A stretch of 64,000 nt of DNA from Cephaloticoccus capnophilus (GTDB lineage Bacteria > Verrucomicrobiota > Verrucomicrobiia > Opitutales > Opitutaceae). The notes under the pieces are model-generated. The model saw only the letters and a program-made list of their open reading frames with translations, ran no database searches and had not been told where the DNA came from. The first letter of the stretch is position 1. Every line of letters begins with the position of its first letter. This document shows positions 1 to 64,000 of the stretch, in pieces. The position numbers and the translations under genes are program-made. The stretch covers positions 1-64,000 of the forward strand of contig NZ_LSZP01000004.1 in NCBI RefSeq assembly GCF_001580045.1, given 5' to 3'.

Positions 1-2
1 CC

Positions 3-1013
3 CCCCCCCAGCCGGAGATTACTTATAAAGATAAGTTAGGTAGCACTTATGGTGCAGTTTTGAATATCTCTGGTGAGGAACATATTAACAATGGTTTTGT
101 AGGAGGAGTGAAATTTAATCCTTCAAGCTCAGGAGCACGTCTTTATATAGATAGTGGGGTTGCGACGATTGATGCTGGGGGGATTCATATTTATAATGGC
201 AAGTGGTCTGAGATTCGTGGGCCTGGGCAACTAACGTCTAACCAGAAGTTTTTAGATATTGTCGCTCATGTGGACACTACGGGAGTGGTTCCTCCCGGGA
301 AGAGAGTACACTATGGGCTCAGAATAGAGTCGGTTATTTCAGGGAAGATGGGGCTTCGGATGAGTGGGAAGCATGAGGGGACTGCCATCGTTTATTTACA
401 GGGAAATCAGAATAATACGTTTACTGGAAATGTGGAGGTTTCCGGTGGAAGCAATTATCTGGCCTTGGGGAAAACGAATGGAGCGATTGCGGTTTTGGGG
501 AATGTTTTTGTGAGTAGCGGGGCAGTGTTGCGCTTTGATGCGAGCCAGCAGCTGCGCTTTACGTCGAATGTAACGCTAAAGAATGCCACACTTTACCATT
601 CTGTCGAAAAAAAAGAAATAAGGAATAAGTTTCATCGCCTGACCGTTTCTGGTAGTAGGGGAGTAGTTTCTTTCGGAAGTGGGGGGACACATTCCCATAA
701 ACGTTACCTGTATATTGACGAGCTAGTGATTGAGGATAAGGCACGTATCGAGGTCAATGAGTGGGCACCGGGGCGGGACTTCTTTTTGGTGAAGAAGACA
801 ATGAATAAGGAAGATCTCGATGCGCTGATGGGGAAAATTCACTTCCGAGGCTGGCTGCCGGGGAGGACGCATTTGGAGTCTTATGACAAGGATTATTGGC
901 AGATCAGCGGAACGCCGGAGCCAAGCACGTACGGAGCGATTTTCGGTGCGCTTGGGCTCGGGCTTTCGGCGTGGAGGGCCCGCCGAAAACGGCGCAGCCA
1001 AGTGGGGCCTTAG
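3..1013 (+). CDS. PEP-CTERM sorting-domain surface protein, 5' end outside window
   Basis: The reading frame is open from the first bases of the window, so the true start and any signal peptide lie upstream. The visible 336 residues are rich in G, S, N and V with beta-strand-like periodicity, as in autotransporter-like or beta-helix surface proteins. The C-terminus is a textbook PEP-CTERM tail: PEPSTYG, then a hydrophobic helix (AIFGALGLGLSAW), then an Arg cluster (RARRKRR). In this family the tail directs exosortase-dependent processing and surface sorting. The body resembles the remnant at 58220-59230: both have a block like LYIDELVIEDKARI followed by GRDFFLV, and a KDYWxIS motif just before the tail. 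GC is lower than in the neighbours. Ligand or function is unknown. Confidence 0.85.
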   Translation, partial: PPQPEITYKDKLGSTYGAVLNISGEEHINNGFVGGVKFNPSSSGARLYIDSGVATIDAGGIHIYNGKWSEIRGPGQLTSNQKFLDIVAHVDTTGVVPPGKRVHYGLRIESVISGKMGLRMSGKHEGTAIVYLQGNQNNTFTGNVEVSGGSNYLALGKTNGAIAVLGNVFVSSGAVLRFDASQQLRFTSNVTLKNATLYHSVEKKEIRNKFHRLTVSGSRGVVSFGSGGTHSHKRYLYIDELVIEDKARIEVNEWAPGRDFFLVKKTMNKEDLDALMGKIHFRGWLPGRTHLESYDKDYWQISGTPEPSTYGAIFGALGLGLSAWRARRKRRSQVGP

Positions 1014-1169
1014 TTTAGGGCTTTGCGTGGAATAGCCGATTGCTTTTCCCGGAGCTCGGCGCACTTGTCCGCGCGTGATGAAGGCTGCCGATTAAACGCG
1101 TCGTTGGGGCCGCTTGCAGAACAAAAGGGGGAGCGGGTTTTCGTGTCCGACCACGCGCCAAAGCGCAGG

Positions 1170-1254
1170 CCTCGCCGTTCACGGCGAGGTCAAGCGAGGT
1201 CATCGTCATATGGAGCCGAAGGCTCCCCTAGCTTGTGGAGGAGAAGCTCCGACC
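1170..1254. repeat. Cluster of three short hairpins between convergent genes
   Basis: Three small inverted repeats lie in the 260-bp gap between the PEP-CTERM stop and the glnS stop. The arms are CCTCGCCG/CGGCGAGG (1170-1177 and 1182-1189), GGAGCC/GGCTCC with a GAA loop (1212-1226), and TGTGG plus GGAG with their complements (about 1235-1254). None has a clear T-run. They may act as a bidirectional terminator or as mRNA 3'-end hairpins. The segment 1149-1165 (GACCACGCGCCAAAGCG) recurs exactly at 24500-24516. Confidence 0.5.
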
Positions 1255-1273
1255 ACAGGGGCGGAGTTCTTCA

Positions 1274-3166
1274 CTATTTGGCCCAAGTGTCGCGCAGGGT
1301 GATGGTGCGGTTGAAGATGAGGCGAGCGTCGCCGTCTGCTGCGGCGTCTTCGTTTTCGGCGACGTCGAGGGTGAAGTAGCCGAGGCGCTCGAACTGGACG
1401 GGTTCGTTGGGCTGGGCGCTGGCAAGTGCGGGTTCTAGGCGGGCACCGTAAACGGTTTCAAGTGAGTGCGGGTTGAGGACTTTTAGGAAATCGTCTTCGG
1501 CGGCGGGTTCGGGCACGGTGAAGAGCCGTTCGTAGAGCCGGACTTCGGCTTCGATCGATTCGGGCGCGCTGACCCAGTGGATGGTGCCTTTTACTTTTTT
1601 GTTGGAGTTGGGCTGGCCCGCGCGGGTGTCGAGTTGGGCGGTCGCGCGCAGTTCGGTCACTGCGCCGGTTGCGGGGTCTTTTACGATTTCGTCGAGGGTG
1701 ATGATGCAGGCGTATTTTAGCCGGACTTCGCCGCCGGGTTTTAGGCGGTGGAATTTGGGCGGGGGGACTTCGGCAAAGTCATCGCGCTCGATGAAGACTT
1801 CGCGGGTGAGGGAGACAGTGCGGGTGCTGGGCGCGTCGTTTTGCGGGTCGTTGGTCGCTTGGCAGGGGATTACTTCGCCTTCGGGGAGGTTGGTTAGGAT
1901 GAGTTTGAGCGGGTGCAGGACGGCGAGGCGACGGGGGGCGGTTTTGTTGAGTTCGTCGCGGAGGGTGTGTTCGAAGAGGGCGATGTCGGTGAGGCCGCCG
2001 TCGTGGGTGGTGATGCCGGTCTCGATGACGAAGCGGCGGAGTGCGGCGGCGGGGATGCCGCGGCGGCGCAGACCGGCGAGCGTGGGCATGCGTGGGTCGT
2101 CCCAGCCGTTTACGGCGCGTTCCTTCACGAGGCGCAGGAGGTTGCGCTTACTCATGAGGGTGTAGCTGGGGATGAGCTTTGCGAATTCGTATTGGTAAGG
2201 GCGCGGTCGAGGGAGGTCGAGGGAGTCGAGCACCCAGTCGTAGAGGGGGCGGTGGGCGACGAATTCGAGCGAGCAACAGCTGTGGGTGACGCCTTCGAGG
2301 TAGTCGCTGAGGCAGTGCGCGTAGTCGTAGAGCGGATAGATGCACCAGCGGTCGGCGGTGTTGTGGTGGGTGATGTGGCGGATGCGGTAGAGGAGCGGGT
2401 CGCGCAGCCAGAGGTTGGGCGAGGCCATGTCGATTTTGGCGCGGAGGGTGCGCGCGCCGTCGGGGAACTCGCCTGCTCGCATGCGGGCGAAGAGGTCTAG
2501 GTTTTCCTCAACTGAGCGGTCGCGGTAGGGGCTGTTTTGGCCGGGAGTGGTGGGCGTGCCGCGATAGCGCTCGGTGTCTTCGGGGCTGAGGTCGCAGACG
2601 TAGGCTTTGCCACGGCGGATGAGTTCGAGGGCGTAGTCGTAGAGGGCGTCGAAGTAGTCGCTGGCGGCGTAGGGCTCGGTGTCGGGCGCGTCGGCGGGGG
2701 CGTGGGGGACGAGGTGGTCGGGGTGGCCGTCGGCGCTGCGGTGGGCGGCGGGGCCTGCACCGCGTGGCTTAAAGGTGAGCTGGGCGTCGGCCCAGTCGTG
2801 GATAAGCCAGCGGATGTCGCGGGTGATGGCGGCGACGTAGTGGGCGTCTTCTTTGGCAGGGTTGGTGTCGTCGAAGCGTAGGTGGCAGCGGCCGGCGTTT
2901 TCGCGGGCGATGCCGAAGTTTAGGCAAATGGCGCGGGCGTGGCCGAGGTGCAGGTAGCCGTTGGGCTCGGGAGGGAAGCGGGTGACGATTTGCGGATAAC
3001 GGTTTTCCGCGACGTGGGCGGCGACGATGTCGCGGATGAAATCGGTGGGGGAGGTGCGCAGGGCGGCGTCAGCCGCCAAGGCTGACGCACTTGTCGCCGC
3101 CGCGGCTGGCGCAGGTGTCGCTGCTGAGCTGTCGCTTTCTAAGCCAGTGTCGGTTGGAGTGATCAT
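1274..3166 (-). CDS. glnS: Glutaminyl-tRNA synthetase
   Basis: Class I aminoacyl-tRNA synthetase that charges tRNA-Gln directly in the cytoplasm. The HIGH signature is HLGH at residues 73-76 after PPEPNGY, and the KMSKS loop is LMSKR at about 337-341, the form typical of GlnRS. DDTNPAKE follows the nucleotide-binding fold. At 630 residues it is longer than the usual ~555. The first ~40 residues are Ala/Thr-rich and probably disordered, and there is an extra Pro/His/Ala-rich stretch at about residues 132-168, just before ASDYFDALY. Start at 3166 gives the full N-terminal extension; a later start is not excluded. It is separated by 86 bp from the upstream pyrophosphatase gene on the same strand. 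Confidence 0.95.
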   Translation of the reverse strand: MITPTDTGLESDSSAATPAPAAAATSASALAADAALRTSPTDFIRDIVAAHVAENRYPQIVTRFPPEPNGYLHLGHARAICLNFGIARENAGRCHLRFDDTNPAKEDAHYVAAITRDIRWLIHDWADAQLTFKPRGAGPAAHRSADGHPDHLVPHAPADAPDTEPYAASDYFDALYDYALELIRRGKAYVCDLSPEDTERYRGTPTTPGQNSPYRDRSVEENLDLFARMRAGEFPDGARTLRAKIDMASPNLWLRDPLLYRIRHITHHNTADRWCIYPLYDYAHCLSDYLEGVTHSCCSLEFVAHRPLYDWVLDSLDLPRPRPYQYEFAKLIPSYTLMSKRNLLRLVKERAVNGWDDPRMPTLAGLRRRGIPAAALRRFVIETGITTHDGGLTDIALFEHTLRDELNKTAPRRLAVLHPLKLILTNLPEGEVIPCQATNDPQNDAPSTRTVSLTREVFIERDDFAEVPPPKFHRLKPGGEVRLKYACIITLDEIVKDPATGAVTELRATAQLDTRAGQPNSNKKVKGTIHWVSAPESIEAEVRLYERLFTVPEPAAEDDFLKVLNPHSLETVYGARLEPALASAQPNEPVQFERLGYFTLDVAENEDAAADGDARLIFNRTITLRDTWAK

Positions 3167-3252
3167 TCGTTAAAGTATGGGTTTGCTGGGAGTGTGCCGC
3201 AGCCTGCTGCTTGTTCCGTCTTTTGGGCCGGAGTGCGTTGCGGACGCTTGGC

Positions 3253-4992
3253 TTACCTGTGTGGGGCGGGGTTTGCGGGGAGCTCGTCGTCATCGGCCAT
3301 TTCCCGGAGCAGGCTGCCGAGGTAGGGGATGAGTTGCTTTTTGCGACTGACGATGCCGGGGAGCTCAAAGCTTTCCTCGTTTTTTACATGGGGGTAGGTG
3401 ATGCGGCTGATGACGCTGGGGTCGCCTTTGACGAGGAGGACGGAGTTTTGTGTGTTGATGTCGGTGACGAGCAGGCAGGCAAAGGCGAGGGCTTCGGTGT
3501 CGCGCAGGTCTTGCAGGGCTTGTTCGATTGCGGTGGCGTGCTTCCAGAAGTTGCGGAAGCCGAGTTCCTCGACTTGAGAAACGGAGAAGCGGACGCCTTC
3601 CTCGGTGTAGATTTTAAAGTCGGCGCGGACGACTTGCTTCGCGGGGTTGCCGAGAATGACCGAGCCGGAACTAAAGATTTGGTCCGCGAGCTGGTTGGGA
3701 TCCACGGCGGCGATGCCCGAGAGCCAGCGGAGGATTTCGGCATCTTTGGCAGTGGCGGTCGGGCCTTTGAGGAGGAGCGTGTCGGTGATGAGTCCGGACA
3801 TCATGATGCCGGCGAGGTCGGGCGTGGGGGTGAGCCCTTCGCGGCGGTAGAGGTCGGCGACGATGGTGCAGGTGGAGCCGACGGGCTCGTTGATGAAGAG
3901 GATGGGCTGCTGGGTATTGATGGGGCCGAGTCGGTGGTGGTCGATGATTTCGACGATGCGGGCTTGGTCGGCACCGGGGACGGCTTGCGTCATTTCGTTG
4001 TGGTCGACGAGGACGAGGCGTTTACCCACGGGGCGCAGTAGGTCGCTTTTGGTGAGAATGCCTTGGAGCGTGCCGTTTGCATCGGCGACGAGGAGCGCGT
4101 GCGAGGAGTGCGGGCTGAACTGTTTACGCGCGAGGGTGAGCGGCAGGTCGGCACTGAGGGTTTTAAAATCGCGGTCGATAATCCGTTCTAGGGTCGAGGC
4201 AGTGCGGACAATCCAAGCGGTGGTGGCGGTGTCGTGTGGGCTGGAGAGGATGCATGTTCCGCGCTCGGTAGCGAGGGCGACGACTTCGGGATCGACGGCG
4301 CGGCCTCCGCTAACGATGAGCGCGCGGCTGCCGATCTCGATGGCGCGGAGCTGCACGTTTTTTCGGTCGCCGACGATTGTGATGGATTGGGAGGCGGGGA
4401 TATTCTCGCGCTCGGACATTTTCCAAAAGCTGGCGATGTCCATTGCCGCAATGTGGACGTAGAGGGTTTCGAGCCGGTCAATGTCGGTGGCGGTGAGGAT
4501 GGTCGCCGAGAGCGAGCGGACGATGCGGCTAAGGCTGGTGTGCACCTCGCGCATCCGGCGCGGGTCTTGGGTGTGCGGGACGAAGAAGCCGCCCATTTGC
4601 GCGAGGGAGAGGCTGCCGAGAATTTTGCGGTCTTTGTCGGTGATGGGCAGCACACTCACGCCGCGCCGCTCGAAGACTTCGAGCGCTTCGAAGCACGTCG
4701 CGTCGTCGCTTATGTGGACGACGTCGCTAGTCATGAGGTCGTGCACGCGCGGGAACACGTCGCTCAAGTAGAGAGGGAGCGGCTGGTTGAAGCGATGTAG
4801 GATGGTATCGATTCGGACGTTGGAATTGCCACAGCGGGCGGCGACGAAGTTTGGCTCGCCGCGTTGTTCCTTAAACGCCGTATAAGCGATCGCCGCACAA
4901 ATAGCGTCGGCATCGGGGTTCTTGTGCCCGATGACGTAGGTGATTTCCCGAGAGTTGGTTGGTGCGGCAGGGGCAGGAGTGGCAGGGGACAT
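3253..4992 (-). CDS. ppaC: Family II Mn-dependent inorganic pyrophosphatase with CBS-DRTGG-CBS regulatory insert
   Basis: Hydrolyses pyrophosphate and pulls biosynthetic reactions forward. The DHH-type catalytic domain shows GHKNPDAD near the N-terminus, VDHNEM, then IDHHRLG, and the C-terminal DHHA2 part carries the substrate-binding SRKKQ. Between the first and second catalytic motifs lies a ~250-residue insert: a CBS motif (MTSDVV...GVSVLPITD), a DRTGG-like segment (VGDRKN...ALIVSGGR) and a second CBS half (SSHALLVADANGTLQGI). In characterised homologues such inserts bind adenine nucleotides and regulate activity. I chose the Met at 4992 (579 residues), which begins MSPATPAPAA; an in-frame Met at 5031 would add 13 residues. 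Confidence 0.93.
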   Translation of the reverse strand: MSPATPAPAAPTNSREITYVIGHKNPDADAICAAIAYTAFKEQRGEPNFVAARCGNSNVRIDTILHRFNQPLPLYLSDVFPRVHDLMTSDVVHISDDATCFEALEVFERRGVSVLPITDKDRKILGSLSLAQMGGFFVPHTQDPRRMREVHTSLSRIVRSLSATILTATDIDRLETLYVHIAAMDIASFWKMSERENIPASQSITIVGDRKNVQLRAIEIGSRALIVSGGRAVDPEVVALATERGTCILSSPHDTATTAWIVRTASTLERIIDRDFKTLSADLPLTLARKQFSPHSSHALLVADANGTLQGILTKSDLLRPVGKRLVLVDHNEMTQAVPGADQARIVEIIDHHRLGPINTQQPILFINEPVGSTCTIVADLYRREGLTPTPDLAGIMMSGLITDTLLLKGPTATAKDAEILRWLSGIAAVDPNQLADQIFSSGSVILGNPAKQVVRADFKIYTEEGVRFSVSQVEELGFRNFWKHATAIEQALQDLRDTEALAFACLLVTDINTQNSVLLVKGDPSVISRITYPHVKNEESFELPGIVSRKKQLIPYLGSLLREMADDDELPANPAPHR

Positions 4993-5192
4993 GGGTGTGT
5001 TGTGTACAGGGAGGAGGCGGGCATAACGCATGCCACGTTAGCGGGATACGGGAAGCTCAATTGCGGGTGAGAATTAAGTCGCGCGCTGAAATTTTGCTGC
5101 GGGCCGTTTGCCGCGGGCCGGGCACATGAGATTTACTGCACGGCCTGCCGTGCTCATTTTTATGTATCTATATTGAAACTACGACTGAGTGA

Positions 5193-5975
5193 TTACGAAG
5201 AAGGCGCGGGCGTGCCGCTGGGTAGGCCGATGCCACCGCGACTGGTCGCCCAGACTTTTATTCCCGGGCGGCGAGGGAGGGCTTCCAAGAGGTTGTCGGT
5301 GCGCTGGCCGGTCTGCGTGTTGATAAACTTGGCCGAGGCGGTGTCGGAGAAGAACTCTACGTTTCCGCCGAGGAAGACGACGTAGCCGCCCGTGTCGCCG
5401 TAAACGCCGTTTGCCGGATCCCAGGATCCGGTGGGCAAGAGTCCGCGAGTAAAGGCCACTGGCGTGGTTGCCGGGTCACTCATTCGCAAGCCGCCTACGA
5501 ATTCCCAACTCAGCTCGCGCCCGGTGCTAAAGGCAGCGTCGACGAGGTTGCGGTTTTGCGGGTTGAGGATGGTGGGCGGCATTGTGCCATCGAAGGCGGG
5601 GTCGACTTGCGAGAAGTACATGCTCGGCTCGTTGAGCGAACCGGCGCGCGCGAGGAGCCCGGGCCATAGGAAGACGTTCTCAGTTGCGGAGAGCAGCCCG
5701 GGCACATCGGGGTTGGGTAATCGGTCGTTATTATCCGCTGCGTAGGTGAGGGCGGCTTGGATGACTTGGCGCAGGTTGCTGCCATCAACCGAGCGTTGGG
5801 CGCGCGCGCGTACGCCGTTGACGGTGGGGATGATGATTGCGGCCAAGATGCCGATGATCGCGATCACGGTGAGTAGCTCAATGAGCGTAAAGCCCGCGGT
5901 CGCGGACGAGGCGGCAGGCTGTTTTTCGGCGTTTTTCGCCGCGTTACTTTGGGGGGATTTGGGTGCGTCAATCAT
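5193..5975 (-). CDS. Type IV pilin-like / pseudopilin (prepilin-type N-terminal cleavage/methylation) protein
   Basis: After a ~28-residue polar leader there is a classical prepilin peptidase site, G|FTLIELL, with the conserved Glu at +5, followed by a hydrophobic helix (TVIAIIGILAAIIIP). The rest is a globular domain beginning NGVRARAQRSVDGSNLRQ, the pattern of the large families of major-pseudopilin-like proteins in Verrucomicrobia and Planctomycetes. I see no other pilus or type II secretion genes nearby, so its machinery must be encoded elsewhere. Start at 5975 (MIDAPKS) gives a compact leader; an upstream Met at 6077 is possible but would put 34 further residues before it. Function beyond envelope or filament location is not predictable. 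Confidence 0.88.
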   Translation of the reverse strand: MIDAPKSPQSNAAKNAEKQPAASSATAGFTLIELLTVIAIIGILAAIIIPTVNGVRARAQRSVDGSNLRQVIQAALTYAADNNDRLPNPDVPGLLSATENVFLWPGLLARAGSLNEPSMYFSQVDPAFDGTMPPTILNPQNRNLVDAAFSTGRELSWEFVGGLRMSDPATTPVAFTRGLLPTGSWDPANGVYGDTGGYVVFLGGNVEFFSDTASAKFINTQTGQRTDNLLEALPRRPGIKVWATSRGGIGLPSGTPAPSS

Positions 5976-6121
5976 GGGGAACAGGGGGTGCCGCGCAACG
6001 TCGCCCGAGAGGCATTTTACGCAAATGCGCATTAAAGAAACGAATGTGTGCCATCGTGCACTTAGCGGACTCGACAAAGCGTTGCGCCGCGCCCTAGCGT
6101 CCCGCCTCCTTTTGCTGACTT

Positions 6122-6988
6122 ATGAAAATTTACCTCGATGGGCAGTTTGTGGATTCTGCTGATGCCAAAATCTCCGTTTTCGATCATGGTTTGCTTTATG
6201 GGGATGGCGTGTTCGAGGGCATCCGCCTGTACGGAGGGAATGTGTTTCGACTAGAGGAGCACCTGGAGCGGCTCGAATACTCGGCGCGCGCCGTCATGCT
6301 CGATATCCCGCATACGCGGGCCGAGCTCAGCGAAATCGTTTGCGAGACATGTCGGCAAAACGAGCTCACCGATGCGTATATCCGGCTAGTCGTTACGCGC
6401 GGCATTGGCGACCTCGGGCTGGCCCCGTGGACTTGCCCAAAGCCCTCGGTTTTCGTTATCGCCAGCAAGATCTCCCTGTATCCTCAAGAGTACTACGATA
6501 ACGGGCTAGCAATCGTCACCGTGCCCACACGCCGTATCGCCCCCGGGGCACTCCCCGCGACGGTTAAGTCGCTCAACTACCTGAACAATATTTTGGGCAA
6601 GATTGAGGCCAAGCAGTTTGGCGCGTTGGAGGCGATTATGCTCAACGAGCAGGGCTACGTCGCCGAGTGCACGGCGGATAACATCTTTATCGTGCACAAG
6701 GGCGAACTCATCACGCCCGCCACGAGCCAAGGTGCGCTCAAGGGCATCACACGCGATGCGGTGCTCGATATCGCTGCCGAGCTGGGCGTGCCGCTGCGCG
6801 ATGCAAACATGACGCGCTACGACGTGTGGTGTGCTGACGAGTGCTTCCTTACTGGCTCGGGTGCGGAGGTCGTGCCGGTGATCGCGCTCGACGGGCGGCG
6901 GATCGGCGACGGGCGGCCCGGGCCGATTACGCGCGATGTGTTGGCGTCTTTCCGTCGCCGTGTGCTCGTCGAGGGGACGCGTATTTAA
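6122..6988 (+). CDS. ilvE: Class IV aminotransferase, probable branched-chain amino acid aminotransferase
   Basis: PLP enzyme of fold type IV, 288 residues. Family features are FDHGLLYGDGVFEGIR near the N-terminus, YIRLVVTRG, the PLP lysine in TVKSLNYLNNIL, and TADNIFIV, followed by LTGSGAEVVPV near the C-terminus. It would perform the last step of Val, Leu and Ile synthesis, transferring an amino group from glutamate. D-amino-acid aminotransferase and 4-amino-4-deoxychorismate lyase share this fold. I favour IlvE because of EGIRLY and because ilvN and ilvC lie about 5 kb downstream on the same strand. The 240 bp downstream separate it from mcsA. Confidence 0.85.
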   Translation: MKIYLDGQFVDSADAKISVFDHGLLYGDGVFEGIRLYGGNVFRLEEHLERLEYSARAVMLDIPHTRAELSEIVCETCRQNELTDAYIRLVVTRGIGDLGLAPWTCPKPSVFVIASKISLYPQEYYDNGLAIVTVPTRRIAPGALPATVKSLNYLNNILGKIEAKQFGALEAIMLNEQGYVAECTADNIFIVHKGELITPATSQGALKGITRDAVLDIAAELGVPLRDANMTRYDVWCADECFLTGSGAEVVPVIALDGRRIGDGRPGPITRDVLASFRRRVLVEGTRI

Positions 6989-7229
6989 GCGCTGAGCCAC
7001 TTCGGGCATTTGGGCGCGTCGCGCGTTGCGGCGCGTCTTTGGTTTTACTCGGACTGCTAGGCCGAACAGGGAGGCGACGCAGCTCGAGTTACACTTATAA
7101 CTCCTGTGCCACTCTGTCGCGGCCTGCTGTGCCCAACGGGCGACATTGGCGCGGGATTACCTGGCTATGTGCGCTTGCTAGATTGTTACATCTTGGCAGC
7201 TTAGGCGGTATAACGCGCTCCTTCTCCCT

Positions 7230-7781
7230 ATGGCTAACCCTCTCAAATGTGATCTTTGCGAAAAGCCCGCCACTGTGCACTTGACGCAGATCGTGAACAG
7301 CAAAGTTCACAAGGTGGACCTGTGCGAGGAGTGCGCCAAGGCCAAGGGCGTCACTGATCCGACCGGCCTTTCGCTTTCGGATCTCCTTCTCGGAGCGTCG
7401 CTTGCTAACGCCAGCACGAGCGAGGGCGCCGCCGCCGCGCTCACTCATCCCTTTGCCCCGTCGCCCGCCATTCTGCGTTGCGAAAAGTGCGGCTATACGG
7501 AGGTCGAGTTTAAGAAGACGGGGCACCTCGGTTGTCCCGATTGCTACGAGACCTTTGAGCCGCACATTGAGGGCATGCTCGAAAAGATGCACAAAGGCAC
7601 CGCCCACCTCGGCAAAGCCCCGCAACGTGCGCTCGCCCGCCAAAACCTGCACCGTCGCCTAAACGAACTCAACGATGCCCTCAGCGAAGCCATTAAAACC
7701 GAGCGGTACGAAGACGCCGCCCGCTGCCGCGATGAAATCAACGAAGTCAAACAGGCCTTCGGGCAAGAGCCGCCGCGTTAA
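7230..7781 (+). CDS. mcsA: McsA-like zinc-finger activator of protein arginine kinase (UvrB/UvrC motif)
   Basis: 183 residues with four CxxC motifs (CDLC and CEEC near the N-terminus, CEKC and CPDC in the middle), matching the two zinc-binding modules of McsA. A C-terminal UVR motif contains LNDALSEAIKTERYEDAARCRDEI. In Firmicutes McsA activates the arginine kinase McsB and helps deliver clients to ClpC. Its 3' end overlaps the mcsB start by 50 bp, and clpC follows, so the three genes form the same functional cluster as in Bacillus. No ctsR-like repressor gene precedes it. Confidence 0.93.
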   Translation: MANPLKCDLCEKPATVHLTQIVNSKVHKVDLCEECAKAKGVTDPTGLSLSDLLLGASLANASTSEGAAAALTHPFAPSPAILRCEKCGYTEVEFKKTGHLGCPDCYETFEPHIEGMLEKMHKGTAHLGKAPQRALARQNLHRRLNELNDALSEAIKTERYEDAARCRDEINEVKQAFGQEPPR

Positions 7782-8904
7782 GCCGCTCACGCTTGAGACG
7801 CTCCTCGACGCGCCCTCCGAACTCGCGACCGACCTCGCGAGCAGCGAGTCCGTCGTGCTCATGACGCGCATCCGCCTCGCGCGAAACCTCGCCGCAACGC
7901 CCTTCCCGGGCTGGGCGGGGGCCGAGCAGCGCGAGGACGCCTACGAGACTTGCCGCGCCGCGCTCAACGCCGTGTCCCCGATGCGGCGCGGGCTCAGCCT
8001 TAGCGTTGCCGAGCTTGGCGACCTCGAAAAACAAATCTTGGTCGAGCGGCACCTCATCAGCCGCGAGCTCAGCGACACAAAGGCCAGTGCAGGTGTGGTC
8101 ATCAGTGCTGACCAATCCCTCTCGGTAATGATTAACGAGGAGGACCACTTGCGCATCCAATCTCTGCGCCCGGGCTTCCAACTTGCCAAAGCCTGGAGCG
8201 CGATCAACGACCTCGACACCGCGCTCGAAGAGCACCTCAACTACGCGTTTTCGCAAGAGCGCGGCTATCTGACCGCTTGCCCGACGAATCTGGGCACCGG
8301 CATGCGCGCCTCGGCTATGATGCACCTGCCCGGCCTCGTCATCAGCGGGCAAATGGAAAAAATCGTCCGCGCCGTAAACCAGCTCGGGATGGTCGTGCGC
8401 GGGCTTTTTGGCGAAGGCTCGGAGGCTAGCGGCAGTATTTTCCAAATTTCCAACCAGACCACGCTTGGCGAGTCTGAGACCGACATCCTTAGCCGCCTCT
8501 CCAGCGTCCTCAGCACGATTGGCGGCCACGAACGCAACGCCCGCGCCCGCCTCCTCGAAAGCGACGCCAGCACGCTCTTCGACAAGATTGGCCGCGCCTA
8601 CGGTATCTTGCGCAATAGCCACCTGCTCAACTCCTCCGAGGCCATGAACCTGCTCTCGCTGCTTCGGCTCGGCGTCGACTTGGGCAATTTCCCCGCGACC
8701 GAACGCTCGCGCATCGATCGCCTTTTTATGGAGACGCAGCCCGGCCACCTCCAACGCGCCCGCAAAGGCGAGCTCGACCCGCAGCAGCGCGACCTGCTCC
8801 GCGCGGCTCTCCTTCGCGCAGAGTTTGCCAAGGTCGCCGCTCCCGCTTTCAGTGCGCCGCTTCCCTCGTCCGACCAGCCCACGCCCGAGCCCGAAACCCT
8901 TTAG
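7732..8904 (+). CDS. mcsB: Protein arginine kinase McsB
   Basis: ATP:guanido phosphotransferase-type kinase of 390 residues that phosphorylates arginine side chains, tagging proteins for ClpC-dependent degradation. Family motifs are LMTRIRLARN, VISADQSLSVMINEEDHLRIQ (the NEEDH loop) and CPTNLGTGMRASA, containing the conserved cysteine-loop region. I chose the ATG at 7732 (MKSTKSN...), which lies inside the mcsA 3' end; an in-frame Met at 7675 would extend the overlap. Overlap with mcsA suggests translational coupling; clpC starts 92 bp downstream. The C-terminal ~20 residues are Pro/Ser-rich. Confidence 0.93.
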   Translation: MKSTKSNRPSGKSRRVKPLTLETLLDAPSELATDLASSESVVLMTRIRLARNLAATPFPGWAGAEQREDAYETCRAALNAVSPMRRGLSLSVAELGDLEKQILVERHLISRELSDTKASAGVVISADQSLSVMINEEDHLRIQSLRPGFQLAKAWSAINDLDTALEEHLNYAFSQERGYLTACPTNLGTGMRASAMMHLPGLVISGQMEKIVRAVNQLGMVVRGLFGEGSEASGSIFQISNQTTLGESETDILSRLSSVLSTIGGHERNARARLLESDASTLFDKIGRAYGILRNSHLLNSSEAMNLLSLLRLGVDLGNFPATERSRIDRLFMETQPGHLQRARKGELDPQQRDLLRAALLRAEFAKVAAPAFSAPLPSSDQPTPEPETL

Positions 8905-8996
8905 AAAAACGCCGCCCTCACCGCCGCGTTTCTCGCAACCCAAGCACGGGCCCAGCTCCCCCAGCTAATCAACCCTTTACTCAAAAAAACGCCGCC

Positions 8997-11549
8997 ATGT
9001 CCCAACAAGACCCGACGAACAACTTCACCCCGCGCGCCCAGCAAGTCCTCGCCATGTCCAAGCAGGAGGCCGCCCGCTACAAGCACAACTACGTGGGCAC
9101 CGAGCACGTCCTGCTCGGACTCATCAGCCTCGACGAAGGCGTCGCCGTGAGCGTGCTCCAAAAGATGGGCATCAACCTCGAAAGCGTGCGCGCCGAAATA
9201 GAGAAACAGGTCGGCACCGGCCCAGGCGAGGGCGCGCCCAACCCCATCCCCTACACGCCGCGCGTTCGCAAAGTCCTCGCGCTGGCGGCCAAGGAGGCGA
9301 AGACCCTCAAGCATTCCTATATCGGCACCGAGCACCTGCTGCTTGGCCTCTTGCGAGAGGGGGAAGGCGTCGCGTCTCGTGTTCTTAAGGAACTCGACAT
9401 CGACATCGAGCGCACCCGCCAAGAAATCCTCAAGGAACTCGACCCGCAATTTTCCGGCGACGGGGCGGGAGACAACGCGGACGGCCCCTCGATGGCGGCC
9501 GCCGGGGGCCCGGGCGACGACCCGCGCAACAACACCGTGAAGACGCCCGCGCTCAGAGCCTTTGGCCGCGACCTCACCGAGATTGCCCGCAAAGGCGAAC
9601 TGGACCCCGTCGTGGGCCGCCAAAACGAGATTCGCCGCGTTGTCCAAATCCTTTGCCGCCGCACCAAAAACAACCCCGTCCTCATCGGCGAGGCAGGCGT
9701 GGGCAAAACCGCAATCGCTGAGGGACTCGCCCAAGAAATCGCCATCGGCGCAGTCCCCGACATCCTCTCCGAGAAACGCGTCATTACCCTCGACCTCGCG
9801 CTCATGGTCGCCGGCACGAAATACCGCGGGCAATTCGAGGAGCGCATCAAAGCCGTGATGGACGAGATTCGCCGCGCCAAAAACATCATCCTCTTCATCG
9901 ACGAGCTGCACACCATCGTCGGCGCAGGTGGCGCGGAAGGCGCGATGGACGCCTCCAACATCTTTAAACCCGCACTCTCTCGCGGCGAACTCCAGTGCGT
10001 CGGCGCGACCACACTAAACGAATACCGCAAATACATCGAAAAAGACGCCGCGCTCGACCGTCGTTTCCAGAGCGTAAAAGTCGAGCCACCCAGCGTCGAG
10101 GACACCATAACCATCCTCAAAGGCATTCGCAGCAAATACGAAGACCACCACAAAGCGGTCTTTACGGACGCCGCGCTCGAAGCCGCCGCCAAGCTCTCCG
10201 AGCGCTACATCACAGGCCGCTTTCTGCCGGATAAAGCGATCGACATTATGGACGAAGCGGGAGCCCGTGCCCGCATTAACTCGATGGTTCGCCCGCCCAA
10301 CATCGAAGAACTCAACGCGAAAATTGAGGCCGTCTGCGCGGAAAAAGAAAAAGCCATCACCGGCCAGCTCTTCGAGGAAGCCGCCAAATATCGCGACGAG
10401 GAGAAGCAGCTTCGCACCCAGCTCGACGAAATCACCGCCACTTGGCGCAAAGAGCGCGACGAGCAGCGCGTCACTATCGACGAAGACCTCATGATGGAGG
10501 TCGTCTCCACTTGGACGGGGATCCCGCTTACCCGCATGGAGCAAAAAGAGACCAAACAACTCCTCTCCATTGAGGCGGAGATTCAAAAAGTCGTCGTCGG
10601 CCAAGACCTTGCCGCCTCGGCAATTGCCCGCGCACTACGCCGCTCCCGCGTCGACCTCAAAGACCCACGCCGCCCCATTGGCTCCTTCCTCTTTGTCGGA
10701 CCGACCGGCGTTGGCAAAACCGAGACCGCCAAGCAAGTCGCCGTGCAAATGTTCGGCAACCAAGACGCGATCATCCAAGTCGACATGTCCGAATACATGG
10801 AGAAATTTGCCGTCTCGCGGCTCGTCGGCTCCCCTCCCGGCTACGTCGGCTACGACGAAGGCGGCCAACTCACCGAAGCCGTCCGCCGCCGCCCCTACTC
10901 GGTCGTTCTCTTCGACGAAATCGAGAAAGCGCACCCCGACGTCATTCAAATCCTCCTGCAAATCCTCGAGGAAGGTCGCCTCACCGACTCGCTCGGCCGC
11001 ACTGTGGATTTTCGCAACACGATCATCATCATGACCTCGAACATTGGGGCGGCACTCCTCCAACGGCAGACCTCGATGGGCTTTGCCGCCGCCGCCGCGA
11101 ACCCCAACGACGCGGATAAAATGCGCGAGAAAGTCATAGAAGAGTCCAAGCGCGTTTTTAAGCCCGAGTTCCTCAACCGCATCTCCGACATCATCTTTTT
11201 CCGCCCGCTGGAAAAAACTGACCTCGTGAAAATCGTGGACATCGAGTTGGAGAAATTTGGCAAACGCCTCGCCCCTCGCGCGATTACGATTGAGTTCACT
11301 AAGCCCGCGAAAGAGCTCCTCATCGACAAGGGCTACGACGAAAAATACGGGGCGCGCCCGCTGCGCCGCGCGATTGAGAACTCGCTGGAAGATCCGCTCG
11401 CAGAGGCGATTTTGAAAGGCGAGATAAAGGACGGCGACTCCGTGCGGGTCGACCGCGACGGCGAGAAACTCATCTTCAAATCCGCCGCAAAACGAAAGCC
11501 CCGCGGTGCAAAACCCGCTGCCCCCGCCGACCCCGAACTCGCGCGGTGA
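8997..11549 (+). CDS. clpC: ATP-dependent protease ATPase subunit ClpC
   Basis: HSP100-class unfoldase of 850 residues. It has a duplicated Clp N domain ([16 protein letters not shown], then [16 protein letters not shown]), AAA1 with Walker A GEAGVGKT at about residue 231, a UVR-containing middle domain ([19 protein letters not shown]), and AAA2 with Walker A GPTGVGKT at about 568. The short middle domain with a UVR motif identifies ClpC rather than ClpB, whose partial gene lies at the right end of the window. It would unfold arginine-phosphorylated substrates for ClpP; clpP is not in the window. It follows mcsA-mcsB as the third gene of the cluster. Confidence 0.96.
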
Positions 11550-11591
11550 AGCGGCCCGCTGCAAAGTAAAACCGCCCGCGCTTGCGACGAA

Positions 11592-11621
11592 GGGCTCTCC
11601 TGCACGGAGAGCCCGCTTTGG
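11592..11621 (+). terminator. Probable terminator after clpC
   Basis: Perfect 9-bp inverted repeat GGGCTCTCC/GGAGAGCCC with a 5-nt TGCAC loop (11592-11614), 42 bp after the clpC stop, followed by GCTTTGG. The T-run is short, so termination efficiency is uncertain. Confidence 0.6.
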
Positions 11622-11777
11622 TCAGGCGTGTCGTGGGCGAAACCTTACGGGTGGACAGCGTTCTAGTCGGACTACCTGTGGCAGGCGATTTGAGGATTGC
11701 GTAGCGGGCGGGTGGGCGCATTCGCTGGGCGCTTCCTAGTTTAGAGCCCTCTGGGCTTTCCCCGAGTGACTCACACC

Positions 11778-12284
11778 ATGAATGTAGAACAGCAGTCCGA
11801 ACAGCAGCAGCCCATGCGGCATACGATTTCTGCCCTCGTTGAAAATAAATTTGGCGTCCTTGCGCGCGTCGCCGGCATGTTTTCGGGACGCGGGTTTAAC
11901 ATCGACTCGCTCAATGTCGCCCCCACGCACGAAGCGGCCTTCTCGCGAATCACCGCGACGCTCAAGGGCGATGACCACGCTCTCGAACTGTGCATCAAAC
12001 AGCTGCGCAAACTGGTCAACGTCGTTGAGGTCACCGACTTCGCCGAGGGCTCGGCGGTCACGCGCGAACTCGTGCTCGTAAAAGTCCGTGCCGACGCGCG
12101 TACGCGCTCCGAGATTTTGCAAATCAAGGACATATTCCGCGCCAAAATCGTGAATATGTCGCATGACGACCTCGTCATCGAGTGCACTGGCGATGACGAA
12201 AAGGTGAGTGCCTTCCTCAACTTGCTCGACCCGTTTGGCATCCTCGAACTCGCGCGCACGGGCCGCCTCGCGCTCAAACGCTGA
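11778..12284 (+). CDS. ilvN: Acetolactate synthase small (regulatory) subunit
   Basis: ACT-domain regulatory subunit of acetohydroxyacid synthase, the first common step of branched-chain amino acid synthesis; it confers valine feedback inhibition and stimulates the catalytic subunit. The conserved opening HTISALVENKFGVLARVAGMFSGRGFNIDSLNV contains the valine-binding ACT fold. The C-terminal half carries the second conserved domain (LVLVKVRADARTRSEIL...GILELARTGRLAL). The start may be the ATG at 11778 (Gln-rich extension) or the ATG at 11814 directly at MRHTIS; family members usually start like the latter. The catalytic ilvB gene is not in the window. A short inverted repeat (AGCCC-TCT-GGGCT, 11745-11757) lies just upstream. 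Confidence 0.93.
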   Translation: MNVEQQSEQQQPMRHTISALVENKFGVLARVAGMFSGRGFNIDSLNVAPTHEAAFSRITATLKGDDHALELCIKQLRKLVNVVEVTDFAEGSAVTRELVLVKVRADARTRSEILQIKDIFRAKIVNMSHDDLVIECTGDDEKVSAFLNLLDPFGILELARTGRLALKR

Positions 12285-12432
12285 CGCGCTTCCACTGCGC
12301 GCCGCTGCCGCGATACCACTCACCGCTATGCTATCTCATCACTGCCCGGTGCGCGACCGATGCACTCGCGCGCGTTAATTTATTATTTCTCGTTAGTTCC
12401 TCGTTCCTCATCCAATCCCTGTCTCTCTCATC

Positions 12433-13461
12433 ATGCCTGCTAAAATCTACACTGACAAAGACGCCGACCTAGGCGTGCTTAAAAACAAAACCCTCGCCGT
12501 TATCGGCTACGGTTCCCAAGGCCACGCGCACGCGCTCAACCTCAAGGAGAGCGGCTGCAAGGTCATCATCGGCCTCTACGCCGGGAGCAAATCGCGCAGC
12601 GTCGCCGAGGAGCATGGGTTTAAGGTCTACGACACCGCTGAGGCGGTCACCAAGGCCGACGTCATCATGATTGCGCTGCCCGACATGGTGCAGGCCGACG
12701 TTTATGAGTCCGACATCGCGCCCAACCTCGCCAAGGGCAAGACCCTCCTTTTCTCGCACGGCCTCGCGATCCACTTCGACCTCATCACCGTGCCGAAGGG
12801 CGTGGATGTCATCATGGTCGCCCCCAAAGGCCCCGGCCACATCGTGCGCCGCCTCTACGTCGAGGGGAAGGGCATGCCCGCCCTCATCGCCGTGGCACCG
12901 GGCAGCTCGCGCGACGCGAAAAAGACCGCCCTTGCTTGGGCAAAAGGCATCGGCTCGACCCGCGCGGGCGTCCTCCAAACCACCTTTAAGGAAGAGACCG
13001 AGACGGACCTCTTTGGCGAGCAAGCCGTCCTCTGCGGCGGTGCGTCGGCCCTCGTGCAAGCGGGCTTCGAGACGCTCGTCGAGGCCGGTTATCAACCCGA
13101 GATGGCCTACTTCGAGTGTCTGCATGAGCTCAAACTCATCTGCGACCTCATGTATGAGTCCGGCATTGCTGGCATGCGCTTCTCGATCTCGGAGACCGCC
13201 AAGTATGGCGACATTACGCGCGGCCCACGCATCGTTAACAAACAGACGAAGGCCGAGATGAAGAAGATCCTTAAGGAGATCCAAACCGGCAAATTCACCA
13301 AAGAGTGGGTTAAGGAGCACAAAGGCGGCCTGAAAAACTACAGCGCGCTACTCAAAGCCGGAGAGAAGCACCAAATCGAGAAGACCGGTGCTTACCTGCG
13401 CGGTATGATGCCTTGGATGAGCAAGAAAAACATCAAAGGCGCACAAGCCTCCTACGCGTAA
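12433..13461 (+). CDS. ilvC: Ketol-acid reductoisomerase
   Basis: 342-residue class I KARI that converts acetolactate or acetohydroxybutyrate to the dihydroxy acid with NAD(P)H and Mg. The N-terminal Rossmann fold has [29 protein letters not shown] and the knotted C-terminal domain with [19 protein letters not shown] supply the metal ligands. [19 protein letters not shown] is the conserved helix. It follows ilvN by 148 bp, and a strong terminator closes the unit at about 13.55 kb. Confidence 0.97.
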
Positions 13462-13545
13462 GCTTATCTCATTACTGTGAGTCGCGCGTTCAGCTCCGGA
13501 GAAGCACCCCATCTCCGGTTTGACGCATGGCTTCAGAGACAGACT

Positions 13546-13602
13546 GAATCGGCATCGGCAGCGCGCTCCCCTACGCGCTACTGATGCCGATTCTTGTTTT
13601 TC
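13546..13602 (+). terminator. Rho-independent terminator after ilvC
   Basis: Perfect 11-bp arms GAATCGGCATC (13546-13556) and GATGCCGATTC (13583-13593), with an inner AGCGCG/CGCGCT pairing, followed by TTGTTTTTCT. It lies 84 bp after the ilvC stop and before hemC. Confidence 0.85.
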
Positions 13603-13647
13603 TGAAAGGGATTTTTTCGCACAAGTAAGCATCCAACTCGCGCTGCC

Positions 13648-14628
13648 GTGACCTCTGTTTCTCATTTTCCCGATTCGCTTGCTTCTTCCGGTGACGCGGC
13701 GGCAACGACGCCGCACAGAAAGAACGGGCCTTTGATCCTCGCCACTCGCAAAAGCCCGTTGGCCCTCGCCCAAGCCGAACTCGTCGCGTCGCGGCTTCGC
13801 GAGAAGCTTGGGGCGAGCGTTGAGCTACTGCCGATGACGACGACTGGAGACAGGCAAGCCCAGTGGTCGCTCGAAAAACAAGGCGGTAAGGGGCTTTTCA
13901 CTACGGAGCTTGAACAAGCAGTAATCGACGGCGAGGCCGACCTCGCCGTGCACAGCACCAAAGACCTGCCCGGCCACACCTCGCCCCAACTCATCATCGC
14001 CGGCTATCTGCCGCGCGCGGACCCGCGTGATGTGCTCGTGTTCAGAAGCGAGGCTAAATTGAGCTGTGGACAGGGCCCAGCTCGTCCGCGCCAAGCAAAC
14101 GGCCCTTTGGCCCTCGCGACGAGCAGTCCGCGCCGTCGCGGTCAACTCGCGCTGCTCTTCCCCGATGCGACCTTTTGCGAAATCCGTGGCAACGTGGAAA
14201 CGCGTTTATCAAAGCTTGCCGAAAACCAAGCGGGTGGCGCCGAAGGCACTGTCCTTGCGGCGGCAGGACTCGCCCGACTCGGCATTGCGATTTGGCCGGG
14301 CCTAGAGTTTCGCCCGCTCGCCTTTACTGAAATGGTTCCGGCGGTGGGGCAGGGCGCGATTGCCGTGCAAACGCGCATCGAGGATGCCGCGCACTATGCG
14401 CCGATCCTCGACCCTGGAACGGCTTGCGCCGTGCGTGTCGAGCGTGCCTTTCAAGCCGCACTCGGTGGCGGCTGCCACACGGCGTTTGCGGCGCACGCAG
14501 CGGGCGACACGCTCCACCTCTTTCACGAAAAAACAGGGCTTCGTCGTTTTCCGCTGAGCGAAGCGGAAGTCCATGCCCCCGCAGATACCGCCAAACGCAT
14601 CCTTAACACGCTCGGCCTTCTCTCATGA
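13648..14628 (+). CDS. hemC: Hydroxymethylbilane synthase (porphobilinogen deaminase)
   Basis: Polymerises four porphobilinogens into hydroxymethylbilane. LILATRKSPLALAQAELV opens the domain; AVHSTKDLP and TSSPRRRGQL are substrate/cofactor-binding motifs. The dipyrromethane cofactor cysteine is in LGGGCHTAF. The best start is GTG at 13648, giving a ~25-residue polar extension; no ATG lies between it and the conserved core. Its stop overlaps the hemD start (ATGA at 14625-14628), indicating translational coupling. Confidence 0.95.
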   Translation: MTSVSHFPDSLASSGDAAATTPHRKNGPLILATRKSPLALAQAELVASRLREKLGASVELLPMTTTGDRQAQWSLEKQGGKGLFTTELEQAVIDGEADLAVHSTKDLPGHTSPQLIIAGYLPRADPRDVLVFRSEAKLSCGQGPARPRQANGPLALATSSPRRRGQLALLFPDATFCEIRGNVETRLSKLAENQAGGAEGTVLAAAGLARLGIAIWPGLEFRPLAFTEMVPAVGQGAIAVQTRIEDAAHYAPILDPGTACAVRVERAFQAALGGGCHTAFAAHAAGDTLHLFHEKTGLRRFPLSEAEVHAPADTAKRILNTLGLLS

Positions 14629-15482
14629 GTTCGTCCTCTCGCAGCACTCCCCATCGTAACACCAAAGCTAAACCCCTCGCGGGCCGCCGGATCGCTATCA
14701 CTCGTGCGCGCGAGCAAGCGGGCGAACTCTCCGCCAAACTCGCCGCGCTCGGAGCCGAAGTCCTAGAGCTGCCGCTGATAAAAATCAGCCAGTCTATCGA
14801 CAAGCAGGAGCTCGCGGACGTGCTTCTCGAGTTCGGCAGCTACGACTGGATCGTGTTCACCAGTGCCAATGGCGTCCGCTATTTCTTCCAAGAGTTTTTT
14901 AGGATCTTCGACGACATTCGCTCGCTCGGGCTGTTGCGTTTTGCGGCGATTGGCGCGGGCACGGCGCGCGAAATCGAGGCCCTGCGGCTAAAGGTCGAGT
15001 GTAAGCCTAAGCGCGCGACCGGCGGCGCACTCGCCGAGGCACTGATCGAAACCGGCAGTCTCGATAACGCGAAGGTGCTCGTCATTACCGGAAACCTAAA
15101 CCGCGACGAACTCGTGCAGAAGCTCGAAGCGGCGCGGGCCATAGTCGACCGACTCCAAGTTTACAAAACCGAGCAGGTTCAGCTTGCGAGCGATGAGGTC
15201 GCGCACGGCAGTGCTGCGGCGGGCACGGACTCTGCGATTGCCGACTTTCGCGCACGCGGGGCCGACTGCGTGCTCTTTGCCAGCTCTTCGGCGGTGACTT
15301 CTTACGCTGACCAAGCGGCCAGCCTAAGGCTTGCCGATGGGGCGAAGCCGCCCTTGTTTGGCAGTATCGGAGAACTCACTACGCAGACGCTTCTGCAGCG
15401 CGGACTGCCGCTCGCCTTCGAGGCGCGTGAGCCGAGTCTCGATAGCTTGGTTGACGCACTTACCGAAAAACTCGGGAACTAA
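14625..15482 (+). CDS. hemD: Uroporphyrinogen-III synthase
   Basis: 285 residues of the low-identity HemD family. It has two Rossmann-like lobes, with RRIAITRAREQAGELSAKL at the N-terminus, DWIVFTSANGVRYFFQ, and ADCVLFASSSAVTSYA in the second lobe (the family's typical FxSxxAV motif). It cyclises hydroxymethylbilane to uroporphyrinogen III. The 4-bp overlap with hemC and the pathway match make the call firm despite weak sequence conservation in the family. Confidence 0.92.
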   Translation: MSSSSRSTPHRNTKAKPLAGRRIAITRAREQAGELSAKLAALGAEVLELPLIKISQSIDKQELADVLLEFGSYDWIVFTSANGVRYFFQEFFRIFDDIRSLGLLRFAAIGAGTAREIEALRLKVECKPKRATGGALAEALIETGSLDNAKVLVITGNLNRDELVQKLEAARAIVDRLQVYKTEQVQLASDEVAHGSAAAGTDSAIADFRARGADCVLFASSSAVTSYADQAASLRLADGAKPPLFGSIGELTTQTLLQRGLPLAFEAREPSLDSLVDALTEKLGN

Positions 15483-15517
15483 CCCGTGTGGGCGCGGCCC
15501 AAATTTTACCGTTTTTG

Positions 15518-16630
15518 ATGAAAGTCCCTTTCCTCGACCTCAGTCTTCAACACCAAGCGATTCGCACGGAGGCACTGGCCGCGCTCGCAGCGACTTATGA
15601 TGCGACGCGCTTTTGCCTCGGGCAGGACGTCGACGACTTTGAGCGCGGCTTTTCCCAAACACTCGGCTATCCGGCTGCGCTGGGCCTAAACAGTGGCACT
15701 GCGCCGCTGCACATGGCCTGCCTCATGGCGGGCTTCGGCCCGGGCGACGAAGTGATTACGACGCCGTTTACGTTTATTTCCTCGGCGTGGGGGATTAGTT
15801 ACACCGGTGCGCGGCCTGTCTTTGCGGACATCGAGCCGGAGACCTACAACCTAGATCCCGCGAAGCTCGAAGCGGCGATTACGCCGCGTACAAAGGGAAT
15901 CGTCGTAGTGCACCTGTTCGGACTGCCTGCGCGGATGGACGAGATTATGGCTGTGGCGCGTAAGCATGGGCTCTTCGTTATCGAAGACTGCGCCCAAGCA
16001 GTCGGCGCGCAGTATCGGGGGACGCCGGTCGGGCTTTTGGGCGACGTGGGCACCTTTAGCTTTTACCCGACCAAAAACCTCGGCGCCTGCGGCGAAGCAG
16101 GGATGCTCGTTGCTCGCGACGAAAAACGCTTTGCCCGCGCTCGGCTGATGCGTGTGCATGGCTCGCCGCGCCGCTACGCGCACGAGATCCTGGGCGGGAA
16201 TTGGCGGATGGATGGCTTTCAGGCCGCAGTCCTCAATATCAAGCTGCCGCGACTTCGCCAATGGACGGCTCGGCGGCGTGAAATCGCACGGCACTACGCG
16301 GCGGGCATTCGGCTGCGCGAGGCGGCCTTGCCGACAATCGCTGCCGATTACGGTGAGAGCGTCTTGCACCAATTTACGCTGACGCATCCTCAGCGAGACG
16401 CGCTGCGCGAGCACTTGACCGCCTGTGGCGTGGGCACGGACTTGATTTACCCGCTGCCGCTACATCTCCAAAAGTGCTACGCCGATCTCGGCTACGCGAA
16501 GGGGAGTTTTCCGGTTGCCGAGCAAGTCGCCGAGCAGTGCTTGAGTTTGCCGATCTTTCCCGAGCTGACGGATGCGCAGGTCGAGCATGTCATAGCGAGC
16601 GTTAACGCTTTCAACCCTGCCGCCCGATGA
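15518..16630 (+). CDS. DegT/DnrJ/EryC1/StrS-family PLP aminotransferase
   Basis: 370-residue sugar-aminotransferase-type enzyme of PLP fold type I. Signatures are VPFLDLSLQHQ, GLNSGTAPLHMA, DEVITTPFTFISSAWGI, IVVVHLFGLPARMDEI, VIEDCAQAVGAQYRG, and the internal-aldimine lysine in SFYPTKNLGACGEAGML. Relatives transfer amino groups to nucleotide-linked keto-sugars for cell-surface glycans; the substrate cannot be read from sequence. Start ATG at 15518 (MKVPFLDL) fits the family; an upstream in-frame start at 15488 adds ten unlikely residues. It lies 35 bp after hemD and overlaps trpF by 4 bp, so it may be co-transcribed with both. Confidence 0.9.
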   Translation: MKVPFLDLSLQHQAIRTEALAALAATYDATRFCLGQDVDDFERGFSQTLGYPAALGLNSGTAPLHMACLMAGFGPGDEVITTPFTFISSAWGISYTGARPVFADIEPETYNLDPAKLEAAITPRTKGIVVVHLFGLPARMDEIMAVARKHGLFVIEDCAQAVGAQYRGTPVGLLGDVGTFSFYPTKNLGACGEAGMLVARDEKRFARARLMRVHGSPRRYAHEILGGNWRMDGFQAAVLNIKLPRLRQWTARRREIARHYAAGIRLREAALPTIAADYGESVLHQFTLTHPQRDALREHLTACGVGTDLIYPLPLHLQKCYADLGYAKGSFPVAEQVAEQCLSLPIFPELTDAQVEHVIASVNAFNPAAR

Positions 16631-17328
16631 CTTTATCAGGGGAAATGTCGGCAGGTAGGGAAGAGCGATTGCAGGAACGATTTCGCCTAAAAGTGTGCGG
16701 GCTAACTTCGCTGCGCGACGCGCGTTACGCCGAGCAGTGCGGGGCCGATTACCTGGGCTTCATCCTGCACCGGCGCAGTCCGCGCTTCGTGTCGCCCGAG
16801 CGTTTTTTTGAGATGCGGCCCGCCCTGCCACCGCAGAAGAAAGTCGCGGTCGTAGTCGAGCCCGATGAGGAGTTGTTGGGCGAAATGCTGGAGGCAGGCT
16901 TTGACTTTTTCCAAGTGCACTTTCGGCACACGGTGGAGCCTGCGCTGCTGCGTCACTGGTCGACGGCGTTGCGTGGGGAGCGGCTCTGGCTCGCGCCCAA
17001 ACTGCCACCAGGCGAGGACGTGCCGGAGGCGTGGTTTCCGCTCTGCGCGGCAGTGATGCTCGATACCTTTTCGCCCGATAAATTTGGTGGCACGGGAGAG
17101 GTGGGCGACTGGGCGAAGTTTGCCCGGCACCGTGTGCGCTATCCTACGCAGCAATGGATTTTGGCCGGTGGGCTCGGGCCCGATAATATCGGCGAGGCGG
17201 TGCGAGCGAGCGGCGCGCGCTTCGTCGATGTGAATAGCGGCGTCGAGGCTGCGCCGGGGGTTAAGGATTTGCGCAAGCTGGAGCGATTTACGGCCGAGCT
17301 TGCTCGTGCGCGAGCAGCGCTTGCTTGA
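16627..17328 (+). CDS. trpF: Phosphoribosylanthranilate isomerase
   Basis: 233-residue TIM-barrel enzyme of tryptophan synthesis. LKVCGLTSLRDA carries the catalytic Cys, ADYLGFI follows, and DTFSPDKFGGTGEVGDWAKF contains the catalytic Asp and phosphate-binding segment. LAGGLGPDNIGEAV and VDVNSGVEAAPGVKD complete the signature. It overlaps degT by ATGA. No other trp gene is nearby, so the pathway is dispersed in this genome. The 3' end overlaps the convergent ogt gene by 41 bp. Confidence 0.94.
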   Translation: MTLSGEMSAGREERLQERFRLKVCGLTSLRDARYAEQCGADYLGFILHRRSPRFVSPERFFEMRPALPPQKKVAVVVEPDEELLGEMLEAGFDFFQVHFRHTVEPALLRHWSTALRGERLWLAPKLPPGEDVPEAWFPLCAAVMLDTFSPDKFGGTGEVGDWAKFARHRVRYPTQQWILAGGLGPDNIGEAVRASGARFVDVNSGVEAAPGVKDLRKLERFTAELARARAALA

Positions 17329-17815
17329 TTTCGAGGCCAAAGGCGAAGCCGCCGAGCGTGCCGTTTGCGGCGATCACTCGGTGGCAGGGGACGATGAGGC
17401 AAATCGGGTTGGCTGCATTGGCCGAGCCGACGCCGCGTGCGGCTTTCGGGCTGCCAAGTTGTGCGGCGAGTGCGCCGTAACTCGTAGTCTCGCCGAAAGG
17501 GATTTCGCGCAGCGCGGCCCAAACGCGCTGCTGAAATGCGGTGCCGCGCGCGGCGAGCGCTAGGTCGAAGCGGTGGCGTTTTTGCCTAAAATACTCTTCG
17601 ACCTGCTTACGGGCTTCGCTGCGGCGAGTGGGCGTTTTGAACGCGCTGCCTGCGGGCTTCGCTGCGGCGGGTAGGCGCTTGCGCAGCGCAGTTTCCTCGC
17701 CGAAAGCGGTGGCGTGGATTGCGCCGCTTGTATCGGTCGCGATTGAGAATGGGCCGATTGGCGTGGCGAAGGTTTCTAGGAAGAGTGGGGGAGGCAGGGG
17801 AGATTGGCGGGGCAT
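17288..17815 (-). CDS. ogt: Methylated-DNA--protein-cysteine methyltransferase
   Basis: Suicide repair enzyme that removes alkyl groups from O6-alkylguanine. The active-site motif IVPCHRVI is complete, preceded by GTAFQQRVWAALREIPFGETTSYGALA (helix-turn-helix region) and NPICL. 175 residues, normal for Ogt/MGMT. An Arg-rich segment precedes the catalytic domain. It is convergent with trpF, with overlapping 3' ends, and divergent from yqeY. Confidence 0.94.
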   Translation of the reverse strand: MPRQSPLPPPLFLETFATPIGPFSIATDTSGAIHATAFGEETALRKRLPAAAKPAGSAFKTPTRRSEARKQVEEYFRQKRHRFDLALAARGTAFQQRVWAALREIPFGETTSYGALAAQLGSPKAARGVGSANAANPICLIVPCHRVIAANGTLGGFAFGLEIKQALLAHEQARP

Positions 17816-17882
17816 AGTGTGCGGAAGCTGTGTGCCGATCGACCTCTCGACAAGGCCGGTCGCAGTGGCACAGTGGGTGCCG

Positions 17883-18335
17883 ATGAGCTCAAAACTTTAC
17901 GACCAATTGCGTGCGGACATCATCACTGCCATGAAGGCGCGCGACTCGGTGACGACCACTGCGCTGCGCACTGCCGATGCGGCGATTAAGCGCGCCGAGC
18001 TCGACGGCAATCTGGCAATCGACGACGCGCTCGTGCTGGCGACCTTGCGCAAGGCGGTCAAAAACTTGAGCGACGCGCGGGAGGATTTTCTAAAAGCGGG
18101 ACGCGCTGACCTCGTCGCTGCCAATGATGCCGAAATCGCACTTTTATCGAAATACCTGCCGCAGTCGCTTTCTCTAGAAAAGCTGGAGGCACTCGTAGTC
18201 GATGCGATCGCGGCGACCGGGGCTACGGCGAAGCGCGACATGGGCCGAGTGGTGGCCGCACTCAAACAACACGCAGACGCAGGCTCAATCGACTTCGGCA
18301 CCGCCAGCAAACTCATCCAAGCTCGGCTCGGCTGA
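17883..18335 (+). CDS. yqeY: GatB/YqeY domain protein
   Basis: 150-residue stand-alone version of the C-terminal tRNA-binding domain of GatB. It shows LYDQLRADIITAMKARDSVTTTALRTADAAIK, AEIALLSKYLPQSLS and the C-terminal KRDMGRVVAALKQHADAGSIDFGTASKLIQARL. In some bacteria this domain is fused to GlnRS, which makes a link to the GlnRS here imaginable, but the genes are ~14 kb apart. The exact role is unproven. ATG at 17883 (MSSKLYDQ) is the natural start. A 15-bp palindrome follows the stop by 8 bp. Confidence 0.92.
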   Translation: MSSKLYDQLRADIITAMKARDSVTTTALRTADAAIKRAELDGNLAIDDALVLATLRKAVKNLSDAREDFLKAGRADLVAANDAEIALLSKYLPQSLSLEKLEALVVDAIAATGATAKRDMGRVVAALKQHADAGSIDFGTASKLIQARLG

Positions 18336-18342
18336 AGGCAGG

Positions 18343-18357
18343 GCGGTCAGTGACCGC
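18343..18357. repeat. 15-bp palindrome after yqeY (recurrent gene-end motif)
   Basis: GCGGTCAGTGACCGC is a perfect palindrome with a single-base centre. The same 15 bp occurs at 53242-53256 inside a larger repeat element, and close variants occur at 24440-24454 and 26474-26488. It lies between the convergent yqeY and ffh genes. Confidence 0.6.
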
Positions 18358-18444
18358 AGCCAAAATAAAACAGCACCGCCGCCGCTGCGCTCGCGTGGGC
18401 AGCACGCGGCGCCTATGCCGCTGCCCGTGCGCAGCGTGAAACGC

Positions 18445-19845
18445 TCACTGGAGGAAGCCGCCGCCGAGTCCACCGAGTCCGCCGCTCGCGCCCGCTGCAC
18501 CGGCTCCGCCCATGCCGCCATTTGCCTGCATGGCTTGTTGCATTTGGCGCATCATTTTGCGCGAGCCGCCGCCTTTCATCATCCGCATCATTTTCTGCAT
18601 TTGCTGGAACTGTTTCAGGAGTTGGTTGACCTCGACGATTTTGACACCTGCGCCGTTGGCGATGCGTTGGCGGCGGCTGCCGTTAAGGATTTGGGGCTTT
18701 TGGCGTTCTTGGCGTGTCATCGATTGGATGATGGCCTCGGTGCGGCTCATTTGTTTGTCGGCGTTGTCGGGGAGGGCGACGCCGCTCATGCCGGGGATCA
18801 TTTTGAGCAGGCCCTGCATGGGGCCCATTTTTTTGAGCTGCTGCATTTGGGCGAGGAAATCGTCGAGGTCGAAGTCGGCTTTGCGCAGCTTCTCGGCCAT
18901 GCGCTCGGCTTCTTTTTGGTCGATGGTTTCTTGGGCGCGCTCGACGAGTGAGACGACGTCGCCCATGCCGAGGATGCGGGAGGCGAGGCGGTCGGGGTGG
19001 AAGGGTTCGAAGGCGTCGGTCTTTTCGCCGGTGCCGGCAAATTTGATCGGGACGCCGGTGATTGCCTTGATGGAGAGGGCGGCACCGCCGCGCGCGTCGC
19101 CGTCGAGTTTGGTGAGGATGAGGCCGGTCAGGGAGACGGCGTCGTGAAAGGCGCGGGCGACGTTGACGGCTTCTTGGCCGAGGGCGCCATCGGCTACGAG
19201 GAGGACTTCATCGGGCTGGATGCGGGTGCGCAGCAGCTTGATTTCCTCGATGAGGTCGGTGTCGATTTGGAGGCGTCCGGCGGTGTCGAAGAGGAGGGCG
19301 TCGTGGTTGCCTGCTTTGGCGGCGTCGAGTGCGGCCTTGCCGATTGCGGAGACGTCGCGCGAGTGGCGGTCGGCGTAAAACCCGAGTCCTTCTTGGGCGG
19401 CGAGGATTTCGAGTTGGTCGATGGCAGCGGGGCGGTAGATATCGCAGGCCACGAGGAGGGGCGAGTAGCCGCGTTTTTTGAGTAGCCGGCCGAGTTTGGC
19501 GGTGGAGGTGGTTTTGCCCGAACCGTGGAGGCCGACCATCATGAGGCGCAGCGGGCGGTGGTCGGAGAGCGCGGTGGTGCCTTCGCCAAGGAGGGCGCTG
19601 AGTTCGTCGTGGATGATTTTGACGATTTGCTGGCCGGGGGTGACGGACTTGAGGACGTCTTGGCCGATGCAGGCGCTTTGGACGCGGTCGATAAAATCGC
19701 GGGCAACCTTGAAGTGCACGTCGGCGGCAAGGAGTGCCGTGCGGACTTCTTTGAGGGCGTCGGCCATGTTGGCCTCGGTGAGGCGGCCTACGCCACGAAG
19801 GTTGCGGAGGGCGGAGCCGAGTTTGTCAGTAAGGGATTCAAACAT
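18445..19845 (-). CDS. ffh: Signal recognition particle protein Ffh
   Basis: SRP54 GTPase that recognises signal sequences co-translationally with 4.5S RNA. It has an N domain ([14 protein letters not shown]), a G domain with P-loop [25 protein letters not shown] and [10 protein letters not shown], and a Met-rich M domain ([49 protein letters not shown]). The C-terminus is an unusually Gly/Ala-rich tail after the last M-domain helix. Start at 19845 (MFESLTD) is the family start; a Met at 19869 would add eight residues. Confidence 0.97.
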
Positions 19846-20016
19846 GGTGCTAGTCGCACATCCATTCACGCTGGCGCGACAGCATGCAAGAACCCAACGC
19901 CGCTTCCCGCACTGCGGTGGCTCGATGCGCAGTAGCTACGCCTCATATTTCACTGCGGCGTCATATAATAGTGTGGATTCGCGAAGCGGGGGCGGCACAC
20001 AGTGTGCGCTTTCCCT

Positions 20017-20583
20017 ATGAATCCTGTTCTTAAGCTTTTGATGGAGAGCAGCGGTGGCGGAGTCGCTGCTTCGGCGGCGACCAGCGCGCTGGGCTCGGTC
20101 GCACAGTTGGCGCAGCTCGCTGGGCTTTCGGAGGCGGAGGTTAAGGCGCAGTTCGATGAGCTTAAAACGCAGGGCGTTTTTCTCGGTTGGCGACCTGTGC
20201 TGGACTGGGCGCGTGTGAGTGCGGCTAGCGGCAGCGCCTCGGCAGGTGAGGGCGGCGCAGCCGTTGCGCAAGGTACGGTGCGCGCGGTGATCGAAGTGCG
20301 GCTAACGCCGGAGCGCGGGGGCGGGTTTAACCGGCTGGCGAAGCGGATAAGCCTCTTCGATGAGGTGGAGTCGTGCTTCCTAATGTCGGGCGGCTACGAC
20401 CTGCTCGTTTTTGTAAAGGGGCAGTCGATGCAGAAGGTCGCGGGCTTCGTCTCCGAAAAACTTTCGACGATCTCTGGCGTGCTCTCCACGTCTACGCATT
20501 TCCAACTGCGTTGCTACAAGGACCAAGGCTTCGTCCTCGACCCTGATCAGGGTGAGGCGGAGCGGCTGAGCATCGCCCCGTAA
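20017..20583 (+). CDS. Lrp/AsnC-family transcriptional regulator
   Basis: 188 residues. The N-terminal half resembles a winged-helix DNA-binding region (LAGLSEAEVKAQFDELKTQGVFLGWRPVLDW), although the recognition helix is degenerate and an Ala/Gly/Ser-rich linker follows. The C-terminal RAM/ActD effector-binding domain is clear (VRAVIEVRLTPERGGGFNRLAKRISLFDEVESCFLMSGGYDLLVFV). Such proteins sense amino acids. The gene directly precedes an aminotransferase (43-bp gap) on the same strand, a common pairing, so that gene is a plausible target. Confidence 0.87.
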   Translation: MNPVLKLLMESSGGGVAASAATSALGSVAQLAQLAGLSEAEVKAQFDELKTQGVFLGWRPVLDWARVSAASGSASAGEGGAAVAQGTVRAVIEVRLTPERGGGFNRLAKRISLFDEVESCFLMSGGYDLLVFVKGQSMQKVAGFVSEKLSTISGVLSTSTHFQLRCYKDQGFVLDPDQGEAERLSIAP

Positions 20584-20626
20584 TGCTCTGCGTAGTCCGC
20601 TAACTATTACAAAACGAAATACTGAG

Positions 20627-21844
20627 ATGACCCCCATGAGTAATGACACAGCGCAACAACGTTGGGTAGCGGCGCACATTGCTGGACTGCCGAGGAGCGG
20701 GATTCGCGATTTTTTTGAACTCGTCGCCAAGATGAAGGGCCAAGACGTGATTTCGCTCGGTGTGGGCGAGCCGGACTTTGTCACGCCGTGGCACATCCGC
20801 GAGGCGGCCATTTACGCGCTCGAAAAGGGAAAGACTCACTACACCTCGAATCTAGGGATGCTGGAGTTGCGCCGCGCGATTTCGGATTACGTGGCCGGGC
20901 ATTTCGGCGTCTCGTATCGGCCCGAAGACCAAGTGCTCGTAACGGTGGGTGTGAGCGAGGCGCTGGACTTGGCCTTCCGCGCGTTTTGCAACCCGGGCGA
21001 TAAGGTGCTGTATCACTCGCCGTGCTACGTGTCGTACCATCCCAGCATCGCGCTCGTGCACGCGCAGGGAATCGCGGTGCCGACCTACGCGAAGGATAAC
21101 TTCGCTCTGACCGCGGAGGCGCTCCGTGCGGCGTGGGAGCCGGGCTGTAAAATCCTAATGCTCAACTTGCCCTGCAACCCGACAGGCGGCACCTGCACGC
21201 GCGATCAGCTCAGCGAAATCGCCGAGTTCGCCCGCGAGAAAGATCTCTTGGTTTTCAGCGATGAGATTTACTCGGAGCTCACCTTCGAGGGCCAGCACAC
21301 GAGTATCGCGAGCCTGCCCGGGATGGCCGAGCGCACGGTTTTCCTGCACGGATTTTCTAAAGCCTTTGCAATGACAGGCTGGCGAATCGGCTACGCGTGT
21401 GGGCCAGAGGCGCTCATCGACGCGATGATGAAAGTGCACCAATACTCAATGATGTGTGTCTCCATCGTCTCACAGGAGGCAGCGATCGAAGCTCTCACGC
21501 ATGGCTGGGATAGCGTGCAGGCGATGCGTGAGCAATACCACCGGCGGCGCGATTTGCTCGTGCGTCGGTTTAACGAGATGGGCCTAAAATGCCACTCGCC
21601 GCGCGGCTCATTTTACACCTTTCCCGACATCACGGCGACTGGGCTCGACGAGCGGACCTTTGCCGCTGAGTTGCTCAAACAAGAGAAAGTCGCGGTCGTC
21701 CCGGGTACGGCGTTTGGCGAGGGCGGGCGCGGCCATGTGCGCGCGTGCTTCGCCACCGCCTACGACCAAATCATTGAGGCTTGCGACCGGATGGAGCGAT
21801 TTGTGGCGGCCCAACTTGGGAAGTCAGATACAGGAAACCGATGA
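20627..21844 (+). CDS. Class I/II PLP aminotransferase (PatA/AspC-like)
   Basis: 405-residue fold type I aminotransferase: ISLGVGEPDFVTPWHIREAA, LNLPCNPTGG, VFSDEIYSELTF, the PLP lysine in LHGFSKAFAMTGWRIGYACG, and a C-terminal GRGHVRACFATAYDQI. It is close in layout to PatA-type N-acetyl-diaminopimelate or aspartate aminotransferases; the exact substrate is uncertain. It overlaps der by 4 bp (ATGA at 21841) and lies 43 bp after the Lrp-like gene, so the three may form one transcription unit. Confidence 0.88.
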   Translation: MTPMSNDTAQQRWVAAHIAGLPRSGIRDFFELVAKMKGQDVISLGVGEPDFVTPWHIREAAIYALEKGKTHYTSNLGMLELRRAISDYVAGHFGVSYRPEDQVLVTVGVSEALDLAFRAFCNPGDKVLYHSPCYVSYHPSIALVHAQGIAVPTYAKDNFALTAEALRAAWEPGCKILMLNLPCNPTGGTCTRDQLSEIAEFAREKDLLVFSDEIYSELTFEGQHTSIASLPGMAERTVFLHGFSKAFAMTGWRIGYACGPEALIDAMMKVHQYSMMCVSIVSQEAAIEALTHGWDSVQAMREQYHRRRDLLVRRFNEMGLKCHSPRGSFYTFPDITATGLDERTFAAELLKQEKVAVVPGTAFGEGGRGHVRACFATAYDQIIEACDRMERFVAAQLGKSDTGNR

Positions 21845-23439
21845 GCAGCCACGCACGCACACAGAACCGTATCGTCGCCATTGTGGGCCGGCCCAATGTG
21901 GGCAAAAGCCGCCTGTTTAACCGATTGGCGCGGCGGCGTATTTCCATCGTGCACGATGAGGCGGGGATCACGCGCGATGTGATTTCGACCGAGATCGAGG
22001 AGGGCCGCTACACGTTGCTCGATACGAGTGGGCTCGGGCTCACGGGGAGTGATACGCCGCAGCGGATCACGGCAGCGGCGGAGCAACAGGTGGACTTTGC
22101 CATCGATACGGCGGGGCTGATTCTCTTCGTCATCGATGGACTTAGCGGCACGACTGCGCTCGACGAGCAAATCGCGCGCAAACTGCGCCGCGCAAAGGCA
22201 AAGGTGCGGCTCGTCGTCAACAAGGCAGACTTCGATGAGGCGCGTGTCGATTTGGCCGAGGCGTATCGCTTCGGGCTGGGCGAGCCGATCAGCGTTTCGG
22301 CAGAGCACGGGCACGGCGAAGGGCGGCTGCGCGAGGCGATTTTAGACGCACTTGGGCCAGCACCAGAGCCGGATGGGGAAGCGGACGACGCGGGAGTTGA
22401 AAACGCTGAGGAGGCGGCCCCCCAGCCTTATAAAAGTCGAGAAAAGCGCCCCCTGCGGCTCTGCTTCCTCGGCCGGCCCAATGTTGGGAAATCCTCGCTC
22501 AGCAACCGGCTGCTCGCGAGCGAGCGCTTAATCGTAAGCGACATGCCCGGCACGACGCGTGACGCGGTCGAGTTGCCCTTTACGTTCACGGGCCGCAATG
22601 GCCGCAGCTACCCGTTCAGCCTCATTGATACGGCGGGCATCAAGGCGGCGACCAAGCTCGCGGCGCCGGTGGAGTATTTTTCGCGCTTGCGCTCGCTCGA
22701 TGCGATTCAGCGTGCGGACGTGGTCTTCCTCGTGCTCGATGCGCTGGAAGGCGTCACCCAGCAGGACAAGGCGATTGCGGGCGAGGCGGTGAAGGAGCGC
22801 AAACCCATCGTCGTCGTCGTTAATAAGTGGGATCTCGTGCACGCCGCCTTTGAAAAGCCCGAGGGCTTAAAGGGCTTCGCGAGTGAGCGAGATTACCGCG
22901 AGAAGTATGAGCGGGCCGTTTTTGAGCGCTTGTTTTTTACGCCGGGTGCGCCGCTCATTTTTGCTTCGGCGCATAGCGAACTCGCGCTCGACCGGATGAT
23001 GAACGCGGCGGTGAAGCTCGACCGCACTTTAGAGAAAAAGCTCCCCACGGGCCGCCTCAACCGGCTGCTTGCGGAACTCACCGAGCGCACGCCGCCGCCC
23101 GTTGTCGGTAGCCGCCGCTTTCGGATTTATTATGCGACGCAGACGGGGCGCCGCCCCTTTCGCATTCGGATTTTTTGTAACCGCGAAGACCGGCTCCCCG
23201 AGAGCTACCGCCGTTACCTCGAGTCGGGCGTGATACGCGAATTCAAACTCGAAGGCTGCCCCGTCTACTTCGACCTCGTCGGCAAAGAAAAGCACACGCC
23301 CGGGGCCTCCTACACTTCACGGAAAAACTCGGCAGGCACGGAGGCGCACTCTCCGACTCCGGCTAAGTGGCGGAGCGCGGAAGCCGCTGAATTGGGGGCG
23401 GACAATTTCGGAGGCGACTACACGACGCTCGAAGATTAG
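21841..23439 (+). CDS. der: Ribosome biogenesis GTPase Der (EngA)
   Basis: Double-GTPase essential for 50S assembly, 532 residues. The first G domain has GRPNVGKSRLFNRL, DTSGLGL, and NKAD. The second has GRPNVGKSSLSNRLL, DTAGIK and NKWD. A C-terminal KH-like domain follows (VGSRRFRIYYATQTGRRPFRIRIFCN). The ~50 C-terminal residues past the KH domain are poorly conserved and polar. Start ATG at 21841 overlaps the preceding stop. Confidence 0.96.
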   Translation: MSSHARTQNRIVAIVGRPNVGKSRLFNRLARRRISIVHDEAGITRDVISTEIEEGRYTLLDTSGLGLTGSDTPQRITAAAEQQVDFAIDTAGLILFVIDGLSGTTALDEQIARKLRRAKAKVRLVVNKADFDEARVDLAEAYRFGLGEPISVSAEHGHGEGRLREAILDALGPAPEPDGEADDAGVENAEEAAPQPYKSREKRPLRLCFLGRPNVGKSSLSNRLLASERLIVSDMPGTTRDAVELPFTFTGRNGRSYPFSLIDTAGIKAATKLAAPVEYFSRLRSLDAIQRADVVFLVLDALEGVTQQDKAIAGEAVKERKPIVVVVNKWDLVHAAFEKPEGLKGFASERDYREKYERAVFERLFFTPGAPLIFASAHSELALDRMMNAAVKLDRTLEKKLPTGRLNRLLAELTERTPPPVVGSRRFRIYYATQTGRRPFRIRIFCNREDRLPESYRRYLESGVIREFKLEGCPVYFDLVGKEKHTPGASYTSRKNSAGTEAHSPTPAKWRSAEAAELGADNFGGDYTTLED

Positions 23440-23466
23440 GCCGATCTCAGCCAGAGATAACTCACT

Positions 23467-24450
23467 GTGACGACCGCTGCTGCTCCACTCCGCCTCGTAT
23501 TTCTGGGCTCTGACCCAATCGCACTGCCGCTGCTCAACTGGCTTTGGGAAAGCACCGAAGGCCCTGCGGTCGCGCAGATAGTTGGCGTCTTTACGCAGCC
23601 GGACCGCCCGGTTGGGCGCGGCCAAAAAATCACGGCCAATGCGATAAAACAGTGGGCACTTGCGCGAGGACTTCCCGTTTACCAACCGGAGACGCTCGAC
23701 ACGTTTGCGCTCGATACACTGGCTTCGCTGCGGGCGGATCTCTCGCTTGTTATGGCCTACGGACATATCTTGCGGGACGAGTTTATCGCTGCGCCACGAC
23801 TCGGGACGCTCAACCTGCACGCCTCAATTTTGCCCGCGTATCGCGGAGCCTCGCCGATTCAGATGGCAGTTGCGAATGGTGAGACGGAGACAGGGCTTAG
23901 CCTCATGCGAATCGTCCGCGAGCTCGACGCGGGGGCGGTGGCCGATGTCGAGCGCGTGCCAATCGCCCCGCTCGATACCGCGCTCGAAGTCGAAGCCAAA
24001 CTCGCTGCTGCCTGCGTGCCGCTCCTTGCGCGAAACTTGCCGAAGTTGGCCAGAGGCGAGCTCGTCTTTCACGAACAGGACCACGCTAGAGCGACCTTTT
24101 GCCGTCGGCTGGAAAAGAGCGACGGCGTCCTCGACTTTACGCGCCCCGCTGCCGAACTCGCCGCGCGAATCAACGGCCTTTTCCCCTGGCCAGCCTGCTC
24201 GTTCCAGGTTGGCGAGAAGTCGATTAAGTGCGGTTTGGCCGATGTTGCGCCGAGTGCGGTGGCGAGTGTCGCCGCGCACGCTACGGGCCCCGGCACAGTC
24301 CTCGGCGCAGACGCGGAGGGGCTTTTGATTTCGACGGGCGAGGGGATTTTGCGCGTGAGGCGACTACAGCGCCCCGGCGGCCAAATGCTCCCCGCTGCCG
24401 ACTTCCTGCGCGGCAACCCGATCTTAGCGGGCACGGTGTGCGGTCAGTGA
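23467..24450 (+). CDS. fmt: Methionyl-tRNA formyltransferase
   Basis: Formylates initiator Met-tRNA using 10-formyl-THF. N-terminal hydrolase fold: LRLVFLGSDPIALPLL, VFTQPDRPVGRGQKI, the catalytic segment LNLHASILPAYRGASPIQMAVANGETETGLSLM, and a C-terminal OB-like domain. 327 residues, normal length. The start is GTG at 23467, 27 bp after der. The stop codon lies within a near-copy of the 15-bp palindrome (24440-24454). No def gene is adjacent. Confidence 0.95.
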   Translation: MTTAAAPLRLVFLGSDPIALPLLNWLWESTEGPAVAQIVGVFTQPDRPVGRGQKITANAIKQWALARGLPVYQPETLDTFALDTLASLRADLSLVMAYGHILRDEFIAAPRLGTLNLHASILPAYRGASPIQMAVANGETETGLSLMRIVRELDAGAVADVERVPIAPLDTALEVEAKLAAACVPLLARNLPKLARGELVFHEQDHARATFCRRLEKSDGVLDFTRPAAELAARINGLFPWPACSFQVGEKSIKCGLADVAPSAVASVAAHATGPGTVLGADAEGLLISTGEGILRVRRLQRPGGQMLPAADFLRGNPILAGTVCGQ

Positions 24451-24639
24451 TCGCGGCCATTTTGGCGAAGGCCCGTTGGTAGGTTCGCCTGCCAAGCCTG
24501 ACCACGCGCCAAAGCGGCCCCTGCCGGAGTAGGGCAGGGCGCGTTGCGTGCTATAGGGTGTCCGCGAGATGAATTGCCAGCGGTGGGGCATCGCTAAGTC
24601 TTGTTTTTGGCTAAAGATTTGGGAGAGGCTGTGGGGGTT

Positions 24640-25212
24640 ATGTTGCTTCGCCTCTTTTTGATTTTTTCCACGCTCGGGCTCAGTGCTCATGCGCAGGGCA
24701 ATGCGCTCCAATACGAACTGGCCAATTTGCGCGAAGACATGCGCGGGCTCGTGCAGCGAGTGGGCGAGTTGACGCTGCGCGTGGAGCAGCTTGAGCGCGA
24801 AAATGCGACGCTGCGTAGCCGCAGCGATTCTGCGGCGCAAAGCTACGCGACCGTCTCGCAGCTCAACGACGCAGTGGCGGACCTTAACCGCATCGTGAAG
24901 GCCGCTGCTTCGAGCTCCAAGGGGGAGGTGCTTAAAGAGGTTGACCGGAAAATTTCGGCTCTGGCGAAACAGACGAACGCCGCGCTCGACTCGCTCGCTA
25001 AGGGCCAAGCACAGCGGCCTGCCGTGCAGACAAGCTTTAGCGACGATTACTCGCAGCAAGGGACGAGCTACACAGTGCAGCGCGGCGATACGATTTCCTC
25101 CATCGCGCAAAAGACGGGAGCGCGTGCGCGGGACATCATTAACGCCAATAAAATAGGCGACCCGACGCGGCTCCAAGTTGGGCAGACGCTCTTTATTCCT
25201 CAACCGAAGTAG
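24640..25212 (+). CDS. Secreted LysM-domain protein with coiled coil
   Basis: 190 residues. N-terminal signal peptide MLLRLFLIFSTLGLSAHAQG, cleavage likely after AHA. Residues ~20-60 form a coiled coil (LQYELANLREDMRGLVQRVGELTLRVEQLERENATL), followed by a polar linker. A single C-terminal LysM domain (YTVQRGDTISSIAQKTGARARDIINANKI...LQVGQTLFIP) should bind peptidoglycan. Start ATG at 24640 puts the signal peptide at the N-terminus; the frame remains open to 24601. It is a probable periplasmic cell-wall-associated factor of unknown role. Confidence 0.87.
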   Translation: MLLRLFLIFSTLGLSAHAQGNALQYELANLREDMRGLVQRVGELTLRVEQLERENATLRSRSDSAAQSYATVSQLNDAVADLNRIVKAAASSSKGEVLKEVDRKISALAKQTNAALDSLAKGQAQRPAVQTSFSDDYSQQGTSYTVQRGDTISSIAQKTGARARDIINANKIGDPTRLQVGQTLFIPQPK

Positions 25213-25271
25213 GTGCCGCTACCTCGCCTTATTTCCCTCCATCTCCTCCATCGTTTTTTCTGCACACACGC

Positions 25272-26462
25272 ATGTCTGCTGCTCCCGTAAAATCGCGCCT
25301 AGGCCGTGGCCTCGGCGGCCTCATCGCTAAAGCGTCTTCGCCTGCCGCTCCTGCTCCAGCGCAAGCGGCCGCTCCCGTGTCCGCTCGACCGGTAGCCGCT
25401 GCTAAAAAGCCGGTTTCCAAGTCGGGGAAATCCGTTTCGGCAAAACCGGCAGCGACATCCACGGCAGAGCGTAAGTCTACGGCTCGACCCGTAGAAACTG
25501 CCTCTTCGCCAAAGCGGAAAGCCGATGCGGCACCAAGTGCGGAAGCCTTGGCGGCGGCAAGTGCGCCTGCCTTGTCGGCTAAGGCCGCCCTGAGCACGCC
25601 GTCTGGCACGCAAGAATGGAGGGCGGACTCGGCTTACTTGGAGATTCCGGTTTTTCAGATTGAGCCGAGCCCTTACCAAGCGCGGCGCGTGTTTGCGCCG
25701 GAAGCCCTTCGCGAGCTGGCCGAGAGCATTCAATCGGAAGGATTGCTTCAGCCCATTGTGGTGCGGCGTGTGGAGGATGCTGAGGCGGGCGCGTCGGGAG
25801 TGCGTTACCAACTGGTGGCGGGCGAGCGGCGTTGGCGCGCGTTTCAGGGGTTGAATCTAAAGGCGATTCCGGCGCGGGTGGTTGAGGCGGGCGATGCCTC
25901 TTCGGCGGCTCTCGGCTTAATTGAGAACCTTCAGCGCGACGGATTAAACCCGATCGAAGAGGCACACGGGTTTGCGAGTTTGATTCGCGACTTCGACCTC
26001 ACACAGGAAGCGGCGGCTGACCGCGTGGGCCGCAGTCGCGCAAGCGTGGCGAATACGCTGCGGCTGCTCTCGCTCGACGAGGAGCTGCAAGGCTACCTCG
26101 CCAAGGGGCTGCTTTCGACGGGACATGCGAAGGTGCTGCTCGGCGTGGCAGACTCGGCGCAGCGCGCCTTGCTGGCGCGGCGGGTGATTGAGGAAGGCTT
26201 GAGCGTGCGAGCGACTGAGCGGCTTGTGCAGGAGCTTGAGAAAACCAGTAGCGCGGCTCCGCGAACGGGAGGACGCGCCGCGAAGCGCGGTGGCGCGGCA
26301 CGCGATGCGGAGGCGGTGGCGGCGATTGAGCAGAAGCTCACTTCGCAACTCGGTGCGCGCGTGGCCGTGCTGCACACGCCGAAGAAAGGGCGCATTGTCA
26401 TCGAATACCACGGCAACGAGGACTTGCAGCGCGTGCTTGGGAAACTGGGCGTCGCACTGTGA
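25272..26462 (+). CDS. parB: ParB/Spo0J-family chromosome partitioning protein
   Basis: 396 residues. The N-terminal ~110 residues are Ala/Lys/Ser-rich and probably disordered, but begin with SRLGRGLGGLIAKA, the ParA-interacting motif of ParB proteins. The CTPase/ParB domain follows: IEPSPYQARRVFAPEALRELAESI, VAGERRWRAFQ, and LIENLQRDGLNPIEEAHGFASL. Then comes the helix-turn-helix (TQEAAADRVGRSRASVANTLRLL) and a C-terminal dimerisation domain. It loads at parS and organises origin segregation. No parA is adjacent, which is unusual for a chromosomal parB. The repeat element at 26502 starts 40 bp after the stop. Confidence 0.95.
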   Translation: MSAAPVKSRLGRGLGGLIAKASSPAAPAPAQAAAPVSARPVAAAKKPVSKSGKSVSAKPAATSTAERKSTARPVETASSPKRKADAAPSAEALAAASAPALSAKAALSTPSGTQEWRADSAYLEIPVFQIEPSPYQARRVFAPEALRELAESIQSEGLLQPIVVRRVEDAEAGASGVRYQLVAGERRWRAFQGLNLKAIPARVVEAGDASSAALGLIENLQRDGLNPIEEAHGFASLIRDFDLTQEAAADRVGRSRASVANTLRLLSLDEELQGYLAKGLLSTGHAKVLLGVADSAQRALLARRVIEEGLSVRATERLVQELEKTSSAAPRTGGRAAKRGGAARDAEAVAAIEQKLTSQLGARVAVLHTPKKGRIVIEYHGNEDLQRVLGKLGVAL

Positions 26463-26501
26463 GGCGTGCCGCCTCGGCCAGTGACCGCTCTCTCTGAGCT
26501 T

Positions 26502-26793
26502 CCACTGCGCGTGGTGCGGCAGCGTGTCGCTGCACCCATTCACAGAGCCGCTTGGTTGCCGTGCATTCGCACAGTAACCAAGCGGCTCTGTGAAAAGGAA
26601 CCCAAGCTTGGAGGTGGGAGTTTACTGGTGATTTTTCCCACCTCGCCCGAGCGGGTTATTACTCTACTTTCCCTGTCGCAACGCGACAGGGGGGAATGCT
26701 TTCAAATTTGGGAATTGGTTTCGTCGCGAAGCGACGGGGGCAATTCCCAAATTGAACGGGTGCAGCGACACGCTGCCGCACCACGCGTAGTGG
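26502..26793. repeat. Mosaic hairpin element, copy A (complete, long form, 292 bp)
   Basis: Bounded by 39-bp terminal inverted repeats (26502-26540 and 26755-26793, 37 of 39 positions complementary). Each end itself contains two hairpins: CCAC/GTGG and GCAGCG/CGCTGC. Internal modules in order: a 17-bp perfect stem (26541-26557 with 26576-26592); GAGGTGGGA/TCCCACCTC (26611-26619 with 26636-26644); a core CCCTGTCGC-AAC-GCGACAGGG (26671-26691); and a 13-bp stem AATTTGGGAATTG/CAATTCCCAAATT (26705-26753) enclosing CGTCGC-GAA-GCGACG. There is no credible gene inside. It fills most of the parB-secG gap; in the remaining 189 bp (26794-26982) I see nothing. Confidence 0.85.
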
Positions 26794-26982
26794 GAAAAGT
26801 GCAGCTCACTCGTGGGCTACGGTGCTGACTTCGTCCCGGGCACGTTGGAAACGGGAACAGGTCACTAAGGAAACATCGTGTTACGCAGTGTCCGGTTTTC
26901 ACTCCGGGTGTGCGGGCTCATATCCCTAGATTGACAAAGTGGGGTGAGGGCTGATGCTCAGCGCCCCTTCCTTCCCCCTGCT

Positions 26983-27405
26983 ATGAGCATTTTACTCGGT
27001 ATTCTTACTTTTATCCTGATCCTCATTTCGGTCGCGCTCGTTTTGCTCGTGCTGATGCAGAAGGCGAAGAACGATGGCGGAGCGGGTGCAGTGCTGGGCG
27101 GCGGGATGACCGAGTCCACCTTTGGCGCGGACACGGGGAATGTGCTCAGCAAGACAACGATCAATGCGACCATCGCCTTCTTTGTCCTGAGTTTTCTGCT
27201 CTACCTCGGGCACCTTTATCAAAATCGACATAGCGACGCGAGTGGCGGTGTCGGGCTACCGACGATTGAAGCGGAGGCCAGCGCGGCGGAAGCTGCGGTG
27301 AGTGCCGAAGCCGAATCGGCCAATGTACTCTTGCCGAATCTCGCCGCGCCTGCCGCTTCGGCAGCGGAGCCAACTGGCGAAGCGGCTGCTGGCGAGGGCA
27401 ACTAA
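26983..27405 (+). CDS. secG: Preprotein translocase subunit SecG
   Basis: 140 residues. Two transmembrane helices (LLGILTFILILISVALVLLVLMQ and TIAFFVLSFLLYLGHLY) flank the conserved cytoplasmic loop (KAKNDGGAGAVLGGGMTESTFGADTGNVLSKTT), the classical SecG pattern. The C-terminal ~65 residues are an Ala/Glu-rich acidic tail, longer than in most SecG proteins. Start ATG at 26983 (MSILLG) places the first helix at the N-terminus; an upstream in-frame start at 26944 adds 13 unlikely residues. Part of the SecYEG channel in the inner membrane. Confidence 0.94.
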   Translation: MSILLGILTFILILISVALVLLVLMQKAKNDGGAGAVLGGGMTESTFGADTGNVLSKTTINATIAFFVLSFLLYLGHLYQNRHSDASGGVGLPTIEAEASAAEAAVSAEAESANVLLPNLAAPAASAAEPTGEAAAGEGN

Positions 27406-27420
27406 TTGTTTTCGCGCTGA

Positions 27421-28398
27421 GTGCTTAGGGTGTTTCGTTTTTCGCGCTCGTTTTCGCCCGCCGGATTTTGGCGGGCTTTTTGGTGCGCTTGGGTGCTGGC
27501 GTTTGTGAGCGCGGGAGGCGGGGCGATTTGTTCGCACGCAGTCGAAGCCGGATGGCCCGAACGCGAGGGGGAGGAAGTTTTGCGCGAGCTGCGTAGCGCG
27601 GCGATCGACGGCGATTACCACTTGCGCTTTGAGCTAAAGGTGCTGCCGCGTCGAGGTAAGGCCCGGGTGCTTAGCGGGGAGCTCTGGGGAAGCCGCAACG
27701 CGGAGGGGCCCGTTTCGCGCGTTGCGCTTTACGATGGGGCGGCGCCTCGTGCGCAAGCCGGGGCGGCACCTCGTGCGCCAGCTTTGGCGGCGGAGGTGGA
27801 AGGCGCGGGCGCGGTGTCGGCCGCGAAACCTCCGGCTCGGACGCTGCTCATTCAAAACGGTGTTGCGCCTCGGATTTGGGTTTATGAAGCGGGAATGGCG
27901 TCAGCCGAGCCTTTGCCGGAGAGCGAGTGGCATGCCCCGCTTTTGGCAGATGCTGAGATTAGTGCCTTCGATTTGCTGATGCCTTACCTCTACTGGGAGG
28001 ACTTCGATTTTGAGGGCGGCGATAAAGTGCTGGGCCGGGCGGCGTATCGGTTTTTGTTCCGAGAGCCCGTTCGCGCAGAGGATGCGTCCGGGGCGGGGAC
28101 ATCGCCAAGCGAGCGCCTGTCCGTGCGTGCGTATTTCGACCAGCAATTTCACGCGCTCTTGCAGTCGAAACTTATCGGGCCGGATGGCGCGGTGACGAAG
28201 ACGCTTACCGTGCGCGACCTCCAAAAAAAATCCGGCCAGTGGATGCTTAAGTCGATTGATCTGCGCAACGAGCGCACGCGCGACAAAACGCGCTTCGAGG
28301 TGAGGGAAGCCGAGCTTGGACTCGCACTTGAGCCCTGGATTTTTAAGCCCGAATGGCTCGGTGAGCCGGTTACTTTGCCCGAACCGAAAAGGCCGTAA
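27421..28398 (+). CDS. Secreted LolA-like (TP_0789-type) outer-membrane lipoprotein-sorting-like protein
   Basis: 325 residues from a GTG start 15 bp after secG. A long Arg-rich N-region is followed by a hydrophobic segment (FWCAWVLAFVSAGGGAICSHA), consistent with a Sec signal. The C-terminal half matches the pattern of the LolA_like/TP_0789 family: LMPYLYWEDFDFEGGDKVLGRAAYRFLFR, then VRAYFDQQFHALLQSKLI, TKTLTVRDLQKKSGQWMLKSIDLRNERTRDKTRFEV. An Ala-rich insert (about residues 100-140) interrupts the N-terminal half. Function is unproven; a role in lipoprotein or envelope handling is inferred. It is probably co-transcribed with secG. Confidence 0.7.
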   Translation: MLRVFRFSRSFSPAGFWRAFWCAWVLAFVSAGGGAICSHAVEAGWPEREGEEVLRELRSAAIDGDYHLRFELKVLPRRGKARVLSGELWGSRNAEGPVSRVALYDGAAPRAQAGAAPRAPALAAEVEGAGAVSAAKPPARTLLIQNGVAPRIWVYEAGMASAEPLPESEWHAPLLADAEISAFDLLMPYLYWEDFDFEGGDKVLGRAAYRFLFREPVRAEDASGAGTSPSERLSVRAYFDQQFHALLQSKLIGPDGAVTKTLTVRDLQKKSGQWMLKSIDLRNERTRDKTRFEVREAELGLALEPWIFKPEWLGEPVTLPEPKRP

Positions 28399-28410
28399 AT
28401 ATAGCCAACA

Positions 28411-28444
28411 AAAAAGCCGCTGTGCGAAGGCGCGTAGCGGCTTT
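28411..28444 (-). terminator. Distal terminator for the leftward ABC ATPase gene
   Basis: Arms AAAGCCGCT (28413-28421) and AGCGGCTTT (28436-28444). Read leftward, the stem is followed by T6. It lies about 150 bp past the ATPase stop and just after the rightward gene ending at 28398, so it may serve both directions, better leftward. Confidence 0.65.
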
Positions 28445-28587
28445 GGTGTGGCGGGAAAAGTGGAAATGCCAGCGCTTGGGAGGACGGCTCGGCGGCGACT
28501 CGTGCGGGAAGCCGAGGCGGCCGACTCGTGCGCCAGCCTTGGCAGCGAAGGCCGCCAACATGCGCGGCTTTAGGCGGCCCGCAAAAT

Positions 28588-28608
28588 AAGAGGGGGCTAG
28601 GCCCCCTT
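28588..28608 (-). terminator. Terminator overlapping the stop codon of the ABC ATPase gene
   Basis: Perfect 7-bp arms AGGGGGC (28591-28597) and GCCCCCT (28601-28607) with a 3-nt loop. The TAG stop of the leftward gene (28597-28599) is partly in the loop. Read leftward, the hairpin is followed by TCTTATTTT, so termination would occur immediately after translation stops. Confidence 0.7.
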
Positions 28609-29733
28609 GATGACGTTTTCGGTCTTCGGATCGAAGAGATGCACCTTGTCCATTGAGAAGGTGATTTGGACTTTTTGCCCGGCGTCGAAGCGGTCGGTCG
28701 CGCCCACACGTGCAATGAAAGACTGGGCACCGGTGTCGAGGTAGAGGTAAGTCTCGGAGCCCATCGGTTCGGAGACTTCGACTGTGACCTCGATCGTGTG
28801 CTCGGGGGCAGGAGCGCTTAGAGTGAGCGTATCTTGCGCGTCTTCGGGGCGGACGCCGAAGACGATTTCCTTGCCGACATAGGCGGCGGCCTTGGTGGCG
28901 AGCTCGTCAGTGAGGGTGACTTGGATCGGTGTGGCGTTTTTGTTGGCCTCGATGAAGACGGTTTGGCCGCCTTGTTTTTCGAGCCGCCCGTGGAAGAAGT
29001 TCATCGGGGGCGAGCCGATGAAGCCGGCCACGAACATGTTCTCAGGGGAGTTGTAGAGCGTCATGGGCGTGGCGACTTGCATGATGTTGCCGTCTTTCAT
29101 GACGCAAATGCGGTCGCCCATCGTCATCGCCTCGACCTGGTCGTGCGTCACATAGATCATGGTCGCGCCGAGGCGGGAGTGCAGCTTCGAGATTTCAGCG
29201 CGAGTGGAGACGCGCATCTTGGCGTCGAGATTGGAGAGCGGCTCGTCGAAGAGGAAGACCTTGGGCTTGCGGACGATGGCGCGCCCTACCGCGACACGTT
29301 GGCGTTGGCCGCCGGAGAGGGCTTTCGGGCGGCGGTCGAGCAGCTCTTCGAGGCCGAGCATGGCGGCCGCTTCGCGCACGCGGGTATCGATTTCTTTCTT
29401 GGGAAACTTCCGCAGTTTTAGCCCAAAGCCCATGTTGTCGTAGACAGACATGTGCGGATACAGCGCGTAGTTTTGAAACACCATCGCGATGTCGCGATCT
29501 TTGGGCATCACGTTGTTGACGACCTTCGAGTCGATGCTGACCGAGCCTCCGCTGATGTCTTCGAGTCCGGCGATCATCCGCAGCGTAGTGGACTTCCCGC
29601 AGCCGGACGGGCCGACCAGCACCATGAACTCGCGGTCTTCGATCTCTAGATTAATCCCCTTCACCGCGGTTACCCCTGGGCCATGCTTTTCAGGGTAGGT
29701 TTTAACAAGGTCTTTGATTACAACATGAGCCAT
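28597..29733 (-). CDS. Carbohydrate ABC transporter ATP-binding protein (MalK/UgpC/MsmX type)
   Basis: 378 residues: Walker [20 protein letters not shown]-loop [17 protein letters not shown], signature [16 protein letters not shown], Walker [15 protein letters not shown], switch His in [10 protein letters not shown]. The C-terminal TOBE/MalK regulatory domain (VFGVRPED... [20 protein letters not shown]) is complete. This type energises sugar or glycerol-phosphate importers. No permease or binding-protein genes flank it, so it may be a shared ATPase like MsmX in Bacillus; that is inference. Confidence 0.93.
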
Positions 29734-29866
29734 AGTGGGGATGGGGTTTAGGGTTCAGAAAAAGGGGCGAAAAGAAGCCGCAAAAATTGGGTAAGTGCCT
29801 AGCGAGTCAATGCCATTGCTCGGGCAATTCTAGAGCACTTTGGCGTTGCGGGTAGCCGTGGCGTAA

Positions 29867-29905
29867 TTCTGCGTAGTTCTACTTCTACTGCTTTCTGCGT
29901 AGTTC
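29867..29905. promoter_or_regulatory. 13-bp direct repeat upstream of the RHH gene, candidate operator
   Basis: TTCTGCGTAGTTC occurs twice exactly, at 29867-29879 and 29893-29905 (26-bp spacing, about 2.5 helical turns), 53 bp before the ATG of the ribbon-helix-helix gene. RHH regulators commonly bind tandem sites, so autoregulation is plausible. The rest of the 29734-29957 gap shows nothing else. Confidence 0.4.
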
Positions 29906-29957
29906 GGCTTCTCCCACTCGCCGTAGCTTTCACTCATCACAGCTCTTCATTGCGATT

Positions 29958-30380
29958 ATGGCCTCCCGCACTAAAAAAAACTCCTCCGCTTCTGCCGTTG
30001 CTCCGCCCGTGACCTTTGACCTGCCCGAAGAACTGCTGGCTCGGCTTGAGCGCAACCGCGTGTCGGCTGGGCTGCGCACGACCAGTGAAATGATACGTGC
30101 TGTGGTTGACGGCTTCGACTTCGAGTCGTGCACGCTGCCCGTCGAGGGGGCTCGCCGTCAGATTTCCGTGCGCTTGAGCCCCGAACAACGCGCCATGCTC
30201 AAGCGCACTGCTGCCCGAAAAGGAAGGAGCATCGGCGAACTGCTGCGATTCGCGGTTGAGGCCCTGCCGGTGCCGAAAGGAAGCGCGAAGGCGAAAGCCG
30301 CTCCCAAGGCCGCGAGTGAGCCGAAGAAGAAGGCAGCTCCAGAGAAGAAACCCTCGGCCAAGTCGCGCGCAAAACGCTGA
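29958..30380 (+). CDS. Tandem ribbon-helix-helix-like DNA-binding protein with histone H1-like tail
   Basis: 140 residues. Two segments each fit the strand-helix-helix pattern of CopG/Arc-type proteins: VTFDLPEELLARLERNRVSAG (from about residue 18) with TTSEMIRAVVDGFDF, and RQISVRLSPEQRAMLKRTAA (from about residue 67) with KGRSIGELLRFAVEAL. Together they could form an intramolecular RHH dimer. The last ~35 residues are Lys/Ala/Pro-rich (KAKAAPKAASEPKKKAAPEK and onward), resembling histone H1-type tails of bacterial nucleoid proteins. I do not recognise a named family. DNA compaction or a local regulator are both possible. A 13-bp direct repeat lies upstream. Confidence 0.72.
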   Translation: MASRTKKNSSASAVAPPVTFDLPEELLARLERNRVSAGLRTTSEMIRAVVDGFDFESCTLPVEGARRQISVRLSPEQRAMLKRTAARKGRSIGELLRFAVEALPVPKGSAKAKAAPKAASEPKKKAAPEKKPSAKSRAKR

Positions 30381-30439
30381 GCCGCGCCGCCGCTGCGCTT
30401 GCCAAGTGCTACGCGACTCTTCTGTAGTGCGCGCCGCAC

Positions 30440-31645
30440 ATGACTGACACATCCGCTCTCCCGTCTCCTGCCGCACTTTCTATTTGGGCCCTCAATATTG
30501 CCCCGTCGCCAACGCTGGCAGTCGATGCTAAGGCCAAATCGCTCATCGCCGCGGGCGAAGACGTGTGCGGCTTTGCTGCTGGCGAGCCCGACTTCGATAC
30601 GCCGGAGCACATCAAGGAGGCCGCCGCAAAGGCGCTGAGTGAGGGCAAAACCAAATACGCGCCGACGCCGGGCATACCGCCGCTGCGCGAGGCGATTGCC
30701 GCCAAGTATAACGACTTCTACAAAATCCCGACCGAGGCGTCCCAAGTCGTCGTTAGCCCGGGCGGCAAGTTTTCCTGCTACCTCACGATATTGGCGACCT
30801 GCTCGCCGGGCGACGAAGTCATCATCCCTGCGCCGTATTGGGTGAGTTACCCGGAGATGGTGAAACTCGCGGGAGCCGTGCCCGTGCCCGTGCTGGCAAC
30901 CGATGAGACGGGCTTCAAACTTACGCCCGCCATGCTCGAAGCGGCAATCACCCCGCGTACTCGGCTCCTCATTCTCAACTCGCCGTCCAATCCGACTGGG
31001 GCCGTTTACACGCGCGCCGAGATTGAGGCACTCACGGCGGTCGCGCTTCGTCACAACCTCTACTTGATGTCGGACGAAATTTACGAGCACCTGCTCTACG
31101 ACGGAGTGGAGCACGTCTCACCTGCGAGCCTTTCGGTGGAGGCCCGCGCCCGCACGATCATCGTTTCCGGCTTTGCAAAAACCTATGCGATGACCGGCTG
31201 GCGGCTCGGCACGATCGTCGCCCCCGCGCCAATCGCCAAAGCGATTGCCGAGCTGCAAAGTCAGATGACCTCCAACGCGACAACCTTTGCCCAATGGGGC
31301 GCACTCGCGGCCTACACCCAGCCTGAGAAGACGCAGGCGGCACTTGCTGTGATGCTCGAAAAATTCGACCAACGGCGGAAGTTCCTGCATTTCGAGCTTA
31401 ACCGGATCCCGGGGATCAAGTGCCTGCTTTCGCAAGGTGCGTTCTATCTCTTCCCCAACGTGGCGAGCTTCGGACTCGACGACCGCGTGTTTTGCGAACG
31501 CTTGCTCGACGAAGCCAAGGTGGCTGCAGTGCACGGTTCGGCCTTTGGTGCGCCCGGCTTCATCCGCATCAGCTACGCGACCTCCGAGATGATTCTGGCA
31601 AAAGGCGTTGGGCGGCTGGCGCAGTTCTGCGCGGGGCTGCGCTAA
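30440..31645 (+). CDS. aspC: Aspartate aminotransferase (subgroup Ib, AspC/AatA-like)
   Basis: 401-residue PLP enzyme: [80 protein letters not shown] lysine in [15 protein letters not shown], and C-terminal FIRISYATS. These are the diagnostic motifs of class Ib aspartate transaminases. Interconverts aspartate and oxaloacetate with 2-oxoglutarate/glutamate. It lies 60 bp after the RHH gene; a hairpin separates it from the convergent LLM gene. Confidence 0.93.
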
Positions 31646-31706
31646 GCCAGGGCTGGCGTTTCCTGCGTGTGTCCGATGGTCGCAGGCTAGGGTCGACTAT
31701 TTGTTT

Positions 31707-31746
31707 CTCGCCCAAGCGGGTTTTCCGTTTGGGCGAGTCGATTTTG
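31707..31746 (+). terminator. Hairpin terminator between aspC and the LLM gene
   Basis: Perfect 9-bp arms CTCGCCCAA (31707-31715) and TTGGGCGAG (31729-31737), with additional GG/CC pairing inside, followed by TCGATTTTGAT. It is in the 124-bp gap between convergent genes. Confidence 0.6.
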
Positions 31747-31769
31747 ATAACGGGTAGGCTATCGGCAAA

Positions 31770-32786
31770 TCACAGGTCGCGCAGGAGTGGGGCGACCTTG
31801 GTGCCGAGCAGTTCGATTGAGCGCATTATCTGTGCGTGAGTGAGCACGCGGTTATCGAGCAGCAGGTTTACCCGAGAGATGCCACCGAGCCATTGGTGCT
31901 CATTTGCGAGTTTCTCCGCAACGGCTTCTGGTGAGCCGACTTGTAGGGCCCCGAGCGGTCCGCACTGTGCGTCGAACTGGGGGCGCGAGGGCGGAGCCCA
32001 GCCGCGCTCGCGTCCGATGCCTCCAAAAACTTCGCGGTAGGCAGGCCAAAAGGTGTCGAGTGCTTGCTCAGTCGTGTCGGCGAGGAAACCGAGGTTGTGA
32101 ATCGCGATTGTGCAGGTTTCGGGTGTGCGGCCTGCCTCGGCCCAAGTTTGGCGGTATAGGTCGGCCAGTGGGCGAAATTGGCGGGGCGAGCCGCCGATAA
32201 TGGCAATGGCGAGCGGCAGTCCGAGTTTAGCGGCGCGGACGACCGATTCGGGTGAGCCGCCGACGCCGACGTAAATGGGCAGCGGCTGCTGCAAGGGCCG
32301 TGGGTAGACGCCTTGGCCGCTGAGCGGAGCGCGGTGCCGCCCGCTCCATGTGACGTGTTCGCTGTCTCGGATTTTTAAGAGCAGGCCCAGTTTCTCGGCT
32401 GCGAGCGTGTTGTAGTCGTTGAGGTCGTAGCCGAAGAGTGGATACGACTCGATGAAGGAGCCACGCCCGACCATCAGCTCTGCGCGCCCTTGAGAGATGA
32501 GGTCCAGCGTGGCGAATTGCTGGAACACGCGCACGGGATCATCGGAGCTGAGCACGGTAACGGCACTGCTGAGCCGGATGCGACTGGTGCGCGCGGCTGC
32601 GGCGGCGAGTAGGACGGCGGGCGCACTGGACACGTAGTCGGGGCGGTGGTGTTCGCCGACGCCGAAGGAGGAGAGCCCGACCTGGTCGGCGAGTTCGATT
32701 TCTTCGAGTAGGTCTTGGACGCGCTGGGCGTCGCCCACTGCGCCGCGTTTTGAGGTAGAAACAAAGCTATCGACACCGATTTGCAT
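31770..32786 (-). CDS. Luciferase-like monooxygenase (LLM) flavin-dependent oxidoreductase
   Basis: 338-residue TIM-barrel flavoprotein: IGVDSFVS start, LADQVGLSSFGVGEHHRPDYVSSAPAVLLAAAAART, RIRLSSAVTVLSSDDPVRVFQQFATLDLIS, AELMVGRGSFIESYPLFGYD, and PLPIYVGVGGSPESVVRAAKLGLPLAIAIIGG. It fits the FMN/F420-type LLM family whose members mostly lack known substrates. Start at 32786 (MQIGVDSF) is the usual family start; upstream in-frame Met at 32825. The 171 bp to trxB (32787-32957) hold nothing obvious. Confidence 0.88.
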   Translation of the reverse strand: MQIGVDSFVSTSKRGAVGDAQRVQDLLEEIELADQVGLSSFGVGEHHRPDYVSSAPAVLLAAAAARTSRIRLSSAVTVLSSDDPVRVFQQFATLDLISQGRAELMVGRGSFIESYPLFGYDLNDYNTLAAEKLGLLLKIRDSEHVTWSGRHRAPLSGQGVYPRPLQQPLPIYVGVGGSPESVVRAAKLGLPLAIAIIGGSPRQFRPLADLYRQTWAEAGRTPETCTIAIHNLGFLADTTEQALDTFWPAYREVFGGIGRERGWAPPSRPQFDAQCGPLGALQVGSPEAVAEKLANEHQWLGGISRVNLLLDNRVLTHAQIMRSIELLGTKVAPLLRDL

Positions 32787-32957
32787 GAGAAGAAGGGCTG
32801 TAGGGGCAGCCGTGGGCTGTTTCATTTTGGCGGGCCGCGCGCAGTCGCTAGAACTGAAGCGGCCCGCTCGTCATGTCGCGAGTGTGTGGGCGCAGCGCGA
32901 ACTTTGGCGCGACGCGGTAGGCCGCGCCGCCGCGCCGAGTGTTAAGGGCCTGCGGCC

Positions 32958-33926
32958 TCAGCTGCCGTGTTCGGCGAGCCAGCGCTCCGCATCGATGGCG
33001 GCTTGGCAGCCCATGCCGGCGGCGGTGATGGCTTGGCGGTAAACGTGATCGGAGCAATCGCCTGCGACGTAGACGCCGGGGATATTTGTGCGGACTTGCG
33101 AGCCGGGTTGGGTCTTAAAGTAGCGCGCTTCGTCGACCTCGACAGCTCCCGCGAAGGCTTGGCTGTTGGGGATATGGCCGATTGCGACGAAGACGCCTTT
33201 GACGGGCAGTGTGGACTCCTCTCCCGTTTTTACGTTTTGCAGTTTTAGGCTGCTGACGTTGCCGGTGTCGTCGCCGAGGACTTCGAGCGGGACGCTGTCC
33301 CAGACCATCGTGATCTTTTCGTGAGACGTTGCGCGGTCGGCCATGATCTTTGAGGCGCGGAGCGAGTCGCGGCGGTGGATAAGGAAGACTTGGCTCGCGA
33401 AGCGGGTGAGGAAGAGGGCTTCCTCGGCAGCACTGTCTCCGCCGCCGATTACGGCGACGGGCATTCCGCGATAGAAGGCGCCGTCGCAGGTGGCGCAGGT
33501 GGTGACGCCTTTACCTCCGTAAAATTCTTTTTCGCCGGGCACGCCGGTCATTCGCGGAGACGCTCCGGTGGCAATGATCACGGTTTTCGCGAGTAGGGTG
33601 CGCCCGGCTTGGCTGCCGTTTGCGCCACCGAGGTGAAGCTCGCGGGGCATTTTCGTGAAATCGACTCCGCTGACTTGGGCCTGCTCAAAGCGAGTGCCGA
33701 AGCGGGCGGCTTGTTCGCGCATATTTTGCGTGAGTTGGAAGCCGTCGACGCCGTTGGGGAAGCCGGGGAAATTTTCCACTTCGCTAGTCGTGGTGAGTTG
33801 CCCGCCGGGTTGTGCGCCTTCGAGGACGAGGGGGTTGAGGTTTGCCCGCGCTGCGTAAATGGCGGCGGTGAGGCCCGCACAGCCGGTGCCGATGATGACG
33901 AGGTTTTCGACCGTAGGTGCTGTCAT
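32958..33926 (-). CDS. trxB: Thioredoxin reductase
   Basis: 322-residue low-molecular-weight TrxR: FAD-binding [36 protein letters not shown], redox-active [14 protein letters not shown]-binding [31 protein letters not shown], and C-terminal [33 protein letters not shown]. It reduces thioredoxin with NADPH in the cytoplasm. The first dinucleotide motif reads GTGCAG rather than GSGPAG, a substitution worth noting but compatible with binding. Confidence 0.96.
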
Positions 33927-33969
33927 AATTAAGGTGCGCCTACGCTTAATCCCCGTGCCGATATAGCAA

Positions 33970-34015
33970 GGCCACTCGTGGCCTTTTCTTTGGCGGGCGG
34001 CCAGTTGGCCGCCCG
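33970..34015. terminator. Two adjacent strong hairpins between trxB and pdhC
   Basis: GGCCAC-TC-GTGGCC (33970-33983) is followed on the + strand by TTTTCTTT. CGGGCGGCCA-GT-TGGCCGCCCG (33994-34015) is a perfect 10-bp-arm palindrome. Both flanking genes read leftward, so the hairpins lie at the 3' end of the pdh unit; the best T-run, however, is on the opposite strand. The surrounding 34016-34155 includes GTTCCCGTTTCAAACGCGA (34082-34100), whose exact reverse complement is at 59647-59665. Confidence 0.5.
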
Positions 34016-34155
34016 TCGGCAGAAGCTTTTATCATGCGCCCGCTTGCTGGCGGGGCGTCGGGGTGGCTTTGCTTAGGGTCTGTTCCCGTTTCAAACGCGA
34101 GGCATCTGGCTCGCGGCTCGCCACTCACGTGTGCTGTGCACGCTCGCCGCAGCCC

Positions 34156-35499
34156 TCAAACGAGCAAGAGGGCGGGGGTTTCGAGGTGGGCTTTTACCGC
34201 GTTCATGAATTGGGCGGCGAGGGCACCGTCTACCACGCGGTGGTCGCAGGAGAGGGTGATCACCATGCGTTCGCCGATGGTGATTTGGTCTTTCACGACG
34301 ACGGGTTTTTTCACGGTCGCGCCGACGGCCAAAATGGCGGCGTTGGGCGGGTTGATGATGGCGTGGAAGCGGGTGATGCCCATCATGCCGAGGTTACTCA
34401 CGCAGAAGGTGCCGCCGGTGAATTCGGCGGGAGCGAGTTTTTTGGCCTTGGCGCGTTTGGCGAGGTCTTTGGCTTCTGCGCTGATTTCAAAGACGGTTTT
34501 GCGGTCGGTGTCTTTGATGACGGGGGTGATGAGGCCGTCGTCGATGGCGACCGCGAAGGAGACGTGTGTGGCGCCGTGCGAGACGATGCCGGCGTCGCTC
34601 CAAGAGGCGTTGACGGCGGGGACGGCGCGGAGCGCGAGGGCGGCGGCTTTGAGGATGAGGTCGTTTACGGAGAGGCGGACGCCGTCGGCGCCGAGTCCGG
34701 CGTTGAGTTGCTCGCGGAGTGCGCCGAGCGGGGCGGCGTCGACTTCGATTTCTAGGTAAAAGTGGGGGAACTGGGTCTTCGACTCGACGAGTCGCTTGGC
34801 GATGGTGGCCCGCATGTTGGAGAGCGGGGCGATGCCGGGGGCTTGGATTGCGGATTTGTCGAGGGCAGAGCGCCAGGCCCAAGTCGGTTTCGCGGGGCGA
34901 GCGCCCGCTGCTGCGCCTGCGGATTGGGCCGCGGCAGCTGGGTTTTTCTCGGCGGCGAGGATGTCGGCGCGGACGATGCGGCCGCCGGGGCCGCTGCCTT
35001 TCACGCGGGTGGGGTCGATTCCTTTTTCAGCGGCGAGTTTCTTGGCGAGTGGGGAGATTCTTAACTTTCCAGCTGCGGAGCTGCCAGCCGCCGCAGGGGC
35101 TGCGGAAGCTGGGGCGGGCACGATAGGCGAGCTCGCGGGGGTGGGCGTGATTGCGGCGGGCGTTATAGGGGCCGCAGCGGGAGTGGCAGGCGCGGCGGTC
35201 GCGGGCTGCGCGTTTTCTGCGGGTGCCGGTGCTTTTGGGGCGGGGGCTTCGACGGTTTCCCCTTTTTCACCGATGGCGCAGAGGGGCGAGCCGATTTCGA
35301 CTTGGGCTCCGGCCTCGACGAAGCATTTGAGGAGTGTGCCGTCGAAGAAGGATTCGAGCTCCATCGTGGCTTTATCGGTTTCGACTTCGGCGAGCATGTC
35401 GCCGTTGGAAACGCTATCGCCTTCTTTTTTTAGCCACTTGACCAGCGTTCCCACGGTCATGGTGTCGCTGAGTTTGGGCATTTCGATGATGTCGGCCAT
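34156..35499 (-). CDS. pdhC: Pyruvate dehydrogenase E2, dihydrolipoamide acetyltransferase
   Basis: 447 residues. N-terminal lipoyl domain with ETDKATMELES (lipoylated Lys), a long Ala/Pro-rich hinge, a peripheral subunit-binding domain (ISPLAKKLAAEKGIDPTRVKGSGPGGRIVRADIL), and the catalytic domain ending in SCDHRVVDGALAAQF with the active-site His. Transfers the acetyl group to CoA. It is the last gene of the leftward nudix-pdhA-pdhB-pdhC run, 67 bp after pdhB. No lpd gene accompanies it; the one at 51068 may supply E3. Confidence 0.95.
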   Translation of the reverse strand: MADIIEMPKLSDTMTVGTLVKWLKKEGDSVSNGDMLAEVETDKATMELESFFDGTLLKCFVEAGAQVEIGSPLCAIGEKGETVEAPAPKAPAPAENAQPATAAPATPAAAPITPAAITPTPASSPIVPAPASAAPAAAGSSAAGKLRISPLAKKLAAEKGIDPTRVKGSGPGGRIVRADILAAEKNPAAAAQSAGAAAGARPAKPTWAWRSALDKSAIQAPGIAPLSNMRATIAKRLVESKTQFPHFYLEIEVDAAPLGALREQLNAGLGADGVRLSVNDLILKAAALALRAVPAVNASWSDAGIVSHGATHVSFAVAIDDGLITPVIKDTDRKTVFEISAEAKDLAKRAKAKKLAPAEFTGGTFCVSNLGMMGITRFHAIINPPNAAILAVGATVKKPVVVKDQITIGERMVITLSCDHRVVDGALAAQFMNAVKAHLETPALLLV

Positions 35500-35566
35500 T
35501 GTGGGAGTCGTTGTTGGTTAAAGGGGGGCGGGTGGGGCGGTTGAGAGTGGGCGCGGCGCGGGGGGG

Positions 35567-36544
35567 TTACTCCATCGCGTCGAGCGCGGCGGCGATGATG
35601 CGCTTGGGGTTGGGGAGTTGTTCGATTTCGACCGGTGGGCTGTAGATGGCGGGCGCGTCGATGGTGGAGAGGCGTTTGATGGGGGCGTCGAGTTCGTCGA
35701 AGGCGTCGCGCTGGATCATGTAGGCGAGTTGGGTGGCGACACTGCAAAAGGGTTTCTGCTCTTCGACGATGAGGACGCGGTGGGTCTTGGCGACGGAGTG
35801 CAGGACGGTGTCGATATCGAGCGGGCGGATGGAGCGCAGGTCGACGATTTCGACAGAGAGGCCGTGCTCAGCGGCGAGCGTTTCGGCGGCGGCGAGTGAG
35901 TGCAGGACGCAGCGCCCGTAGGTCACGATTGTGAGGTCAGTGCCTTCGCGTTTGATGTCGGCTTGGCCGAGTGGGATGAGGTATTCGTCTTCTGGGACTT
36001 CGCCTTTCTCGCCGTAGAGAAGGGTGTTTTCCAAGAACATGACGGGGTCGTTATCGCGGATGGCGGACTTGAGTAGGCCTTTGGCGTCGTAGGGCGTGGC
36101 GGGGACGACGACTTTCACGCCGGGGTGGTTGGCGAGGACGTTTTCGGGCGTGTGCGAGTGGGTCGCGCCGACGTTGGTGCCGCCGTTTGCGGGGCCGCGG
36201 ATGACGATGGGGCAGTTGATTTGTCCGCCGGACATATAGCGGACGTTGGCGGCGTTGTTGAGGATTTGGTCAAAGGCGACCGAGTAAAAGCTCCAGAACA
36301 TGAGTTCCATGACGGGGCGAAGCCCGAGCATGGAGGCCCCGACACCCATGCCGATGAAGCCGGCTTCGGAGATTGGGGTGTCGACGATGCGTTTGGGGCC
36401 GAAGCGTTCGAGGAGGCCTTCGGAGACTTTGTAGGAGCCGTTGAATTGGGCGACTTCTTCGCCAAGGAGGACGACGGCTTCGTCGCGCTCGATTTCTTCG
36501 GCTAGGGCGTGGCGGACGGCTTCGCGGTAGGTGATGGTGGGCAC
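35567..36544 (-). CDS. pdhB: Pyruvate dehydrogenase E1 component beta subunit
   Basis: 325 residues, transketolase-like: ITYREAVRHALAEEIERDEAVVLLGEEVAQFNGSYKVSEGL, DTPISEAGFIGMGVGASMLGLRPVMELMFWSF, IVIRGPANGGTNVGATHS, and the C-terminal transketolase domain VEIVDLRSIRPLDIDTVLHSVAKTHRVLIVEEQ. Pairs with the alpha subunit to decarboxylate pyruvate with ThDP. 96 bp separate it from pdhA. Confidence 0.96.
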   Translation of the reverse strand: MPTITYREAVRHALAEEIERDEAVVLLGEEVAQFNGSYKVSEGLLERFGPKRIVDTPISEAGFIGMGVGASMLGLRPVMELMFWSFYSVAFDQILNNAANVRYMSGGQINCPIVIRGPANGGTNVGATHSHTPENVLANHPGVKVVVPATPYDAKGLLKSAIRDNDPVMFLENTLLYGEKGEVPEDEYLIPLGQADIKREGTDLTIVTYGRCVLHSLAAAETLAAEHGLSVEIVDLRSIRPLDIDTVLHSVAKTHRVLIVEEQKPFCSVATQLAYMIQRDAFDELDAPIKRLSTIDAPAIYSPPVEIEQLPNPKRIIAAALDAME

Positions 36545-36640
36545 GGGAGAAAGGCGGGTCGTGTGTAGGAGGGGAGAGTTTTTGGCGGTGGCCGATCTGG
36601 GCTGTAGGCCTTAGGCCGACGCAGGGCGTTTGGCCGTTTT

Positions 36641-37792
36641 TTAGTCGAAGAAGAGTTGCCCAGTGGAAGTGCGTTGCGAGGGATTGTCGGCTTCCCAATA
36701 CACGTCGCGCTGGATGTCTTCGACGGTGGGCCAAGGGCTGGCCTCGGAAAAGGCGACTGAGGCTTCGGCTTCGGCGCGCGCTGCGTCGTTAATTTCCTTA
36801 ATGAGGGCGTCCTCTAAAACGCCTTCGGCGAGGAGCCGGTTTTGGAAATTTTGGATGGGGTCCTTGGTCTGCCGATACGCCTCAATTTCCTCCTTCGTGC
36901 GGTAGGTATTGTCGGGGTCGGCGACGGAGTGGCCGCGGTAGCGGTAGGTGTGGATTTCGATGATGGCAGGGGCGCTGGTCTCTCGCGCGCGGCGCAGGTA
37001 TTTATCCATCGTGGCGCGCACGGCGTAGAGGTCGTGTCCGTCGCAAGCGTCCCAGGCCATGTCGTAGCCTTCGGCGCGTTTGGCGAGCTGTCCGGCGGAG
37101 CTGCGTTCTTGGCTAGTGCCCATCGAGTAGCCGTTGTTTTCGATGACGAAGAGGATGGGGAGCTGCCAGAGGGCGGCGAGGTTGTAGGCTTCGTGGACTG
37201 CGCCTTGGTTAACTGCGCCGTCGCCCATGAAGGCCATCGCTGCGCCGTGGAGTCCTTTATATTTGATGGCGTAGGCAAGGCCGGTGCCGAGTGGGATCTG
37301 GCCGCCTACGATGCCGTGGCCGCCCCAGTAATTGCGCTCGGGGGCGAAGTAGTGCATCGAGCCGCCTTTGCCTTTGGAGCAGCCGGTGGCTTTGCCGTAG
37401 AGCTCGGCCATGAGCGGGTTCATCTCCATGCCGACGGCGATCGCGTGACCGTGGTCGCGGTAGGCGGTGATGATGTGGTCGTCCTTGCCCATCAGCGAGC
37501 AGCAGCCGACGGCGACTGCTTCTTGGCCGATGTAGAGATGGAGGAAGCCGCCGATTTTCTTCGCTTGGTAGGCGCGAAGGCTGCGTTCTTCAAAGCGGCG
37601 GATGCGCACCATCGTGCGGAATAAGTCGATGCGCTGCTCGTGCGAGAGGGCTTGGTTGACCGCTGCCGAGGCAAAATCGTTTCCTGTGGAGGGCGGCTGG
37701 GGTGGCGGCGTAGCGTTCGTTTTTTTGCTCAAAGCGGGAAGGCGTTTTGGGTTAAAGGGCGCAGAGTCTCTGGGGGTAATACGGGAAATCAA
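36641..37792 (-). CDS. pdhA: Pyruvate dehydrogenase E1 component alpha subunit
   Basis: 383 residues: LFRTMVRIRRFEERSLRAYQAKKIGGFLHLYIGQEAVAVG, the ThDP-binding segment GDGAVNQGAVHEAYNLAALWQLPILFVIENNGYSMGT, GGSMHYF, and the phosphorylation-loop region TYRYRGHSVADPDNTYRTKEE. This subunit binds ThDP and catalyses decarboxylation. The N-terminal ~45 residues before the core are Pro/Ala/Thr-rich. It starts 39 bp after the Nudix gene stop, which suggests co-transcription. Confidence 0.96.
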   Translation of the reverse strand: MISRITPRDSAPFNPKRLPALSKKTNATPPPQPPSTGNDFASAAVNQALSHEQRIDLFRTMVRIRRFEERSLRAYQAKKIGGFLHLYIGQEAVAVGCCSLMGKDDHIITAYRDHGHAIAVGMEMNPLMAELYGKATGCSKGKGGSMHYFAPERNYWGGHGIVGGQIPLGTGLAYAIKYKGLHGAAMAFMGDGAVNQGAVHEAYNLAALWQLPILFVIENNGYSMGTSQERSSAGQLAKRAEGYDMAWDACDGHDLYAVRATMDKYLRRARETSAPAIIEIHTYRYRGHSVADPDNTYRTKEEIEAYRQTKDPIQNFQNRLLAEGVLEDALIKEINDAARAEAEASVAFSEASPWPTVEDIQRDVYWEADNPSQRTSTGQLFFD

Positions 37793-37831
37793 GAGCGTTG
37801 TTTTTCGCGGCGGGCTTGGTCGAGGGGCTGC

Positions 37832-38389
37832 CTAAGTGTTTGTGCCGGTGATTTGCTCGACCTCGACGCGGATCGGCTCGCCCGGCGCGCAGTCTGCGCG
37901 CAGTGCGACGAAGCCCTCACGATAGCGATCGTAAATGGGCCACAAGGCTTGGCGGTCGGTTTCGGGGACGGGCAGTGAGTCGATGGCCTCGCGGCTGAAA
38001 AACCCGAATCGGCCTTCGCTGATCGCGTCGGGCAGGGCGAGGATGGGCCGTTTGCAACGAAACAGAAACATCAGCCAATGCGTTTCGCCTTCGTAGGCCT
38101 TCTCTGCGATCATGGCGAACAAATGCAAATCGCTCACTGCGATTTCAAAGCCGGTCTCTTCGCGCGTTTCGCGCACCGCACATTCAAACGGCGACTCGCC
38201 GAGCGCGGTTTCCAGCTTGCCGCCGATAGGGCTCCAGATGCCGAAGTTGGGCGGCTTGGCGCGCAGGAGCAGCAAGTGTTCGCCGTGCACATTTTCCAAA
38301 AACACAAGGACGGCGATTTTGTAGGGAAGCGCAGTTGCGGGAAGTGCGGAAGGCGAAGGAGCGGGAGAGGCGTCGACGGCGGAAGACAT
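37832..38389 (-). CDS. Nudix hydrolase
   Basis: 185 residues. The Nudix box GGKLETALGESPFECAVRET continues as REETGF, supplying the Mg-binding REExEExG core. There are two extra residues between the first Gly and the first Glu compared with the canonical spacing. IAVLVFLENVHGEHLLLLRAKPPNFGIWSPIGG precedes it. It hydrolyses a nucleoside-diphosphate-linked substrate that cannot be named from sequence. First gene of the leftward pdh run and divergent from the GH38 gene. Confidence 0.88.
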   Translation of the reverse strand: MSSAVDASPAPSPSALPATALPYKIAVLVFLENVHGEHLLLLRAKPPNFGIWSPIGGKLETALGESPFECAVRETREETGFEIAVSDLHLFAMIAEKAYEGETHWLMFLFRCKRPILALPDAISEGRFGFFSREAIDSLPVPETDRQALWPIYDRYREGFVALRADCAPGEPIRVEVEQITGTNT

Positions 38390-38518
38390 AAGCGGGGTAG
38401 CGAGTAGGTGCTATGTCGCGTCCGCGCAAAAGGATTTATGCACATTATAAGGTGACAGCGTGTTAGTTTCCGAAATCGGCCGCAGTTGGCCGCCCTAGCC
38501 TCAGTCGGCCGCCCCAAA

Positions 38519-38564
38519 TGGCGTACGCCACTGTCTATTTTTGTGCGTGCCAATTAGCACGCAC
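38519..38564. promoter_or_regulatory. Two palindromes in the Nudix/GH38 divergent region, candidate operators
   Basis: TGGCGTACGCCA (38519-38530) is a perfect 12-bp palindrome. GTGCGTGC (38543-38550) and GCACGCAC (38557-38564) are perfect 8-bp arms around CAATTA. Spacing and symmetry resemble operators of dimeric sugar-responsive regulators. They lie 66-111 bp before the alpha-mannosidase start and 130-175 bp before the Nudix start. The regulator is unknown. Confidence 0.4.
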
Positions 38565-38629
38565 TGCGCAGGGTCCGCACTGTTTCTTATTTCTGTAACC
38601 CCATAACCCCCAACCCTTGTTAAACAGCT

Positions 38630-41600
38630 ATGTCCCGTGCGAATCCTTTCTTGGAGTTTGTCCCCAACCGCACCGAGGCCATCATGCGCTGGTTGCGCAG
38701 AAGCCTTTGGTTAGAGCGTCGCGCCTTAGAGGTGACGGCGACTCGCCCCACGCCGGAGCATCGGGCTTTCGAGTCAATCCAGACGGAACGGCGCAGCCGC
38801 GTAAAAGTAGGCGATGTTTGGGGCAAGCTCTACGACCAACGTTGGTTTCATCTTGAGATCCCTCCTGCCGCCAAGGGCCGCCAGTGGACTCTAGAGTGGC
38901 GCGACCAAGGCGAGGCCACGCTCTATGTCGATGGCTTGCCGCATTACGGTTTCGACCCGGCGCACCGCTACGTCGCGCTGCCGCAGGGCACGCGCGAGGT
39001 GTGGATTGAGGGCTACTGTTGCCAGTCGTGCATTTGGCATCCCGATGCGACCGGACTCTCCCCGTATGGGAGCCTTTTTGGTGGGGGTTTTATCCAGTAT
39101 CGCGACGACGTGGTTTGGGACTGTTTGCAGGAGCTGGGCGTGCTTTTTGACCTGATGATGACGCTGCGTTCGCAACAGGATCCCAAGCCCACGCCGCACC
39201 TCAACGGCGTGGGGCTACAGCCTAGGGTGAACGACGCGACGCCCATTTATCGCAAGTTGCTGCGCTTGCTGAACGGTGCCTGCTCCACCTACGAGCGCGA
39301 GGGCACGACGGCGTTGCGTGAGGCGCTCATTGCTGCCCGCGAGGAACTCAAAAATGCGCGGCCCATCCTGAAGGGTGCCCTTACTGGCCATGCACATATC
39401 GACCTCGTGTGGATTTGGCCGGAGCGGATGGGCGAGGCGAAGGCGGTGCACACCTTCGCGACGATGAACCGGCTGATGTCGATGTATCCGGAATTCCGCT
39501 TCGCTTACAGCCAGCCGGCGAGTTACCGCGCGGTGGAGCGGCGTGCGCCGCAACTTGCGGCATCGGTTAAAAAACACATCGCGCGCGGGGTTTGGCAGCC
39601 GACCGGCGGGCTTGATGTTGAGAGCGATACCCTCTTGCCCTGCGGCGAGGCACTGGCCCGCAGTTTCATGCTCGGCCAAGCTGAGTTTGCTCGGCTGCGG
39701 GGGAAGGGCGGCGCATCGCGCTTAGTCTGGTTGCCCGATGTTTTTGGCTACAGCGTTTGCCTGCCGCAGCTCATGCGGCTGACGGGCATTGACTGGTTTT
39801 TTACGACGAAGCTGACGTGGAGCAGCATCAACCGTTTCCCGTATAGCAGCTTTGTATGGCGGGGGAATGACGGCAGCGAAGTCGTCGCCCACCTCACGCA
39901 AAACGTAGGCTATACGAACTACACGCATATCTCGGAAATCTCGGCCAACGCGCGCGGCCACTCCCAGTCGCACTTGCACCCCGAGTTTCTCCATCCGACG
40001 GGGCATGGCGACGGCGGCGGTGGCCCGACCGAAGAGCATATTGAGCGCGTGCGGCGGCTGAGTGCCTTGTGCGATTTGCCCGAGCTGGAGTGGGATCACC
40101 CCGAAGCATTTTTTTCACGGCTTGAGCCGTTGCGCGATCAACTCCCGGTCCACCAAGGTGAGTGCTACCTGGAATACCATCGGGGCGTTTACACCACACA
40201 CGGTGACTTCAAGGCGGTCTTTCGAGGCGCGGAGCGCGCACTGCAAATTCGCGAGGCGGTCGCTGCGGCGACGGGCGAAGTGCCCGACTTGGTGGGGCCG
40301 TGGCGGCGGCTCGTCTTTACCCAATTTCATGACTTCATCCCGGGCAGCTCGATCGCCGAAGTGTATGCAGAGGGAAATGCCGAGCTCGGCACACTGATTA
40401 AAACCCAGATGCAGGCGGTGTGCGAGCGGCTGGCGGCGGCAGGAGCGGGTAGGGCCAGTTCCCGGTCGGGCGAGAAGCAGAAAAGCACGACTGCACAACT
40501 CTTTAACCCGCTCGCGTTGCCGTGGCGCGGCTGGATCGATGGGCGTTGGTATGAGATTGCCCCGCTGTCGAGTGTGCCAGTTACCGAAGGCGTCGTGCCG
40601 AGTGAGCGCAGGCAAGTCACTGCAAGCGTGGCTAAGTCTGGCACGGCGAAGCTGCGCAGCGACCGGGTCCAAGCACGTCTTACTTCAGACGGGCGACTGG
40701 CAGAACTCGTGATTGATGGCCGCCCGGTCGCCTTTAGCGCAGCGGCTGCTGGAGCCGTGATTTATCTCGATAATCCGGCCAACTTCGAGGCCTGGGATAT
40801 CGATCGCGATGCACTCGACCTCGGGGAGCCGGTCACTACGCCAGTGACAGTGACGGTTGAGGCAGACTCGCCGCATGCCGCCGCGATTCTCGTGCGGCGC
40901 AAACTTGGCGAAGCGAGCGAGCTGGTGTTGCGCTACGAAGTGCGGGCGGGCGAGCCGCTTTTGCGGATTACCGCCGAGGTCGATTGGCACGAGACCTGCA
41001 AGCTTCTAAAACTTCATTTCCCAACTGAGTACAAAGGTCGCTTCGTCCGTTTTGGTGCGCCGTACGGCAGTGTGCTGCGCGGGCAACAGCCGGGCGAGCC
41101 GATTACCGAGGCGCAGTGGGAGGTGCCGGGCAGCCGCTGGGCGACGGTGAGCCTAGACGGCGAACGCGAGGGGCTCGCACTTATTACAGAGGCGAAGTAC
41201 GGGTTCTCGGCGAGCGATGGCGAACTCACGGTTTCGCTTCTGCGCTCGGCCTCGATCACTGCCGCGGAGACCAATCCTTATATGCATGCTGCGCCTCCGT
41301 CACTGAGTCGTTACCAGCCTCCATCGCCGTTTTCCGACCAAGGCCACCACACGATCTCGCTCGCGTTGACGAGTTACTCGTCGGCTACGCCTCAAGAGCA
41401 GCATCCGGCGGCTTTGGCCGATACGCTGTTTACCCTTCCCGTCGCTTATCGTGGTGCACCCGCTTCGGCGGGGCTGCGTGGCGTGGAGGATGCGCCGACT
41501 TTGATTCCCGCTTGGGCGATGCCGGTGGAGAAGGGGGCTTGGGTACTGCGTTTGCACGAAGTCGGTGGCGCGCGCGGCACCGCACGGCTCGCTCTTGCCG

Positions 41601-41719
41601 AAGGCTGGAGGGCTCGCCCCGCTACGCTCGACGGCCAAGCACAGGAGCCACCCCTTGAGGAGGGCTTGATCGCCTATTCGCCCTACAAAATCATAAGCGT
41701 GCGGATCGAGCGGGGATAA
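38630..41719 (+). CDS. GH38 alpha-mannosidase
   Basis: 1029 residues in the bacterial/cytosolic class II layout. An N-terminal beta-domain is followed by the catalytic domain starting LTGHAHIDLVWIWPERMGEA, where HxD supplies zinc ligands. The nucleophile Asp is in RLVWLPDVFGYSVCLPQLM, and HDFIPGSSIAEVY contains another zinc-site His. The long C-terminal beta-sandwich region is present. It removes alpha-mannose residues from glycans; no signal peptide is visible, so it may act in the cytoplasm on imported oligosaccharides. No other glycan genes flank it. The repeat element at 41760 starts 41 bp after the stop. Confidence 0.94.
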   Translation: MSRANPFLEFVPNRTEAIMRWLRRSLWLERRALEVTATRPTPEHRAFESIQTERRSRVKVGDVWGKLYDQRWFHLEIPPAAKGRQWTLEWRDQGEATLYVDGLPHYGFDPAHRYVALPQGTREVWIEGYCCQSCIWHPDATGLSPYGSLFGGGFIQYRDDVVWDCLQELGVLFDLMMTLRSQQDPKPTPHLNGVGLQPRVNDATPIYRKLLRLLNGACSTYEREGTTALREALIAAREELKNARPILKGALTGHAHIDLVWIWPERMGEAKAVHTFATMNRLMSMYPEFRFAYSQPASYRAVERRAPQLAASVKKHIARGVWQPTGGLDVESDTLLPCGEALARSFMLGQAEFARLRGKGGASRLVWLPDVFGYSVCLPQLMRLTGIDWFFTTKLTWSSINRFPYSSFVWRGNDGSEVVAHLTQNVGYTNYTHISEISANARGHSQSHLHPEFLHPTGHGDGGGGPTEEHIERVRRLSALCDLPELEWDHPEAFFSRLEPLRDQLPVHQGECYLEYHRGVYTTHGDFKAVFRGAERALQIREAVAAATGEVPDLVGPWRRLVFTQFHDFIPGSSIAEVYAEGNAELGTLIKTQMQAVCERLAAAGAGRASSRSGEKQKSTTAQLFNPLALPWRGWIDGRWYEIAPLSSVPVTEGVVPSERRQVTASVAKSGTAKLRSDRVQARLTSDGRLAELVIDGRPVAFSAAAAGAVIYLDNPANFEAWDIDRDALDLGEPVTTPVTVTVEADSPHAAAILVRRKLGEASELVLRYEVRAGEPLLRITAEVDWHETCKLLKLHFPTEYKGRFVRFGAPYGSVLRGQQPGEPITEAQWEVPGSRWATVSLDGEREGLALITEAKYGFSASDGELTVSLLRSASITAAETNPYMHAAPPSLSRYQPPSPFSDQGHHTISLALTSYSSATPQEQHPAALADTLFTLPVAYRGAPASAGLRGVEDAPTLIPAWAMPVEKGAWVLRLHEVGGARGTARLALAEGWRARPATLDGQAQEPPLEEGLIAYSPYKIISVRIERG

Positions 41720-41759
41720 TAGCGACTGCGTAAATGCCTGGGGGCTGTTCCCGTTTTTT

Positions 41760-41989
41760 CCACTACGCGTGGAGCGGTGGCATGCTGCCACTCCCATTTA
41801 AATCACGATTTGGCTCGGTCGCTTCGCAACCGAACACAAATCGTGATTTTGAAATAAGCCCTCCGTTTCTGTCGCAACGCGACAGGGGAGAGTGCTTTCA
41901 AATTTGGGATTTCGCTTTCGCGCGATAGCGCGTTGCGAAATCCCAAATTGAATGGGTGCAGCGACACGCTGCCGCCCCACGCGTAGTGG
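41760..41989. repeat. Mosaic hairpin element, copy B (complete, short form, 230 bp)
   Basis: Right end 41951-41989 is nearly identical to copy A's. The left end starts CCACTACGCGTGG, but its second hairpin is GTGGCA-TGC-TGCCAC instead of GCAGCG-TGT-CGCTGC. Internal stems: AAATCACGATTT/AAATCGTGATTT (41800-41811 with 41838-41849); core CTGTCGC-AAC-GCGACAG (41869-41885); and a 15-bp AATTTGGGATTTCGC/GCGAAATCCCAAATT (41901-41915 with 41935-41949) enclosing CGCGC-GATA-GCGCG. It lacks the ~80-bp spacer of copies A and E. No gene inside. Confidence 0.85.
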
Positions 41990-42144
41990 ATTTTAGGCCC
42001 AAGTTCTGGGGCGGCTAGTATATAAGTATGTTTACTCCCTAAGGCCCTTTATAATTTGCATTTTGAGCAAATGGGAGCACGGGTCCCGGGTTTGTTACCC
42101 CAGATGATGCTTACCCCGGCATATTATCTCACTTTAGACGAGCA

Positions 42145-42171
42145 AGCAGACGCGACTGCGTCGCGTCTGCT
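42145..42171. repeat. Strong hairpin upstream of the tandem array
   Basis: Perfect 12-bp arms AGCAGACGCGAC and GTCGCGTCTGCT with a TGC loop, ending 9 bp before the 8-bp tandem array. It has no T-run and is not an obvious terminator. The stretch 41990-42144 shows nothing else; it is locally AT-richer. Confidence 0.6.
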
Positions 42172-42180
42172 CTGTCGCTG

Positions 42181-42258
42181 GAAGCTCGGAAGCTCGGAAG
42201 CTCGGAAGCTCGGAAGCTCGGAAGCTCGGAAGCTCGGAAGCTCGGAAGCTCGGAAGCT
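42181..42258. repeat. 8-bp tandem repeat array (GAAGCTCG, about 9.75 units)
   Basis: The octamer GAAGCTCG repeats without a mismatch nine times and ends in a partial unit GAAGCT. It is intergenic, between the alpha-mannosidase and the TonB receptor, about 135-190 bp before the receptor's possible starts. Copy-number change would alter spacing in the receptor's upstream region. Confidence 0.9.
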
Positions 42259-42332
42259 GAGGTAAACTGCGCCAAATCTATGTCAAGCTGTTTATTTAAA
42301 ATAGCTTACGTTATTAGGGAATCGCTTTTTCG

Positions 42333-42387
42333 AGCCAGTTACGGCCTATGTCCGTGACTGGCTTTTGGCGCCCGCGCTTTCGGGTGC
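42333..42387 (+). promoter_or_regulatory. Two leader hairpins before the TonB receptor gene, possible attenuator
   Basis: AGCCAGTTACGG (42333-42344) pairs with CCGTGACTGGCT (42352-42363), with one wobble, and is followed by TTTGG. GCGCCCG (42368-42374) pairs with CGGGTGC (42381-42387), with one wobble, ending 5 bp before an ATG at 42392. The first looks like a weak terminator inside the 5' leader. I do not recognise a known riboswitch. Confidence 0.4.
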
Positions 42388-42418
42388 TACCATGAACAAC
42401 CCCAAGGTCCGTATTCCA

Positions 42419-44692
42419 ATGAATAGTCCCAACACCTATACCCCAATGAAGTCCCCCAAATTACTCCCGATCGCATTGAGCCTTTGCACTTTCGCTTTGG
42501 GCTCACTCCACGCCCAACAAACCCCAGACCAAAGCGACGAAGAAATCGTCCGTCTCTCGCCCTTTTCTGTGCAAGAGAGCGCAGATGTGGGCCGTTACCA
42601 AGCGGTCGAATCGACTTCGGGTGCCCGAATCAGGATGGACTTGATGGACTCTACCCAGAGTATTTCGGTCGTAACCAATGAGTTTCTAAATGATATTGGC
42701 ACTGCTCGTTTGAATGACGCGATGAAGTATGTGGCTGGGATAAGCTCGAATGCCCAGCCCAATGCGCTCGATATAATGAGCGTGCGTGGCTTTGTTAGTC
42801 TAGGAGCAACACTTGATGGCTTTAATCAATTTAATTGGATTAACCAAGATCCGATTATTATAGATCGCATTGAAGTGGTTAAGGGCCCCAATGCTATCCT
42901 CGCTCCACAGGGGCTACCGGGGGGCGTAGTGAATAATATTACCAAGAAGCCTTTATTTACTAACAAAGGTTCCGTTTCTTATCAAGTTGGCCGCTGGGAT
43001 GCTGATCGGGCTGAGTTTGACGCCAATTATGTCGTGCGACCAGACAAGCTTGCAGTGCGTGTGGTGGGTGCCGTCACCGATTCTGATGACTACGGGCGAG
43101 GTGAGTTTCATCAAAACATTACGGTGATGCCGATGTTTACTTATCGGGTCAGCCAATCGACGGAACTCACAGTTCAATTTCACGCTTACAACGCTAGCCT
43201 CACCGCGAACAATGGCGTTCCTATTTCCCTTTACGCAGTCAACCGCAGCAACGTTTGGCTCCAAGATGGCCTGCCGCGTGATTTTCAGATTTTGGGGCGC
43301 AATATCAGCCGACATCAGAATGGCCAGAATACGCGCTTCTTCCTTACTTCACAGATTACCGATAAACTCTCGATGAGACTCGTGGGGAACCAGATTGAGC
43401 AGAGCACTCGCACGAACTTCCTAGGGCCAACTGCCGCCTTGGACGTTAACGGGACCCCCGGAGAAGTCATCACTCTCGATCCAATCACGGGTCAGTGGAG
43501 TTGGGACGGTGTCACGCGTAATGACTCCCCGAGGTATCGCCTTGGCGGTGCCAACGAGTGGCCCAAAATCACCCACGCAAATCTGCAAAATGACTTTGTC
43601 TACGAGCACTCGGGGCTGAGCTGGAAGTCTCAAACCGTCGCCGGTTACGCGATTAACTATCATAGCCAACACCAGCGGATCAAAAACTATGTTGCTGACC
43701 CGACACTCTATGACCTTACCGACAACTTTGTACCCCCTCCTTACACGCTTGAAGCGGACTGGCGTGATAACTGGTCGAGTCGTAACCGTAGCAATCAAGT
43801 CTATGTTTATGAAGTTCTCAGCCTCTTTGATGATCGCCTAGTTCTGAGCGGAAGCCTTTCCCAAAATAGATATTTTGGCGAAGGTATCAATAACCTGACT
43901 GGGGCGCGCACAGAGAATAAAGGTGAGGCGACGCTGCCCTCTGGTGGCGTAGTTTACAAAATCACCCCTGGTATCTCGGTTTACTACGGGTTCTCAAAGC
44001 AAGAGCTGCTCGGTGGTTCCGACGAGGATGCAGGGATTCCTCCACATACGGTGCCGAGTCGCCAGCACGAAGGGGGGATACGCGTAAAGCTTTTCGATGG
44101 AAAGCTCTATGCGACGCTAGCCTACTTCGACATCCTGCAGGAGAATCTCTACGAACAGAACTTCGCGAACTATGTACAACCCCGCCCCGTTCCTCCTCTG
44201 CCTCCAGTGCTCGCAGAGCGCACTTCAAAAGGCTTCGAGTTCGAACTGACTTGGGCACCCACGAAAAACTTCTCCTTAATCGGAAGTTACACCGACTACG
44301 AGAGTCGCGATCGAGACAATCAGCGCTATACCAACGCTCCTGAAAGAATGGCCGCGGCTTGGGCTAGCTATACTTTTTCAGAGACGGGCCCGTTGCGCGG
44401 TCTATCTGTCGGAGTTGGTGCTAGTTATGTAGGTGAACGACCGAGTGACACTATCGGGCAATACACTTCTCCACCTCCAGGGTTCACACCCGCTCGGATT
44501 CAACCGTCGTTTTGGCTGCCCTCATATACAGTCGTTGAAGCGAGTGCTAGCTATCGCTTCAACGAGCATTGGAAGGCCCAACTCGTGATTAAGAATCTGC
44601 TAGATGAGGACTATATTATTGGTTCCTTCAACCGTTCAATCTTCGTTAGTACACCGATCAACCCAAAGCTTACGCTGCGCTATGAGTTCTGA
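42419..44692 (+). CDS. TonB-dependent outer-membrane receptor (siderophore-receptor type)
   Basis: About 757 residues. Signal peptide MKSPKLLPIALSLCTFALGS with cleavage near LHAQQ; the N-terminal EEIVRLSPFSVQ resembles the short motif seen in Opitutaceae receptors. The plug domain follows (STQSISVVTNEFLNDIGTARLNDAMKYVAGI, IIIDRIEVVKGPNAILAPQGLPGGVVNNITKKP), then the 22-strand barrel ending in a C-terminal aromatic residue (LTLRYEF). It imports a chelate or other large substrate using TonB energy; substrate unknown. ATGs at 42392, 42419 and 42446 are all possible; 42446 puts the signal peptide first, 42419 is a compromise. No TonB/ExbBD genes are nearby. Confidence 0.92.
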   Translation: MNSPNTYTPMKSPKLLPIALSLCTFALGSLHAQQTPDQSDEEIVRLSPFSVQESADVGRYQAVESTSGARIRMDLMDSTQSISVVTNEFLNDIGTARLNDAMKYVAGISSNAQPNALDIMSVRGFVSLGATLDGFNQFNWINQDPIIIDRIEVVKGPNAILAPQGLPGGVVNNITKKPLFTNKGSVSYQVGRWDADRAEFDANYVVRPDKLAVRVVGAVTDSDDYGRGEFHQNITVMPMFTYRVSQSTELTVQFHAYNASLTANNGVPISLYAVNRSNVWLQDGLPRDFQILGRNISRHQNGQNTRFFLTSQITDKLSMRLVGNQIEQSTRTNFLGPTAALDVNGTPGEVITLDPITGQWSWDGVTRNDSPRYRLGGANEWPKITHANLQNDFVYEHSGLSWKSQTVAGYAINYHSQHQRIKNYVADPTLYDLTDNFVPPPYTLEADWRDNWSSRNRSNQVYVYEVLSLFDDRLVLSGSLSQNRYFGEGINNLTGARTENKGEATLPSGGVVYKITPGISVYYGFSKQELLGGSDEDAGIPPHTVPSRQHEGGIRVKLFDGKLYATLAYFDILQENLYEQNFANYVQPRPVPPLPPVLAERTSKGFEFELTWAPTKNFSLIGSYTDYESRDRDNQRYTNAPERMAAAWASYTFSETGPLRGLSVGVGASYVGERPSDTIGQYTSPPPGFTPARIQPSFWLPSYTVVEASASYRFNEHWKAQLVIKNLLDEDYIIGSFNRSIFVSTPINPKLTLRYEF

Positions 44693-44712
44693 GTAAGGCA
44701 GTTAAGCGCCTT

Positions 44713-44739
44713 CACTTACGGTGCGCCCCACCGTAAGTG
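44713..44739 (+). terminator. Hairpin after the TonB receptor gene
   Basis: Perfect 11-bp arms CACTTACGGTG (44713-44723) and CACCGTAAGTG (44729-44739), 20 bp after the stop codon. The T-run is poor (GGGTCAGCTTTATC). In the remaining 44740-45025 upstream of metF I see no gene or recognisable riboswitch; a 73-residue frame there has no coding signature. Confidence 0.6.
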
Positions 44740-45025
44740 AGGGTCAGCTTTATCTGAAGGAAGACGGAGGCGAACTCGTAGGCAACGCAACGTGTCTATT
44801 CCGGTTTAGAGTACGAAACATAAGGCCCTCCATAACCAAGACTGGAACTTGCTGAGATCCAATTTTGGGTGGACAGCTGCATAGCCAGTAGCGGGGCAGA
44901 GGAACTAGCTCGGATGAGCCGTTTACGGCAAGTCCGCTCGCTTCATCGCGTGGTTTTGCGCGAAAGTTCACTTTGTTGAATTTTTATTTGCAATATATCT
45001 GCGATGGTTGATGCGTTTTTGCTAA

Positions 45026-45928
45026 ATGATCTCTGACTCCACCATTAGTCGTCTGTTTTCCGAAAAGTCGCGTCCGCTGCGTTCGCTGGAGTTTTTCCCG
45101 CCCAAAGAGGAGTTGGATGTGCTCGCACTTAAGAAAACCGCCTCAGAACTGGTCAAAATCGCGGCCGATTTTGCTTCGGTGACTTATGGGGCGGGCGGCG
45201 GCACACGGCAGCGGACGGCAGAGGTGTCGCAGTTGCTGCGCGGTGAGTTGGGTTGCCCGATTATGCCGCACCTGACTTGTGTGGGTCATTCGCGCGAGGA
45301 GCTCCATGCGCTGGCCGACGAGATTCACGCTAGCGGGTTCCGGAATATCATGACCTTGCGCGGCGATTTGCCGAAGAGTGCGGTGCAGAGCGGCACTGGG
45401 CAAAAGCCACTGGAGGATGATGCGCCGCGCTATGCTTCTGATTTGGTTGCGTTACTGAAGGCGCGGCACAGCGACTTTTGTCTCGGGGTAGCGGCCTATC
45501 CAGAAAAGCACCCGCAAGCTGCAAGCCTGGAGTCCGACATTGCACACTTAAAGGCCAAGATTGATGCGGGTGCGGATTTTGCGGTGACGCAGCTTTTCTT
45601 CGATAACGCCGTTTACTTCCGCTTCGTTGAAAAATGCCGCGCAGCGGGAATCTCCGTGCCGATTGTGCCGGGTATCATGCCTGCGCTTTCGCTCGCTCAA
45701 GTGCGCCGATTTACGGCGATGTGCGAAGTGGTGCTACCCGAAAAACTTGCGGCACAGCTCGCCGCGGCGGGGGAGGACAATCCCGATGAGGTGGCGCATA
45801 TCGGCACGCAGTGGACGATCGCCCAGGTGCGTGAACTGCTCGCGAGCGGGGCGCCGGGCTACCACCTCTACACGCTCAATCGCGCGCGCAGTGCGGTGGA
45901 GCTTTGTGCCGCGTTGGCGGAAGCATAA
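45026..45928 (+). CDS. metF: 5,10-methylenetetrahydrofolate reductase
   Basis: 300-residue FAD-dependent TIM barrel: LEFFPPKEELDV, ASVTYGAGGGTRQRTAEV, PHLTCVGHSREEL, NIMTLRGDLPKS, FCLGVAAYPEKHPQA, DFAVTQLFFDNAVYFRF, and VPIVPGIMPALSLAQVRRF, all MetF signatures. It makes 5-methyl-THF for methionine synthesis. ATG at 45026 gives the normal length. Other methionine genes are not adjacent. Confidence 0.96.
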   Translation: MISDSTISRLFSEKSRPLRSLEFFPPKEELDVLALKKTASELVKIAADFASVTYGAGGGTRQRTAEVSQLLRGELGCPIMPHLTCVGHSREELHALADEIHASGFRNIMTLRGDLPKSAVQSGTGQKPLEDDAPRYASDLVALLKARHSDFCLGVAAYPEKHPQAASLESDIAHLKAKIDAGADFAVTQLFFDNAVYFRFVEKCRAAGISVPIVPGIMPALSLAQVRRFTAMCEVVLPEKLAAQLAAAGEDNPDEVAHIGTQWTIAQVRELLASGAPGYHLYTLNRARSAVELCAALAEA

Positions 45929-46013
45929 CAAACCCTAGGTAGAGGTTTCTTTGATGCGCGGGCTCAGTCTGAGCCTGCGCGCTGGCGGGCAAGGCTCACT
46001 GTCCTTGCGCGGG

Positions 46014-46409
46014 TCATCCGCCTGCAAACACAGGCTGGAAGCCTTTCTCGCGGAGCAGGGCGGCGATGCGTTCGCGTTGGTCGCCTTGGATTTCGATTTC
46101 GCCGTTTTCATTGACGGTGCCTCCGCAGCTGCAGGCTTGGTGCAGCGTTTTGCAAAGCGCGTCCTTTTCTGCGGCGCCGATGCCACTAAAACCGCTGACC
46201 AGTGTGACGGTTTTCCCTCCGCGTCCGGCTTTCAAGCGACGGATTTCCAGCCGCCCCCTCGACTTGGGTTTTGTCGGTGCTGGGTTCGCTTGGAGTGCCG
46301 GTATTTTGGCCTCTGGCAACTCAGCAGCACTCAATGCTCCAAAGGGATTTTGCCCGAGCGCGGTGCCGCCATTCGTCGCAACCCGTTCCGATTTTTCCCG
46401 CTTACTCAT
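46014..46409 (-). CDS. yciH: SUI1/YciH-family translation initiation factor-like protein
   Basis: 131 residues. The C-terminal SUI1 fold (LEIRRLKAGRGGKTVTLVSGFSGI, LCKTLHQACSCGGTVNENGEIEIQGDQRERIAALLREKGFQ) is typical of bacterial YciH/eIF1-like proteins, which influence start-codon discrimination. The N-terminal 45 residues are polar and divergent. Start ATG at 46409 overlaps the stop of the upstream small gene by 8 bp, suggesting translational coupling. Confidence 0.9.
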   Translation of the reverse strand: MSKREKSERVATNGGTALGQNPFGALSAAELPEAKIPALQANPAPTKPKSRGRLEIRRLKAGRGGKTVTLVSGFSGIGAAEKDALCKTLHQACSCGGTVNENGEIEIQGDQRERIAALLREKGFQPVFAGG

Positions 46410-46692
46410 GATTTTTTCCTCTCGCCGCCGCGGGTATCCCCTCTGCCTCGCCGCCGAGGAATGCGAGTGCCTTGGCGTAGCTGCGGTTCGCGAGGAAGTG
46501 TGCGAGTTGCGGATGGAGCCTGCGCCGGTGTTCGGCAAAGAGAGAGTCGAGCGTATCAATTTCGCGGGTGATCATTGCCGCTTGCTCGTCTGCATTTTGG
46601 CCGCGGTCGCTAGCCGCGTTTACGTGATTTCCGCACGCTTGCGTAGCAGTACTTAGCCTTATCAGAGAATCTTTTATCAGGGGCTCAATCAT
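46402..46692 (-). CDS. Small conserved-looking hypothetical protein upstream of yciH
   Basis: 96 residues: helical, with MITREIDTLDSLFAEHRRRLHPQLAHFLANRSYAKALAFLGGE as the most protein-like stretch, and a short Ala/Gly/Lys-rich end. I do not recognise a named family. Support: it ends 8 bp inside the yciH start region (TAA at 46402-46404 overlapping the start context), the same strand, and a realistic composition. It could be a spurious frame, but the coupling argues for a real gene. No T-run or hairpin separates it from yciH. Confidence 0.58.
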   Translation of the reverse strand: MIEPLIKDSLIRLSTATQACGNHVNAASDRGQNADEQAAMITREIDTLDSLFAEHRRRLHPQLAHFLANRSYAKALAFLGGEAEGIPAAARGKNHE

Positions 46693-46903
46693 CAGCGCAG
46701 GTGTTACTAATTCTTTGCTAGAAGCGATAAGCCGGATTGCAATCTCGCGTCGCTTCGGGCGCCTCTCTTAGTAGCGACAGAACAGTAGTCTTGAACTCTG
46801 CACTCCCACTTTTCTCTCCCCGACTGAAGGCACACTTCTGCGACTGCGCGGCTCATTGCCGCCGCTTCTTCGCTGCCGTGTGCTTCTTTTTTTACCTAAT
46901 TAA

Positions 46904-49768
46904 ATGAACTCCCTGCCTCTGCCTACCCAGGCCAATGCTGCACTCATCGAACAAGCCTATCAGTCTTGGCTAGAAAATCCCGACTCGGTAGACCCGACTT
47001 GGCGCGCGTTTTTCCAGGGATTTCAGCTCGGCTACGCAGGTGAGCCCATCAGTGGCCCGGCGGCGCAGAGCGTCTCGATTATCGATGGGCTCAGGCAGAG
47101 CCACGTCCACTACCTGATTAGCAACTATCGGGCGATCGGGCACCTCGAAGCGCACCTCGATCCGCTCAGCGAGCCGCCGCCCGCGCATCCGAAGTTGGGC
47201 CTTCCCTACTACAAGTTGAGCGAGGCCGACCTCGATACCGTTTTTGACGTGGGCACCTATCTCGGCGGCGGGCAGATGAAGTTGCGCGACGTGGTTGGGA
47301 GCTTGCGCCAGACTTACTGCGGTAAGGTCGGTGTCGAGTATACGCACATCCAAGACCTCGACGTGCGCTTCTGGCTTCAGGAGAAAATGGAGACTACGCG
47401 TAACCAGCCAGCCTTCACGCGTGGGCAAAAAATCCGCATCCTGCGCCGGGTTCATAAGGCGGAGCTTTTTGAGAAATTCCTCCACACCAAATACGTTGGC
47501 CAAAAGCGCTTTTCGCTCGAAGGCGGCGAGACGATCATCGCCGCGCTCGACTCACTCATTGAGCACTGCCCGGATGTTGGCGTGGAGGAGATCGTTATGG
47601 GGATGGCGCACCGCGGGCGGCTCAACGTGCTGACCAGCGTCATGCGCAAGTCCTTCGACGAACTCTTTGCGCAGTTCTCAGAAAACTACATCCCCGACAC
47701 CGTCGGCGGCGACGGCGACGTGAAATATCACCTCGGCTACACCGCTACGCTCAAGACGACGACCGGCTCCAAGGTCGATGTGCGCTTGGTCGCGAACCCC
47801 TCGCATCTCGAAATCGTGGACGCCGTCGTCGAGGGCAAGGCGCGCGCGCGCCAGCGAATCCGTGGTGATATCGATCGTACCTGTGTCATGCCCGTACTGA
47901 TACACGGCGACGCGGCCTTTGCGGGACAGGGGATTGTCGCCGAGACGATGAATTTTTCCCAACTCGCGGGCTACCGCACAGGCGGCACCGTGCACTTCAT
48001 CATCAACAATCAAATCGGCTTCACGACCGACCCGAGCGACGCGCGATCTAGCCGTTACTGCACGGATGTCGCCAAGATGATTGAGGCCCCCGTCTTCCAC
48101 GTAAATGGCGACGACCCCGAGGCAGTTTGCATGGTCGCGCAGCTCGCACTGGAGTTTCGCGTGCAATTTCACCGCGACGTTGTGATCGACATGTATTGCT
48201 ACCGCAAACACGGCCACAACGAGAGCGACGAGCCCGCCTTTACCCAGCCGCTCCTTTACCGAAAGATCAGCAAGCACCCGCAAGTCTCCGCCATCCTCAC
48301 GCGCAAGCTCATCGAAGAAGGCACCATCACTCCGGAGGAAGGCGAGGCCATCAAAGCTGAGTATACCCAAGCGCTCGAAGCCCACCTCGAAAAAGCGAAG
48401 GCAGGCGAGGGTGGGCGCAGTGAGAAACGTAAGGCCCGCCGTGATACGATTGCCCAGCAGATGACCCGGGAGCTCTCTGCTCCTGCCGCGCGTTTTCAAC
48501 CGAGCTTCGACTTTGAGCCCGTGGCGACGCACGCGACTGCGGCAGACATCGCCGACATCACCCGTGCGCTCTCGACCGTGCCCGAAGGGTTTAGCCCCAA
48601 CACAAAAATCCGTCGTCTCCTCGACCAGCGCGCCGCTGCAATTGCCAAAGGCGAGGGGATCGACTGGGGCCTCGGCGAGGCACTCGCCATCGGCTCGCTC
48701 CTGCTCGATGGTGTGCATGTGCGCCTGAGCGGCCAAGATTGCCAGCGCGGCACCTTTAGCCACCGCCACGCCGTCCTCCACGATATGGAGACGCACGAGA
48801 CGCACATCTCGCTGCGCCACATCCGCGAAGGCCAAGCCATGTTTTGCGTTTACAACTCACTGCTCAGTGAGGCCGCCGTCCTCGGTTTTGACTACGGCTA
48901 CGCGACCTATCACGAGAAGATGCTCTGCATCTGGGAGGCGCAGTTTGGCGACTTCGCCAACGGAGCCCAAGTGATCATCGACCAGTTCATCGCTAGCGGA
49001 GAGTCGAAGTGGCAACAGACCTGCGACCTCGTGCTCCTGCTCCCCCACGGCTACGAAGGCCAAGGCCCTGAGCACTCCTCCGCGCGCCTCGAACGCTTCC
49101 TCTCCCTCTGCGCCGAGGATAACATCCAAGTCGCCAACCCGACCACGCCCGCACAGTATTTCCACCTGCTGCGCCGCCAGATGAAGCGCAAGTTCCGCAA
49201 GCCGCTCGTCATCATGTCGCCCAAGTCACTCTTGCGAAACCCTGCCGCGACCTCGCGGCTCGACGAGTTCACCAGCGGCCATTTTCAAGAAATCTTGGAC
49301 GACGAGATTTGGGGAGAGCCGCGCAGTGACGCGCCGCCAGCACTTGACGCCAGCTCGGCGACTCAGGCTGCCCTGCGCACAGCGTCAGGCGCCGGGCAGC
49401 AAATGAAAGCGGACACTGTCCGCCGCCTCATTTTCTGCTCGGGCAAAGTCTACTACGACCTCTGCGACTACCGTGCGAAAAACGCGATTACCGACGTTGC
49501 GATTGCCCGCATCGAGCAACTCTACCCGCTCAACGCCGAACGCCTCGCCGAGGTCGCCGCGCGCTACCCAGAAGCGCGCCTCATCTGGTGCCAAGAAGAG
49601 CCGCATAACATGGGCTCGTGGAACTACATCTCCCCGCTAATTGAGGCCATCACCGGCCGCCGCCCGCACTATGCCGGCCGCGCTCCTGGTGCCTCGCCCG
49701 CAGTCGGCTCCTTGGCCTTGCACCACATCGAGCTCGAAGCCTTCCTCGACGCCGCATTCACCGTCTAA
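46904..49768 (+). CDS. sucA: 2-oxoglutarate dehydrogenase E1 component
   Basis: 954-residue ThDP enzyme of the TCA cycle. The N-terminal region starts [28 protein letters not shown] (E2-binding-type segment). [57 protein letters not shown]-like [18 protein letters not shown], and [22 protein letters not shown] mark the catalytic core. [22 protein letters not shown] and [12 protein letters not shown] are in the C-terminal domain. It decarboxylates 2-oxoglutarate and passes succinyl to E2 encoded immediately downstream. Confidence 0.97.
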
Positions 49769-49830
49769 CCCGGTTTGCCGCGCCTTTGCAGTTTCCCATA
49801 ACTACCCCCCACTCCCTCCCAAATCTTCTC

Positions 49831-51030
49831 ATGAGCCTGGCAGTTAAAATCCCTAACCTCGGCGAATCGATTACGACCGGCCTCCTCGTCAAATGGCACG
49901 TTGCCGACGGCGATATCGTCCAAAAAGACCAGCCGCTCTACGAACTAGAGACCGACAAAATCACCGCCGAAGGCACGGCTGAAGTTTCGGGGAAAATCGC
50001 CCTAAAAGTCACCGAAGGCACCGAAGTAAAAATCGGCGAAACGGTCGCCGAGATTGATGAGAAGGCCGCATCCGCCTCTTCGCCTGCTACCAGCACGGGC
50101 GCGCCTGCCGCCGCGCCAACGAGCGCGTCGCCAAATAAAAAGGACGAGTCTCCCGCAGTCCGCCGCCTTGCCGCCGAGAGCGGCATTGATCCCGCGAGCG
50201 TCACTGGCACGGGCAAAGCCGGTCGCGTGACCAAAGCCGATATGCTCGCCGCGGCTTCCGCGCCGAAAGCGGTCGCGCCGCAACCGAGTAAATCCGCCGC
50301 GCCGGCCCCGGCGGCTCGCCCAGTAGAAAAGGCGAAGACCTCGCGCAAAAAGCTCAGCTCCTTGCGTGCACGAATCGCCGAGCGACTCGTGCAGGCCCAG
50401 CACGAAGCGGCCATGCTCACCACCTTTAACGAGGTGGACATGTCGGCGGTCATGGCTCTGCGCCAGAAATACCAAGACAGCTTTGTTAAGAAACACGGCA
50501 TCAAGCTCGGCTTCATGTCCTTCTTTGCGAAGGCGGTCGTCCACGCGCTCCAGGAAGTCCCCGCCATCAACGCGCGCATCGAGGGCGATACTTTAGTGGA
50601 AAACCACTACTACGACCTCGGCGTTGCCGTCTCCACCCCGAAGGGCCTCATGGTCCCAGTCATTCGCGATTGCGATAGCCTCGGCATGGCCGACATCGAG
50701 CAGCAAATCGCCGCTGCGGCCACCAAAGCGCGCGACGGGAAAATTACCCTCGCTGACCTCGAAGGCGGTGTCTTCACCATCACCAACGGCGGCATCTTTG
50801 GGTCGATGCTCTCCACGCCAATCCTCAACGCGCCGCAAAGCGCGATTCTCGGACTGCACGCCATCAACGAACGCCCCGTGGCCATCGACGGCCAAGTCGT
50901 CATTCGCCCCATGATGTATCTGGCCCTTAGCTACGACCACCGCGTCGTCGATGGCCGCGAAGCCGTGACCTTCCTCGTCAAAGTAAAGCAGGCGATCGAA
51001 GACCCCGCCCGGCTCCTGATCGGTGCGTAA
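49831..51030 (+). CDS. sucB: Dihydrolipoamide succinyltransferase, E2 of 2-oxoglutarate dehydrogenase
   Basis: 399 residues. Lipoyl domain ([24 protein letters not shown], lipoyl Lys in [11 protein letters not shown]), hinge, peripheral subunit-binding domain ([32 protein letters not shown]), and catalytic domain with [24 protein letters not shown] and ETDKI are typical of SucB rather than PdhC. Start ATG at 49831 fits the lipoyl domain; a frame opening at 49786 adds 15 residues. It follows sucA by 62 bp and precedes lpd by 37 bp. Confidence 0.96.
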
Positions 51031-51067
51031 CGGCCCCCCACGGCCAATTTCCCCCAAAAGGACCTGT

Positions 51068-52444
51068 ATGGACTACGACCTCATTGTTATCGGCGGCGGC
51101 CCCGGCGGCTACGTGTGCGCGTTTCGCGCGGCGCAACTCGGGCTTAAGAAAATCGCGCTTATCGACAAACGCCCGACCCTCGGCGGCACCTGCCTCAACG
51201 TCGGCTGCATCCCGAGCAAAGCCCTGCTCGCCTCCTCCGAGCACGTCGCCTTCGCGCAAAAACACGCCGCCGAGCACGGCTTAACGTTTTCGGGGCTCAC
51301 GGTCGATCTGCCCGCGATGCTCAAGAAGAAGGAAAGCATCGTCGCCAAGATGACCGGCGGGCTCGCCGCGCTCGCCAAGGCGAGGAAAGTCGAGGTCGTC
51401 ACCGGCGCAGCCCAGTTTCTCGACGCGCACACGCTCGCCGTCGGCGAGCGCAAACTGAGCGCGCGAAACATCGTTATCGCGACCGGCTCCGCTCCGGTCG
51501 AGTTGCCCTTTCTTAAGTTCGATGGGCAAGCGATCATCTCCTCTACCGAGGCGCTCGCGCTTACCGAAGTCCCTAAAAAACTCGTCGTTGTGGGCGGTGG
51601 CGCGATCGGTCTCGAGCTCGGCTCCGTGTGGGCGCGACTCGGCGCGGAAGTCACGATTGTCGAGTTTCTCCCGCAGATTGGCGGCCCGGCTGCCGACGCC
51701 GACGTGGTGCGCGGCTACACGCGCTCGCTCCAAGCCCAAGGGCTGAAAATCGAAGTCGGCGCAAAAGTCACCGGCTTTAAAGACGGGCAACTCCTCGCCG
51801 AGCGCGACGGAAAGCCACTCGCCTTTGCCGCCGATAAAGTCCTCGTCTCCGTGGGCCGCCGCCCCTTCACCGACGGGCTCGCCCTCGATAAGGCCGGCAT
51901 CGCCCTCGCGGCAAATGGACGCATCGGCGTCGATGCACAGCTCCGCACGAGCGCTCCCCACATCCGCGCTATAGGCGACGTCGTTGACGGTCCCATGCTC
52001 GCGCATAAAGCCGAGGAAGATGGGGCCGCCGTCGCCGAGTGGATTGCGGGCAAGGCCGGACACATTAACTGGGACCTAATGCCCGCTATCATTTATACCG
52101 ACCCCGAACTCGCGACCGTCGGGCTCGGCGAAGACGCCGCCAAGAAAGCGGGCCGCAAGGTAAAGGTCGGCAAATTCAACTTTGCGGCCAACGCCCGCGC
52201 CCACGCCAACGACGGGGCAGAGGGCTTTGTGAAAATCATCGCGGATGCGGAGACCGACACTATCCTCGGCGCACAGATTTTGGGCAAAAACGCGGGCGAA
52301 CTCATCAGCGAGGTCGTTACACACATGGAATACTCGGGCAGTGCCGAAGACCTCGCCCGCACCATCCACGCGCACCCCACCATGAGCGAAGCCGTGAAAG
52401 AAGCCGCCGCCGCCGTCAGCAAAACCGCCATCCACGCGCTGTAG
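51068..52444 (+). CDS. lpd: Dihydrolipoyl dehydrogenase (E3)
   Basis: 458-residue FAD disulfide oxidoreductase: YDLIVIGGGPGGYVCAFRAAQLG, redox motif GGTCLNVGCIPSKALL, NAD-binding VVGGGAIGLELGSVWARLG, AIGDVVDGPMLAHKAEEDG, and the C-terminal HAHPTMSEAVKEAA with the catalytic His-Glu. It reoxidises lipoyl groups of E2. It is in the suc operon and is the only lpd in the window, so it probably also serves pyruvate dehydrogenase. ATG at 51068 is the family start. Confidence 0.97.
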   Translation: MDYDLIVIGGGPGGYVCAFRAAQLGLKKIALIDKRPTLGGTCLNVGCIPSKALLASSEHVAFAQKHAAEHGLTFSGLTVDLPAMLKKKESIVAKMTGGLAALAKARKVEVVTGAAQFLDAHTLAVGERKLSARNIVIATGSAPVELPFLKFDGQAIISSTEALALTEVPKKLVVVGGGAIGLELGSVWARLGAEVTIVEFLPQIGGPAADADVVRGYTRSLQAQGLKIEVGAKVTGFKDGQLLAERDGKPLAFAADKVLVSVGRRPFTDGLALDKAGIALAANGRIGVDAQLRTSAPHIRAIGDVVDGPMLAHKAEEDGAAVAEWIAGKAGHINWDLMPAIIYTDPELATVGLGEDAAKKAGRKVKVGKFNFAANARAHANDGAEGFVKIIADAETDTILGAQILGKNAGELISEVVTHMEYSGSAEDLARTIHAHPTMSEAVKEAAAAVSKTAIHAL

Positions 52445-52504
52445 CAGCGCGGCTACCGGCTGGATCGCTTTACACGGCAGCAGCAGCAGACTAAGCACGG
52501 GCGG

Positions 52505-53194
52505 ATGGATACCCTTTTACTCTGGGACATCGACGGCACGATTATCAAAGGCCACGGCGCGGGTGTGCGCGCGATGGAGCGCGGCTTTGAAAAAAGCTTC
52601 GGGCGCGCGGGTCAAAAGTGCGACCTTGGCGTGGTCGATTGGGCGGGCCGGACGGATAAGTGGATTACCCGCGCTGTCCTAGAACACTTTGGCTGGGCCG
52701 CGACCGAGGAAAACGTGCAGCGCTACCTCAGTGCCTATATGGAGGCCCTCGCCGAGGAGCTGGCGGTGGGTCCGGGTGAGATCCTGCCCGGTGTGATTGA
52801 GCTACTCGACACGCTGCACGCGCATCCGCGCGTCGCCCAAGGGCTTTTGACCGGAAACCTCCGCCAAGGCGCGCAACTCAAACTCGGCCATTATGACGCG
52901 TGGCACTATTTCCCCTTTGGGGCCTTTGCCGATGACAGCGGCGTGCGCAACGAGCTGGGCCCGTACGCACTACGCCGCGCCCATGAGCAACACGGCGTCC
53001 ACTTTACGCCCGAACGCTGCTTCATCATCGGCGACACACCGCACGACATCGAGTGCGCACGGGTGATTGGCGCAAACGCGATCGCCGTAGCCACGGGCAC
53101 CTACACCCTCGCCGAGCTGGAGACTCATAAGCCCACCCTCAGCCTCGCCAATCTGGCCGACACCGAGCTGTTTCTGAAAACCATCTTGGGCTGA
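52505..53194 (+). CDS. HAD-superfamily hydrolase (phosphoglycolate-phosphatase-like)
   Basis: 229 residues. Motif I LLLWDIDGTIIKGHG with both catalytic Asp residues, a helical cap, motif II GLLTGNLRQGAQLKLGHY, motif III Lys/Arg region, and motif IV CFIIGDTPHDIECARVIGANAIAVATG. The cap and the TGNL motif resemble Gph-type or beta-phosphoglucomutase-type enzymes; the substrate is uncertain. It lies 60 bp after lpd and may be transcribed with the suc genes. Confidence 0.88.
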   Translation: MDTLLLWDIDGTIIKGHGAGVRAMERGFEKSFGRAGQKCDLGVVDWAGRTDKWITRAVLEHFGWAATEENVQRYLSAYMEALAEELAVGPGEILPGVIELLDTLHAHPRVAQGLLTGNLRQGAQLKLGHYDAWHYFPFGAFADDSGVRNELGPYALRRAHEQHGVHFTPERCFIIGDTPHDIECARVIGANAIAVATGTYTLAELETHKPTLSLANLADTELFLKTILG

Positions 53195-53224
53195 AAAAAG
53201 CACCTCCGAGGCGCTTCCCTAGCT

Positions 53225-53453
53225 CCACTACGCGTGGGGCGGCGGTCAGTGACCGCTTCCATTTAAATCGCGATTGTGCCCGTCCGCTTCGCGTCCGAAC
53301 CCAATCGCGATTTTGAAATGCCCCTCTCCAATCCTGTCGCAACGCGACAGGGGGAATTCTTTCAAATTTGGGATTTCGTTTTCGCGCGATAGCGCGATGA
53401 GAAATCCCAAATTGAATGGATGCAGCGACACGCTGCCGCACCACGCGTAGTGG
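53225..53453. repeat. Mosaic hairpin element, copy C (complete, short form, 229 bp)
   Basis: Left end starts CCACTACGCGTGG at 53225 and carries GCGGTCA-G-TGACCGC (53242-53256) in place of the GCAGCG hairpin. Right end 53415-53453 matches copy A except for one base (GGATG for GGGTG region). Internal stems: AAATCGCGATTG/CAATCGCGATTT (53265-53276 with 53302-53313); core CCTGTCGC-AAC-GCGACAGG (53333-53351); AATTTGGGATTTC/GAAATCCCAAATT (53365-53377 with 53401-53413). It sits between the convergent HAD and M16 genes, 31 and 16 bp from their stops. Confidence 0.85.
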
Positions 53454-53469
53454 AACAGACGCTGGGGGC

Positions 53470-56262
53470 TTACGCGTTTTCGGGGGAGAGGGTGAGGCGG
53501 AGACGTTGGTCGGGGCGTAGGTAGTGCTTTGCGAAGCTGGCGAGGTCGCCGCGGGTGACGGCATCGATGCGTTGGGCGTAGTCCGCAGAGTCGTCGGCGG
53601 GGCGGCCGTAGAGGGTGTTGAGCGCGGCTTGGAGGGCGCGCTGGGAGTTGGTTTGCAGGCCCATCTGGTGGCCGGCTTTGAGGCGGGTTTTGCAGCGGCT
53701 GAGTTCGCTGGGCGTGACGCCGCCGCGGGCGACTCTAGCGATTTCGGCTTCGATTTCGCGGAGGACGGCGGGTTCTTTCCCGGGTTCGGTGCCTGCGTAA
53801 AAGTAAAACATGCTGGTATCGGTGCCGATGATACGGGAGGAGCGCACGTAGTAGGCGAGGGCGAGGGTTTCGCGGACGCGCTCAAAGAGGCGGGAGCTCA
53901 TACCGCTGAAGAGCTCGTCTAAGACTTCGCTGACGAAGAAGCCGTCGTCACGGATTGAGGGCGCGGGGTAGGCTTCGAAGAGGACGGCTTGTTGGCCGGG
54001 GCGGCGTTCTGAAAAAATGCCGGTGTTTGGGCTGGGGGGCGCAGTCACTGCGTTCGTTGTCGCCGCTTTGGCGGCGCTGAGTGCTTTGGGCTGTTTTTGG
54101 GGTGCCGAGTGTGTGGGCGCCGGCTGCGTGAGTGGCGACAGCTCGTGTCGTGGGGATGCGCTGCTTTGCGGTAAGTTTTTGAGGAGCTTTTCCGCGCTGC
54201 GGGTCATGCGTTTTACGTCGAAGTCTCCGGTGGCGACGAGGACGAGGTTTTGCGGCGCGAGGAGCTGTGTGTGCAGGGCGGCGAGGTCGCGCGCGGTGAT
54301 CTTGCTAAGCGTGTCTTCGCTGCCGTTGGGGCCAGTGGCGAGCGGGTGTGCGCCGAAGAAGTGGCGGCGCAGTTGGCGTAGGCCGTAGCTTACGGGGTTG
54401 TCGTTGCTGTCTTGGAGTGCGGCGAGCTGGGCGCTGCGCTCTTGCTCTAGGGTGCTTTTGCGAAAGGTGGGGCGCAGGACGGCGTCGGCCAACAGTTCGT
54501 GGGCCAGGGGCAGGTCGCTGGGCAGGACTTCGAGCGCGAGGCCGAAGGCGTTGTTGCCTGACATGGGGTAGAAGCTGCCGCCGACTTCTTCGATTTTTTG
54601 GGCGACTTGGGCGGCGCTGTTTCGCTGCGTGTCTTTGGTGAGCAGTGTGGTGAGCAGGCTGGTCGCGCCGCGCCGGTCGGCGGGTTCGCAGTAGCCGCCG
54701 CCGAGCCCGCAGAGGCGGAGGTGGACGTTGGGGAGCGAGGCGTCGGGGCGGAGCAGGAGGCGCGCGCCGTTGGGGAGCGTGTGCGCGGTAAAGGCGGGGG
54801 TGGGCGTCGAGCTTGGCGGCGGTTTTGGGCGTGTTTTTTTACTCTGCGGCAGAGCGGGTTTGGCGTCCTTAGCTGGCTTGGGGTTGAGCGAGACGGTGCT
54901 GGAGCTTTGTGGGATGAGGTAGCGACGGAGTGCGTGTTGGATATCGGCAGGGCGGAGCGCCGCGAGTCGCTCGAAGTAGCTTTGCGCAAAGTGCAGGTCG
55001 CCGATGACGACTTCGGCGGCACCGAGTCGGGAGGCTTGGCCGCTGACGGTTTTGCGGGTGTTGATCTCGCCCACGACGAGTTGGCGGATGGCTTTGCGGA
55101 GTTGGGCGGGGCGAAAGCCGCTGCGTTTTACGCGGTCGAGCTCGGCGTGGATGGCGGCGAGGGCCGCGTCGCGTTTGGCGTCGTCACAGGTGAAGGCTAT
55201 GTAAAAGAGGCCGTTGGAGCCTGGGGCCCAGCTTGTGGCATCGATGGCGTGGACGAGGCCTTTTTTCTCGCGGACAGTTTGCCAGAGTATCGAGCTGTCG
55301 CCGCCACCGAGGAGGAGGGCGAGGAGGTTGAGCGCGGGCGTGTCGGGGTGGCTGAGGCCGGGGATTGCCCAAGCGATGCCCGCGCGGGTGAGTTCGACAT
55401 CGGCACTTTGCTCCCAAGTGCGCGGGGCGAGTTGTTGCGGCTCGGGCGGGATGTACAGCGGCGGGAGCGGGAGGCGCGGCGCGGCGGCAAAGTGGGTTTC
55501 GGCTTCGTGGGCGATTTGCTCGGGAGAAACGTCGCCGGTGACGATTAAGACCATGTTGGCCGGGACGTAGCGGGCGCGATGGTAGCGGACGAGTTCGTCG
55601 TGCGTGATGCGCTCGAAGAGTTCGCGGTGGCCGATGATGGGCTGCGCATAGGGGTGCTGGCGAAAGGCAGTAGAGAAGAGGGCTTGGGCGAGGCGTTGGT
55701 CGGGGTCGTCCTCGCCCATCGCGATTTCGCGGAGGATGACGTCGCGCTCTTTTTCGGCTTCGGCTTTGTCGAGCGTGGGGCGCAGCGCCATGCTAGCCAA
55801 GATGTCGATGGCGAGTGGCGTGTGCTCGCTGGGCAGGTCGATGTAGTAAACGGTGCGGTCGAAGGTGGTGTAGGCGTTGATCGCGCCGCCGTGGGCTTGG
55901 ACTTGCTCGGAGATTTGGCGAGCGCTGCGGGGGCGCGGGGCTCGCGTGCCTTTGAAGAGCATGTGCTCTAGGTAGTGCGAGAGGCCGCTGCCGAGTGCCG
56001 TGTCTTCGTGGATGGAGCCGGTCTTTACCCAGAGCTGGATGGAGGCGACGGGGGCGCGGTGGTCGGGCTTGATGAGGAGCGTGAGCCCGTTTGGGAGAGT
56101 GCGGCGGATGACTGGCTCGGCGGCGAGCGGCGCGAGGAGTGCGAGGTCAGGATTACCTTTTGGGCGCAGGGCGGCGGCGGCGAGTTCGGCGCGGCGCAGG
56201 GGGCACGCGGCGCGAGGGGCGCGGGTTGCGGGAGTGCGGGCGGGCCGCGTGGGCTTAGGCAT
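53470..56262 (-). CDS. Fused two-domain M16 (pitrilysin-type) zinc metallopeptidase
   Basis: 930 residues with two complete M16 units. The first carries the inverted zinc motif HYLEHMLFKGT (HxxEH) and downstream Glu in KERDVILREIAMGEDDPDQ, so it is catalytic. The second (from about residue 490, HTLPNGARLLLRPDASLPNV) lacks HxxEH but keeps the Arg/Tyr-type segment (ALAYYVRSS), as in inactive partner domains. Two-subunit M16B enzymes usually encode these separately; here both are in one chain with Ala/Pro-rich linkers. The N-terminus begins with a Pro/Ala/Arg-rich stretch and no clear signal peptide. Its start overlaps the end of the Minf_1886 gene by 8 bp. Confidence 0.92.
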   Translation of the reverse strand: MPKPTRPARTPATRAPRAACPLRRAELAAAALRPKGNPDLALLAPLAAEPVIRRTLPNGLTLLIKPDHRAPVASIQLWVKTGSIHEDTALGSGLSHYLEHMLFKGTRAPRPRSARQISEQVQAHGGAINAYTTFDRTVYYIDLPSEHTPLAIDILASMALRPTLDKAEAEKERDVILREIAMGEDDPDQRLAQALFSTAFRQHPYAQPIIGHRELFERITHDELVRYHRARYVPANMVLIVTGDVSPEQIAHEAETHFAAAPRLPLPPLYIPPEPQQLAPRTWEQSADVELTRAGIAWAIPGLSHPDTPALNLLALLLGGGDSSILWQTVREKKGLVHAIDATSWAPGSNGLFYIAFTCDDAKRDAALAAIHAELDRVKRSGFRPAQLRKAIRQLVVGEINTRKTVSGQASRLGAAEVVIGDLHFAQSYFERLAALRPADIQHALRRYLIPQSSSTVSLNPKPAKDAKPALPQSKKTRPKPPPSSTPTPAFTAHTLPNGARLLLRPDASLPNVHLRLCGLGGGYCEPADRRGATSLLTTLLTKDTQRNSAAQVAQKIEEVGGSFYPMSGNNAFGLALEVLPSDLPLAHELLADAVLRPTFRKSTLEQERSAQLAALQDSNDNPVSYGLRQLRRHFFGAHPLATGPNGSEDTLSKITARDLAALHTQLLAPQNLVLVATGDFDVKRMTRSAEKLLKNLPQSSASPRHELSPLTQPAPTHSAPQKQPKALSAAKAATTNAVTAPPSPNTGIFSERRPGQQAVLFEAYPAPSIRDDGFFVSEVLDELFSGMSSRLFERVRETLALAYYVRSSRIIGTDTSMFYFYAGTEPGKEPAVLREIEAEIARVARGGVTPSELSRCKTRLKAGHQMGLQTNSQRALQAALNTLYGRPADDSADYAQRIDAVTRGDLASFAKHYLRPDQRLRLTLSPENA

Positions 56263-56755
56263 GGAAGGACGGAGGGGGAGTGGCGACGGGCGAGCTTGCT
56301 TGGGCGGCAGCGGGTGTTGTGCTCGTGTCGGCGGGCGAGTGTGCGGTGGCGCTGGCTTGTTTTGCGCTGGGGAGGAAGGGCGTGGTGAAGGCTTCGTCGA
56401 AGCTGTAGAGATCGACGAAGTCTTCTAGGCGGTCGTCGGGTGTTTTACTGAAAACGTTGTATTCAATTAGGTTGTAGACGATCGCGCCGAAATCGCGGCA
56501 GCGGGTGATTCCCCAGTCGCTCAGCACGGTCTTGGCGAGTGGGCCGAACTGGTCGAGTGCGTAGGAGCGCATGCCTTGGAGGAGCTCGGGGCCGCTGACG
56601 TGGATCGACTTGACGGCGCGCTTGGGGTCGCGTTTGCGGAGTTCCTTTACCGTGTAGTCGAGCCCGAGGCGCACGAAGTCGTAAGCTTTCTTGGCATAGC
56701 GGGTGTCCTCTTTGTAAATGAGTTCGATAATCTCCGGGAAATTCAATTCAGGCAT
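56255..56755 (-). CDS. Minf_1886-family conserved protein
   Basis: 166 residues. The N-terminal ~125 residues fit the Verrucomicrobia/Planctomycetes family known as Minf_1886: FPEIIELIYKEDTRYAKKAYDFVRLGLDYTVKEL, HVSGPELLQGMRSYALDQFGPLAKTVLSDWGI, and DFGAIVYNLIEYNVF, ending FDEAFTTPFLP. The remaining ~40 residues are a low-complexity Ala/Pro/Thr/Ser tail. Function is unknown. It overlaps the M16 gene by 8 bp, so the two are probably translated from one mRNA; the ATG at 56755 is only 3 bp from the divergent glycosyltransferase ATG at 56759. Confidence 0.88.
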   Translation of the reverse strand: MPELNFPEIIELIYKEDTRYAKKAYDFVRLGLDYTVKELRKRDPKRAVKSIHVSGPELLQGMRSYALDQFGPLAKTVLSDWGITRCRDFGAIVYNLIEYNVFSKTPDDRLEDFVDLYSFDEAFTTPFLPSAKQASATAHSPADTSTTPAAAQASSPVATPPPSFHA

Positions 56756-56758
56756 AAT

Positions 56759-58099
56759 ATGAGGCCCACCAGTAACACAGCACCCCACGCGGCGCAATCG
56801 CGACCTGCGGAAACGGTTGCGGATAGGGCTGCGGGGATGAGCGGGGCGGGGGCGCTGCGCGTGGCAGAGCATCCGTTGCGGATTTTGCGGGTGATTAACA
56901 CGTTGCGACGTGAGGATGGCGGCCCATCGGAGTCGGTGCTGCGCTCCAGTGCCGCGCTGCGCGAAATGGGCCACCAGGTGGAGGTCGTCACGGCGGATCC
57001 CTTGGGGACGCAGCCACCTGTTGGCGCGGAGTTTCCTTTTCGCCCCTTGGACGGTTTTGGGCGTAGCACGCTGGGGCGCTGGCTGGAGGAAAATCGGCTG
57101 CGATTCGATGCGGTTATTGTTCAAGGGCTTTGGCAGGCGGCGCATACGGTGCGCTGCGCGCTGCGTGGCTGTGGGCTTCCCTATTTAGTGTTTCCACATG
57201 GGATGCTCGACCCGACTTTCGCGCGCTTATACCCACTCAAACACATTAAGAAACAGCTCTACTGGTGGTGGCGCGAAGGCCGTGCACTGCGCGAGGCGGC
57301 GGCGGTGTGCTTCACCTCTGAGGAGGAGCGGGAGCGCGCACGTGGGACTTTTCGCCCTTACTCGGTTAAGGAGCGCGTCGTGGCTTATGGGACGCTCAGG
57401 CCGCCTCGCTCAGCAGAGAGGCAGGAGGCGATGCGGGCTGCATTTTTGAAAAAATATCCCGTGCTGCGCGGGCGCGACTTTTTGCTCTTTCTAGGGCGGC
57501 TCCACCACAAAAAGGGCTTACACGAACTGATTGAGGGCTTTGCGAAGTTTCGGGAGGGGCAGGGAGCCGGCGCGAGTACCTCGCCCCGCGCGCTGGTTAT
57601 CGCTGGGCCTTGTGGGGAGCCGAAACTGCTGCGCGCGCTCATGCGCCACGCCGAGCGGCTCGGGCTCGCTCAGCTCAATTTGCGAGAGGCCGGCGCGGGC
57701 GCTCCGGAGGCTGGCCCGTCCGGCGAGTCCGCCCCCCTAATCTGGCTACCGATGTTGGGTGACGATTTGAAGTGGGGGGCACTCCTCGCGAGCGAGGCGT
57801 TCGTCCTCGCTTCGCATCAGGAAAACTTCGGCATCGCCGTTGCCGAGGCACTGGCTTGCGGGCGGCCTGTTCTGATTAGCGATAAGGTCAATATCTGGCG
57901 TGAAATCGCTGAAGCGCGGGCCGGACTGGTCGCGCCCGATACCGTGGCGGGCGCGCTCGACCTGCTCACGCGCTGGGCGGCACTTAGCCCCGAGGCGCGC
58001 GCGGCAATGGGCGAGTCGGCAATCAAGTGTTTTGAGCAGAACTTCGAGATTTCGCGCGCGGCCGAGTCACTCGCACAAACCATCCGCGACTGTTTATAG
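56759..58099 (+). CDS. Glycosyltransferase family 4-like protein
   Basis: 446 residues, GT-B fold: ILRVINTLRREDGGPSESVLRSSAALREMGHQVEVVTAD at the N-terminus, LVFPHGMLDPTFARLYPLKHIKKQLYWW, FLLFLGRLHHKKGLHELIEGFA, and the C-terminal nucleotide-sugar site ASHQENFGIAVAEALACGRPVLISDKVNIW (EX7E-like). It transfers a sugar to a surface or storage glycan; acceptor unknown. The start is either ATG 56759, which nearly touches the divergent Minf_1886 start, or ATG 56837, which leaves a more normal 81-bp gap. An isolated gene, not in a polysaccharide cluster. Confidence 0.9.
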   Translation: MRPTSNTAPHAAQSRPAETVADRAAGMSGAGALRVAEHPLRILRVINTLRREDGGPSESVLRSSAALREMGHQVEVVTADPLGTQPPVGAEFPFRPLDGFGRSTLGRWLEENRLRFDAVIVQGLWQAAHTVRCALRGCGLPYLVFPHGMLDPTFARLYPLKHIKKQLYWWWREGRALREAAAVCFTSEEERERARGTFRPYSVKERVVAYGTLRPPRSAERQEAMRAAFLKKYPVLRGRDFLLFLGRLHHKKGLHELIEGFAKFREGQGAGASTSPRALVIAGPCGEPKLLRALMRHAERLGLAQLNLREAGAGAPEAGPSGESAPLIWLPMLGDDLKWGALLASEAFVLASHQENFGIAVAEALACGRPVLISDKVNIWREIAEARAGLVAPDTVAGALDLLTRWAALSPEARAAMGESAIKCFEQNFEISRAAESLAQTIRDCL

Positions 58100-58160
58100 T
58101 GATAGAAGCGCGATAAATCCTCCTGCTGCATCACAGTAGCTTTGGGGAGTGTGTTTAGGA

Positions 58161-58200
58161 GCATTTATAGCCGTCTATAAATGCGCTGTGTTTGTTAAAT
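58161..58200. terminator. Hairpin between glycosyltransferase and PEP-CTERM remnant
   Basis: Perfect 10-bp arms GCATTTATAG (58161-58170) and CTATAAATGC (58175-58184) with loop CCGT. On the + strand it is followed by GCTGTGTTTGTT. It is in the gap between convergent genes. Confidence 0.6.
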
Positions 58201-58219
58201 AGCAGTAATTGGTGTGACC

Positions 58220-59230
58220 CTAAGCGGGACTTCTGCCTAGGCAGGCTTTTAGGCGGCGGCGGAGCAGGCTGAGCGACACTGTGCCGGCCACGAGGAAGCC
58301 TCCGTAGGTGGCGGGTTCAGGGACGTAGGTGGCGGAGATTTCCCAATAGTCTTTGTCTTTGTGGTAATCCCCTGTGTGGGGGGCCTTTATGTGGACGCTG
58401 CTACGGTCGTAGCCGAGGAACTCGATTTTTTTCAGCGCGTCTTCGAGGTGCTGGCTGTATTTCCTCACGAGTAGGTGGTCGCGTCCATCCTGCCAGTCGC
58501 TAATTTGTAAGGTACTATTGTTGCCGATGACTAAGTCGTCTAAGAGTAAAAATCGCGGTCCGTGTCCGTAGTCACTATCCTCTGAGCCAAAGTCGAGTGC
58601 TCCCTTTCCTTCCACGACTAGCGAGGAGATCACTTCGGTGAACGCTGAGTTAGGAAAAGAAATCCCTCTGAATTTTAATGTAGAGGCTTCTCCGCGAGAG
58701 ATGAGCGAGACTCTGCCTGAGAGGATTTGATCGGAGTTCAAAATGCTCACGGAGGCTCCCTCTATGATATTGATATTTCCTCTAACAGCGTACCGTCTGG
58801 CGTCGTTATTCAAATAGAGGTGAGCATTTCCTATTACATTTACACCCCCTGGGATACTATTGTCAATCTCTCCTATAAATTCAACCAGTGCGCGAGCCCC
58901 TGGCGATGCGGTTATATTTAACTCTAATCGGTCACTGCCTAAAGTGACTATCCTGCTTTTGATTTGGAAAAAACTCGACATGTAGGCAGTCGCATGAATA
59001 TTGATTACTCCTGCACTAGAGGTTAACTGTCCCCCACTCACTTCACTGGGACGATCGTGGTCTAAAATGAACCCGTCTCGTCCAACATCTAACTGTATGT
59101 TGTTAATAATTTCCCTGCGGTTTGATATAGCCCGATACCTTCCTGATATACTTTCGTATTTAGCTCCGATTTGGTCAGTAAAGTGATTAATTATGTGTTC
59201 TTGGGTGGCTACATAAAGTGTTGATAGTTA
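58220..59230 (-). pseudogene. PEP-CTERM surface protein paralogue lacking its 5' end
   Basis: The frame is open leftward from 59230 (preceded by a TAA), but contains no ATG, GTG or TTG until a GTG at 59041, which falls in mid-domain. No signal peptide can be found in any frame upstream. The body matches the protein at 3-1013: LLLDDLVIGNNSTLQISDWQ then GRDHLLVRK, and KDKDYWEISATYVPEPATYG; the segment before the GTG (ending RPSEV) also aligns with the other protein's WSEIRGPGQL region. So conserved sequence extends upstream of the only start. The C-terminus is intact: PEPATYG, hydrophobic helix, RRRLK. Most likely a truncated copy or silent cassette. GC is lower than in the neighbours. Confidence 0.72.
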
Positions 59231-59504
59231 TAGATATATATAATATAAAAGTACTTATTGTACGGGTGTTATAGTGAAGCATATAGTACCTAAGAATACA
59301 TACGCATTATAACTTAAAACGAAACCAGTTGCTGAAAATAAGGCAACGGGCTCGTGGCTTATGGTGTAGTAGGGAGGCGTAGTCTCTACTGTGTCGAAGT
59401 GCTCATTATGTGTTTATCGTTTGCGATTTGTGGGGGACGTGGATTTATCTGTGATTCTTCCTGTCTCGGGAAGCCGGGGCTCTCTCCGTCTCCCTCCTCC
59501 CTTC
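59231..59504. other. AT-rich intergenic segment without a recognisable gene
   Basis: The first ~100 bp are strikingly AT-rich compared with the rest of the window (TATAGATATATATAATAT near 59229-59246), then composition returns to normal. It separates the truncated PEP-CTERM copy from repeat element D. No gene, hairpin with a T-run, or element left end is visible. The junction near 59230-59350 may mark the deletion or insertion that removed the PEP-CTERM 5' end. Confidence 0.5.
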
Positions 59505-59626
59505 CTTGTCGCAACGCGACAAGAGAAGGGGGCTTCAAATTTGGGAATTGGTTTCGTCGCGAAGCGACGGGGCCAATTCCCAAATTGAACGGGTGCAGGC
59601 ACAGCCTGCCGCCCCACGCGTAGTGG
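59505..59626. repeat. Mosaic hairpin element, copy D (right half only)
   Basis: Begins at the core, here CTTGTCGC-AAC-GCGACAAG (59505-59523), then AATTTGGGAATTG/CAATTCCCAAATT (59538-59550 with 59574-59586) enclosing CGTCGC-GAA-GCGACG, then the right end (59588-59626), whose hairpin is GCAGGC-ACA-GCCTGC instead of GCAGCG-ACA-CGCTGC. The left half is missing. It ends 66 bp from the cbiO stop. The inverted 19-bp match to 34082-34100 lies just after it (59647-59665). Confidence 0.8.
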
Positions 59627-59691
59627 GAAAAAGCGTATCAGCGCGCTCGCGTTTGAAACGGGAACCGACCCGAGCTTAGGGCTGATGCGAG

Positions 59692-60429
59692 TTACACTGA
59701 CCTGTGCTTACGCCGATGCATCAAGCCGGCGCGGATGAGTAGCTCGGTGTTGCCTAAAACCGCTTCACTCGGGCCATCGGCCAGCAGGCCCGCCCTGCGC
59801 TCGATGACGAGCACCCGCTTAGCCACTTCCGCTGCGAAACCGAGACTGTGTGTGCTCAGTATGAGCGTCGTTTCTAGGCTGAGGAGGTAGTCGCAGAGCC
59901 AGCCGAGGCTTTGTGGGTCTAGATTGGCGCTTGGCTCGTCGAGGAGGAGCAGCTTTGGCTCCAGAATCAAAACACAGGCTAGGGCGAGTCGTTGTTTTTC
60001 CCCGCCAGAAAGGCTGTGCGGTGGCTGTTCGAGTAGTGCGGTGAGCCCTAGTTCCTGCGCCCAACGGGCGCTGCGCTCCTCCGCATCCAGCCAGCCGAGG
60101 CGGCGTGGGCCCCAAGCGATTTCGTCGTGCACCGTCGCATTAAAAAACATCGCTTCGGGGTGTTGAAACACGAGCCCGACGTCTCGCCGGAAAGCCCGCT
60201 CCCATCCGCGCATTCGCAATTGTGCGCGTGTGACCGCCTGCCCGCAGTAGCGATACACGCCGCTCCGCGCAAAAACCAAAGCGGCGAGCATCTGCAGTAG
60301 CGTCGATTTTCCGCAGCCGTTGGGCCCCAGCAGGGCCACTTTTTCGCCTGCTGCGATCTGTAGCGAAAGCCCCGAGAGTAGGGCAGGCGCGTCCGGCCAG
60401 CCGAGCTCCACTGCGTCTAGCTTAATCAT
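59692..60429 (-). CDS. cbiO: Energy-coupling factor ABC transporter ATP-binding protein, Ni/Co type
   Basis: 245 residues: Walker A LLGPNGCGKSTLLQML, Q-loop VGLVFQHPEAMFFNATVHDEIAWGPRRLG (the NxTVxxEIAFGP segment typical of ECF ATPases), signature LSGGEKQRLALACVL, Walker B LLLLDEPSANLDP, and switch His in STHSLGF. With CbiQ and CbiM it forms a group-I ECF importer for Ni or Co ions. It overlaps cbiQ by 8 bp and is the last gene of the unit. Confidence 0.93.
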   Translation of the reverse strand: MIKLDAVELGWPDAPALLSGLSLQIAAGEKVALLGPNGCGKSTLLQMLAALVFARSGVYRYCGQAVTRAQLRMRGWERAFRRDVGLVFQHPEAMFFNATVHDEIAWGPRRLGWLDAEERSARWAQELGLTALLEQPPHSLSGGEKQRLALACVLILEPKLLLLDEPSANLDPQSLGWLCDYLLSLETTLILSTHSLGFAAEVAKRVLVIERRAGLLADGPSEAVLGNTELLIRAGLMHRRKHRSV

Positions 60430-60994
60430 CTAAAACTCCTCTCGCGCGGAGAGCCCGCGTGTTTTGCTCTGCGTTGGCCACCGCCTTGTCCATCAACTGC
60501 GCACTGAGTGACGCCCCTTGGCGCAGCCGCTGCGCCCAAGTCAGCCGCAGCCCGCCACTGCGGCTTATCGCGGCGAGCCGGAAATTCCGCACCAATGTCG
60601 TAAAAACGGCCACCTGTCCGGCCGCGATTGCGGTGAGCCGCGCCAGAGAAGGCGAAAACGCCACTGCGCGCAGCAGGTTTCCGCGACTGACGAACCAGCA
60701 TCCCAGAAAGGTCAACAGCCCCACTCGCAAGGCTAGCCGCAGCACGACTAGTCCGTGAAACTCGCCTCGCCACAGCGACATCAGCACGTAGCCACCGCCC
60801 ACGCAGAGGGTGACGCCGAGTCCGGCGAGCACGCTGCGCCGCCCCAGCCGCCAGCGTGCGCGCCCCGCCGCCACTAGCACGACCCCGATCAGCCCGCTGA
60901 GGACGAGTGGCGCGTGGATAAAACTGACCGCGAGCACTGCGGCCAAGTAAGCGAGCAGCCCGAGTGTGTGGCGTGGGTGCGGGACTGGCTTCAT
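60422..60994 (-). CDS. cbiQ: Energy-coupling factor transmembrane protein (CbiQ/NikQ)
   Basis: 190 residues. Several hydrophobic helices (LLAYLAAVLAVSFI, LVLSGLIGVVLVAAG, VLRLALRVGLLTFLGCWF) are followed by the cytoplasmic coupling region; the usual ARG coupling motifs are represented by SRSGGLRLTW and ALRARGVLDD near the C-terminus. It is shorter than typical CbiQ (~225), with reduced N-terminal helices. Start ATG at 60994 overlaps the cbiM stop (60991-60993) as ATGA. The family is poorly conserved; the call rests on context and topology. Confidence 0.85.
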   Translation of the reverse strand: MKPVPHPRHTLGLLAYLAAVLAVSFIHAPLVLSGLIGVVLVAAGRARWRLGRRSVLAGLGVTLCVGGGYVLMSLWRGEFHGLVVLRLALRVGLLTFLGCWFVSRGNLLRAVAFSPSLARLTAIAAGQVAVFTTLVRNFRLAAISRSGGLRLTWAQRLRQGASLSAQLMDKAVANAEQNTRALRARGVLDD

Positions 60995-61701
60995 CGTGCA
61001 GATCTTGGGCTGGGCGAGGGGGCTGTCGGGGTCGTTTTCTTGGCACTGCGTTGGGCTGCTGCGAGTCCCCAGCCGCGTTTTTTCGCAAAACACCAGACCA
61101 TCCACGTAAGCGCCGCCTCAGCTACACCGATTAACAAATGCGGCAGCAGGATAGCGGGCAGCACCACCGCCCACCCAAACGGACAGAAAAGCGGTCGCCC
61201 CTGAGCATCGTGGGCGATGAGCGGTTGCAGCCCGAGTATCGCGCCGAGGGCTGCCGCTGAGATGACGACTGCGCACCACGCGGCGAGCATGACCGCCCCC
61301 GCTTCGCTTACGCGTCGCAGCGCGCTGAACACCCCGCGCGCTGTGAGTGCCCCGAGTAAGCCGATTACCAGCGCATTGACCGGTAACGCTGTGATGCCGC
61401 CCGCGCCAAACAGCAGACTCTGGAGCAGCAGCACCAACGAGTAGGCCAAGAACGCCTGTCGCACGCCAAACACGAGCGCGAGCAGTGGCACGCCAATCAA
61501 GTGTCCACTGGTCGCCCCCGGAAGCGGGAGCATCACCAAGCCCAGCCCGTAAGCCAATGCCGTCAGCACGGCGAGGCGTGGCACCGCCTCTGCCTCCAGC
61601 CTCGACCCCAATCCGCGTCCTGCCCAGGCCCACCCACCCACCGCCACCGCACCGGCACTTAAGTAGGTCGCAGGAGACAGAAAACCGTCGGGGATGTGCA
61701 T
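60991..61701 (-). CDS. cbiM: Ni/Co ECF transporter substrate-binding membrane subunit CbiM/NikM
   Basis: 236 residues beginning MHIPDGFLSPATYLSAG. In this family His2 and the amino terminus bind the metal, which fixes the start at 61701. Multiple transmembrane segments follow, with GATSGHLIGVPLLALVFG (family signature with His) and FGAGGITALPVNALVIGL. The C-terminal tail is Lys/Ser/Pro-rich. Metal choice (Ni versus Co) cannot be read; the nikL-like neighbour favours Ni. It is preceded by nikL (107-bp gap). Confidence 0.94.
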   Translation of the reverse strand: MHIPDGFLSPATYLSAGAVAVGGWAWAGRGLGSRLEAEAVPRLAVLTALAYGLGLVMLPLPGATSGHLIGVPLLALVFGVRQAFLAYSLVLLLQSLLFGAGGITALPVNALVIGLLGALTARGVFSALRRVSEAGAVMLAAWCAVVISAAALGAILGLQPLIAHDAQGRPLFCPFGWAVVLPAILLPHLLIGVAEAALTWMVWCFAKKRGWGLAAAQRSAKKTTPTAPSPSPRSAR

Positions 61702-61808
61702 GTGTCTCGTGAGCGAAAAAAGGGCTAAGTGGCGGGCGGGGCCAGAGTGGCGGAGCGGGTGGTCGGCTGGCGTGCGGCGGAACGGGGCGGAAGTGCGGTA
61801 CTGCCTGC

Positions 61809-62276
61809 TCACGGTTTTTTTCGCCGCGTCCGCGTGCGCAGCCACTGCTGCAACGCGGCAAACACGGCGGCGATTAGCACTAAGCCCAGCCACTTCGGCA
61901 GAGTCGCCGCGCCCGAGCCGTTGAGCCCGGCCTGTGCGCGATCTGCACCCGCACTTGCTGACACATCAAACTCGACCCGTGCCCCATGCCCATCGGTTGC
62001 GAATGCGCGCAACTGCCAAGGCCCCGGCGTATCGGCGATGACGACGGCGCGGCCCCGCGCGTCGGTTTGGCCGCTGAGTGTGGCTTGGGCAGCCCCCGCC
62101 GGCCCGGCCTCGAAACGTGCTCCGACCAGCGGCGTCCCGTCATCATAAGTGAGTGTGATGACCGTCGCTCGGGTTTGCTCGACTTGGTGCCGCACCCCAT
62201 GCGCCCCTGCGGACACTGTAGCGGCTAGCGAAACCGCGAGCCCGACTGCCAAAACCAAGGAAGAGGATAGCTGCAT
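61809..62276 (-). CDS. nikL: NikL-like periplasmic accessory subunit of Ni ECF transporter
   Basis: 155 residues. Signal peptide SLVLAVGLAVSLAATVSA, then AHGVRHQVEQTRATVITLTYDDGTPLVGARFEAGPAG, GQTDARGRAVVIADTPGPWQLRAFATDGHGARVEF, a linker, and a C-terminal transmembrane helix (LGLVLIAAVFAALQQWL) with an Arg/Lys stop-transfer. This is the NikL layout: an extracytoplasmic beta-sandwich with His residues, tethered to the membrane. Known systems of this type are NikMLQO-like. Start ATG at 62276. First gene of the leftward transporter unit. Confidence 0.83.
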   Translation of the reverse strand: MQLSSSLVLAVGLAVSLAATVSAGAHGVRHQVEQTRATVITLTYDDGTPLVGARFEAGPAGAAQATLSGQTDARGRAVVIADTPGPWQLRAFATDGHGARVEFDVSASAGADRAQAGLNGSGAATLPKWLGLVLIAAVFAALQQWLRTRTRRKKP

Positions 62277-62435
62277 AGGCTGCTCAGCCTGCTGGGCGCG
62301 AAGCGCCGACTCCAGCGCAATAGTGCCAAGCCCCCCGCCGCCGCCCTTTGCTAACGCCGCCAGCCGAGCCGTCGCCGCCACGCTTGAAACGGTTCACGAC
62401 CGTCCGCGCGGTCAGTGTCAGAGGTCACAGACCAT
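62277..62435. other. Upstream region of the Ni/Co transporter, no riboswitch recognised
   Basis: I see no cobalamin or NiCo riboswitch motif here. A partial version of the gene-end palindrome (GCGGTCAGTG at 62408-62417) precedes repeat copy E. The remaining segment to clpB is taken by copy E. Confidence 0.5.
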
Positions 62436-62595
62436 CCACTGCGCGTGGGGCGGCAGCGTGTCGCTGCACCCATTTACCGAACGCTTGGTTGCCGTGCGCA
62501 AGCACGGCAACCAAGCGTTCGGTAGAAAGGAGCCCAAACTTGGAGGCGGGAGTTTACTGGTGATTTTTCCCACCTCGCCCAAACGGGTTATCACT

Positions 62596-62600
<5 letters not shown>
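62436..62600. repeat. Mosaic hairpin element, copy E (left half, truncated at clpB)
   Basis: Left end 62436-62474 matches copy A's. The first internal stem is 23 bp and perfect (62475-62497 with 62502-62524) with a GCAA loop. The conserved ~80-bp spacer of the long form follows, including GAGGCGGGA/TCCCACCTC and GGGTTATCACTCTACTTTCC. The core, last stem and right end are missing: similarity stops at the clpB 3' end, whose final codons and TAG lie in repeat sequence. Confidence 0.82.

Positions 62601-64000
<1,400 letters not shown>

Follow-up and report, generated by a model that had tools for sequence, protein, structure and literature searches.

Copies of the element in the window

The window analyzed here, a stretch of 64,000 nt at the start of contig NZ_LSZP01000004.1 of Cephaloticoccus capnophilus, carries five copies of a mosaic hairpin element, designated as A–E, all of which were found at or near the coordinates originally predicted. 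Copy A lies between parB (stop at 26462) and secG, copy C between convergent genes that by sequence encode a HAD-like phosphatase and an M16-type peptidase, and copy E at the end of clpB. The features are as follows.

26476-26501, plus strand: outer module F2 (GGYCAGTGACCGCTCTCTCTGAGCTT), left of copy A
26502-26793, plus strand: copy A, of A type and complete, beginning with the hp3 side
26502-26514, plus strand: hp1 of copy A, left end module CCAC-TGCGC-GTGG, constant in both species
26519-26533, plus strand: hp2L of copy A, version GCAGCG-TGT-CGCTGC
26542-26591, plus strand: hp3 of copy A, long hairpin ACAGAGCCGCTTGG...CCAAGCGGCTCTGT
26592-26670, plus strand: core of copy A, conserved CGCCC-AAAY-GGG
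26671-26691, plus strand: hp4 of copy A, CCCTGTCGC-AAC-GCGACAGGG
26705-26753, plus strand: hp5 of copy A, AATTTGGGAATTGG...CCCAAATT
26762-26776, plus strand: hp2R of copy A, GCAGCG-ACA-CGCTGC
26781-26793, minus strand: inverted right end module of copy A, CCACGCGTAGTGG
41760-41989, plus strand: copy B, complete, B type
53225-53453, plus strand: copy C, complete, B type
59433-59626, plus strand: copy D, lacking the left end and hp3
59627-59642, minus strand: outer module behind copy D, GCTGATACGCTTTTTC
59650-59667, minus strand: outer module F1 behind copy D, CGGTTCCCGTTTCAAACG
62436-62605, plus strand: copy E, left portion, cut short at the end of clpB

Copies A, B and C are complete, as had been predicted. 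Copies D and E, described as a right half and a left half, are both partial, but D is longer (approximately 59433-59626) and has the core; because the core is common to both, they are not the halves of one split copy. The predicted terminal inverted repeat of about 39 bp is composite: only its outer 18 bp (CCACTRCGCGTGGNGCGG) are shared, and 39 bp is not a constant of the family. Further inward follows a distinct hairpin, the version of which on the left does not dictate that on the right. An inverted repeat of 39-41 bp is present only where these versions agree, as in copy A. No predicted gene lies within the copies, in line with the claim that they contain no ORF, although a mechanical ORF of 120 aa overlaps copy A and its flanks. 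The predicted proximity to a neighboring stop codon (up to about 70 bp) was likewise observed: the distance is 39 bp for copy A, 40 bp for B, 30 and 16 bp for C and 65 bp for D, and copy E extends into the clpB stop codon.

Three further observations concern the surroundings of the copies. The truncated edge of copy E (62590-62610) is where clpB has its called stop (62596, minus strand) and final residues. A tandem 8-bp repeat, GGAAGCTC, is located at 42172-42274, approximately 180 bp to the right of copy B. Two inverted stretches of 407 nt, at 10641-11047 and 63038-63444, are 79% alike; the latter lies within clpB, and a second Clp-type ATPase gene may therefore sit near 10.6 kb.

Copy number and distribution

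The mosaic hairpin repeats of C. capnophilus constitute a genuine, apparently undescribed family of DNA repeats, the size of which is far beyond the five copies in the window. In the source genome (G000; 2.09 Mb, 66 contigs), the end motif CCACTRCGCGTGGNGCGG has 171 forward and 171 reverse matches with at most two mismatches, against 3 + 3 for the reversed pattern; with 342 end motifs against six control matches, the copies exceed chance. The genome of a sister species (G006) is also a carrier, with 157 + 161 matches at the same threshold (reversed controls, 8 and 13), and each genome holds more than 150 copies. The check for further copies in the genome and its relatives, proposed with the original prediction, thus returned 342 end motifs in G000 and 318 in G006.

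When 252 genomes of the family were scanned with at most one mismatch, G000 gave 163 + 155 matches and G006 116 + 109, and all remaining genomes except G125 stayed at control level. G125, of the same family, has 11 matches at this threshold, and the ten that were read belong to a different repeat. We rejected this genome as the carrier of a relative of the element because its repeated matches are different, REP-like arrays. These arrays of its own (TAGGGGCGTCGCTTGCGACGCC... and CGCGTAGGGGCTTCGCTTGCGAAGCCC; L180-L189) are unlike the element of G000 and G006. Copy B, used as a DNA query against 38 genomes, matched only G000 and G006, and a profile search of 400 kb of a more distant relative (G002) yielded zero elements. 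Rfam gave no match at the gathering score, only low-scoring hairpin matches below the threshold; the element was unmatched in plasmid and phage records; and the exact end pattern was unmatched in the GTDB contigs, a set that may omit the source genome. The original prediction recognized no published family, and none was found in these searches of Rfam, plasmids, phages and GTDB contigs. Viral carriage was also rejected: 29 viral contigs contain the 18-base pattern once each, and the surrounding matches are all short. The family is lineage-specific.

Base-by-base reading covered 784 kb of G000 and 400 kb of G006, and element copies account for approximately 2.4% of the DNA in the former. Several contigs terminate inside or near an element, which therefore probably breaks assemblies.

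Anatomy of the element

The 784 kb of G000 contain 53 end pairs, which fall mainly into two size classes: 215-236 bp, mostly of B type, and 283-308 bp, of A type. Some end pairs of 324-402 bp carry extra modules. An A-type element consists, in order, of hp1 (CCAC-TRCGC-GTGG), hp2L, CCATT, hp3, a core with CGCCCAAAYGGG, hp4 (CTGTCGC-AAC-GCGACAG), hp5, AAYGG, hp2R and the inverted end module; in the B type, another hairpin replaces hp3 and the core. The hairpin positions have alternative versions. For hp2, these are GCAGCG-TGT-CGCTGC, GCAGGC-TGT-GCCTGC, GCGGTC-AGT-GACCGC, TGGCA-TGC-TGCCA and a double hairpin of approximately 50 bp, and they vary independently on the left and right. The elements of G006 have the identical hairpin order with stems largely different from those of G000, and the hp1 end module is constant in both species. 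Linkers are conserved as well as order, and hairpins make up nearly the whole element.

Additional modules outside the element ends, namely GCTGATACGCTTTTTC, F1, F2 and F3, are shuffled too. All 19 occurrences of GCTGATACGCTTTTTC are near element ends, as are 30 of the 59 occurrences of F1 (CTGTTCCCGTTTCAAACG) in the 784 kb of G000, and F2 was found at element ends in five of five cases in these 784 kb. F1 also occurs free of the element, often beginning at a TAG stop codon, as at 34080-34097 of the window. Many element ends read GCGTAG, and many others read GCAG.

A 61-bp stretch that resembles a single repeat module was observed in frame inside a sucA-like gene of the window (stretch, 49330-49390, plus strand; gene, 46904-49768). 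The gene encodes 2-oxoglutarate dehydrogenase E1, and the stretch is part of an approximately 30-residue segment absent from the E. coli protein.

Placement relative to genes

According to gene calls from a simple purpose-written predictor, which are approximate, the complete copies with called neighbors occupy 25 convergent, 24 tandem and 1 divergent gaps, compared with a baseline of 78, 292 and 83, respectively, among gaps of at least 40 bp. The elements are placed behind stop codons and avoid divergent promoters; in the set examined, they start 2 to approximately 110 bp past the stop codon. This strong preference for positions after stop codons and between convergent genes agrees with a structured RNA or two-way transcription terminator kept by selection at gene 3' ends, as do the T-rich bases that adjoin the element ends in G000. 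However, reading inward, the T runs come ahead of the end hairpin and not behind it, and a terminator scan of copy A gave 2 against a shuffle mean of 0.9, i.e., a value near the mean. The orientation relative to transcription is also mixed (15 same, 9 opposite), with no clear preference.

Secondary structure and covariation

Covariation was analyzed with 72 hand-named pairs in 30 complete copies from both species. Among the cells, 97.6% were paired, and 26 of the 72 pairs showed double-sided changes, which amounted to 155 cells against 46 in shuffles. In slid controls, the paired share went down to 34-42%, and RNAalifold, unaided, returned a similar structure. Local hairpins usually change on both sides, whereas the end-to-end helix shows no covariation where it is variable (8 of 30 copies unpaired at columns 6/339 and 12 of 30 at columns 38/307). 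We therefore rejected the end-to-end helix and regard a chain of local hairpins as the kept structure.

The strong paired changes in the stems would also fit the RNA or terminator function considered above. However, an excess of G-U pairs was absent both from the strand of the element itself (26 G-T versus 50 A-C in G000; 16 versus 13 in G006) and from the transcribed strand (15 versus 21), which speaks for pairing at the level of DNA and not of RNA. The restriction to two species, the difference in sites between them and the lack of an Rfam family also argue against this function, which we consider decidedly improbable. The structured, strand-specific 3'-UTR RNA offered among the original readings thus found no support, with the G-U excess, a clear orientation preference and an Rfam match all absent.

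Template switching has double changes and loop inversions as its signatures (PMC8794818), and it may act on these hairpins. The hp3 loop of G006 flips between TTC (5) and GAA (5), as template switching would give. In most hairpins, the loop orientation is fixed, which is not predicted by template switching alone.

Edges of the element and sites in the sister genome

In the most similar pairs of copies, the edges are sharp: identity drops from 93-98% inside to random directly outside CCACT...AGTGG. Dispersed copies are up to 98% identical and have unrelated flanks; copy B, for example, is 97% identical to another copy of the source genome (C48:24220-24449) with unrelated flanks. No direct repeats of at least 3 bases flush with the ends were found in 51 copies of G000 and 20 of G006, in agreement with the earlier report of no target-site duplication, and the signature of a staggered cut is thus absent. 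Insertion into the middle of a palindrome was rejected, as inverted-repeat matches between flanks were no commoner than in shuffled flanks.

The parB-secG gap, which holds copy A in G000, holds an inverted, different copy in G006 and is element-free in four distant relatives (G001, G002, G005 and G008). Profile searches of strictly syntenic gaps of G000 and G006 gave the following results: among tandem gaps, 48 were empty and 2 filled in both genomes, and the element was confined to G000 in 1 and to G006 in 6; among convergent gaps, the corresponding numbers were 2, 3, 0 and 2; and all 13 divergent gaps were empty in both. In the five shared gaps, the element was always in opposite orientation, and in a looser set behind orthologous genes, read by eye, orientation agrees at some shared sites. 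Behind 92 orthologous genes, shared sites were more frequent than expected (10 versus approximately 3.7, p = 2e-4), and the excess becomes smaller once gaps are divided by gene arrangement, since convergent ones tend to be filled in the two genomes alike. Filled and empty sites differ between the sister genomes; degenerate copies are present in some of the gaps that seem empty by the end motif. The excess of shared sites, in which the numbers are small, could stem from site preference, from old inheritance combined with inversion, or from the two together.

Some of the sites shared above chance could accordingly be old insertions. In an alternative explanation, the sites would be old and inherited vertically: copies inserted before the species split would be homogenized by gene conversion inside each genome and often flipped in place by recombination between the inverted ends. 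The excess of sharing, the degenerate copies and the opposite orientation in all five strictly syntenic gaps are in its favor, but only one of the two genomes has the element at many sites (tandem 1 and 6; convergent 0 and 2), the excess shrinks upon separation of gene arrangements, and the parB-secG gap is empty in the four distant relatives; we regard this explanation as rather unlikely.

Search for a mobilizing enzyme

Both genomes lack most of the recombinase families searched. DDE_Tnp_1, reverse transcriptase, IS110 and serine recombinase gave zero matches in G000 and G006 and were rejected as helpers. G000 has one Y1 (IS605-like) gene, which adjoins a TnpB-like gene and has no element ends nearby, and G006 has none; RAYT or IS605 was therefore rejected as the mover. 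The tyrosine recombinase counts, 2 and 3, respectively, resemble those of element-free relatives, and within the parts of the two genomes that were read, no pair of ends flanks a recombinase.

Between the ends of the two longest pairs lie a PEP-CTERM gene and the gene of a small, membrane-like protein. In G000, PEP-CTERM genes were seen between element parts at C20:31520-32985 and C20:23443-24937 (L072), and the two enclosed genes have alike upstream sequences. PEP-CTERM genes were rejected as regular cargo because only some of the six found are close to elements. These two genes, the inverted ends and the opposite orientation at most sites shared with G006 could be taken as marks of site-specific recombination sites, e.g., for inversion or gene-cassette exchange; this is hardly credible, however, given that most copies enclose no gene, that only some of the six PEP-CTERM genes are near elements and that the tyrosine recombinase counts are similar to those of element-free relatives.

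Interpretation and significance

The element is probably a lineage-specific, non-autonomous mobile palindromic mosaic of the MITE/BIME-like kind, 215-402 bp long with 18-bp inverted ends. The comparison of sites and copies, in which no event itself was seen, suggests this mobility. Copies would spread as DNA with a helper, passing, as the hairpins suggest, through a stage of single-stranded or cruciform DNA, and they may persist mainly behind genes, where they would do the least harm. The hairpin arms have probably been matched through template switching in replication and module exchange between copies, and not through RNA function. A more specific version, which we put forward tentatively and consider possible but doubtful, is that the element multiplies, and perhaps inverts in place, via host replication and recombination or a helper of a new type, in genomes almost devoid of recognized transposases, with its hairpins rewritten by template switching. 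If so, stems would diverge fast between sister species, and order, linkers and most loops would persist.

One genome offers dozens of natural variants of one hairpin series, in which stems change in pairs and neither strand is favored. This makes the family a test bed for whether DNA hairpins are kept by selection or by template switching in replication, as has been asked of RNA hairpins (PMC8794818). The element also poses a puzzle, as more than 150 copies per genome, some of them near-identical, occur where the searched recombinase families are almost absent. In practical terms, it can be used to trace rearrangements and to type strains in the group.

Comparison with known systems

Like REPs, REPINs and BIMEs (PMC3116915, PMC2817692, PMC3733652), the element consists of extragenic palindromes in high copy number and mosaic clusters, lies behind genes or between convergent genes, and has compensatory stem changes; target duplication is not expected in those systems and was not found here. 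BIMEs are intergenic clusters of several palindromic modules in variable combinations, as observed here, and the resemblance in REP-unit content is only short, to the G125 arrays. Unlike these systems, the element is 215-402 bp long and strings together several distinct hairpins in a set order, neither genome yielded a RAYT, and the GTAG tag is inconstant. A REP or REPIN is a palindrome of 20-40 bp with a GTAG or CGTC tag, single or as an inverted doublet, and its RAYT (Y1) is usually flanked by the repeat. REPs are palindromic, extragenic, present in high copy number and placed at 3' ends, and they occasionally supply a stop codon (PMC3733652). These traits, together with the many ends that read GCGTAG and the similar short string CCACGCGTAG in the REP-like arrays of G125, could place the element among GTAG-REPs or REPINs moved by a RAYT transposase. 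Such an assignment is very improbable considering that GTAG is present in only part of the ends, many of which read GCAG, that the units exceed 20-40 bp or doublets thereof, and that the single Y1 gene, which belongs to G000, lacks element ends in its vicinity.

BOX elements of pneumococcus and S. suis (PMC3049150) are modular composites of end modules and variable inner modules, with a lineage-specific sequence and an orientation bias away from promoters, and the element is like them in these respects. Unlike BOX, which has constant ends and a tandem inner module of variable number, it has no tandem arrays of inner modules, and whole hairpins are substituted at each position; this comparison is one of layout. 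With MITEs (Correia elements, RUP), the element shares a short, gene-free, structured and dispersed form with terminal inverted repeats, here of 18 bp; unlike in MITEs, no target-site duplication was found (51 + 20 copies). As for a parental insertion sequence, no end pair with a recombinase inside was seen in the parts of the genomes that were read.

Neisserial intergenic mosaic elements are intergenic mosaics of several repeat modules, and Rickettsia palindromic elements are repeats that lie in frame inside genes. The former, named in PMC9778887, are likened to the present multi-module intergenic mosaics by description only. The latter, mentioned in PMC3049150, are likened, also by description, to the in-frame fragment in the sucA-like gene (49330-49390), whereas the main family here is extragenic. 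Among the original readings, that of a non-autonomous, MITE- or REP-like mobile element is the best supported, by dispersal, sharp edges and site differences, but not as a member of either class: the element fails the tests for a RAYT-dependent REP and for a MITE with target-site duplication, yet it behaves as a non-autonomous interspersed palindromic repeat.

Follow-up and report, generated by a model that had tools for sequence, protein, structure and literature searches.

ERIC and Correia-type MITEs are intergenic inverted-repeat elements of 100–300 bp that are able to fold as RNA. The BOX, RUP and SPRITE repeats of Streptococcus pneumoniae are likewise intergenic stem-loop elements, present in high copy number, modular in build, biased toward convergent genes and devoid of a transposase of their own (PMC3049150). 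REP/REPIN sequences with their RAYT genes, among them the GTAG and CGTC repeats, are short extragenic palindromes occurring in hundreds of copies, and O. terrae, belonging to the same phylum as the genome studied here, is reported to be highly enriched in GTAG repeats (PMC3733652, PMC3116915). A different precedent comes from the hairpins of rRNA genes under template switching, where two-sided changes, several at once, are seen together with in-place loop inversion; Monttinen and Löytynoja consider compensatory change combined with loop inversion the strongest possible support for template switching, and only 6 such cases were found in rRNA genes (PMC8794818). Covariation, in turn, is the standard evidence for functional RNA structure.

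We analyzed a repeat of about 300 bp within a 64-kb stretch of DNA, referred to as the window. The repeat is an intergenic, non-coding array of hairpins, arranged in a complete copy in the order terminal hairpin, end hairpin, left stem, linker, core hairpin, right stem, end hairpin and terminal hairpin. The window holds three complete copies (A, B and C) and two partial ones (D and E), with segment 26541-26592 forming the left stem of copy A:

26502-26793, + strand: copy A, complete, between parB (stop 26462) and secG (start 26944)
26502-26514, + strand: copy A, left terminal hairpin CCAC-TGCGC-GTGG
26519-26533, + strand: copy A, left end hairpin GCAGCG-TGT-CGCTGC
26541-26592, + strand: copy A, left stem CACAGAGCCGCTTGGTTGCCGTGC-ATTC-GCACAGTAACCAAGCGGCTCTGTG, arms of 24 nt around the loop ATTC
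26593-26671, + strand: copy A, linker, containing CACCTCGCCCGAGCGGGTT
26672-26690, + strand: copy A, core hairpin CCTGTCGC-AAC-GCGACAGG
26705-26753, + strand: copy A, right stem AATTTGGGAATTGG...CAATTCCCAAATT
26762-26776, + strand: copy A, right end hairpin GCAGCG-ACA-CGCTGC
26781-26793, + strand: copy A, right terminal hairpin CCAC-GCGTA-GTGG
41760-41989, + strand: copy B, complete, with a short AT-rich left stem
53225-53453, + strand: copy C, complete, with a short AT-rich left stem
59505-59626, + strand: copy D, core and right half, lacking the left stem and left end
62435-62606, + strand: copy E, left half only (ends, left stem and linker), lacking the core and right half

Copies B and C thus represent a shorter form of the element than copy A. 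In copy E the left stem (62475-62524) forms a perfect hairpin, TACCGAACGCTTGG.../...CCAAGCGTTCGGTA, and the right stem of complete copies has the general form AATTTGGGA...TCCCAAATT. At the position of the linker segment CACCTCGCCCGAGCGGGTT of copy A, the usual form in the window genome is CGCCCAAACGGGTT, and CGCCCAAATGGGTT is found in Cephaloticoccus primus. The two ends of copy A form terminal inverted repeats of about 40 bp that are 95% complementary. The stems of the right-side terminal hairpin covary (CCAC/CCCC/GCCC/GCAC/CCGC) around a loop of the form GCG[T/C/G]A, and the terminal tetranucleotides are variable. Outside the ends, for example at 59627-59671 and 26475-26500 of the window, we observed further repeated sequence (AAAAAGCGTATCAGCGCGG...GTTTGAAACGGGAAC; AAGCTCAGAGAGAGCGGTCACTG; AGGTCTGTGACCTC) that stands on either side of many elements, which suggests additional outer modules.

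Calling elements by the core hairpin plus the right stem, we obtained 94 oriented elements in the 1.23 Mb read of the window genome (59%) and 122 in the 1.57 Mb read of C. primus (about 65%), corresponding to about 160 and 185 elements when scaled to the genome; these 216 copies stem from one genome per species. This core-based calling was used in place of an nhmmer count of right modules, in which left halves match in reverse and lead to double counting. A first BLAST search of the window's own genome (2.09 Mb) had yielded 213 candidates, the merged repeat sequence amounting to 2.4% of the part read. Among 18 relatives, BLAST detected the element in one, Cephaloticoccus primus CAG34 (Opitutaceae), a gut symbiont of turtle ants that shares its genus with the window genome. 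A covariance model of the right half gave no match in 148 other Opitutaceae genomes, under strict filters that scored 23 candidates per genome and that distant forms could escape. The element was likewise without match in the plasmid collection searched and in viral contigs searched by exact pattern, and Rfam 15 returned no match at the gathering score in the window, copy A yielding only sub-threshold matches to generic hairpins. The element is a new family of a known kind, the structured intergenic repeats; at about 2% of the genome in these turtle-ant gut symbionts, it is undescribed in the literature searched.

Compared with the described systems, the Cephaloticoccus repeat shares all of the properties listed above for BOX, RUP and SPRITE, but is unrelated to them in sequence and module layout, combining a fixed hairpin order with varying stems in which pairing is kept; the text of the paper on the pneumococcal repeats makes no mention of covariation or compensation (PMC3049150). 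Short palindromes, extragenic location and copies in the hundreds are also features of REP/REPIN, whereas the Cephaloticoccus repeat measures about 300 bp, has seven hairpins and almost no solitary units, and is not linked to a RAYT gene. The GTAG/CGTC tag of REP sequences is not constant in it, G-T-A-G being just one of several forms of the terminal loop, and in neither genome is a RAYT gene flanked by the repeat. As for MITEs, the terminal inverted repeats are present and a target-site duplication is not, with no excess of matching flanks at k=2–9 among 130 elements; in this the repeat differs from ERIC and Correia-type MITEs, which it resembles in intergenic location, size and inverted repeats. 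Terminal units of the kind that an autonomous partner with shared ends would carry are very few outside the elements in the parts of the two genomes read.

The original prediction held that the stems covary between copies, differing in sequence while pairing is kept. All stems that it quoted are present in the sequence: the first internal stem is CACAGAGCCGCTTGGTTGCCGTGC/GCACAGTAACCAAGCGGCTCTGTG in copy A and TACCGAACGCTTGG/CCAAGCGTTCGGTA in copy E, the left stems of copies B and C are set apart by two matched pair changes (A-T to G-C and T-A to G-C), the core of copy D is CTTGTCGC/GCGACAAG as opposed to CCTGTCGC/GCGACAGG, the last stem alternates between AATTG/CAATT and ATTTC/GAAAT, and the end hairpins GCAGCG, GCAGGC, GTGGCA and GCGGTC all occur. 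With many more copies, covariation proved to lie far above chance. For the left stems (n=55), two-sided changes were found at 16 of 23 pairs, with 96.2% of cells paired compared to 79.8% in shuffles and 201 two-sided cells compared to 64.6 ± 5.5. For the right halves (n=58), RNAalifold predicts 30 pairs, 16 of which carry two-sided changes; 98.4% of cells were paired (85.8% in shuffles) and 218 were two-sided (53.9 ± 8.0). In both cases none of 500 shuffles reached the observed covariation score, and shifting the partner by 1–3 columns lowered pairing from 96–98% to 23–46%. Over five hairpins in the 216 copies, both sides differ from the commonest pair in 755 cells that still form Watson-Crick pairs, compared to 126 one-sided cells; as the copies are related and not independent, these tallies count cells and overstate the number of events. 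The tally was made on anchored stems, unconstrained nearest-copy folds having been dropped because of spurious linker pairs. Several left-stem pairs show three or more standard pair types, and the right-stem alleles, two in each genome, almost always differ between the species by matched changes (C-G/G-C, T-A/C-G, C-G/T-A). The hairpins thus covary base pair by base pair, at most of the variable pairs and in both species, bearing out the claim that the fold is maintained as such. A number of common left stems contain segments mismatched over several bases and have multiplied nonetheless; in these, one arm has apparently been replaced through recombination.

Part of this variation arises by exchange of whole modules. 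The type of the right stem is independent of the end hairpin about 10 bp away (p=0.47) and of the left stem type (p=0.48), and in C. primus the core type is independent of the right stem (p=0.69), whereas the types of left stem and left end hairpin stay linked (p=1e-11). Several of the contrasts first cited as repeated two-sided changes are accordingly modules reassorted between copies. Left and right end hairpins of the same type are avoided, occurring in 4 of 59 elements of the window genome (14 expected; 0 of 5000 shuffles as low) and 5 of 78 of C. primus (9.6 expected; P=0.005), possibly owing to the instability of long, perfectly inverted ends. Linkage equilibrium among stem and end types and the presence of just two right-stem alleles per genome would agree with a few ancestral stem types that merely recombine, all covariation then being block replacement. 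Such swapping of blocks lacking pair-level covariation is not what we find: two-sided changes of single pairs occur inside modules, including a double change private to one copy (AATTAGGG/CCCTAATT), and the left-stem pairs with three or more standard types likewise speak against it. These within-module changes refute module swapping in its pure form, which we therefore regard as very improbable, while free reassortment itself stands.

The age of the variants differs between the two classes of change. Among changes private to one copy, 58 of 78 were one-sided and 20 of 78 two-sided, whereas the shared variants, calculated as the 216-copy totals (755 and 126) minus the private changes (20 and 58), comprise about 735 two-sided and about 68 one-sided cells (~803 deviating). 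Recent changes are thus one-sided for the most part, and older ones nearly all two-sided, indicating that one-sided variants have been repaired or purged. The same predominance of one-sided private changes indicates that copying between arms is not immediate, and that pairing is regained over time and not always in one step. Of the 20 private two-sided changes, 9 are transversions, which are unable to pass through a G-T pair, and at the observed one-sided rates, arms mutating independently of each other should yield hardly any private changes of the two-sided kind.

Loops are informative in this respect because inverting a loop requires several simultaneous point changes. The left-stem loops of C. 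primus form reverse-complement pairs, namely TTC (42) and GAA (15), CTTCT (3) and AGAAG (3), TCC (4) and GGA (1), and TAC (3) and GTA (1). In two backgrounds we found left-stem hairpins of 52–53 nt whose sole difference is GAA versus TTC, and right stems that differ solely by GCA versus TGC; minimal pairs differing in a single base are uninformative and were left uncounted. Inversion extends to the core hairpins, affecting the loops GTT and TTC, and one pair of copies in the window genome differs by an inverted 21-nt hairpin core (CCTCTGCGCGTCGCGCAGAAA versus TTTCTGCGCGACGCGCAGAGG). These minimal pairs display the hallmark of template switching, a loop inverted in place within an intact stem. 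In rRNA genes compensatory change with inversion is very rare (PMC8794818), whereas loop inversion is common in the Cephaloticoccus repeat, which moreover is dispersed in many copies per genome that serve as internal replicates. The inversions indicate a DNA-level process, either template switching or hairpin inversion. Of the alternatives initially offered, RNA or single-stranded DNA function or template-switch correction between arms, the loop and core inversions directly support a DNA-level process of arm copying or inversion, and selection on the fold may act as well.

Since in-place template switching predicts the observed inversions, we favor arm copying or inversion at extruded hairpins as a contributor to the maintenance of the fold, next to selection or a mobility filter, and assign this reading a probability of roughly 55%. 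The hairpins would extrude from single-stranded DNA, most probably at replication forks, where the nascent strand would sometimes copy the opposite arm or the opposite strand by template switching, thereby restoring pairing after a one-sided mutation and flipping loops. Recombination between copies would spread and shuffle the modules, and pairing copies may be further favored by a presumed spread as a folded non-autonomous mobile element or by tolerance at gene 3′ ends. Against arm copying alone, selection on the fold also predicts the loss of one-sided variants, and loop inversion could proceed via recombination between arms instead of replication. The stronger version, in which the structure owes its maintenance mainly to the replication machinery, through arm templating with frequent loop inversion, rather than to selection on RNA, appears tentative and rather doubtful to us. 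If it is true, strong covariation, which is usually taken to prove a functional RNA, would arise here in the absence of one. Covariation of that strength, found together with loop inversions in many replicate copies per genome, makes the family well suited to testing whether arm copying in the DNA can mimic or assist selection.

The position of the elements relative to genes would be expected if they lay in 3′ untranslated regions and formed mRNA 3′-end structures or transcription stops, with ordinary compensation under selection on the transcribed RNA. None of the called genes (simple codon-usage calls) contains an element, the median distance to the stop codon is 42 bp in the window genome and 56 bp in C. 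primus, and elements concentrate in convergent gaps, of which 34 of 126 carry one in the window genome and 50 of 158 in C. primus, compared to 5 of 124 and 7 of 160 divergent gaps, respectively. Where both flanks of an element can be aligned to C. primus, 12 of 26 gaps hold an element in both species, which also suits this explanation. The orientation of the element, however, is not tied to that of the gene (same/opposite 30/18 and 27/32), and at orthologous filled sites it is opposite in 8 of the 10 unambiguous cases; the parB-secG gap of copy A, for example, is also filled in the C. primus ortholog, with the element reversed. These shared reversed sites are consistent with old insertions followed by inversion of the element between its ends, or with repeated insertion at preferred sites. 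Mobile repeats of the pneumococcus show the same bias toward 3′ ends and convergent genes (PMC3049150), and as they share it, the bias may reflect mere tolerance. We rejected an intrinsic terminator, since in the window genome the right flank is A-rich and the left flank T-rich, a polarity opposite to that of a terminator that leaves the exit side without U on both strands.

The pairing itself carries a strand signal that bears on the same explanation. In the right stems the + strand gives the better fold (88 versus 5 and 106 versus 4 copies), with G-T pairs exceeding A-C pairs in + orientation, as selection on RNA would predict. The − strand, on the other hand, gives the better fold in the left stems of C. 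primus and in the AT-rich ones of the window genome, so that both halves, read from core to end, prefer the outgoing strand, and over the whole element the opposite preferences cancel, leaving none. The preference of the stems is unexpected from a strictly symmetric DNA process, and may stem from the common descent of the alleles. Because of this possible ancestry and the lack of a net preference, we do not take the asymmetry between G-T and A-C pairs as proof of RNA. Considering also that no Rfam family was matched and that loop inversions are unexpected under it, selection on the transcribed RNA seems unlikely to account for the repeats.

Arm copying is favored here alongside such filters, one of which could be movement itself. 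If the element moved as folded single-stranded DNA, in the manner of REP/REPIN or the ends of IS200/IS605, only folding copies would give progeny, and pairing in old copies would reflect recent movement. Complete elements indeed dominate, with 379 terminal units inside elements versus 16 outside in the parts read, about half of the 16 resembling chance matches, and the missing target-site duplication is as in single-strand transposition. Some sites lack the element in C. primus (for example items 27 and 42 of the alignable gaps); sites filled in one species and element-free in the other fit insertion or deletion after the split. A movement-only filter, however, leaves unexplained the private two-sided changes that arose in individual copies, the terminal tetranucleotides vary, and the 12 shared sites suggest that many copies predate the split of the species. 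No transposase linked to the elements was found in the parts read of either genome. The sole Y1 match of the window genome is the following:

contig C59, 24300-25500: IS200/IS605-type insertion, beside an apparent TnpB gene

The distance from it to the nearest called element exceeds 13 kb, and no Y1 match was obtained in C. primus, leading us to reject a RAYT/Y1 transposase as the mobilizer. Taken together, we consider it quite unlikely that a mobility filter by itself maintains the pairing.

Several minor observations concern neighboring or derived sequences. On contig C32 of the window genome, near 55103-55150, two element ends are fused as a long hairpin (CCACTCCGCGTGGGGCGGCAGCG-ACA-CGCTGCTGCCCCACGCATAGTGG) with the interior missing. 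A tandem array of about 10 copies of the 8-base unit GGAAGCTC (42180-42258 of the window) follows copy B at a short distance and lies upstream of the gene for a TonB-dependent receptor. Both genomes also harbor another repeat, a small one of about 45 nt consisting of two hairpins and an A-rich linker (CCAAATAAAA), the first with the loop CAACGA and the second with TGC or GAA. Its stems are variable but paired, with GCGGGC in one species and AGCCGC, GCGCAC and GCGGCC in the other. It occurs at 29 and 61 places, mostly in or beside the large elements and often within an end hairpin, as exemplified by two inserts:

L096, 13068: insert in the end hairpin of an element
L128, 11761-11890: insert in the core region of an element
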